A stretch of 32,660 nt of DNA, from positions 1-32,660 of the forward strand of contig CAJOOZ010000075.1 in assembly GCA_905236705.1 (NCBI GenBank). Reading direction: 5' to 3'. Of the stretch, positions 1 to 32,660 are shown piece after piece. The notes below the pieces were generated by a model. It was not told the origin of the DNA and did no database searches. It saw nothing but the letters and a program-made list of their open reading frames with translations. The position numbers and the translations under genes were made by a program. The stretch is from an uncultured Lachnospiraceae bacterium. Lineage in GTDB: Bacteria; Bacillota; Clostridia; Lachnospirales; Lachnospiraceae. Each line of letters opens with the position of its first letter. Position 1 is the first letter of the stretch.

Positions 1-507
1 ACAGATCATAATGGGCAGATGGACTCTCGGATCCTCCGCGATGGGGAAAGCCTGAATATAGTTGTCATAGACTTCCTGATTGTTTTCCGCATAAATCTGA
101 ATCCAGCCCGTATCCCTGGCTCCCATACCGTCGGAATGATCACAGTTGATATTGATGGGTCCCGACAGTGTCCTGTTAACAAGGGTCAGGGCAATGGGCA
201 GACGGTTGGATGCCGCCAGCAAAAGCTCCTCCCACATCAGCGCAAGTCCCGCCGAGGATGTGGCCGTCATGGTCCTGGCACCTGCTGCCTCAGCTCCTAT
301 GGCTGCCGACATGGCGGAATGCTCCGACTCAACCGGTATGAACTCTGTACCGATCCTGCCGGATGCAATAAAACCGGATACCATCTGGGGTATCTCCGTA
401 GACGGGGTAATGGGAAAGGCCGGCATCACATCGGGATCCACCTGACGGATCGCCTCAGCCACCGCTTCATTACCGCTCATTCTCTCTCTGATGGCCTGTT
501 CGCTCAT
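1..507 (-). CDS. 2-oxoacid:ferredoxin oxidoreductase alpha subunit (partial, 3' end outside window)
   Basis: Catalytic alpha subunit of a four-subunit oxidoreductase that decarboxylates a 2-oxoacid (pyruvate or a branched 2-oxoacid) with CoA and reduces ferredoxin. The visible 169 codons run in frame to base 1. They carry the N-terminal pyrimidine-binding domain of the family: GNEAVAEAI near the start, FPITPSTEI, then EFIPVESEHSAMSAAIGAEAAGAR and TATSSAGLALMWEELL. The ATG at 507 overlaps the delta-subunit stop by 4 bases (ATGA), a coupling typical of these operons. The order gamma-delta-alpha predicts a thiamine-diphosphate beta subunit just outside the left edge. The class is secure, but the substrate (Por versus Vor) cannot be settled from this fragment, so no symbol is given. 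Confidence 0.9.
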   Translation of the reverse strand, partial: MSEQAIRERMSGNEAVAEAIRQVDPDVMPAFPITPSTEIPQMVSGFIASGRIGTEFIPVESEHSAMSAAIGAEAAGARTMTATSSAGLALMWEELLLAASNRLPIALTLVNRTLSGPININCDHSDGMGARDTGWIQIYAENNQEVYDNYIQAFPIAEDPRVHLPIMIC

Positions 508-836
508 GCCTGCTCCCCCTTTCTGTCGGGCACAAAGCACCCTTCCGTCATTTCAATGGCCCCGAAGGTACAGCTTTTATAACAGATACCACAGCCCTTA
601 CAATGGTCGTAATCGAAATCTCCCCGTTTTCCTTCCTCCATGGGAATGCACCCATCGGGACAGACCGGAACGCAAAGCAGACACTGCCTGCATTTTTCCT
701 TCAGAAAAACCGGTGTATTGGTCCTCCACTCGCCGGTATGAAACTCTTTGGCTGTGCCTCCCGCAAACATCATCAGCCCCTCGGTCAGTTCCTCATAGGG
801 CGTATGTTCATTGATCTTCTTGACATCCGTTCTCAT
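504..836 (-). CDS. 2-oxoacid:ferredoxin oxidoreductase delta subunit (2[4Fe-4S] ferredoxin)
   Basis: A 110-residue electron-transfer subunit. The N-terminal half (TGEWRTNTPVF) is the usual delta-subunit lead-in. Two ferredoxin motifs follow, CRQCLLCVPVCP and CKGCGICYKSC, each CxxCxxCxxxC, so two [4Fe-4S] clusters are expected. It would relay electrons from the thiamine site to free ferredoxin in the cytoplasm. A good ribosome site (AGGAG) sits 5 bases before the ATG. It starts 12 bases after the gamma subunit and its stop overlaps the alpha start, so the three are clearly one transcription unit. Confidence 0.92.
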   Translation of the reverse strand: MRTDVKKINEHTPYEELTEGLMMFAGGTAKEFHTGEWRTNTPVFLKEKCRQCLLCVPVCPDGCIPMEEGKRGDFDYDHCKGCGICYKSCTFGAIEMTEGCFVPDRKGEQA

Positions 837-848
837 TTTTCTCTCCTG

Positions 849-1430
849 CTATATTGCCTTTTCAGCCACCATATAAGCCATTTCCAGCGCCTTCATGTTG
901 CCGTCGATAACCTGTGGTTTTTTTGCAAATTTATGGGCAAAGGAATCCTTCATCTGTTTAAAAAAGTCTTCCTTTTCCATTACGCCGGTCACTGCAACAA
1001 CAGCCGCCAGCATGGGGGTATTGGGAAAATTCCTGCCCAGGGTTTTTTCGGATATGCCTCTGGCGTCGATGGTGATCACCTTGCCATTATAACCGGACAG
1101 TTTGTCGGCAATCTGCGCGGCACTCCTGGGTGTATTGATGATGATGGCGCCCTCCTCGGAAAGCCCGGCTGTTACCGGCACACTCTCCAGCAGCGTCTCA
1201 TCCACCACAACAACATAATCCGGATCATAGATATTGGAATGTACTCTGATAGGCTCGGGACTGATCCTGTTGAATGCGGTAATGGGTGCGCCCATACGCT
1301 CCGGTCCGTACTCCGGAAAACCCTGTACATTTTTGCCCGTCATAAAAGCCACATCTGCCAGCAGCAGCGCTGCGGTCTTGGCTCCCTGTCCGCCTCTTCC
1401 GTGCCAGCGTATCTCTAGTGTCTGTTTCAT
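849..1430 (-). CDS. 2-oxoacid:ferredoxin oxidoreductase gamma subunit
   Basis: 193 residues, the usual length for a free-standing gamma subunit. It opens with IRWHGRGGQGAKTAA, the hallmark of the pyruvate/ketoisovalerate oxidoreductase gamma domain, and has PEYGPERMGAP and the FPNTPMLAA segment seen in Por/Vor gamma chains. It forms part of the CoA-binding scaffold of the complex. It lies 43 bases after murI with no terminator hairpin between them, so read-through from the HD-murI promoter is possible; I also see no strong separate promoter there. The ribosome site is AGGAGAAGAAAG before the ATG. Confidence 0.92.
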   Translation of the reverse strand: MKQTLEIRWHGRGGQGAKTAALLLADVAFMTGKNVQGFPEYGPERMGAPITAFNRISPEPIRVHSNIYDPDYVVVVDETLLESVPVTAGLSEEGAIIINTPRSAAQIADKLSGYNGKVITIDARGISEKTLGRNFPNTPMLAAVVAVTGVMEKEDFFKQMKDSFAHKFAKKPQVIDGNMKALEMAYMVAEKAI

Positions 1431-1473
1431 CTTTCTTCTCCTGTTTTCAAGACCCGCCCGTTACAGTCTCGTT

Positions 1474-2247
1474 TCAGTTCATTTCATAAAACGCTTCATA
1501 AAGTAAAAGTTCCTTTAACGACTTTCTCGAAGAATCAAACACCACTTTACCCCTTTCGGTACGCTCCGTCAAGAGGTGCGCCGCTTCAAGCCGTCTTTTC
1601 AGTTCTCTGGCGGTTCCGCGGGCTCCGTCAAAAAAAGGGATCTCTCCGAGTATCTCACGGATCTCATTTTGGATAAAGGGGTAATGGGTGCAGCCGAGTA
1701 CCACACCGTCCACCTGCCCCGCATAGGGCAGCAGCAGATCCTCCAGCATCTCTTTCAGATCGCTCTCTTCCAGCGAACCCTGCTCAATCCTGGCTGCTAG
1801 ACCGGGGCACGCCAGTGGTACCAGCTGTGCATTTTCGGAAAACCTGCCGGCCAGAGCCTTGTATTTATCACGTTTCAGCGTCATGGGCGTCGCCATCACA
1901 AGGATCTTTTTGTGATCCAGCTCCATGGCCGCGGGCTTGACTGCCGGCTCTACGCCCACAACAGGCACACCGGGATAGCGGCTTCGTATCGACTCTGCCG
2001 CTGCGCTGGTGGCTGTATTACAGGCGATGACGATGGCTTTGGACCCTCTGTCGATCAGACGCTGTGCCAGATCCTCTGCAATCTGCCTGACCTCTTCTTC
2101 GTCCTTTTCTCCGTAGGGTGCATTGGCCGAATCTCCGTAAAACAGAAAATCCTCATTCGGCAGCTCGGCCGTCAGCTCCCTGAGTATACTGATCCCGCCT
2201 ACGCCGGAATCAAAAACTCCGATAAAATCTGTGTGTTTCGGTTCCAT
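1474..2247 (-). CDS. murI: Glutamate racemase
   Basis: Converts L- to D-glutamate for peptidoglycan precursors, in the cytoplasm and without a cofactor. 257 residues is normal for the family. Diagnostic motifs are present in order: GVFDSGVGGISIL at the N-terminus, YGDSANAPYG, the first catalytic cysteine in VIACNTATSAA, and the second in VVLGCTHYPF. It starts 4 bases after the stop of the HD-domain gene, so the two are probably translationally linked. Confidence 0.96.
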   Translation of the reverse strand: MEPKHTDFIGVFDSGVGGISILRELTAELPNEDFLFYGDSANAPYGEKDEEEVRQIAEDLAQRLIDRGSKAIVIACNTATSAAAESIRSRYPGVPVVGVEPAVKPAAMELDHKKILVMATPMTLKRDKYKALAGRFSENAQLVPLACPGLAARIEQGSLEESDLKEMLEDLLLPYAGQVDGVVLGCTHYPFIQNEIREILGEIPFFDGARGTARELKRRLEAAHLLTERTERGKVVFDSSRKSLKELLLYEAFYEMN

Positions 2248-2251
2248 CTCT

Positions 2252-2890
2252 CTACCGTCCGCTCTTTTCCTGCAGCATTCTCAGAAGCGCATGATAAACG
2301 CTGTGCATCTGATAAACCACCGCATAAATCTGCTGCTCATACTGCGGGTAGTTTTTTAACATCTGCTTAACAAGTGGTTCATAATACTTTTGGGTTTCCT
2401 CCAGATACCTGGAGATCCTCGTACTGCTGAGCCCCTGCGCCATACTGGATATATTGTTGCAGCGGTCCAGAAGCTTGACCATGGCCGCAGTGGGATTCAG
2501 GGCGATGGCATCATAGTACCTCTGTTCCTCCTCCTCTGACTGCCTGTGGGGCTCCCACTCCTTGGTCAGAAGCCTGACTGCCTGCCGCGTCTCCAGCGTG
2601 ACCGGCAGCTCTTCATAAGATACGCCGCAGTCCTCACATACATCATGAAGCAGACAGGTCGCCAGCAGGCGGTCATCACACAATCCCAGCGCAATGGCAT
2701 GTCTGGTGATCTGAAGCGGATGCACAAAATATGGGATATTCCCCTTGTTGTCCCGAAGCTGCCCCTTGTGTCTGCCCGCCGCAAAAGGAAGCGCTGCCAG
2801 CGTCTCCTTCAGATCGTGCTGCGTCGCATATTCCCTGATACTCATATACAATGCTTCTTCATCAAAAAGCAGACCGGGATAATCAGTCAT
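2252..2890 (-). CDS. Small HD-domain protein, probable (p)ppGpp hydrolase
   Basis: 212 residues that resemble only the hydrolase half of RelA/SpoT proteins (the small alarmone hydrolase/MESH1 type). The metal-site motifs are in place: RHKGQLR (about 40-46) and YFVHP (H57) for HD motif 1, LLHDVCED (H82, D83, E86, D87) and VKLLDRCNN (D142). No synthetase, TGS or ACT domain follows; residues 150-212 are helical. The expected reaction is removal of pyrophosphate from (p)ppGpp, but substrate is inferred from motifs only, and another nucleotide is possible. The ATG at 2890 has GGAG upstream and is followed 4 bases past its stop by murI. Confidence 0.75.
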   Translation of the reverse strand: MTDYPGLLFDEEALYMSIREYATQHDLKETLAALPFAAGRHKGQLRDNKGNIPYFVHPLQITRHAIALGLCDDRLLATCLLHDVCEDCGVSYEELPVTLETRQAVRLLTKEWEPHRQSEEEEQRYYDAIALNPTAAMVKLLDRCNNISSMAQGLSSTRISRYLEETQKYYEPLVKQMLKNYPQYEQQIYAVVYQMHSVYHALLRMLQEKSGR

Positions 2891-2922
2891 ATAAGCGCTC
2901 CATCTTTTTAGACTTTTCCATT

Positions 2923-2952
2923 AGTATATCTTTGTATTTATACCCTTGTCAA
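2923..2952 (-). promoter_or_regulatory. Promoter for the HD protein-murI unit
   Basis: On the minus strand a perfect TTGACA (2947-2952) lies 18 bases before TATACT (2923-2928). Transcription would start near 2916, giving a leader of about 25 bases before the ATG at 2890. Confidence 0.75.
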
Positions 2953-3171
2953 GGGTGGCTGGATAAAACAATATGGTTGACATAACTCAGTCTAATCAGG
3001 TGTTAACAAAAAGTGCCAAAACCCTTAATATCTTTTTATAATTTCTTCACATCGAAAACACAAAATGAACACAATTCGTCTGTATGATTAAAACCATCGA
3101 AGGAAGAGCCCCCCTCAACTCTTCCGTCGAGAGTGTTTCAACTCTTTATATTTTTTCATGAATCCCTCATA
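2953..3171. other. Intergenic stretch with two short inverted repeats, no gene seen
   Basis: Between the HD-gene promoter and the purB terminator I see no credible coding region. It is A/T-rich with a perfect 7-bp inverted repeat GGAAGAG / CTCTTCC (3102-3108 and 3119-3125, C-rich loop) and a smaller AGAGT / ACTCT pair (3130-3134, 3141-3145) followed by a T-rich run on plus. A plus-strand TTGACA at about 2973 lacks a matching -10. The stretch may hold a small transcript, but nothing proves it. Confidence 0.4.
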
Positions 3172-3215
3172 AGAAAAAAGGAGAAACGGCTTCCGAAAAG
3201 AAGCCGTTTTTCTCC
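3172..3215 (-). terminator. Rho-independent terminator of purB
   Basis: On the minus strand the arms 3200-3215 and 3180-3193 pair through AACGGCTTC/GAAGCCGTT and GGAGA/TCTCC, with a two-base bulge and a short loop. A run of six T with a further T-rich tail (3172-3179) follows. It lies about 30 bases past the purB stop. Confidence 0.88.
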
Positions 3216-3243
3216 GCTCATTTTTGAAACCCCGTTACTTTTC

Positions 3244-4695
3244 TTATACATTAATCTCCGCCTTGACACCTTTGAGTTCTTCTCTTTGGCTCATAGCCGG
3301 ATAGACAACCTCTTTAAGGTATTTTTCAACCTGTTCCGATGCCCTGCCCACATAGAGCTGCGGGTCCATGGTCTTTTCCAGATCCTCAAGGCTCAGTCCG
3401 AAGCGGTCATCGGAGGCGATCAGCTCCAGCAGATTGTTGTCTCCGCCGTCTTTCTTGACATGTTCGCCCGCCTGCATGGACAGTCTTCTGATCTCCTCAT
3501 GCATCTCCTGCCTGCTGGCGCCATGCTTGACTGCATCCATCATGATATTCTCCGTGGCCATAAAGGGAAGTTCACTCATCATATGCTTGAGGATCACTTT
3601 TTCATTGACCACAAGGCCCTCTGCCACGTTCAGGCACAGATCCAGAATACCGTCCACCGCCAGAAATCCCTCCGGAATGGAAAGACGCTTGTTGGCGGAA
3701 TCGTCAAGGGTTCTCTCAAACCACTGGGTGGCCGAAGTGATGGCGGGATTCATGGCATCCACCATGACATAGCGCGCCAGAGATGCGATACGTTCGCTGC
3801 GCATGGGGTTGCGCTTATAGGCCATCGCCGAGGAACCGATCTGATTCTTTTCAAAAGGCTCCTCCACCTCCTTCAGATGCTGAAGAAGACGGATATCGTT
3901 GCTCATTTTGTGAGCCGAGGCAGCAATGCCCGCAAGTACGTTCAACACTCTGGTATCCACTTTTCTCGAATAGGTCTGTCCGGACACGGGATAACATGAC
4001 TCAAATCCCATCCTGGCTGCGATCATGGGATCGATCCTGTCGATGGTCTCATTGTCCCCATTAAAAAGTTCCTTAAAGGAAGCCTGTGTACCCGTGGTTC
4101 CTTTTGAACCCAGCAGCTTCAGAGAGCCTGCCACATATTCCAGATCCTCCAGATCCATCATAAACTCATTGATCCAGAGAGTAGCCCTTTTGCCGACTGT
4201 GGTGGGCTGTGCAGGCTGGAAGTGCGTGAATGCAAGGGTTGGCTGATCCTTTTGGGCTTCAGCAAAACGGGAAAGAATGTCTATGACGCTGACCAGCTTT
4301 TTGCGAACCAGCATCAGCGCTTCCCGCATCACAATGATATCGGTGTTATCGCCCACATAGCAGGAAGTTGCACCCAGATGAATGATCCCTGCCGCTTTGG
4401 GACACTGTTTTCCATAGGCATAAACATGGCTCATCACATCATGGCGAACCTCTTTTTCCCTGGCCTTTGCCACATCATAGTTGATGTCATCGGCATGAGC
4501 CTTCATCTCATCGATCATCTCCTGCGTGATTACGGGCTTGCCGTTCTCGGACAATCCCAGCTCCATCTCAGTCTCCGCCAGAGCGATCCAGAGCCTTCTC
4601 CATGTTCTGAACTTTTTATCCGGCGAAAAAATGTACTGCATCTCATCGCTGGCATAGCGCTCCGAAAGGGGGCTTACATATCTGTTGTTTTCCAT
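3244..4695 (-). CDS. purB: Adenylosuccinate lyase
   Basis: Catalyses two steps of purine synthesis: SAICAR to AICAR and adenylosuccinate to AMP, each releasing fumarate. The 483-residue length matches the longer (eukaryote/clostridia-like) form. The fumarase/lyase superfamily signature GSSAMAYKRNPMRSE lies near residue 290. HLGATSCYVGDNTD and FTHFQPAQPTTVGKR in the N-terminal half contribute substrate-binding and acid residues. An AAGGAGA ribosome site lies 8 bases before the ATG. The gene is monocistronic, with its own promoter and terminator. No other purine gene is near and no riboswitch is visible in its roughly 38-base leader. Confidence 0.96.
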   Translation of the reverse strand: MENNRYVSPLSERYASDEMQYIFSPDKKFRTWRRLWIALAETEMELGLSENGKPVITQEMIDEMKAHADDINYDVAKAREKEVRHDVMSHVYAYGKQCPKAAGIIHLGATSCYVGDNTDIIVMREALMLVRKKLVSVIDILSRFAEAQKDQPTLAFTHFQPAQPTTVGKRATLWINEFMMDLEDLEYVAGSLKLLGSKGTTGTQASFKELFNGDNETIDRIDPMIAARMGFESCYPVSGQTYSRKVDTRVLNVLAGIAASAHKMSNDIRLLQHLKEVEEPFEKNQIGSSAMAYKRNPMRSERIASLARYVMVDAMNPAITSATQWFERTLDDSANKRLSIPEGFLAVDGILDLCLNVAEGLVVNEKVILKHMMSELPFMATENIMMDAVKHGASRQEMHEEIRRLSMQAGEHVKKDGGDNNLLELIASDDRFGLSLEDLEKTMDPQLYVGRASEQVEKYLKEVVYPAMSQREELKGVKAEINV

Positions 4696-4739
4696 AACCG
4701 GTCTCCTTTTTTATATTGACACCCAAATTAACCCTGGTA

Positions 4740-4768
4740 ATCGTATCATCGAACCCCGACCCTGTCAA
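4740..4768 (-). promoter_or_regulatory. purB promoter
   Basis: On minus, TTGACA (4763-4768) is 17 bases before TACGAT (4740-4745). The -35 begins only about 10 bases past the stop of the preceding gene (4778). No terminator hairpin separates them, so read-through from the upstream cassette into purB is also possible. Confidence 0.72.
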
Positions 4769-4777
4769 GGAAACGTC

Positions 4778-5959
4778 CTATCCGGCCGTCTCAAAATCCG
4801 AGACCATTTTGAGGATCTCTTTGGCATATCGAGGGTATTCCGCCACAATGGAACGGATCTGTTCCTGTGCTGCCGCTGCGTTTTCGGAATTGAAATCCAG
4901 TTGTTGTCTGATCTTCTGACGACGCTGGATCAGGGCATGCCTGACCTCCACCATCTCCTTCGGATCGATGAGCGCCTGTGCCTGATGCAGCCAGATCATG
5001 GGATCGTAAAGCTTGTAGCGGCGAAGTATCCTGACCAGTTGTTCCTGGGAATAGGTCAGTTCCTTCATGTCTTCCCGTATCTTTTCCCTCTCATCTTTTT
5101 CCTCTGCATACTTTTCCCTGAGTCTCTCAAGCTCGGTTGCGGAGCTGATCCCGAATTTCATATACAGATATTCCAGAAGATTTGTATTGTTCACATAGCG
5201 GATCTTGACCCTGTTCTGCAGCAGGATCACTTTGTTCATGCTGCGCGCGGCTCTCGTCCGCTCCCTGCTGGCATCCAGATAAGACATATACACCGCTGTC
5301 ATGGCGATGGCCGCAGCGCCCGCAGTCAGCAGAAAACCGATCTGTGCATCCATCCCGAGCCCGAGCTGCAGGATCAGCAGGATCACGATACAGGCTGCCG
5401 CCGCTATGATCGTGATGATGGCCATCCCCCGCAGATTGTTCATGGATGTCTGTGCCTCATCCCTGCGAAAGATGCAGGCCTGTTTTTCTCCCTCCAGGCG
5501 TCTTAGGTCATTGCGGATCGCCTGCTGGTATTCCTCCGCTTCCTTCAGTCTGACAGCGCCCTCGTCCGACTCGTTTTCCAAACGCTGCATCCTCTCATAA
5601 TCCTCGTCGGACATACGGTTTTTCTTTTCCTCATAGCGCTGTTTATCCAGCGAAAGATGCACAATAGCTCTGGCATGCTCCATGAGCGCCTGCCTGTCAT
5701 CATTGTGAATGAACTCAATCTCCTCCATATCCTTCAGGTAGCTGTTAACGGTCTTATACTCGCTGTTACAGATTTCTACCTGCTGCGATGCGTCGGCCAC
5801 CTGTTCCAGCAGGCTCTCGATATATTTCCGCCGCTCGTACTCATCTGACAGATCAACCTCGCCGGCATCCACCAGATACTTTTCTTCATTTCCCTCTTCT
5901 TGCGCCAGCGGGTCCTCACGGTATGTGACTTTCCTGAACAGATCCTTCCAAAAGCCCAT
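4778..5959 (-). CDS. Unknown coiled-coil protein with two central membrane segments
   Basis: I do not recognise this 393-residue protein. Residues 1-40 are acidic and amphipathic (GFWKDLFRKV at the start). Residues 40-175 are charged, heptad-rich helix. Two hydrophobic helices follow at about 179-200 and 207-226, forming a hairpin in the membrane, and a second long charged helical region runs 230-393. Both coiled-coil arms should therefore lie on the same side, presumably cytoplasmic. I chose the ATG at 5959 because GAGAGGA sits upstream and the start falls 4 bases after the previous stop; a longer reading upstream to 6061 would overlap that gene with an arginine-rich tract and looks artificial. 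It is the last gene of the four-gene cassette. A membrane anchor or scaffold role is inference only. Confidence 0.8.
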   Translation of the reverse strand: MGFWKDLFRKVTYREDPLAQEEGNEEKYLVDAGEVDLSDEYERRKYIESLLEQVADASQQVEICNSEYKTVNSYLKDMEEIEFIHNDDRQALMEHARAIVHLSLDKQRYEEKKNRMSDEDYERMQRLENESDEGAVRLKEAEEYQQAIRNDLRRLEGEKQACIFRRDEAQTSMNNLRGMAIITIIAAAACIVILLILQLGLGMDAQIGFLLTAGAAAIAMTAVYMSYLDASRERTRAARSMNKVILLQNRVKIRYVNNTNLLEYLYMKFGISSATELERLREKYAEEKDEREKIREDMKELTYSQEQLVRILRRYKLYDPMIWLHQAQALIDPKEMVEVRHALIQRRQKIRQQLDFNSENAAAAQEQIRSIVAEYPRYAKEILKMVSDFETAG

Positions 5960-5963
5960 TGAT

Positions 5964-6758
5964 CTACATCCTCTCAAAATCCCGCCGCAGCGCTTCAAAC
6001 TCCGCCGCCGGATCCGGAATCGCCGCCGCCTGCAGCCTGGCGGCCGAATCGGCTCTGGCATACCTCTGTTCAGCCGCCATGGATGCTTCCAGGTATTCCC
6101 TGTGTGTTTCGATAAAATGACGATATTTTTCTTCTCCCCAGAGTATCCGCACGCAGAGCAGATACTGCTGCGATGCTTTGTTCTCCAATATCCTCATCTG
6201 CGCTTTATGCAGGATCTGCCTTGCCTGATCATAAAGTGCGGCGGCCGGTTCAAAATAAAACAGCTGCGCATAGGCGCCCGCCTGCCGCATCAATAATCCG
6301 GCTCTCACCTCGTCCGATTCAGGATTCTCCAACCGGGCCAGTGCCAGCTGACACTGCCTGATCAGTCCGTGGTATTCTCTGTCAGCGGCCAGCCGGTTCA
6401 GCCTCTTTTCCAGCTTCTGATCCGGTGTCTCATTCTCAACGCTCCTGATCCTCTCCAGCACCTCCGACAGCTGAGCCTGTGGCAGAAATTCCGCTTTTTC
6501 AAGGATCAATGCGCAAAAACCCACCAGGGTGGGCTCGCTCCTGAGTTCTTTTCTCAATTTCTGCGCCAGGGATCTGAGTGAGAGCTGATCGTAAATAAAT
6601 CCCACCAATGCTTCACTCATAAAAGATCGCTCCAGCATCTCCGTCTGCGTTACGATATAGTAGCAGAGTTCCTCAAGGGTATAGATATCGATCCCTTCCG
6701 GATTGATACGATATGGCGAATGTGCTTTTTTTCCGATCGGAAGATATACCCTGTTCAT
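5964..6758 (-). CDS. Unknown all-helical protein, TPR-like
   Basis: 264 residues with no family I recognise. Almost the whole chain reads as amphipathic helix. Residues 120-230 have the small-large residue spacing of TPR-like repeats (for example LMRQAGAYAQLFYFEPAAALYD). There is no signal peptide, membrane segment or catalytic motif. It starts 4 bases after the stop of the degenerate actin/Hsp70-like gene; its ribosome site (GAGGGAATAGAAGG) overlaps that gene's last codons, so coupling is likely. The role is probably protein-protein contact within the cassette, inferred from fold type and position only. Confidence 0.78.
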   Translation of the reverse strand: MNRVYLPIGKKAHSPYRINPEGIDIYTLEELCYYIVTQTEMLERSFMSEALVGFIYDQLSLRSLAQKLRKELRSEPTLVGFCALILEKAEFLPQAQLSEVLERIRSVENETPDQKLEKRLNRLAADREYHGLIRQCQLALARLENPESDEVRAGLLMRQAGAYAQLFYFEPAAALYDQARQILHKAQMRILENKASQQYLLCVRILWGEEKYRHFIETHREYLEASMAAEQRYARADSAARLQAAAIPDPAAEFEALRRDFERM

Positions 6759-6762
6759 CCTT

Positions 6763-8052
6763 CTATTCCCTCAATGTGATCGTGTATTCCTTTTTGGCAA
6801 AACGGGGCTGGTAAAACTGCCCGAATCCTTCATCCATAATCTCTGCCAGAAGCGTTGCGGCATCTGTCATGGAGACTCTGAGCCGGTATCTGAAAGCCCT
6901 GCCCGGACGTTCCTCCTGCTCTCCTATCACCAGTGTTTCCTCATATGTCTTGCCTGTAAAAATGGGCGTGATCAACAGCCTGATCTCATCCGGTCTGCTG
7001 AGCAGAAGTTCTGTCTGCGCCCCGGCGTCATTCCAGTGTTCTCCGGCATCCAGAAGCGGCAGGTAGCCCTCCTCCCCGTCTTCCGTGACCTGTATTCCCA
7101 CATTGCAGCGGAGCATATCCTTTCCCAGAAACAGAAAATCTTCTTTTTCCGTTCCCGGCCATATCCACTCTGCGGCAGAAAATGCAGCCCCTTTCGAGAA
7201 AAGATTGTTTCCCGCAAACACCTTTCGGTTTCTGCACATATGATGTCTGCTGACGGAATACCAGTCTTTGGTAAATGCGTCCCCGATCAGATACAGACTC
7301 GTCACGATACGTCCCTTTGTAAATTCGTCCACGTATTCGGCCAGCCGCGTATCCAGCGCCTCCAGTGCTCTGTCCTGCTCCATGATGGAATCGTAATGAT
7401 GCTTTTTTACAATCCCCGTATCATCGTCTCTTTCAATGGATGTGACAACGGGTGCAGTCCTCGGATTCATCTCCATGCAATAGGCGACCATGCGTTCATC
7501 GGTCAGATCAAAAACTCCCGTCACATAGCCAAGAAGCTTTTCCGGCTGATGGGAAAGATACGAAAACAGACTGTCCTCATGCCGCTGCAGCCTGATCTGC
7601 CCTCTCGGTATCGGCAGACCTGACAAAAGTTCATCCCAGAGAGACATCTGTCCTTCCGGATAAGGTTCTGCGGAAATCGTCATTGCAACGATCTCGGCAG
7701 CCTCTTTTTCCACCTCTTCTATGGAATGCATCGCCATACGGATCCCGTGTCCCAGAAACATATGCAGCAGTTCCTCATAGGTATAGACTTCGCCGCCGAT
7801 CCTGGTCTTCTCGCCCAGTTTGTCCAGAAAATTCCTTGCCAGATCATCCTGCCTGGTGGCAAAAACCTTCTCGGCTTCCTGTCCATAGTACCAGCGGCTG
7901 TTTCCCCGCTCGCGTCCAATGGCCAGATGCATCGTAAACAGCTGCTCGGAGGAAGGCAGGTGCAGGGTTGCCGGCGTCCCGCCCTCAGGTGCATAGGACA
8001 CCTGCATAAATAACCTGTTCAATTCCACGCCCAGAACGACCTTTTTTCCCAT
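6763..8052 (-). CDS. Actin/Hsp70-like fold protein (DUF5716-type)
   Basis: 429 residues. The layout recalls the ASKHA (actin/Hsp70) fold: LGVELNRLFMQVSY near the start at the phosphate-1 position, GVFDLTDERMVAYCME near 180 at phosphate-2, and SLYLIGDAFTKDW followed by FAGNNLFSKGAAFSA (about 252-292), which resembles the adenosine-binding strand and the GDN..ARGAA helix of Hsp70-like proteins. The usual DxGT and GGGT nucleotide signatures are not intact, so ATP hydrolysis is doubtful. I associate it with DUF5716, named from memory. I chose ATG 8052 rather than TTG 8058 because GAGG lies 7 bases upstream of the ATG. The gene follows the solenoid gene by 12 bases. Confidence 0.8.
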   Translation of the reverse strand: MGKKVVLGVELNRLFMQVSYAPEGGTPATLHLPSSEQLFTMHLAIGRERGNSRWYYGQEAEKVFATRQDDLARNFLDKLGEKTRIGGEVYTYEELLHMFLGHGIRMAMHSIEEVEKEAAEIVAMTISAEPYPEGQMSLWDELLSGLPIPRGQIRLQRHEDSLFSYLSHQPEKLLGYVTGVFDLTDERMVAYCMEMNPRTAPVVTSIERDDDTGIVKKHHYDSIMEQDRALEALDTRLAEYVDEFTKGRIVTSLYLIGDAFTKDWYSVSRHHMCRNRKVFAGNNLFSKGAAFSAAEWIWPGTEKEDFLFLGKDMLRCNVGIQVTEDGEEGYLPLLDAGEHWNDAGAQTELLLSRPDEIRLLITPIFTGKTYEETLVIGEQEERPGRAFRYRLRVSMTDAATLLAEIMDEGFGQFYQPRFAKKEYTITLRE

Positions 8053-8064
8053 TTTCAAGCCTCA

Positions 8065-11000
8065 TCATTCAGCAAAAAGCTGCTGCGTCAGTTTTTCCAG
8101 TCTCATATATTCCGTCTCTTTCAAAACGGCATCCTCTTTTTTGCCTTCCTTCAGATCCAGGCTGATGGCATCCAGTCTGTCATATCTGCCCAGGCTACCG
8201 GCTCTGCCGCCGACTGCCTCGATCTGTCCGCTCTGTGTCAGTACCATATCCCTGTGGTTTTCCTCCTGGATATAGTAATGGATGCTCTCACCCGAGAACA
8301 GCACAAATTCTCTGCAATAGTATCCCGGACAGAGCTCGGCCAGGGGTCTGATCTGATAGCTCTCCTGTCCGGCCGCACCTCCCAGAAAGCTGACTCTCAC
8401 ATTTCTTCCGGGAGCGGATCTGTAAACCAGCCAGCTGTAGGCCGTGAAGGGCAGGAGCCTCGGCTCAAGCTGCGCATAGGGCTCCATCAGTGGCAGATAG
8501 CCGCCGTCGTTGAGCTGCTCATCGATCAGCCTGAGCGCCAGCCTTGCCTGCTGCTGCGAAAAATCATCAATCCCGCCGGCTTTTTCGTCCAGCCAGACAA
8601 TGCGGCACAGCCTCGGCATATCCTCCGTTTCCATAAGCTGTTTTTCCAGCATATCGATGTTTCTGTTGCTCAGCACCTCTCCGCCTACAAAGCACTTAAA
8701 GCAAAGATCCTGGAGAAATCTCTTTTTCTTGTCTTCGCTTCCTCCGTTTTCGGAATAGTATTGAAATACCGCATCCCACTGTGGCAGATAGCCATGGCTG
8801 AACACAGCTGCCGTCAGTATCCTCTCGGCAACATCAAGCGCAGGCACATCCAGCGCCAGCGCATCCTGAAAGATCTGTACCATCTGGCTGATGCCGCCTT
8901 CATAATACTGACACAGATATTCCAGAAGCTGCGGCGTGTATTTGCCCTGTTTGTAGGTATAGTACATCAGCGCGATCCAGCGCGCATCTTCTTCCACCTG
9001 CTCGTCCAGTGCACGCATGATAAGCCTGTTCAGGCTCTTGACAGGGACCCCTTCAAAGCCGTAATCCCAGAGAAGCGAAAGCGCCATTTCATCCTGTTCC
9101 AGCAGAATGTGATATGTAATGATCCTGCCTCTCTTTTTTTCATCGGCGCCCTCGATGGGATATTCATTCAAAAGTTCGAGCATGGTCTGCGTTTCGTCCC
9201 TGTCGTAAAGGACCGCCAACAGTCTCTCCACGATGGACCGGCGCAGGGAAAAGGAAATCCTGGGATCCCTGGCTGCTTCCATATACAGCGGCCAGTCCTC
9301 AGTCCGTCTCATAAAATCATCTTCCGTGCCGGAGAGCCTGAGCAGTGACAGCTCGCTGGAGGTCTGCTCAGATTCGAGAAGATACTTTCTCACCTTGTCC
9401 GGCGACAGTAGCCTTTTCAGTCTGATATCCTGACCTGCCTCATGGCGGTTGCCGTTTTCGTCCTCCAGAAGAAGACAGACATCCTCCGAGACCATCTCCA
9501 CCATCGCCACTTTATTTTCAATGGCAAAACTCTTTTCCGTCTCAAGTCCGTGTTCGAGCACGATCACCTTTTTGGCATCCGCAGCCGTCACCGAAGCCTC
9601 CTGCATGAAGGCCAGCGGCAACAGATAGGGCACGGCTGCCTCAATCTCTTTTTCGTCCCTGAACAGAAATCTGTAGCAGGCAGCCAGATCCGGACTGATC
9701 TCACCGGTCAGAAGCTCCTTTCTGGCAAAATCCCGAATCTGCGGATCGTATTTGTCGATCAAAGACCCAAGCTTTGTATGATTCTCCAGTATGATCCTAT
9801 AAAGATGCGCTTTTAATCTCTTTTCAAGGGTACACTGATAGGCAAAATAAAGAAGAACATATTTGGGCGGAAGGCTCAGATCCTCCATGCTCCTGGATGC
9901 AATATAGGATTCATACAGCAGGGTGATGCGAAGCTGTTTATCCACCGCCCTGCCAAACCAGAAACCGGCACCTTCGTCCGTCTTCTGGCAACGGATCAAA
10001 AGACCGCAGACCGCCTGCAGCAGCTCGTCATCTCCAAAGGTGTCATACAGCCTTTTCAAAAAGCCCATAAGAGCCCTACCTGCCTCTTTTTCCTTTTTGA
10101 CCAGCTCTGTGATCCTGGCCGTCAGAGCCGGCGTCAGCAGTTCATATCGCATGGCAAACTGCATAACGGCAATCTCGAACCTGCCCAGTGAGGACATATA
10201 TGTCGGATTGTCACCGATCACACGAAAAGCCTCTCTGAACAGGATCGGACTCTCGCATCCGTTGTAATAACATTCTTCATACAGGGAGATCATCTGAACA
10301 GGCGTGATCTGACCCTGGGGAAGCATCCTTAGATACAGGCTGGTAACAATGGCATCTCCTCTGTGATTGGCCAGCAGATCCCTGATCCTCCTGACGGCAC
10401 CGGACTGCATCCTCTGATAGTCCACATCGCGCACGCCGCCTCTGGCCAGCATCGACTCCAGATACCAGTAATAGGACATCTGTGACGCTGACACCTCTTC
10501 ATTTTCGATCACCCGTTCCACATGGCTGAAGATCCATCCTGCCTCCTGGAATCGGCCCATGGCACAGAGCAGATGGGTCTGATACAACCTGCCGTCTATA
10601 TTCCTGCCATCACTCTGATTGATCTTTTCAATACATTTTTCGGCTCTCTCAAGCGCTTTTTGCTGATCGCCGTGTCCTGTGGAATAGTCCAGATATGCCC
10701 TGATCAATTCGGCTGTTTTGCGCTTTTTCTCCCTGCGCGCCTGTTCTCTGACGTCTTCTTTTTGCTGTTTGCCGATCCGTACCAGTTCACAGACAAGTGT
10801 ACCGGAAGGAGAATGTGTATCGATCAGCAATTTTTCACGATGCTCAAATCCGTCGGTGGGAAGCAGATAAAAAGACAGATGACAGACCTGGTCCTCAAAA
10901 TCATCATCTGTCAAAAGTGTTCTGTCCAGACTGATATAAGAGCCTTCCACGCTAAGTGACAGATGGGTATATCCCCAGCCCTTACGACGGATGGTAAGCA

Positions 11001-11634
11001 CCTGCTCCTGCGGCTCATAGACCTGCGGCAGCAAAAGCGTTTCCTCATCGATCGTGTAGCTTGCTCTCTGCTTTTTATTCAGACTGATCAGAAATTCATC
11101 GACATTTTTTTCATTGCCTCTGATATGTGACATCCCGCGATATAATGGGATCAGCCTGCTGTCATGACCTGTCAGCAGTTTTTCGAAACGTTCCGAATAA
11201 AACAGATCGCAGGCCGCCTTCCAGTCAGTGGATGCCAGATTGGTGAAGTGAAAAAGATTCCGGATGCGTCCGAGGGTCTCATCCTCATAGCTGTCGGAGA
11301 CCGTAACACAAAAAGGGATCTGGAGCTGTCCAATATCGGTCAGGATCACGAGCTTTCCCCTGACACAGCTTCCCACGCTGAGTCCTACGGCATCAAAACG
11401 ATAGGTGATATGAATCTCCTCACCGTTGGCATAAGATGCCTGGGGCTGCATCCTGTAATGTGTCGAATACAAAAACGCCCTGATCCTTCTACCTGTATCT
11501 GCACGCAGGAAAAGAGAGCCTTCCACTTTCTTGCCCTCCAACACGACAAGCTCCAGCTCTCTTGGCGTACACTCCAGTGTATCCTCGGTATATTCAAATG
11601 TTTCCGCCGGAATGAGTCCACTTATCCTATACAT
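8065..11634 (-). CDS. Giant helical-repeat protein with beta-rich ends (DUF5717-type)
   Basis: 1189 residues, the largest gene here. Residues 1 to about 115 and about 210-285 look like beta-sandwich modules (alternating V/L/I strands such as VEGSLFLRAD and LTIRRKGWGYTHLSLSV). Residues about 290-1040 are a long run of helix pairs of solenoid type (EAGWIFSHVERVI, MALSLLWDYGFEGV). The last 130 residues are beta-rich again with FSGESIHYYIQEE. There is no signal peptide or membrane segment, so it is presumably cytoplasmic and partner-bound. I associate it with DUF5717, recalled rather than searched. No Shine-Dalgarno precedes the ATG, and an extended -10 box lies 7 bases upstream, so the mRNA may be leaderless. 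Function unknown. Confidence 0.85.
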   Translation of the reverse strand: MYRISGLIPAETFEYTEDTLECTPRELELVVLEGKKVEGSLFLRADTGRRIRAFLYSTHYRMQPQASYANGEEIHITYRFDAVGLSVGSCVRGKLVILTDIGQLQIPFCVTVSDSYEDETLGRIRNLFHFTNLASTDWKAACDLFYSERFEKLLTGHDSRLIPLYRGMSHIRGNEKNVDEFLISLNKKQRASYTIDEETLLLPQVYEPQEQVLTIRRKGWGYTHLSLSVEGSYISLDRTLLTDDDFEDQVCHLSFYLLPTDGFEHREKLLIDTHSPSGTLVCELVRIGKQQKEDVREQARREKKRKTAELIRAYLDYSTGHGDQQKALERAEKCIEKINQSDGRNIDGRLYQTHLLCAMGRFQEAGWIFSHVERVIENEEVSASQMSYYWYLESMLARGGVRDVDYQRMQSGAVRRIRDLLANHRGDAIVTSLYLRMLPQGQITPVQMISLYEECYYNGCESPILFREAFRVIGDNPTYMSSLGRFEIAVMQFAMRYELLTPALTARITELVKKEKEAGRALMGFLKRLYDTFGDDELLQAVCGLLIRCQKTDEGAGFWFGRAVDKQLRITLLYESYIASRSMEDLSLPPKYVLLYFAYQCTLEKRLKAHLYRIILENHTKLGSLIDKYDPQIRDFARKELLTGEISPDLAACYRFLFRDEKEIEAAVPYLLPLAFMQEASVTAADAKKVIVLEHGLETEKSFAIENKVAMVEMVSEDVCLLLEDENGNRHEAGQDIRLKRLLSPDKVRKYLLESEQTSSELSLLRLSGTEDDFMRRTEDWPLYMEAARDPRISFSLRRSIVERLLAVLYDRDETQTMLELLNEYPIEGADEKKRGRIITYHILLEQDEMALSLLWDYGFEGVPVKSLNRLIMRALDEQVEEDARWIALMYYTYKQGKYTPQLLEYLCQYYEGGISQMVQIFQDALALDVPALDVAERILTAAVFSHGYLPQWDAVFQYYSENGGSEDKKKRFLQDLCFKCFVGGEVLSNRNIDMLEKQLMETEDMPRLCRIVWLDEKAGGIDDFSQQQARLALRLIDEQLNDGGYLPLMEPYAQLEPRLLPFTAYSWLVYRSAPGRNVRVSFLGGAAGQESYQIRPLAELCPGYYCREFVLFSGESIHYYIQEENHRDMVLTQSGQIEAVGGRAGSLGRYDRLDAISLDLKEGKKEDAVLKETEYMRLEKLTQQLFAE

Positions 11635-11641
11635 AGGAATA

Positions 11642-11670
11642 AGTATATCACATTTCCGGCGGATTTGAAA
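11642..11670 (-). promoter_or_regulatory. Candidate promoter giving a leaderless mRNA for the solenoid gene
   Basis: On minus, TATACT (11642-11647) preceded by TGA makes an extended -10. A weak TTTCAA (11665-11670) lies 17 bases upstream. Only 7 bases separate the -10 from the ATG at 11634, so transcription would begin at or next to the start codon, in line with the missing ribosome site. Confidence 0.5.
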
Positions 11671-11678
11671 TACAAGTA

Positions 11679-12515
11679 TTAGTCGAGATTCAGTTTATTT
11701 TTCATAAAATGATTGGAAAGTGCATACAGCCCGGCGGAGGCGGCCAGCATTGCCAGATCAATGATCAGGAAAATGAGCAACACCGTATTTTCCGCCGTTT
11801 CCAGGTTGGCGAGAGTATTCGTTTCACCCATTCTGACCAGGCTGAAGGTGACGGTCTCCGTCACGATATTGGTGATCAGACTGACCAGCACGTTCAGACC
11901 GATATAGCACCCGACACACCAGAGCACTTTATTCTTGCCCATCTGCTGTCCGATACTGATCGCTGCATACCCTTTGGACACATCAAAAGCCAGACTTCCG
12001 ACGATACCCAGCAGGATCAGAATGATGACCAGAATCGCCTGTCCCGAACTCATATGTATCTCTCTGAAGGCGTTTACCAATTCACCCCAAGCCTCTGGGC
12101 CACCCATGGAATAGAGCAGCATGATCACGGCAATACAGCAGACCAGGATACAAATCCCTCTCCAGATCATGGCAACCGCAGCCTTGGAGATCAAAAGGTC
12201 AGAGCTTTCAACCGGCAGAGTATGCATCAGATAACCCTGATCGGTATAGAGATTTCTGTAAAATCTCACAAAGAAATACAAAAGCGATAACACACTCAGC
12301 ACAACGATACCGATGGCATATACCAAAAAGTAGGAGAAAAATCCAATGGTAGGCGCAAGCGAATTGCCTCTGCCGCTTCCCTCAAAAAACGTATCAACAT
12401 TCTTTTGGTTAAAAATGATCATACCAATCAATGCATACAAAATCATCGCTGCATTGACAATGGTCATCAGTTTCCAGGTATCCTTCCATTCGTGAGCAAA
12501 TAATTTTTTTAACAT
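11679..12515 (-). CDS. ABC transporter permease
   Basis: 278 residues with six hydrophobic helices at about 17-36, 60-82, 113-137, 160-178, 200-222 and 245-267. The loop DQGYLMHTLPVESSDLLISK after TM2 is typical of ABC-2-like permeases paired with GntR/YtrA units in Firmicutes. The ATG overlaps the end of the ATPase gene by 7 bases (ATGTTAA), so the two are translationally coupled. Substrate unknown; relatives respond to cell-wall or peptide stress, but nothing here fixes that. Confidence 0.88.
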   Translation of the reverse strand: MLKKLFAHEWKDTWKLMTIVNAAMILYALIGMIIFNQKNVDTFFEGSGRGNSLAPTIGFFSYFLVYAIGIVVLSVLSLLYFFVRFYRNLYTDQGYLMHTLPVESSDLLISKAAVAMIWRGICILVCCIAVIMLLYSMGGPEAWGELVNAFREIHMSSGQAILVIILILLGIVGSLAFDVSKGYAAISIGQQMGKNKVLWCVGCYIGLNVLVSLITNIVTETVTFSLVRMGETNTLANLETAENTVLLIFLIIDLAMLAASAGLYALSNHFMKNKLNLD

Positions 12516-13210
12516 GCGAACACCTCCCTGAAATACTGATCCACTGTCTTGCCTACCTTTTCGCGGATCTCGTCCACGCCGGCTCTCAGAACAACATTGC
12601 CGGAGCGTAAAAAGATCACATCATCCAGAATATTTTCCACATCCGAGATCAGATGCGTGCAGATGAGCACACTGGCATCCGGGTTGTAATTGGAAATGAT
12701 TGTACGGATGATATAATCCCTGGCAGCCGGATCAACGCCGGCAATAGGCTCATCCAGGATAAAAAGCCTTGCATCCCTGCTCATGACCAGGATCAGCTGT
12801 ATCTTTTCTTTTGTACCTTTGGAAAGAGTTTTCAGCCTGGCATTTTTCTCAATCCCCAGAGATGCGATCATATCATACGCTCTCTCCGGTCTGAAATCTT
12901 CATAAAAATCATCAAAAAAGTTGATGATATCCTCTACCGTTCTCTGCGCCTCCAGATAGGTCCGCTCCGGCAGGTAGGATATGATGGCCTTACTCTGCGT
13001 TCCGGGCTTCTGTCCTTCTATCAGCACTTCTCCGCTGGTCGGTATCAGAAGACCGTTTATCATCTTGATCAAAGTCGTCTTTCCGCTGCCGTTGGGTCCC
13101 AAAAGACCTATGATCCTGCCGCTTTCCAGCGTCAGATTCAGATTGGCAACAGCCGGACGACCGTTGGTATAACACTTGGTCAGATCGCGGCATTCTACGA
13201 TTAAACTCAT
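12509..13210 (-). CDS. ABC transporter ATP-binding protein
   Basis: 233-residue nucleotide-binding subunit. Walker A is GPNGSGKTT, the Q-loop region is followed by the signature LSKGTKEKIQL (a variant of LSGGQ), Walker B is LFILDEP, with the D-loop GVDP and the switch histidine in CTHL. It energises the adjacent permease. I chose the ATG at 13210 (MSLIVECRDL) because AGGAGGG lies 6 bases upstream; the longer reading from 13228 would place the start inside the GntR stop region. It begins 14 bases after the GntR gene. Confidence 0.94.
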   Translation of the reverse strand: MSLIVECRDLTKCYTNGRPAVANLNLTLESGRIIGLLGPNGSGKTTLIKMINGLLIPTSGEVLIEGQKPGTQSKAIISYLPERTYLEAQRTVEDIINFFDDFYEDFRPERAYDMIASLGIEKNARLKTLSKGTKEKIQLILVMSRDARLFILDEPIAGVDPAARDYIIRTIISNYNPDASVLICTHLISDVENILDDVIFLRSGNVVLRAGVDEIREKVGKTVDQYFREVFAC

Positions 13211-13224
13211 TCTTTCCCTCCTTA

Positions 13225-13614
13225 TCATAACTCTCCGGTATCATATTTGCTTTTGCTACCGGCAACTCTCTGTACCAGATTCACACCATCTCCGGCGTCC
13301 ATTCCCAGGCCTTCCAGCTTGGTCAGATAAATTTCCGTCTCTTCCACCGCGATGGAATCCAGCATTTTTCCGATGAGCTGCTCATCCTCGGTCACAGTCT
13401 TGCCATTGGTTCGCTGGGTATGCAAAAGTCCTTCTCTTTCAAGATCTCCAAGGGCCTTCTGCATCGTATTGGGATTCACGCCGGCCTCGGCAGCCAGATC
13501 GCGAACCGACGGGATCTTGCTCCCCGGCGGATATTCACCGGATACAATACGCATCTTCAGCCGTTCTACTATCTGTATGTAGATCGGTCTGTCAGTTTTC
13601 ATTTCCCATGCCAT
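13225..13614 (-). CDS. GntR-family regulator (YtrA type)
   Basis: 129 residues. The N-terminal winged helix-turn-helix is clear: PIYIQIVERLKMRIVSGEYPPGSKIPSVRDLA, then AGVNPNTMQKALGDLEREGLL. There is only a short C-terminal dimerisation tail, as in the YtrA subfamily, and no effector-binding domain. The start at 13614 (MAWEMKTDRPIYIQ) has AGGAGGGAGAG directly before it; the longer reading adds a lysine-rich stretch that covers this ribosome site. It is first in the operon with the ABC genes and very likely represses its own promoter through the inverted repeat at 13682-13703. Confidence 0.93.
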   Translation of the reverse strand: MAWEMKTDRPIYIQIVERLKMRIVSGEYPPGSKIPSVRDLAAEAGVNPNTMQKALGDLEREGLLHTQRTNGKTVTEDEQLIGKMLDSIAVEETEIYLTKLEGLGMDAGDGVNLVQRVAGSKSKYDTGEL

Positions 13615-13681
13615 ACTCTCCCTCCTTTTCTTTTTCATAACACAGTACAAATTGTTGTTTGTTTTGCCTTGCGCTGTACTT

Positions 13682-13703
13682 TTGTATTACCCATGTAATA
13701 CAA
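13682..13703. promoter_or_regulatory. Probable GntR operator (perfect inverted repeat)
   Basis: TTGTATTAC (13682-13690) and GTAATACAA (13695-13703) form a perfect 9-bp inverted repeat around CCAT. It covers the -10 box and the expected start site of the GntR-ABC promoter, a classic position for autorepression. Confidence 0.78.
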
Positions 13704-13728
13704 TAATACATATTGCATTTTTTGTCAA
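13700..13728 (-). promoter_or_regulatory. Promoter of the GntR-ABC operon
   Basis: On minus, TTGACA (13723-13728) is 17 bases before TATTGT (13700-13705). The -10 overlaps the inverted repeat described for the operator. The leader is about 80 bases to the ATG at 13614. Confidence 0.75.
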
Positions 13729-13743
13729 GGTTTTTTTACAATC

Positions 13744-13773
13744 AAAAAAAGAAGCCGCACTGCGACTTCTTTT
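13744..13773 (-). terminator. Terminator of the ilvE-thrH unit
   Basis: On minus, the arms GAAG.CGC / GCG.CTTC (one mismatch) close on a 3-base loop, extended by A/T pairs, and run into seven T. It lies about 40 bases after the thrH stop and just upstream of the GntR promoter. Confidence 0.75.
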
Positions 13774-13815
13774 CCCGGTTCATTCTGTTTTATAGTAAGA
13801 GACAAAAATATCTGA

Positions 13816-14418
13816 TCAGGAAATTTCTCTTACGATCGCTTCCAGCAGTTCATCATAGCTCTCATAGGCCGGATATTGCGGATACTCCCTGCGTATGGCT
13901 TCTGTGGAGCGGAACAAAAATCCTGCTTTGGATGCTTCTATCATTCCCAGATCGTTAAAGCTGTCGCCGGATGCAATGGTATCATAACCGATTGACTGAA
14001 GCGCCTTAACGGTTGTCAGCTTGCTTTTCTCCACGCGCATCCTGTAACCCGTAATCATGCCGTCGTCATCCACCTGCAGTGTATTGCAGAAAATCGTCGG
14101 CCAGCCCAGTTTTTTCATCAGGGGCGAAGCAAACTGTGTAAAGGTGTCACTGATGATGATAACCTGCGTCAGCTCCCGCAGCCGGTCCAAAAACTCTTTT
14201 GCACCCGGCAGCGGCTCTATCTGCGCGATCGTCTCCTGAATCTGTTTTAGGCCCAGTCCGTGGTCTTTTAAGATCTCCAGCCGAAAACGCATCAGCTTGT
14301 CGTAATCGGGCTCATCTCTGGTAGTACGGGCAAGCTCCGGTATTCCGGCAGCTTCGGAAAAAGCAATCCAAATCTCGGGTACCAGTACTCCCTCTAAATC
14401 AAGGCATACAATCTCCAT
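13816..14418 (-). CDS. thrH: ThrH-like HAD phosphatase/phosphotransferase
   Basis: 200 residues, the right length for ThrH. The HAD motif I is in the ThrH form CLDLEGVLVPEIW, motif II is VIISDTF, and the motif III/IV region is SGDSFNDLGM. The resemblance to the Pseudomonas ThrH pattern, as I recall it, is close over the whole length (also TTRDEPDYD, AFSEAAGI and the REYPQYPAY tail). The characterised enzyme dephosphorylates phosphoserine and can pass the phosphate to homoserine, linking serine and threonine synthesis. Its ATG shares one base with the ilvE stop (TAATG), so it is translated by coupling. The activity in this organism is inferred. Confidence 0.85.
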   Translation of the reverse strand: MEIVCLDLEGVLVPEIWIAFSEAAGIPELARTTRDEPDYDKLMRFRLEILKDHGLGLKQIQETIAQIEPLPGAKEFLDRLRELTQVIIISDTFTQFASPLMKKLGWPTIFCNTLQVDDDGMITGYRMRVEKSKLTTVKALQSIGYDTIASGDSFNDLGMIEASKAGFLFRSTEAIRREYPQYPAYESYDELLEAIVREIS

Positions 14419-15443
14419 TATACAATCTCCTTAATCCAGCCTTCAGGCGCATCAATACGCCCCATCTGAATACCGGTCAGTGTGTCATACAGCTTTTTCG
14501 TAATCTCGCCCATCTCTTCCATGCCGCTGGCAAAGCAGATCTCTCTGCCGTGATCCACAATCCTGCCTACGGGGGAGATAACGGCTGCCGTTCCGCAAAG
14601 TCCGCACTCCGCAAAATCTGACAGTTCTTCCAGATAAACCTCGCGTTCCTCTGTCTCCAGCCCCAGATATTCCTTGGCAACGTACATCAAAGATCTTCTG
14701 GTGATGGAGGGCAGGATGCTTCCCGACTTGGGCGTTACAACCTTGTGGTCTTTGGTGATAAACAGGAAATTGGCTCCTCCTGTCTCTTCCACTTTGGTTC
14801 TGCTGGACGCATCCAGATACATATTCTCATCATAGCCTTCTTCATGGGCTGTCACAATGGCGTGCAGACTCATGGCATAATTCAGACCCGCCTTGATATT
14901 GCCGGTACCATGAGGCGCCGCACGGTCGAAATCACTGACCCTGATGGTAATGGGTTTGGCACCGCCCTTGAAATAAGGTCCTACCGGTGTCGTAAAGATC
15001 CTGAACTGATATTCATCTGCCGGTTTCACACCGATAACCGGATTGGAGCCAAACATATAAGGTCTGACATAAAGCGTGGCCCCGCTGCCGTAAGGAGGAA
15101 CATAAGCCACATTTTCCTTAACCGTCTGTACGACCGCCTCCACAAACCGCTCCTCGGGGAAAACCGGCATCTCCAGTCTTCTGGCCGAATCAGCCAAACG
15201 GCTTGCATTCAGGTCCGGCCTAAAACATACGATACGCCCGTCCTCGGTCGTATACGCTTTCAATCCTTCAAAGACCGTCTGGGCATACTGGAGCACCCCC
15301 GCGCACTCACTGATCACAACCTTGTCATCCTCTGTCATCACGCCCTCATCCCAGGCGCCGTCCTTGAAATTGGAAACATAGCGCTTATCTGTTTTGAGAT
15401 AGCTAAAGCCCAGATTGGACCAGTCGATGTTTTTCTTTTCCAT
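14418..15443 (-). CDS. ilvE: Branched-chain amino acid aminotransferase
   Basis: 341 residues, a class IV pyridoxal-phosphate aminotransferase that interconverts Leu/Ile/Val and their 2-oxoacids with glutamate. The cofactor lysine is K184 in GTGNIKAGLNYA. Other family features are YAQTVFEGLKAY, RPYMFGSNP, the signature segment VEETGGANFLFI and SGSILPSITRRS. The length and motifs match the BCAT group rather than D-amino-acid aminotransferase. It is first of a two-gene unit with thrH, behind its own near-consensus promoter. No T-box or other leader is visible in the roughly 40-base leader. Confidence 0.95.
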   Translation of the reverse strand: MEKKNIDWSNLGFSYLKTDKRYVSNFKDGAWDEGVMTEDDKVVISECAGVLQYAQTVFEGLKAYTTEDGRIVCFRPDLNASRLADSARRLEMPVFPEERFVEAVVQTVKENVAYVPPYGSGATLYVRPYMFGSNPVIGVKPADEYQFRIFTTPVGPYFKGGAKPITIRVSDFDRAAPHGTGNIKAGLNYAMSLHAIVTAHEEGYDENMYLDASSRTKVEETGGANFLFITKDHKVVTPKSGSILPSITRRSLMYVAKEYLGLETEEREVYLEELSDFAECGLCGTAAVISPVGRIVDHGREICFASGMEEMGEITKKLYDTLTGIQMGRIDAPEGWIKEIV

Positions 15444-15490
15444 CTTGCCTCATCCTTCTTTCTCTTTTATATTGATAAAAATCCGTTTCT

Positions 15491-15520
15491 AGTTTACCAC
15501 CGCTTTTTTTACTCTGTCAA
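15491..15520 (-). promoter_or_regulatory. ilvE-thrH promoter
   Basis: On minus, a perfect TTGACA (15515-15520) is 18 bases before TAAACT (15491-15496), with a leader of about 40 bases to the ATG at 15443. Confidence 0.72.
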
Positions 15521-15556
15521 CCACAGCTTTTTCTTCCCTTTTTTCCCCTCATCATG

Positions 15557-15668
15557 TATAGTATAGTAAGCGGCAAACCTCTTTTCGCTACTGCATTTGC
15601 CGTGTTGGATTTTGGCGGCCAAAAGCCGCATATTTCGCTACAGTTCCCAAGTTAAAAAGGAGACTCTT
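15557..15668 (+). promoter_or_regulatory. folA -10 boxes and structured leader
   Basis: Two overlapping TATAGT boxes (15557-15562 and 15562-15567) lack a clear -35. The leader of about 95 bases holds a CGGCAAA / TTTGCCG stem (15571-15577, 15596-15602) and a small GCGGC / GCCGC hairpin (15615-15619, 15625-15629), then AAGGAG before the start. It does not match the tetrahydrofolate riboswitch pattern I know. A regulatory role is possible but unproven. Confidence 0.4.
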
Positions 15669-16187
15669 ATGAAATGTATATTATCCGCTGACAACAACTG
15701 GGGCATCGGTCTGAAAAACAGTCTTTTGTGCCGCATTCCCGCCGACATGAAAAATTTCCGGCTTCTGACGACCGGAAATGTGGTGATCATGGGGCGCAGG
15801 ACTCTGGAGAGCTTTCCGAACCACAAGCCTCTGCCAGACCGCGTTAATATCGTGATCACTTCCCGTCCCGACTATACCGCAGAGGGCGCCGAAGTTGTTC
15901 ACTCCATTGAAGAAGCACTGAAAAAATCCGCCGAATATGCCGGCAAAGAGATCTACGTCATCGGAGGCAGCCAGATCTACAGACAACTCCTGCCCTACTG
16001 CGACGAGGCCATTGTCACACGCATCGATCACAGCTATGAGGCTGACGCATTTTTCCCCGATCTGGATGCATCGGATGAATGGCAGCTGACAGAGGAAAGC
16101 GAAGAAAACACCTGCTTCGACATCATCTATACCTTCTGTACTTACCGCCGCATCAAACCGTCTGTGCAGGCACCTGATCCGAGCTGA
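15669..16187 (+). CDS. folA: Dihydrofolate reductase
   Basis: 172 residues. It reduces dihydrofolate to tetrahydrofolate with NADPH. Family motifs in order: NNWGIGLKNSLLCRIPADM with catalytic acid D26, NVVIMGRRTLESFP (NADPH site), YVIGGSQIYRQLLP and DAFFPD. I chose ATG 15669, which has AAGGAG 6 bases upstream; an in-frame extension upstream has no ribosome site. The usual C-terminal strand ends at FCTYRR, and the last 12 residues are extra and lie over the 3' end of the convergent diguanylate cyclase gene (35-base overlap). It is one of only two plus-strand genes and faces thyA, its metabolic partner. Confidence 0.95.
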   Translation: MKCILSADNNWGIGLKNSLLCRIPADMKNFRLLTTGNVVIMGRRTLESFPNHKPLPDRVNIVITSRPDYTAEGAEVVHSIEEALKKSAEYAGKEIYVIGGSQIYRQLLPYCDEAIVTRIDHSYEADAFFPDLDASDEWQLTEESEENTCFDIIYTFCTYRRIKPSVQAPDPS

Positions 16188-17280
16188 CGATCCTGTTTCT
16201 GCCGCCTGTCTTGCCTGCGTAAAGGCGTTCATCCGCCTTGGTGATCACCGCATCGATGGAATCGGCCATGGTATAATCCTCGATTCCACCCGTGATGGTC
16301 AGGTGCAGATTCACATCCTTAAATGAAAATTCACTGACAGAGATCCTCTCACGCAGCTGATCCATCTTTTCCACCGCGTCTTCAAACCTCATATCTTCAA
16401 AGGTCAGAAGAAATTCCTCTCCGCCCCAGCGCGCTACCGAACCGATCCCGTGCATCGTATCTTTCAGGATCGCGGACAGGGATTTCAGCACAAAATCACC
16501 CATCCCGTGTCCATAAGTATCATTTACTTTTTTGAAAAAATCTATGTCCAGGATCCCAACGGAAAAACCCTTCTGATGCTTGCGATAGCCGTTTTCCAAA
16601 AGAGAGAGCTGCTCACTCATGGCGCGCCGGTTCCAAAGACCCGTGAGCGCATCGGTAGATACCATCTCCTCCAGCTTTCTGTTATACTGTATGATCTTCT
16701 CTTCATTCCTGGTATACTTGAGTGAATACATATAGGCCTCAAGCGTCGCCAGAGTCGTCACACAGGCGATGTTGATGATAATGATCACGATGCCGGACAG
16801 CCTGTCAGGACCGGTGTGCATGGGCAGGAGCTGTTCCAGTATCAGCAAAATAATCGTAAATGCAGCCTCACCTGCCGCATAAAACACTTTGGTTCGCATT
16901 CTCACCCTTGCATTGAAGCAATACAGCATGATACATACTATGATGATCGGCGCCGAATAATATTTCCATGAGGTCAGCAGACAAAACAGCGTCACCAGGA
17001 TATGATTTACGATCAGGTAGACATACATGCCCACCACGGTCCTGTCCTCATAAGTCAGGATCAGCACGGCTGCCATGATCCCCACGGAAAAAATACAGCT
17101 CAGGCACAGGACGCTGATATTCAGATAAGCCAGAACAATAGACATGATCACCAGAAATACGATCTGGCTCAGAGTCATCAGACGCAGCAGAACCGAAAGC
17201 TCATTAGACTCGGATTCACTGCCCACGTCTTTATACATGAGTTCCTTAAAACTCTTTAACAGTTTTTTCGCATCCCCCAT
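16153..17280 (-). CDS. Membrane-bound diguanylate cyclase (GGDEF)
   Basis: 375 residues. About six hydrophobic helices fill residues 31-185. A short coiled linker (190-207) leads into a complete GGDEF domain: DALTGLWNRR (210-219), DIDFFKKVNDTYGH and the active-site GGEEF at 286-290, ending ADERLYAGKTGGRNR. It should make cyclic di-GMP from two GTP. The product-inhibition site RxxD, expected at 277-280, reads HGIG, so feedback inhibition is probably lost. There is no recognisable sensor fold apart from the membrane bundle. It lies 29 bases after thyA on the same strand, and its 3' end overlaps folA. Confidence 0.92.
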   Translation of the reverse strand: MGDAKKLLKSFKELMYKDVGSESESNELSVLLRLMTLSQIVFLVIMSIVLAYLNISVLCLSCIFSVGIMAAVLILTYEDRTVVGMYVYLIVNHILVTLFCLLTSWKYYSAPIIIVCIMLYCFNARVRMRTKVFYAAGEAAFTIILLILEQLLPMHTGPDRLSGIVIIIINIACVTTLATLEAYMYSLKYTRNEEKIIQYNRKLEEMVSTDALTGLWNRRAMSEQLSLLENGYRKHQKGFSVGILDIDFFKKVNDTYGHGMGDFVLKSLSAILKDTMHGIGSVARWGGEEFLLTFEDMRFEDAVEKMDQLRERISVSEFSFKDVNLHLTITGGIEDYTMADSIDAVITKADERLYAGKTGGRNRIVSSDQVPAQTV

Positions 17281-17309
17281 ACTCCATTTCCCTCTGTCAA
17301 GCCTACGCT

Positions 17310-18158
17310 TCAGATCGCCACCGGTATATCTTTGATCTGTTCTCCCGTTTCATATCCCTCAACGCTGACGTCATCTCTGGTAAATTCATAAAAATCCGTA
17401 ACCTCCGGATTGAGCACAAATTTCGGTGCGGGAAAAGGTTTTCTGGAGATCAGCTCCTCCACCAGCGGGATATGCCTGTCGTAAATATGCGCATCCGCGA
17501 TCACGTGCACCAGTTCTCCCACTTCCATATCACACACTCTTGCCAGCATATGTACCAGCACGGCATATTGTACCACATTCCAGTTGTTGGCAGTCAGCAC
17601 ATCCTGGGAACGCTGGTTCAGGATCGCATTCAGTGTCAGCTTATCATGCCCCTTTTTCTGGGTCACGTTAAAAGTCATACTGTAGGCGCAGGGATACAGA
17701 TTCATCTCGTGCAGATCCTGATGCACATAGAGGTTGGTCATGATACGGCGGCTGAAAGGATTGTTTTTCAGATCGTAGATCACCCTGTCGACCTGATCCA
17801 TCATTCCCTCCTTATATTGGTGCCTGACAGACATCTGATAACCGTATGCCTTTCCGATCGAGCCGTCCTCATCCGCCCACTCATCCCAGATATGACTGTT
17901 CAGATCATGGATATTGTTGGATTTTTGCTGCCAGATCCACAGCATCTCATCCGTGGCGCTTTTCAGGGCCGTCCTTCTAAGCGTCATGATGGGAAATTCT
18001 TTCGAGAGGTCATAGCGGTTGATAACGCCGAATTTTTTGATGGTATAGGCACTGCTCCCGTCCGGCCAGTGGGGTCTTACCTTTTCTCCCTCAGTGCTCG
18101 TACCGTTTTCCAATATATCCCTGCACATTGCGATAAACACATCATCCGCATAACTCAT
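17310..18158 (-). CDS. thyA: Thymidylate synthase
   Basis: 282 residues. It methylates dUMP to dTMP with methylene-tetrahydrofolate and releases dihydrofolate, which folA recycles. The catalytic cysteine is C157 in NLYPCAYSMTF (most ThyA have PCH here). NPFSRRIMTNLY, LNQRSQDV and NNWNVVQYAVL supply the phosphate- and folate-binding residues. The start at 18158 (MSYADDVF) has AAAGGA upstream and lies 19 bases after the ribonuclease-like gene; the longer reading would overlap that gene. The second gene of a three-gene minus-strand unit. Confidence 0.94.
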   Translation of the reverse strand: MSYADDVFIAMCRDILENGTSTEGEKVRPHWPDGSSAYTIKKFGVINRYDLSKEFPIMTLRRTALKSATDEMLWIWQQKSNNIHDLNSHIWDEWADEDGSIGKAYGYQMSVRHQYKEGMMDQVDRVIYDLKNNPFSRRIMTNLYVHQDLHEMNLYPCAYSMTFNVTQKKGHDKLTLNAILNQRSQDVLTANNWNVVQYAVLVHMLARVCDMEVGELVHVIADAHIYDRHIPLVEELISRKPFPAPKFVLNPEVTDFYEFTRDDVSVEGYETGEQIKDIPVAI

Positions 18159-18177
18159 TTTCAGTATTTCCTTTCTC

Positions 18178-19773
18178 TCAGCGATCCCACTTGTCGGCAA
18201 GCGCATTGATCTGATCGGCAAATTTGGCCAGATCCTTGTTTGCACCGCCCTCGTTTTTCTGGATCACTCTCATCAGGCGCTGTCCCGCTGCCAGCAGCCG
18301 GTTAAAGATATCAGATACCACACGGCGTTTCTTAACCGCAACAGGCTCAGCCTCATAGGTCACCTCGCCTGTGATCAGATCAAACTCCGTACCACTGTAG
18401 GGTGCATAGGCATCAAAGCCGTATTCATGCCTCAGGCATCCCGCAAAAGCCGTGGTCACGGAATCCTCACCATGCACCACAAAAACCTTCTTCGGTTTCT
18501 GCTCAAAACCGGAGATCCACTCCAACAGTCCGTTTTTATCCGCATGTCCGGACATTCCCGCCAACTGCTCGATCCTGGCTCTGACCTCGATCTGCTCCCC
18601 GAAGAGCTTAACCTCTTTTTTGCCCTCTATAATGGAACGTCCCAGAGTACCGATGGCCTGATAGCCCACAAAGAGGATGGTACACTCCGGCCGCCAGAGA
18701 TTATGCTTGAGGTGATGGCGGATACGCCCCGCCTCACACATGCCCGACGCGGACAGGATCACCTTGGGGGTTTCATCAAAGTTGATATCCTTGGATTCTT
18801 CACTGGTGATGGAAAGGCGCAGCCCCGGAAAACTGATGGGATTGATTCCCGAACGAACCAGCTCCATAGCCTCTTCATCAAAGCAGTTATAAATATTTTT
18901 CTGGAAAATGCCCGTTGCTTCCACCGCCAGCGGGCTGTCCACATAAACAGGGAAGTCCTCATGTCCTTCCACCAGACGATCCGCCTTGATCTTTCGCAGA
19001 AAATACAAAAGCTCCTGGGTTCTGCCCACCGCAAAGGAAGGGATGACCACATTGCCGCCTTTATCAAAGGTTTCCTTGAGTATTTTTACCAGCTCTCCCG
19101 CATAATCCGGCCGGTCAGTGGAGTGCAGCCTGTCACCGTAGGTTGACTCCATCACCACGTAATCTGCTTCGCGCGTCACCTCCGGATCCTTGATCAGAGG
19201 CTGGTTTTTATTGCCGATATCGCCGGAGAAAACGATCTTTTCGGATGTGCCGTTTTCCGTCAGCCAGACCTCAATGGATGCGGATCCGAGCAGATGTCCG
19301 ATATCCGTGAACCGTATCGAAATACCCTCACTGACCGTGACGACCGCACCGTATTTGCAGGGAACGATCAGCCGGATCGCACCGTCCGCATCCTCCATGG
19401 AATACATGGGTTCGGCAGGCGCTATATCTGCGGAACGCCTGGCCTTTCTGTTTTTCCATTCGGCCTCCTGCATCTGGATATGAGCGCAGTCACGGAGCAT
19501 GATACTGCACAGATCGGCCGTCGCCTCCGTCATAAAGATCCTGCCCCTGAAACCTCTGGCATACAAAAGCGGCAGAAGACCGGAATGATCCACATGCGCA
19601 TGTGTCAGAAAGACGTAGTCGATCATGGATTCCGCCACGGGCAGGGGTACATTTTCGTATACATCCACTCCCTGTTCCATACCGTAATCAACCAGCATAT
19701 ATTTGCCGCAGGCCTCAATAAAATGACAGCTTCCCGTCACCTCATGATCCGCGCCGATAAATTTCAGCTTCAT
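18178..19773 (-). CDS. Metallo-beta-lactamase/beta-CASP ribonuclease-like protein
   Basis: 531 residues of the CPSF73/Ysh1-like metallo-beta-lactamase group. The metal site is HAHVDH at 58-63, preceded by the ADHEVTGSCHFIE opening and followed by FSGDIGN. The beta-CASP region has SFAVGRTQELLYFL and ASGMCEAGRIRHHL; VVHGEDSV is near the C-terminus, with a 60-residue charged tail. Relatives act as RNA endo/exonucleases, so RNA processing in the cytoplasm is the likely role, but the substrate is unknown. I chose ATG 19773 because GGGAGG lies just upstream; a longer reading starts in a hydrophobic stretch that holds the promoter. First gene of the unit with thyA. Confidence 0.9.
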   Translation of the reverse strand: MKLKFIGADHEVTGSCHFIEACGKYMLVDYGMEQGVDVYENVPLPVAESMIDYVFLTHAHVDHSGLLPLLYARGFRGRIFMTEATADLCSIMLRDCAHIQMQEAEWKNRKARRSADIAPAEPMYSMEDADGAIRLIVPCKYGAVVTVSEGISIRFTDIGHLLGSASIEVWLTENGTSEKIVFSGDIGNKNQPLIKDPEVTREADYVVMESTYGDRLHSTDRPDYAGELVKILKETFDKGGNVVIPSFAVGRTQELLYFLRKIKADRLVEGHEDFPVYVDSPLAVEATGIFQKNIYNCFDEEAMELVRSGINPISFPGLRLSITSEESKDINFDETPKVILSASGMCEAGRIRHHLKHNLWRPECTILFVGYQAIGTLGRSIIEGKKEVKLFGEQIEVRARIEQLAGMSGHADKNGLLEWISGFEQKPKKVFVVHGEDSVTTAFAGCLRHEYGFDAYAPYSGTEFDLITGEVTYEAEPVAVKKRRVVSDIFNRLLAAGQRLMRVIQKNEGGANKDLAKFADQINALADKWDR

Positions 19774-19814
19774 CTTTGCACCTCCCGTGACACCACCAAT
19801 ATACCCACATATCA

Positions 19815-19843
19815 AGTATATCAGAATATTCCATACATTTCCA
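19815..19843 (-). promoter_or_regulatory. Promoter for the ribonuclease-like gene and thyA
   Basis: On minus, TATACT (19815-19820) with an upstream TGA (extended -10) follows TGGAAA (19838-19843) by 17 bases. Confidence 0.55.
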
Positions 19844-19863
19844 CCCACTGCCAAAAATCCATC

Positions 19864-19894
19864 AAAAAAGACCCGAACTCGTTCGGGTCTTTTT
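19864..19894 (-). terminator. Terminator of the GH3-like gene
   Basis: A perfect GACCCGAA / TTCGGGTC stem with a 4-base loop, flanked by A and T runs on both sides. It works for the gene ending at 19914 and looks symmetrical enough to stop transcription from the other strand too. Confidence 0.88.
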
Positions 19895-19913
19895 GTGCGT
19901 CACTGTTCTCGGC

Positions 19914-21455
19914 TCATCCGCTTAGATTGTCACCACTTTCTTTTGCTGCCTCCTGCCTGTATTTCATACGCAGTATCCTTCTCACGGATTCATCGATTCT
20001 CTCCTCGGTCAGCGTTCCTTTTTTGACTGCATCCCTGATTCCCTCAAAGGATTTTTGAAAATTCTTGGTGGAGAGCAAAATATCGGCACCTGCCTCAATG
20101 GCTCCCACAGCCGCTTCGGCATAGGTATATTTCTGATAGATGCACGTCTTGTCCATGTAGTCGGTCATGACCACGCCGTCATATTCCCATTCTTCCCTGA
20201 CGATATCCGTGATAACCTCTTTCGACAGACTGGCCGGTCTCTGGTCTCCGCGCAGCTTCGGCAGACCGACATGGGAGATGATAACGATATCCGCGCCGGC
20301 TCTGATCGCTGCCTGGTAGGGCGCAGACTCCTCAATCAGCTGCTCTTTGGTCCTCTGGGAAACAGGAATGCCGTTTGATCCGTCATTGGTCACATCTCCG
20401 TATCCGGGAAAACACCCAACTGCGGCGATGATATTCTGATCCTTCATTCCCCTGACCATATTGGCAGCCAGCTCCGTCGTTGTTTCCAGATCCTGATTGA
20501 AACCATTGGCTGCCGCAAAGCTGCCGGACGTTTTGGGAACATCCGCATAAGGAGCAATATTCACCTGCATTCCATAATGCTTGAGCTCGCTTCCTATGGA
20601 GATGCCGGCACTGTACGCCCCTGCCGTCCCCAGAGATTCGCCGATCTCCTTTTCCGATGCGATGACATTTTCGGTGATCCCGCTCAGTACAAAGGGACTT
20701 TTTTCTCCGCCCTGCTCGGAAATCACGTTCAACTGATTGCCGCCGCCATAGGATGACAGATGATCAAGGGAGCTTAGGAGATTTTCTTCGGTACTCAGAT
20801 TACCCGGTTTAAACAAAATGCCTGTTATGGGATATTTGGCAAGCTGATCGCCCGCTTTTCCTCCGATGGCAGGGCTCTCTATTCCGTTGCCGGCAAGCTG
20901 GCCCGGCGACAGAATAAACAGCTTGCTGATCTTTTCTTCTATGGACATATTTTCGATCTCATCGTCGATCCTTTTCTCTATTTCGGCATCTTCTCCGGCT
21001 GCGCCCGCTACGGTCTTTTCCTTGCCTCCGGCAGCCAGAAGCCTGTCATTTTCCGAGGAGGAAATCTCCTTTTCATCCTTTATGCTTCCGCCTGCGGTCT
21101 GCCCGCTGTCTTCATCCTCGCTTTGCTCCTGCGAAGGTGCCTCGTTGTCCGATACGCTGCTTAAATCCGCCCCGCTGCCCGCGTCCTCTTTGTCAGCATC
21201 AGCCTCATCCGCAGCTTCTTCTCCGCCGGTGGAATCCGGCTCGTCATCAACGGCCTTTTCTGCCACAACGGCTGTTTCCGCTTTCTTTTTGCTATCCGCC
21301 GTAAAAAGATGAACCAGTCCTGCTATGATCCCGATCACGATCGCCAGCCCCACAATCACAACACCGCCGACAATGGCCAGTGCCTTTATACTTTCCTTCC
21401 GGCGTCGTTTTTTGCGAAGCGCTGCTTTCTGTTTCTGTTCTGCATCCCTGTCCAC
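19914..21455 (-). CDS. Membrane-anchored GH3-like protein, active site degenerate
   Basis: 513 residues: a basic N-terminus, one membrane helix (about 24-50), an acidic Ser/Glu/Asp-rich linker (about 55-165), then a glycoside hydrolase family 3 barrel like NagZ. In NagZ enzymes the barrel carries DQEGG, DRSFG, KHFPGHGD and DSH. Here these read SEQGG (247-251), TSGSF (309-313), GCFPGYGD (347-354) and DGS (358-360), so the substrate-binding Arg, Lys and His and the loop His are gone. The nucleophile position is kept as TDYM (D432). It is probably extracytoplasmic and may bind sugar rather than cleave it. The start is GTG at 21455, with GAGAGG 8 bases upstream. Confidence 0.82.
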   Translation of the reverse strand: MDRDAEQKQKAALRKKRRRKESIKALAIVGGVVIVGLAIVIGIIAGLVHLFTADSKKKAETAVVAEKAVDDEPDSTGGEEAADEADADKEDAGSGADLSSVSDNEAPSQEQSEDEDSGQTAGGSIKDEKEISSSENDRLLAAGGKEKTVAGAAGEDAEIEKRIDDEIENMSIEEKISKLFILSPGQLAGNGIESPAIGGKAGDQLAKYPITGILFKPGNLSTEENLLSSLDHLSSYGGGNQLNVISEQGGEKSPFVLSGITENVIASEKEIGESLGTAGAYSAGISIGSELKHYGMQVNIAPYADVPKTSGSFAAANGFNQDLETTTELAANMVRGMKDQNIIAAVGCFPGYGDVTNDGSNGIPVSQRTKEQLIEESAPYQAAIRAGADIVIISHVGLPKLRGDQRPASLSKEVITDIVREEWEYDGVVMTDYMDKTCIYQKYTYAEAAVGAIEAGADILLSTKNFQKSFEGIRDAVKKGTLTEERIDESVRRILRMKYRQEAAKESGDNLSG

Positions 21456-21540
21456 GGGTCACACCTCTCTCAGTTCCCAGTCCTCAGACTGTAACAGCCA
21501 AAATCCTCTGAACAATATTTGCGCACTGTTGTGCTAGAAT

Positions 21541-21569
21541 ACTATACAGCGAAACAACAATTATGTCAA
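21541..21569 (-). promoter_or_regulatory. Promoter of the GH3-like gene
   Basis: On minus, a perfect TTGACA (21564-21569) is 17 bases before TATAGT (21541-21546), with a leader of about 80 bases to the GTG at 21455. Confidence 0.82.
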
Positions 21570-21650
21570 CCTTATTTTTTGTTGTCATTTGGCTGTTCTG
21601 TTACGGCTGTTACGATTCGCAGCCCGCAGAACATCTCACAGACAGAAACG

Positions 21651-21976
21651 ATTTAGCGGGCATCAATCCTTACGAAAGACACCCGCTAAATAACTACTTG
21701 ATCCATGGGACCTACCTCCATATTCTGTTGTTCGCGTTCCAGTCTTTGTACTCTGCATCCTACATGCCGCAGCAGGTCGATCATTCCGGCGTTCTCTCTT
21801 ATATGCCTAGCGTACGATCGGCGGAGAACTCTGCCTCTGATCCTTTGTCCGTTGCTGCTCAACCTTTCTGTACTTGCTACAACGACTTGAACATTTGAGT
21901 TTAAGCTTCAGTTGCCGGTGGAGTGTACCTCCTTCCTCCAGTATTGTAAAGCTCATCTATGTAAATGTTTTGTATG
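21651..21976 (-). ncRNA. Candidate structured non-coding RNA
   Basis: A near-consensus promoter (21982-22010) fires into about 325 bases without a convincing gene. Visible stems include GTTCTC / GAGAAC (21791-21796, 21824-21829), GCAT / ATGC (21755-21758, 21764-21767) and a closing 14-bp stem with two G-U pairs (21651-21664 with 21678-21691). A very strong AAGGAGGT motif near 21925 is not followed by a start codon at a usable distance. The two short open frames inside (49 and 32 codons) lack ribosome sites and are crossed by the stems. I do not know the RNA class; raiA and other large Firmicutes RNAs are candidates to test. The 3' end has no clear T run. Confidence 0.42.
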
Positions 21977-21981
21977 AGTAG

Positions 21982-22010
21982 AATATACACCATGAAAAGA
22001 GTTTTGTCAA
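21982..22010 (-). promoter_or_regulatory. Strong promoter upstream of the candidate RNA
   Basis: On minus, a perfect TTGACA (22005-22010) is 17 bases before TATATT (21982-21987). No open frame with a proper ribosome site follows. A hairpin of 11-base arms with one wobble (22053-22063 and 22086-22096) lies upstream of it. Confidence 0.72.
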
Positions 22011-22119
22011 CACAATTTTTAAATTTTTTTATTATTTTCTGCTACTTTCTTCGAAACCGTTTAATTGTTTATACAATTCGGCAGATAAACGATTTCGCTA
22101 GCCTTATTGTTTCGCATTA

Positions 22120-22174
22120 CGTCGGGCGGATTCAGGACTTTCACCCGTTAGGAACTGTGCGCCGCCAGGGGCAC
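22120..22174 (-). mobile_element. Likely 5' remnant of a group II intron
   Basis: Read on minus from 22174 the sequence begins GTGCCCC-TGGC-GGCGCAC, a terminal helix with one C-C mismatch, then CTAACGGGTGAAAGTCC. This is the pattern I know from the 5' domain I of bacterial group II introns (GTGYG start, GGGTGAAAGTCC). It begins 7 bases after the lysC terminator stem, the place where class C introns insert. No reverse transcriptase and no domain V are visible downstream, so it is a truncated relic. The 3' limit is uncertain and may extend toward 22050. Confidence 0.5.
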
Positions 22175-22181
22175 AAACACA

Positions 22182-22208
22182 ATCCGCCCCCATGCAAAGG
22201 GGGCGGAT
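22182..22208 (-). terminator. Terminator hairpin after lysC
   Basis: A perfect 10-bp stem, ATCCGCCCCC (22182-22191) and GGGGGCGGAT (22199-22208), with a 7-base loop, about 35 bases past the lysC stop. The T run is poor (TGTGTTT), perhaps because the intron-like sequence interrupts it. Confidence 0.72.
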
Positions 22209-22243
22209 CACTGTGATAGATCAATATGACTGCTCTTTGGACA

Positions 22244-23563
22244 TCAGAGCTGCGTATCCACAAATATCGTATAGATTGCTCTGATAGCCGCTTCGAAATC
22301 CTCATTTTTCACGCCGATGATGATATTCAGCTCGCTGGAGCCCTGGTCGATCATCTTGACATTGACATTGGCATGGGCGAGGGCGGAAAAAATCCTGCCC
22401 GCTGTTCCTCTGGTAGCACGCATTCCCCGTCCTACAACGGCGATCAGCGCCAGATCCGTTTCCATATCGATGTAGTCGGGCTGCGCCAGCTTATGAATGC
22501 CGGCCAGAACACGCTGCTCCTTTTGGGCAAAATCATCCTGGTGAACAAAAACCGTCATGGTATCAATGCCGGAAGGTACATGCTCAAACGAAATCTCCTG
22601 TTCCTCAAAGGCCTGCAGCACTTTGCGTCCGAAACCGATCTCGGAATTCATCTTGTCCTTTTCTATATTGATGGCACAAAAGCCTTTCTTTCCCGCGATA
22701 CCGGTGATCACGTACTTGGGCTTCTGGCAGGTACTCTCCACGATCCATGTGCCGTCGTCATCCGGTGCATTGGTGTTGCGGATATTGATGGGAATTCCCT
22801 CCTTGCGCACGGGGAAGATCGCCTCCTCATGAAGCACCGTGGCTCCCATATAAGCCAGCTCCCGCAGCTCTCTGTACGTAATGGTCTCTATGCTTCTGGG
22901 ATGATCGATGATCCTGGGATCTGCCACCATAAAGCCTGACACATCCGTCCAGTTCTCATATACATCCGCCTTGCACGCCTTGGCTACCAGGGAACCCGTG
23001 ATATCCGAGCCTCCTCTGGAAAAAGTGTGTACCACGCCGTTGTCATAGGCTCCGTAAAACCCCGGCACAACAGCCCTGGGGGCTTTTTTCAATGCCTCTG
23101 AAAGAAGCTCCTGGGTCTTTGGGCTGTTCAGATTGCCGTCTTCCTTAAAAAAGATGACCGTTGCAGCATCGATAAATTCATATCCGAGATAGGCCGCCAT
23201 CAGGATACCGTTCAGATACTCGCCACGGCTGGCTGCATAATCTTCTCCGGCTTTTTCCATGAAATTCTTTTTAATCTCTTCAAATTCCCGATCCAGTGAC
23301 ACAGACAGCTTCAACCCGTCGATGATTTCCTGATATCTGGCTTTAATGGCGGATAACTGTTTTTCAAAGGGCTTGTCCTCTTTGGCAAGGGAATAAGCTC
23401 CGTACAGCATATCCGTCACTTTGGTATCACCGTCATAGCGCTTGCCCGGTGCGGAAGGTACCACAAAAACCCGATTCTTGTCGCTTTTGACGATCTTTCC
23501 CACTTTTTCAAACTGTTCGGCACTCGCCAGTGAGCTGCCTCCGAATTTTACTACTTTTTTCAT
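22244..23563 (-). CDS. lysC: Aspartate kinase
   Basis: 439 residues. It phosphorylates aspartate, the first step to lysine, methionine and threonine. KFGGSS at 6-11 is the nucleotide/substrate motif. FSRGGSDITGSLVAKA and YENWTDVSGFMVADPRI are the other kinase-domain signatures. Residues about 300-439 form the regulatory ACT pair (IAGKKGFCAINIEKD, LIAVVGRGMRATRGTAGRIFSAL), so feedback control by an end product is expected; which one cannot be told. It follows hom by 52 bases behind GAGAGGAGAG. Confidence 0.94.
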   Translation of the reverse strand: MKKVVKFGGSSLASAEQFEKVGKIVKSDKNRVFVVPSAPGKRYDGDTKVTDMLYGAYSLAKEDKPFEKQLSAIKARYQEIIDGLKLSVSLDREFEEIKKNFMEKAGEDYAASRGEYLNGILMAAYLGYEFIDAATVIFFKEDGNLNSPKTQELLSEALKKAPRAVVPGFYGAYDNGVVHTFSRGGSDITGSLVAKACKADVYENWTDVSGFMVADPRIIDHPRSIETITYRELRELAYMGATVLHEEAIFPVRKEGIPINIRNTNAPDDDGTWIVESTCQKPKYVITGIAGKKGFCAINIEKDKMNSEIGFGRKVLQAFEEQEISFEHVPSGIDTMTVFVHQDDFAQKEQRVLAGIHKLAQPDYIDMETDLALIAVVGRGMRATRGTAGRIFSALAHANVNVKMIDQGSSELNIIIGVKNEDFEAAIRAIYTIFVDTQL

Positions 23564-23615
23564 AACCTCTCCTCTCGCAGGATCCTGCAGGCGGCCGGTT
23601 GCCGTCTGTCCTTTT

Positions 23616-24821
23616 TTAGTCCTCTATCCTTATCCTGCTGATATAGCCGCTGATTCCGGCAATTTTTTCTTCAAATTCATTTTCATCCATCTCGGGTGTG
23701 ACAAATCCCGTCTCCGACTCTACCAAAGACTCATATTTCTCGCATTCTCCGAACACCTCCGTAAAGGAGGCCGCATCCTGTTGGGATACGCGGACAAAAA
23801 ACCTTTTTGCTCTGGATCTGTGATCTGTCAAAGGCAGCTTTTCCCTGCTCCAGCCGCCGGGAAGCGTTTCGCCCACAGACCTGACGCAGTCCACCACATC
23901 GGATACCACAGCGCTGGCTGTCGGAAGCTTGCCCGCACCGGCTCCGTAAAACATGGCATTGCCCAGCATATTGCCGTGTACCAGAATGCTGTTGAATACA
24001 TCCCTGACACCGTAGAGCGGATTGTCCCTGCCAATCATGGCCGGTGCCACATAGGCATAATAGCTGCCGTTTTTTTCACGATACAGAGCCAGCAGACGGA
24101 TCACCCGTTTCATGGCTCTGGCATATACAAAATCCTCCGGCGTAATGCCCGTAATGCCCTCGGTGTAAACATGCTCGAAATCCGCATCCTTTCCCGTGAT
24201 CAGCGATGCCAGTATGGCAATCTTGCGGCCGGCATCATATCCTTCCACGTCAGCCTCCGGATTGCGCTCGGCATATCCCTTTTCCTGGGCTTCTTTTAAA
24301 ACGGTCTCATAGTCTGCCCCGTCCTCATCCATCCTGGTGAGAATATAATTGGTGGTGCCGTTCAGGATACCTGTCACGGCATCGATATGATCAGCCGTAA
24401 GACAGTTGACCAGGGGCCTCAGGATCGGAATTCCTCCGCCCACACTGGCCTCAAACAGATAGCTGCAGTTGTTGGCCTTTGCCAGTTCACAGAGCTCGGC
24501 TCCGTGTTTTTCCACCAGTTCCTTATTGGAGGTGCAGACACTTTTACCGACCGCAAGGGCTCTTTTTGTAAAAGTGAAGGCCGGCTCGATCCCTCCCATT
24601 GCCTCTGCAATGATGCGGATCTCGCTGTCATTTAAGATCACCTCAGCATCATGCACTACCAGCTTCTCATAAGGATCTCCCGGAAAATCCCGCAGATCCA
24701 GGATGTATTTGATATCGACCTGCTCTCCCGCTCTCTCGTCAATAAGCTTTTGATTTGTTTTGATCACTTCTACAATACCGCTTCCCACGGTGCCGTAACC
24801 CAGTACAGCTATCTTTATCAT
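23616..24821 (-). CDS. hom: Homoserine dehydrogenase
   Basis: 401 residues. It reduces aspartate semialdehyde to homoserine with NAD(P)H. LGYGTVGSG (G8, G10, G13) is the dinucleotide site, VGGGIPIL and GILNGTTNYIL are the active-site signatures, and AERNPEADVEGYDAGRKIAILA completes the catalytic domain. The C-terminal 75 residues look like a short ACT domain. The ribosome site AGAGGA lies before the ATG at 24821. It sits between glyA (85-base gap, no terminator seen) and lysC. Confidence 0.95.
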   Translation of the reverse strand: MIKIAVLGYGTVGSGIVEVIKTNQKLIDERAGEQVDIKYILDLRDFPGDPYEKLVVHDAEVILNDSEIRIIAEAMGGIEPAFTFTKRALAVGKSVCTSNKELVEKHGAELCELAKANNCSYLFEASVGGGIPILRPLVNCLTADHIDAVTGILNGTTNYILTRMDEDGADYETVLKEAQEKGYAERNPEADVEGYDAGRKIAILASLITGKDADFEHVYTEGITGITPEDFVYARAMKRVIRLLALYREKNGSYYAYVAPAMIGRDNPLYGVRDVFNSILVHGNMLGNAMFYGAGAGKLPTASAVVSDVVDCVRSVGETLPGGWSREKLPLTDHRSRAKRFFVRVSQQDAASFTEVFGECEKYESLVESETGFVTPEMDENEFEEKIAGISGYISRIRIED

Positions 24822-24906
24822 AATGTATTCCTCTTTCCGTTATATTACTCCGGCAATCCGATCTTTTAGAGTTCACAATTACCTACTGCTTTCGATCATC
24901 ACCATC

Positions 24907-26145
24907 TCAGATCAAAGGGTATTTATCCGTCAGGGATTTCACGATGGCGGTCGCCTCCGGTACCTTTTCCTCGCCGCCCTTGATGACCAGCGCAATGGCC
25001 TCTGCGATGCGATCCATATCCTCCGTGTTCATACCCCTGGATGTGACTGCCGGCGTGCCGAGACGGATACCGCTGGTCACAAAAGGAGACTGGGGATCAT
25101 TGGGAATCGTATTTTTGTTTGCGGTGATATGCGCCTGATCGAGCAGCTTCTCCACTGCCTTGCCGGTAAGCCCGAAATTGGTCAGGTCTATGAGCATCAG
25201 ATGATTGTCGGTTCCGCCGGAAACGATCTTGACTCCTCTGTTCATCAGCCCTGCTGCCAAAGCCTGCGCATTATCTGCAACCGCTTTTCCGTATGCCTTG
25301 AATTCATCGGAAAGGGCTTCTTTCAGGCAGACCGCCTTGGCTGCGATCACGTGCATCAGAGGGCCGCCCTGGATCCCCGGGAAAATAGCCTTGTTAAAGT
25401 TGTATTTGTCTGCTGCTTCCTGATTGCAGAGGATCAGACCTCCTCTGGGTCCGCGCAGCGTCTTGTGGGTAGTGGTGGTCACTACATCCGCATAGGGAAT
25501 AGGACTCTCGTGAACACCGGCTGCAACCAGTCCTGCTATGTGCGCCATATCCACCATCAATACGGCTCCCACCTCATCACAGATCTCTCTGAACTTCTTA
25601 AAATCAATCTTTCTCGCATAAGCAGATGCACCCGCAATGATCATTTTGGGCTTGCATTCCTTTGCGATCCTGAGTACCTCGTCATAATCGATGAATCCGT
25701 CATCATTAACACCATAAGGGACACAGTTGAAATATTTACCGGACATATTCACCGGTGAGCCGTGGGAAAGATGTCCGCCCTGATCGAGGTTCATCCCCAT
25801 ATAGGTATCACCGGGCTGAAGAACTGCAAAGAAGACAGCCATGTTGGCCTGTGCGCCGGAATGAGGCTGTACATTGGCATAATCACAGCCAAACAGTTCC
25901 TTGGCCCTCTCTCTTGCCAGATCCTCGATCACATCCACACATTCGCATCCGCCGTAATAGCGTTTGCCGGGATATCCTTCCGCGTATTTATTGGTCAGAG
26001 GGCTGCCCATCGCTGCCATAACAGCCTTGCTCACCCAGTTTTCGGAAGCGATCAGCTCAATATGGCTGTTTTGGCGATTCTCTTCCGCTACGATCGCATC
26101 AGCCACCTCAGGATCAACCAGTCTAACCTGCTCTAATGAATACAT
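24907..26145 (-). CDS. glyA: Serine hydroxymethyltransferase
   Basis: 412 residues. It converts serine and tetrahydrofolate to glycine and methylene-tetrahydrofolate, the cofactor thyA uses. [26 protein letters not shown] and the pyridoxal-phosphate lysine in [15 protein letters not shown] are diagnostic. The start at 26145 ([11 protein letters not shown]) has GAGGAGG upstream; the longer reading to 26274 runs over the leader hairpin and promoter. Its own promoter and an 80-base leader with a long hairpin precede it. Confidence 0.96.
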
Positions 26146-26176
26146 CCTAACATCCTCCTCGTTTTCTCGTGTTTTC

Positions 26177-26216
26177 GCGAAAGAGCCGCTTCTTCGGTCA
26201 AAGCGCCTCTTTTCGC
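26177..26216 (-). promoter_or_regulatory. Long hairpin in the glyA leader
   Basis: Imperfect stem of about 15 bp: GCGAAA.GAG with CTC.TTTCGC and CGCTT with AAGCG. It lies between the promoter and the ribosome site. There is no T run after it, so it is not a simple terminator, and it does not match the glycine riboswitch. Confidence 0.5.
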
Positions 26217-26232
26217 ACGCTATACGGCGAAT

Positions 26233-26261
26233 ATTATAGCACTTTTTATCTGTAAGGTGAA
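26233..26261 (-). promoter_or_regulatory. glyA promoter
   Basis: On minus, a perfect TATAAT (26233-26238) with a TGC extension follows TTCACC (26256-26261) by 17 bases. The leader is about 80 bases. Confidence 0.72.
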
Positions 26262-26316
26262 TACTATTTTTCAATAAAAAGGCGTAAATTATGTATAAAA
26301 TTGCGAAAAATTGTGG

Positions 26317-26352
26317 TATGATAAAAAAGGTTTTACAGAAATTTTACAGAAA
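26317..26352 (+). promoter_or_regulatory. Extended -10 and tandem 11-base repeat before the lipid-kinase-like gene
   Basis: TATGAT (26317-26322) with TGG just upstream makes an extended -10 on plus. Two exact head-to-tail copies of TTTTACAGAAA follow at 26331-26341 and 26342-26352, covering the likely start of transcription and running up to the ribosome site AAAGGG. Confidence 0.5.
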
Positions 26353-26363
26353 GGGCATTTAAT

Positions 26364-27317
26364 ATGTTTCATGTGATCATAAACCCCGCCTGCGGTTCGG
26401 GTCGGGGCAGGCAGAACCGAAGGGTCCTGAAACAACTGATGGATCAAGCCAAAATCACTTATATTGAGCATCCCACCTCCAGCGCCGGGCACGTGACCCG
26501 TATCACCCGCAGCATAACGGACAGGCGTCTGTATGAAAACAACGCCACCTGTAACAATCTGCTGCTGATCGGCGGAGACGGCACGCTCAATCACTGTATA
26601 AACGGTATCGATGACCTTGAGCACACCACACTGACTTATCTTCCCTCGGGCACCAGCAATGATTTTTCACGTTCCCTAAAGCTCTCCGAAGCACCTTCAA
26701 AAGCCATCGCCGCTGCCGGCAGGCATGGAAAAACAACGCAAATTGATATTCCCAATGTTTCCTATGGTACCAAAAAGAGACGCTTTGCAGTCTCTTCCGG
26801 CATCGGTTATGATGCCGCTGTCTGCGACGAGGTGCTCCATTCTCCCTTAAAAGAGCCCCTTAACCGGATCGGGCTCGGCAAGCTGGTCTATGCGGCAGTG
26901 GCTCTCAAACAGTTTTTATTCCTGCGTCCCTGCGGATGCGATCTCTATCTGGATGATGAGCCTCCCATCAGGTTTGACACGTTTTTACTGGCAGCCTTTA
27001 TGAATCTGAAACATGAGGGCGGAGGATTTCCTTTTGCCCCCGATGCCGATTTCAATGACGGAAAGCTTGACATCTGTCTGGTAGGGAACCTGAGCAAATG
27101 GGCGGTTCCCTTTATCCTGCCTTTTGTACTGCTCGGCCGGCATTACGGCAAGCCCGGCGTACACCACTATCGGGCCTCCCGTATCAGGATCGTGACCGAC
27201 AGACCTCTTTGTACACATACGGACGGGGAGATCCTGGGCAATCAGAAACAGCTTCTTTACACCTGCGGAGATGAAAAACTGCTCATCCGCCGACCGGTCA
27301 GAACAAATGTGATCTGA
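26364..27317 (+). CDS. Diacylglycerol kinase family lipid kinase (YegS/DagK-like)
   Basis: 317 residues. FHVIINPACGSGRG at the N-terminus, LLLIGGDGTLNHCINGI with the nucleotide-binding GGDGT, and LPSGTSNDFSRSL are the DAGK catalytic-domain signatures. GIGYDAAVC and FNDGKLDICLV mark the C-terminal beta domain. It would phosphorylate a lipid or lipid-like alcohol at the membrane; diacylglycerol is the usual guess, but the substrate is not shown. The start is fixed by AAAGGG about 10 bases before the ATG. The last 20 bases overlap the end of mutY on the other strand. Confidence 0.9.
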   Translation: MFHVIINPACGSGRGRQNRRVLKQLMDQAKITYIEHPTSSAGHVTRITRSITDRRLYENNATCNNLLLIGGDGTLNHCINGIDDLEHTTLTYLPSGTSNDFSRSLKLSEAPSKAIAAAGRHGKTTQIDIPNVSYGTKKRRFAVSSGIGYDAAVCDEVLHSPLKEPLNRIGLGKLVYAAVALKQFLFLRPCGCDLYLDDEPPIRFDTFLLAAFMNLKHEGGGFPFAPDADFNDGKLDICLVGNLSKWAVPFILPFVLLGRHYGKPGVHHYRASRIRIVTDRPLCTHTDGEILGNQKQLLYTCGDEKLLIRRPVRTNVI

Positions 27318-28365
27318 AGGCTTTATAAGCGGAAGGAATGGGATAGGTCTCATCTATCTCTTCCGGCAGGATCAATCGATAATGCTCCGGCAGCTTCAGG
27401 CTGCCGGTTTTTTCTTTATCCGTATCCGCGATCCTGATCAAAAAACCCTGCATGTGCCACTCGCGGTGGGTAAAGATGTGAACGGCTTCTCCCAGACTCT
27501 CGATCCTGATAGGCTGCAGCCCCAGGGTTTCAACAAAGTCAAGCGCTGCCTTTCTGCTGATCCTGCCATCCAGCATGGGGAACTCATACATTCCGGCCAG
27601 GAGCCCTTTTTCGCTTCTCTTCCGGATCAGGGTATACCTGTCATCACGGATCACCAGAACCGTTTTGCGATCGATCCTTCTTGCATCCTTCTTCTTTCTG
27701 ACGGGCAGAATATCTGTCAGATGCTCCCTAAGTGCAACGCACTCCCGATTCCAGGGGCAGCCTTCACACTTCGGTTTTCCGGCAGGCTGGCAGAGAGTGG
27801 CTCCCAGCTCCATCATCGCCTGATTAAAATCTCCCGGTCTGTCCGCCGGAAAGATCCTTTCCAGGGATTCCCTGTAGTTTTTTCTGGTCCCTGCCTCCAG
27901 GATATTTCCTGTATCGCCTGTCAGACGGGCTATGATACGCAGCACATTCCCATCCACTGCCGGACGGGGTTCATTAAAGGCAATCGAAGCGACGGCGCCG
28001 GCCGTATACTCCCCGATCCCCGGCAGCTTGATCAACAGCTCATAGGAGGCAGGCATCCGGCCGTTATATTCCTCCATGATCTGCCGCGCAGCCTTTTGCA
28101 GATTTCTGACCCGATTATAATATCCCAGTCCTTCCCACAGCTTAAGCAGACGCTCCTCATCCATGCCGGCAAGAGTTTTTATATCCGGACAGGCATCTAA
28201 AAAGCGCCCGAAATACGGGCGCACCGCTTCCACACGGGTCTGCTGCAGCATGATCTCCGATACCCAGATGTGATAGGGATCTTTGCTGCCCCGCCAGGGC
28301 AGTATTCTCTGATTGGCGTCATACCACTCAAGCAGTGGTAAAACGATCTCTTTTTTTAATTCCAT
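27298..28365 (-). CDS. mutY: A/G-specific adenine glycosylase
   Basis: 355 residues. It removes adenine mispaired with 8-oxoguanine. SEIMLQQTRV holds the catalytic glutamate, LPGIGEYTAGAVASIAF is the helix-hairpin-helix, and AVDGNVLRI holds the catalytic aspartate. The iron-sulfur cysteines are C-x7-C-x2-C-x5-C (LCQPAGKPKCEGCPWNREC), one residue longer in the first gap than the usual C-x6-C. The C-terminal 130 residues are the Nudix-like 8-oxoG recognition domain (HIFTHREWHMQGF). I chose ATG 28365 (MELKKEIVLP); an in-frame TTG at 28425 has no ribosome site. The 3' end overlaps the convergent lipid-kinase-like gene. Confidence 0.93.
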   Translation of the reverse strand: MELKKEIVLPLLEWYDANQRILPWRGSKDPYHIWVSEIMLQQTRVEAVRPYFGRFLDACPDIKTLAGMDEERLLKLWEGLGYYNRVRNLQKAARQIMEEYNGRMPASYELLIKLPGIGEYTAGAVASIAFNEPRPAVDGNVLRIIARLTGDTGNILEAGTRKNYRESLERIFPADRPGDFNQAMMELGATLCQPAGKPKCEGCPWNRECVALREHLTDILPVRKKKDARRIDRKTVLVIRDDRYTLIRKRSEKGLLAGMYEFPMLDGRISRKAALDFVETLGLQPIRIESLGEAVHIFTHREWHMQGFLIRIADTDKEKTGSLKLPEHYRLILPEEIDETYPIPSAYKAFRSHLF

Positions 28366-28434
28366 CTCTTCGGCCGTCCTCTTCCTGCAGGCACTCTTCC
28401 GGATGCCCTTTTCGCCTGATCCCAACCTGATGGA

Positions 28435-29460
28435 TCAGGGATACAGCATCGGTCTGAGCTCTGAATTCTCCCCTTCGGGATACTCTTCATCCTTTGCCGT
28501 ATTGCGAATCTGTTTCAACAAAAGAATATTGTGCATGGACACTTCAAAGATCAGGCCGAAGATATGTGCACTGAATATCATATCCTCCACATCGAATGTG
28601 CCTTTTTTATCAAACTCTTCCAGACAGATCAGTTCCAGCAGATGCACACTCCTGAAGACCGAGAGAAGAGGTCCCTGGATCGATCCATCCTGTATCGTAT
28701 CCAAAAGCTGTCTGTGGGCAAAATAAGCCGCGGTCTTTCTAAGCCAAATTTTCGCCTCCTTTGTGGCATCATAAAATCCGGCTCTGAGCTCATCCACCCT
28801 CGGCAGAATGCTTCTGACCCTCTTGAATACTTCCTCCGATGCTTCATGCCCCTCAAAATACAGGGCATCGTCCAACAACTTTTCAAGCTCTGCGGCTGTC
28901 TCATAGCTTTCAAACAGGCTTTTGTCAAAGCTTCCGTTCTGCAGGCCCTCCACCATGCCGTCCCGAAAGGCCAGAAGACTTTCCGTGCGGCTTTTCAGTT
29001 CCTCGCTGACCTCTGCCGTGCTCTCTTCAAATGTGATCACACTCTCAAGTCTGTCACCTGTCTGCGTGTATAAAAGACGAGCCACCTCACTGCAGGCGAG
29101 CAGCACTCTGTCCTGCCTGTAATCACCGACTGTGATATTCCGCTCTCTGGGATAGATATCACAGATTTTGATCTGTGCTTTTTCTCCCGCATGAAGACGG
29201 ACATCACACAGTTTTTCACTTGTCAGAAAAGGACACCGGCCGTGCTCCTTCTGGCGGATATACCAGCCGCCCTTTTCATCCTGAAACATATTCTGCCGCA
29301 GGAAATCTCCATACTCTCCTTCATAGTTCAGATAATACTCAACAGTCTCGGAATCCATGGGAAGATCCCATGCAAAGCAGCAGGAATCAATGCAGGTGGT
29401 ATTGCCCCTGCACTCAAAATCGTCATAAACAGACAGTTTTTCCCTCTTTATCTTCGCCAT
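28435..29460 (-). CDS. FliB-like (flagellin lysine-N-methylase-type) cysteine-cluster protein
   Basis: 341 residues. The N-terminal half has the FliB/YkgJ-type cysteine pattern: FECRGNTTCIDSCC, GRCPFLTSEKLCDVR and ICDIYPRE. The C-terminal half is helical (residues about 190-320) with no known motif. FliB methylates flagellin lysines in Salmonella, but no flagellar gene is in this window, so the target is open; the clostridial members are often annotated this way by similarity alone. The cysteines suggest an iron-sulfur or zinc site. It starts 15 bases after the BMP lipoprotein gene and is followed by mutY. Confidence 0.75.
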   Translation of the reverse strand: MAKIKREKLSVYDDFECRGNTTCIDSCCFAWDLPMDSETVEYYLNYEGEYGDFLRQNMFQDEKGGWYIRQKEHGRCPFLTSEKLCDVRLHAGEKAQIKICDIYPRERNITVGDYRQDRVLLACSEVARLLYTQTGDRLESVITFEESTAEVSEELKSRTESLLAFRDGMVEGLQNGSFDKSLFESYETAAELEKLLDDALYFEGHEASEEVFKRVRSILPRVDELRAGFYDATKEAKIWLRKTAAYFAHRQLLDTIQDGSIQGPLLSVFRSVHLLELICLEEFDKKGTFDVEDMIFSAHIFGLIFEVSMHNILLLKQIRNTAKDEEYPEGENSELRPMLYP

Positions 29461-29475
29461 CCTCTTGTTATCCTC

Positions 29476-30594
29476 CTATAATCCCCTGATATACTGCTCA
29501 TACTCTTCCTTTGTAGACGGCGGTACGATCTGTCCCGACTTGATCCTGTCTGCGATCAGGAGCATTGTATCATAGATCTCATCATTGTAATTATCGTGCA
29601 GGGTGGGAAGTCCGACTGCCCCCTCCGTCATACCGAGACTGAGTGTCCTTCCACCGATCTGCTCATCTTTGAGAAAGGATTCGGATACTCTTTCGGTCGC
29701 CACTTCGACCTTCTTCATGGCACTGGTAAGCACCTGCTCCGGAGCCAGATAAGACTGGTCTCTGTCAACTCCGATCACAAAGCGATCCTTATCTCTGGCG
29801 GTCTCTATCACGCCGACTCCGCTGCCGCCGGCAGCCTGAAAGATCACATCGCATCCGCTCCCATACATCTGGCGCGCCAATTCGGCTCCTTTATCCGGAT
29901 CATCAAAGCTGCCTGTATAATCTGCACTCACTTCGATTTTTTTACCGTAAATATCACCTGCATAAGCCACCCCTGCTTCAAATCCGTATCTGAAGGAATC
30001 CACCACCTCGCTCTGCACTCCTCCGATAAAACCCAGCCGTCCGGTTCTGGTCACAGCGCCGGCGACAAAACCTGCCAGAAATGATGGCTCCTGGGACCGA
30101 AACACAACTCCCGTCACATTGTCCGGTGTCTCTTCATAAGCATAGTCTATCACGGCGAAGGACAAATCCGGATTCTGCCCGGCACATTCAAGCACTGCAT
30201 CTGCGCAGCTATATCCGATCCCCCATATCAGGCTGCAGTCATCCTCTATCATTTTCTGAAAATTATCCGGCATATCGGATACCTCCTGTGTCTCTATATA
30301 AGACACAGCAACACCGGTTGACTTCTCCAGTTTCTTCAGACCTTCCCAGGCTCCCTGGGCAAAAGACTCATCATCGATACCGCCGAAATCCGTCACCATA
30401 CCAATCTTTTTTCCGCCATCAACATCCGACAGAGCAGCCGATTTCGTTTCACTGTCGGCGCCATCCCTCGTCTCCCAGATCTGAACCACCTGAACTTCGT
30501 CTGTTTCTTTGCCGCATCCTGTCAGTAGCAGACACATCAATATCCCCGACAGCAAAAGCAGACAGCCTGCATATTTGAATCTAAACGCTCTCAT
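29476..30594 (-). CDS. BMP-family substrate-binding lipoprotein
   Basis: 372 residues. A basic start and hydrophobic stretch end in the lipobox LTGC (C27), so the mature protein is anchored outside the membrane. The rest fits the basic membrane protein/PnrA-like periplasmic-binding fold: IGMVTDFGGIDDESFAQGAWEGL, SLIWGIGYSCADAV, SFLAGFVAGAVT, LGFIGGVQSEVVDSFRYGFEAG, DVIFQAAGGSGVGVIETA and VIGVDRDQ. Relatives bind nucleosides, and some act as sensors. No permease or ATPase gene is adjacent. It starts 8 bases after the HAMP/PP2C phosphatase gene, so it may serve as that protein's ligand-binding partner (inference). Confidence 0.9.
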   Translation of the reverse strand: MRAFRFKYAGCLLLLSGILMCLLLTGCGKETDEVQVVQIWETRDGADSETKSAALSDVDGGKKIGMVTDFGGIDDESFAQGAWEGLKKLEKSTGVAVSYIETQEVSDMPDNFQKMIEDDCSLIWGIGYSCADAVLECAGQNPDLSFAVIDYAYEETPDNVTGVVFRSQEPSFLAGFVAGAVTRTGRLGFIGGVQSEVVDSFRYGFEAGVAYAGDIYGKKIEVSADYTGSFDDPDKGAELARQMYGSGCDVIFQAAGGSGVGVIETARDKDRFVIGVDRDQSYLAPEQVLTSAMKKVEVATERVSESFLKDEQIGGRTLSLGMTEGAVGLPTLHDNYNDEIYDTMLLIADRIKSGQIVPPSTKEEYEQYIRGL

Positions 30595-30602
30595 TTTTCA
30601 TC

Positions 30603-32255
30603 CTATCCTAAATATTTGATGGCCAGCATCGTCATATCATCAAACTGCGCCTCATCCCCCACAAAGGCATCAATATCACTGCGCACGTGCTTGAGCAGCT
30701 CTTCCACCTGATCATCCTTGTGGGATGTAAGGGATGCAAGCAGCCGTTCATCCCCGAACAGCTCTTTTTTCTCACTGGTTGCCTCGGTGACACCATCCGT
30801 ATACAGATACAGCACCTCACCCTTTTCCAGCCTGGTGTGATTGTCGATGATCTTCTGATCCTCAAAAATAGCCAGCGGCAGTCCGTGCTTGTCTTTTTCG
30901 ATCACATAACCTTTATCGCGGCGGTAGAATATCGGATACTCATGACCCGCGCTGGCAAAGGCAATGTCACCTGTCGAAATCTGCATGATCCCAAACCATA
31001 CCGTTACAAACAGATCCGCATCATTCCCTTCACAGAGCTGGTTGTTGACATCCTCAAGTACTTCCCCGGGACCGGAATAATTCCCTGTCAGCGCCCTGTT
31101 TTTGATCAGTGTTTTGGCAATGACCATAAACAAAGCAGCAGGCACACCCTTGCCGGACACATCCGCCATTACGATGCCGAGGCTGTCTTCGTCTATCATG
31201 AAGAAATCATAAAAATCCCCGCCCACTTCCTTGGCCGGATCCATCGTGGCATAAAGCTCAAATTCATGCCGGTCGGGGAACGCCGGAAAGATCCTGGGCA
31301 GCATATCCGCCTGAATATTGGTGGCAACGCTCAGCTCCGCTCCGATCCTCTCCTTTTCAGCCGTGATCGTGGTCAGTTCTTTGATATACCGCTCTATCCT
31401 GACCGTCATATCACTAAAGGAGCGGGCCAGGGAGCCTATCTCATCCTCGGGATTAAAACGGTCATTTTCTCCGGATAGCTGACCGTGTTCGTAGGAGTCC
31501 ACCATTCCGGTAAGCCATCCCAAAGGACTGATAACGATCCTGCGAATGTACAGAATCGTGGCAAACAGAACAAGCAGAATGAAGACAGCCTGCACGATTG
31601 CGATCGAGGTAATGGGACCGGTGATTCTTTTTCCGATATCCTCGACTGTATAGTCCGCTTCCACCATGGCCACCATCTGACCCTTTGAATCGAAAACAGG
31701 CGCATAGGAACAGACCGTCCTGCCGTATCCCGCATCCGGTCCGAAGATCACACCCTGCGATTCTCTCCGGGCTCTGATGTCCGGCACCATTCTTTCATAG
31801 TCCTTTTCCATATATTCATAAACATCCCCGGGCTCGGAAGCCTGCCCTGCCTCTTCGGACCCTGTCTCTGCCTCCACCAGGTATACAAAACTGGTCTCTC
31901 CCGGAGCATAAATATACAAATACTGGATGCCGGCATAGTTTTTCTTGATCTGATCCAGAAATTCCTTCAACTCCCGGTATTTCTCATCCTGCTCCAGAGT
32001 TTTGGCATATTCCCCGAGCCAGTCTCCGTCGATCTCATTCGCAAGCATTCGGACCAGATCCTGGCCTTTTTCGCTATACTGCTGATAATATACTTTTCTC
32101 AGGGAATAAACGCTGATGAAAATAATGACGCCGGCCATAACCGCCATCAGCGACAACAACACGACAATGATACGCTTGTTCAGTCCCTCTTTCAGCTTTT
32201 TGTCCTTTGGAATCTGCTGCTGTTCCTTCTGCTGTTCCTGCTGCTGTTCCTTCAT
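30603..32255 (-). CDS. HAMP/PP2C (RsbU/SpoIIE-type) membrane serine phosphatase
   Basis: 550 residues. A Gln/Glu/Lys-rich cytoplasmic tip (KEQQQEQQKEQQQ) is followed by TM1 (about 28-51), an extracytoplasmic sensor domain of about 165 residues (52-215, Cache-like), TM2 (216-239), HAMP (240-292), a short coiled coil, and the PP2C domain (about 325-550). The metal-binding acids are in EVGGDFYDF (D347), MADVSGKGVPAALFM (D365) and FDDMTML (D539/D540). It would dephosphorylate a serine/threonine phosphoprotein, such as an anti-sigma antagonist, in response to an outside signal. No STAS or anti-sigma partner is nearby. It starts 30 bases after the GNAT gene. Confidence 0.92.
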   Translation of the reverse strand: MKEQQQEQQKEQQQIPKDKKLKEGLNKRIIVVLLSLMAVMAGVIIFISVYSLRKVYYQQYSEKGQDLVRMLANEIDGDWLGEYAKTLEQDEKYRELKEFLDQIKKNYAGIQYLYIYAPGETSFVYLVEAETGSEEAGQASEPGDVYEYMEKDYERMVPDIRARRESQGVIFGPDAGYGRTVCSYAPVFDSKGQMVAMVEADYTVEDIGKRITGPITSIAIVQAVFILLVLFATILYIRRIVISPLGWLTGMVDSYEHGQLSGENDRFNPEDEIGSLARSFSDMTVRIERYIKELTTITAEKERIGAELSVATNIQADMLPRIFPAFPDRHEFELYATMDPAKEVGGDFYDFFMIDEDSLGIVMADVSGKGVPAALFMVIAKTLIKNRALTGNYSGPGEVLEDVNNQLCEGNDADLFVTVWFGIMQISTGDIAFASAGHEYPIFYRRDKGYVIEKDKHGLPLAIFEDQKIIDNHTRLEKGEVLYLYTDGVTEATSEKKELFGDERLLASLTSHKDDQVEELLKHVRSDIDAFVGDEAQFDDMTMLAIKYLG

Positions 32256-32285
32256 CTTTATTTCCTCATCCTCTCAGGGCCGCCT

Positions 32286-32660
32286 TCAGATACCGATTAA
32301 CTCCAGAATGGCGCCGCATTTACAATGATCACCGCAAATAGGACAGGACAATCCATACCGGTGCGCATCCTTGTAAAACAGCGGTACATCCTTCTCCCAC
32401 AGTACTTTTCCCATCTGCTCATAGATCCTCTTTGCCGGAGAACTGCCGTCCGGATATACCCAGATCTCCACCAGAAACAATTTGAACCCCCGTTCCTTCA
32501 GCTCTTTTGTACACAGAGCGGCCATCTGTCCCGCGATTCCGCTCTTACGGTATGCACTGTCCACCATAAGAGCATCTACCGTTGCCACCTTTTCTCCCCC
32601 GATCCAGGTTTCTATCTCCTGTTCCAGCACGGGATGCGGATATGTCAGAAAACTCCCCTC
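32286..32660 (-). CDS. GNAT-family acetyltransferase (partial, 5' end outside window)
   Basis: The frame is open to the right edge, so at least 124 codons are visible and the true start lies outside. VDALMVDSAYRKSGIAGQMAALCTKEL is the acetyl-CoA-binding strand-loop-helix (RxxGxA loop), and KLFLVEIWVYPDGSSPAKRIYEQMGKV is the following motif B. The C-terminal tail holds CPICGDHCKCG, a small metal-binding-like cysteine cluster unusual for GNAT enzymes. The substrate is unknown. It is the most upstream visible gene of the run leading to mutY. Confidence 0.85.
   Translation of the reverse strand, partial: EGSFLTYPHPVLEQEIETWIGGEKVATVDALMVDSAYRKSGIAGQMAALCTKELKERGFKLFLVEIWVYPDGSSPAKRIYEQMGKVLWEKDVPLFYKDAHRYGLSCPICGDHCKCGAILELIGI

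Follow-up and report, generated by a model that had tools for sequence, protein, structure and literature searches.

The locus considered here raises the question of what a set of four closely spaced genes might do whose products carry no intact enzyme motif and whose function is uncharacterised. It lies in a window of 32,660 nucleotides (the whole stretch of DNA that was analysed) from an uncultured Lachnospiraceae bacterium and had been described, from the sequence alone, as a cassette built around a giant solenoid and a degenerate actin/Hsp70-like protein. The four reading frames are open on the minus strand exactly as claimed in this original prediction, encode products of 1189, 429, 264 and 393 residues in gene order and are separated by gaps of 12, 4 and 4 bases; the reported lack of an enzyme motif was borne out as well. 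The features are as follows.

8065–11634, minus strand: DUF5717 protein, 1189 aa (PF18984, E 6.9e-198; PF18983, E 4.8e-55), with a beta-rich N-terminus (~1–290), a helical solenoid (~300–880) and the DUF5717 C-terminal domain (884–1187)
6763–8052, minus strand: DUF5716 protein, 429 aa (PF18980, DUF5716_C, E 1.7e-70)
7380–7400, minus strand: site of a ~70-residue deletion in the DUF5716 protein (residues ~218–225, approximate and alignment-dependent), placed by motif spacing
6775–7125, minus strand: SBD-beta-like domain of the DUF5716 protein (residues ~310–426), placed by alignment to Hsp70-3 ~405–530
5964–6758, minus strand: TPR protein, 264 aa (family profile against designed TPR proteins in the PDB, E 2.8e-31)
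4778–5959, minus strand: coiled-coil protein, 393 aa, including a two-helix membrane hairpin (the large operon described below has a homologue)
5285–5440, minus strand: predicted transmembrane hairpin of the coiled-coil protein (residues ~174–225; Kyte-Doolittle 19-residue windows above 1.6)

Weak GAGG-type Shine-Dalgarno sequences were found for genes 2 to 4 within the respective preceding gene (gatGAGGcttgaaaATG, ttGAGGgaatagaaggATG and gaGAGGatgtagatcaATG), as had been proposed; none was found before the solenoid gene at 8065–11634. At 11634–11651, 7 nt separate the end of a TGTGATATACT box from the solenoid-gene ATG, and the same arrangement is present in L032, a Lachnospiraceae MAG which represents the nearest record to the cassette (66% identity). 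Judged from the proximity of this box to the ATG and the missing Shine-Dalgarno sequence, the solenoid-gene mRNA is possibly near-leaderless.

The first two products are plain members of the Pfam families DUF5717 and DUF5716, which are names only; their scores are 660 and 187 bits versus a gathering cut-off of 25 for DUF5717, and 238 bits versus 34.7 for DUF5716. The product described as a solenoid matches both DUF5717_N and the DUF5717 C-terminal domain and is also recognised by the split-gene profiles for the beta protein (E 1.5e-83) and the solenoid (E 6e-234). The beta-domain profile gave nothing significant against the PDB. The TPR-like, all-helical character of the third product agrees with the family profile, and its single sequence has no Pfam or NCBIfam family match. 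In the fourth product, two adjoining hydrophobic stretches are flanked by coiled-coil segments, as anticipated, and again no Pfam or NCBIfam family was matched; NCBIfam has no name for any of the four proteins. Among open-licence PMC papers, none was found on DUF5717 or on either operon form discussed below, and the single match for DUF5716 was an unrelated curcuma paper.

According to profile comparisons, the DUF5716 protein is an Hsp70 derivative composed of an NBD and an SBD-beta, without a lid. Its family profile matches DnaK structures (E 2e-4), and in a profile–profile comparison (hhalign) the family alignment, which contained one large-operon sequence, matched Hsp70-3 of the large operon over residues 4–422, SBD-beta included (prob 99.7, E 5e-27). 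The earlier assignment as an ASKHA-like protein without intact phosphate motifs is thus sustained with respect to the degenerate motifs, but the protein is a relative of Hsp70 with an SBD-beta and not generically actin-like. In the window protein, VELNRLF stands for the phosphate-1 motif DLGTTN, DLTDER for the phosphate-2 motif DLGGGT and GDAFTK for the adenosine motif GGSTR; the lysine of SIKR is missing, and HED is found where NEP with the catalytic glutamate is expected. Such a loss of motifs would be compatible with weak nucleotide binding. In the SBD-beta-like domain, the DxGFG motif is conserved, as seen in conserved alignment columns. Only 4–16 residues follow the position of DnaK 501 in the Lachnospiraceae proteins, and 0–13 in Hsp70-1, -2 and -3, so that the C-terminal lid is absent; in Hsp70-4 its place is taken by vWA. 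Structure prediction without usable alignments gave only low confidence, with a mean pLDDT of 32 for the protein alone and of 38 together with its nearest homologue.

Outside Lachnospiraceae but within the order, 20 loci encode homologues of the solenoid and DUF5716 proteins as part of a longer operon; some of these loci are incomplete, as several run off the contig or the fetched stretch. The genes of the longer operon encode, in order, a ~400-aa beta protein, a ~900-aa solenoid, Hsp70-1, a helical protein of 280–645 aa, the DUF5716 orthologue (Hsp70-2), Hsp70-3, Hsp70-4, a ~390-aa TPR protein and, in L085, L184, L186 and L187, a coiled-coil protein. By genome, the coiled-coil gene was found in the large operon of G007, G123, G098 and G003 and not in that of G038, G024, G090, G080, G049 and G104. 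The beta and solenoid genes are usually split and sometimes fused in the other families, and almost always fused in Lachnospiraceae. In Hsp70-1, -3 and -4, phosphate-1, phosphate-2 and the catalytic lysine and glutamate are intact, and the adenosine loop is largely so. All seven helical proteins that were tested terminate in a GrpE domain (E 1e-14 to 4e-6, all above the Pfam cut-off) and Hsp70-4 bears a C-terminal vWA domain in all three tested; a second GrpE is present in four large-operon genomes. The fusion of a lidless Hsp70 with vWA, as at L085:12517–14676 and L188:9287–11362, is an unusual domain combination. The last two large-operon genes are homologous to the TPR and coiled-coil genes of the window: the TPR protein is a shortened relative of the ~390-aa protein (hhalign to that of L085, E 1.5e-16), and the coiled-coil protein is matched by phmmer (E 3e-14) and by hhalign to L184 (E 8.7e-25). 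Furthermore, both forms share flanking genes, namely a class I/II aminotransferase gene (12/20 large-operon and 37/62 Lachnospiraceae loci) and valS (4/20 and 8/62, respectively), which argues for descent of one locus. The cassette is a conserved unit, and it is a shortened version of an operon that has three further Hsp70s with intact motifs and a protein carrying a GrpE domain.

The large operon resembles the DnaK-GrpE system in its intact Hsp70s and GrpE domain, and DUF5716 is homologous to DnaK over NBD and SBD-beta. It differs in having four lidless Hsp70 paralogues, one of them ATPase-dead and one fused to vWA, in a GrpE domain attached to a long helical protein and in lacking a J domain (none by Pfam in the window cassette and the nine-gene operon L085); the Lachnospiraceae form, moreover, has no active part at all. 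Specialised DnaK duplicates are known from bacteria, including one in a Myxococcus operon with its own GrpE (PMC11019930); unlike DUF5716, these paralogues are full-length and active, and Clostridia and Lachnospiraceae are unmentioned in that text.

The inactivation of DUF5716 is older than the reduction of the operon. Orthologues in every family lack the catalytic lysine, the glutamate and the phosphate-2 residues, which places the defect before Lachnospiraceae, and the motif GxGFExxW which replaces the adenosine loop in these proteins argues for their orthology independently of any tree. Phylogenetic analysis of 92 Hsp70s gave one clade each for Hsp70-1, Hsp70-3, Hsp70-4 and DnaK, and separated the DUF5716 proteins as a whole from the remaining Hsp70s with a support of 100. 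The Lachnospiraceae DUF5716 proteins constitute one clade (99) adjoining the DUF5716 protein of family f4 (99), although the DUF5716 branches are so long that the branching order among these proteins is uncertain. The subtree of housekeeping DnaK likewise places f4 next to Lachnospiraceae (99).

A second change is confined to Lachnospiraceae. The spacing between phosphate-2 and the adenosine motif amounts to 60–80 residues in 61/61 family proteins versus 133–182 in 70 other Hsp70s; about 70 residues of NBD subdomain IIB are gone in all 61 and retained in all large-operon orthologues. By alignment, and with an offset of 25 chosen here for conversion to E. coli numbering, the deletion corresponds approximately to E. 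coli DnaK 244–301. GrpE contacts DnaK at 255–272 and 276–302 (PMC10825016). The deleted lobe is the equivalent of IIB, the GrpE-contact lobe; the exchange factor is missing along with the lobe that it contacts. A profile search of 100 Lachnospiraceae genera detected no Hsp70-3, the best score being 193 bits versus 952–1106 for true Hsp70-3; the matches up to this score are DnaK and other Hsp70s. As the family nearest to Lachnospiraceae, in the DUF5716 part of the tree as well as in that of DnaK, is f4, which has the large operon, the events are most simply explained by loss on the Lachnospiraceae stem, and the succession from the large operon to the reduced form is well supported by these comparisons.

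What was retained is highly conserved. DUF5716 is present in 244/250 Lachnospiraceae genera and nearly always in single copy (199/202 good genomes). The 62 family loci read directly show the solenoid gene next to the DUF5716 gene in 61 cases (median gap 17 bases) and the DUF5716 gene next to the TPR gene in 60 (median gap 1 base), an arrangement that does not arise by chance; the misses are due to one locus at a contig end and to ORF-calling artefacts. The expected contiguity accordingly holds for the first three genes in nearly all loci, but not for the coiled-coil gene, which is next in order in only 33/62 and was found in 44/100 genera (a count that excludes one match at E 1e-4). The cassette is hence a three-gene core (DUF5717, DUF5716, TPR) with an optional fourth gene. 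Homologues occur in about half of the genomes within the order; outside it, a class-wide sample of 245 genomes contained no relatives except one hit below the Pfam cut-off. In one Lachnospiraceae locus (L082, genome G102), the solenoid protein has only 853 aa and is unmatched by the beta-protein profile, with the other core genes intact.

On the basis of these data we propose the following scenario. The ancestral machine would have consisted of a solenoid platform, three active lidless Hsp70s (one with vWA), a GrpE-domain exchange factor, a dead Hsp70 and a TPR protein, with a membrane coiled coil as a further part in some genomes. On the Lachnospiraceae stem, the active Hsp70s and the GrpE protein would have been lost, and the dead Hsp70 would have lost the lobe held by GrpE. 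The retained set of solenoid, pseudo-Hsp70 and TPR protein might form a complex which most likely functions without ATP, with the solenoid providing the platform, the pseudo-Hsp70 binding proteins or peptides as a fixed module via its SBD-beta and the TPR protein acting as adaptor. In genera with flagella, addition of the two-TM coiled coil would bring the complex to the inner membrane face, connected with the flagellum. That the cassette is what is left of a dedicated multi-Hsp70 machine, of which the remaining set likely acts as an ATP-independent scaffold, we consider rather probable. The more far-reaching version, a family-wide ATP-independent organising complex derived from a stripped four-Hsp70 machine and tied to the flagellum by the membrane coiled coil in motile genera, is put forward only tentatively. 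If true, it would establish a class of Hsp70-derived structural machine without described counterpart. The findings as a whole offer a testable identity for DUF5716 and DUF5717 and for their operon, which is among the most conserved without annotation in Lachnospiraceae, a dominant gut family. The locus also resembles a natural experiment, as the ATP-using Hsp70s and the exchange factor were apparently lost and the dead paralogue was strongly retained while shedding its exchange-factor lobe; the use of a dead Hsp70 thereby becomes directly testable.

Alternatively, the pseudo-Hsp70 and the TPR protein might be co-chaperones or regulators of the housekeeping DnaK, either Hsp110-like or as adaptors, in which case the solenoid would be a receptor for clients. 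Chaperone networks typically include TPR and SBD-beta modules, and the single DnaK and single GrpE of the window's genome, which also encodes two MreB-like proteins, would be available as partners. However, the lobe for interaction with an Hsp70 relative or an exchange factor is deleted, the operon is devoid of a J domain, and no CIRCE element lies upstream of any locus, so that there is no sign of HrcA-type heat-shock control. We regard a role in the service of DnaK as unlikely.

A second alternative, in which the entire cassette is a system for flagellar assembly or placement, draws on the distribution of the fourth gene. Over 100 genera, the coiled-coil gene and FliG are both present in 44, FliG only in 9 and neither in 47, the coiled-coil gene never occurring without FliG (Fisher p 1.3e-19, kinship uncorrected); FliG is thus found in 44/44 coiled-coil-positive and 9/56 coiled-coil-negative genera. 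One of the nine FliG-only genomes (G172) has no DUF5716 anywhere in its assembly. In the other eight, FliG scores 129–135 bits versus 146–157 for the full-length FliG of coiled-coil-positive genomes, which suggests two flagellar lineages in Lachnospiraceae, the lower-scoring 'type 2' having been defined after the scores were seen and not used as a test. These lower-scoring genomes without the coiled-coil gene are G158, G160, G181, G189, G193, G200, G219 and G227. The best DnaK tree implies 12 changes in the coiled-coil gene, and well-supported branches provide only four independent pairs, all concordant and none contrary (sign test p 0.125, underpowered). The association is strong and its independence from kinship not yet proven; the co-occurrence suggests where a phenotype may be sought. 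With the core in 244/250 genera versus FliG in 53/100, only the fourth gene follows flagella, and a flagellar role of the whole cassette is quite improbable. The same distribution bears on the membrane scaffold originally envisaged: since the cassette can do without its membrane subunit, whose occurrence goes with that of flagella, this idea is not general and could apply only to genera carrying the coiled-coil gene.

A conflict or anti-phage system akin to the chaperone-containing GTPase systems would be suggested by gene content. In the GAP1-N2 GTPase-centric systems, Hsp70 and GrpE are found together with an Hsp70 that has no peptide-binding domain, with TPR or DnaJ and with vWA components (Kaur et al. 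2020, PMC7159879), and Hsp70, GrpE, TPR and vWA components are likewise neighbours in the large operon. In contrast to those variable conflict loci, the present operon is a vertically inherited core operon with four Hsp70s, in which no GTPase, FNIII or DnaJ was found; Pfam scans of the window cassette and of the nine-gene operon L085 gave no GAP1/TRAFAC GTPase component. PADLOC matched none of the four window proteins, and the active Hsp70s gave generic Hsp70 cross-matches only. A defence system was rejected on these grounds, the near-universal, single-copy occurrence between common flanking genes being unlike mobile defence loci, and retains very little credibility. A sporulation or envelope-remodelling module, although in keeping with the restriction to one Clostridia order with many spore formers, is highly improbable and was rejected as sole role, since the core, which follows neither flagella nor sporulation, is present in SpoIVA-negative genera including the window's own genome and the coiled-coil gene is independent of SpoIVA (29/15/35/21, p 0.83).

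Two sets of neighbouring genes were considered as further parts of the cassette and rejected. A GntR regulator, an ABC ATPase and a permease upstream (11679–13650), weakly like staphylococcal PmtR/PmtA export and far below the NCBIfam cut-offs, neighbour the cassette in its nearest relatives only. The purB gene downstream (3244–4695) is found within ~8 kb downstream in 23/62 family loci and 0/20 loci of other families. Membership in a heat-shock regulon was also rejected, the best CIRCE candidate in any upstream region having 6 of 18 mismatches; the cassette promoters look vegetative, with TATAAT boxes. A palindrome TATAAT-N1..3-ATTATA, which the window itself lacks, is located 20–90 bp before the solenoid gene in 21/61 family loci (among them L065, L068, L070, L073, L074, L076, L147 and L148), compared with 0.1 expected from shuffles. 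It looks like two back-to-back -10 boxes, presumably a bidirectional promoter which the divergent aminotransferase gene also uses.
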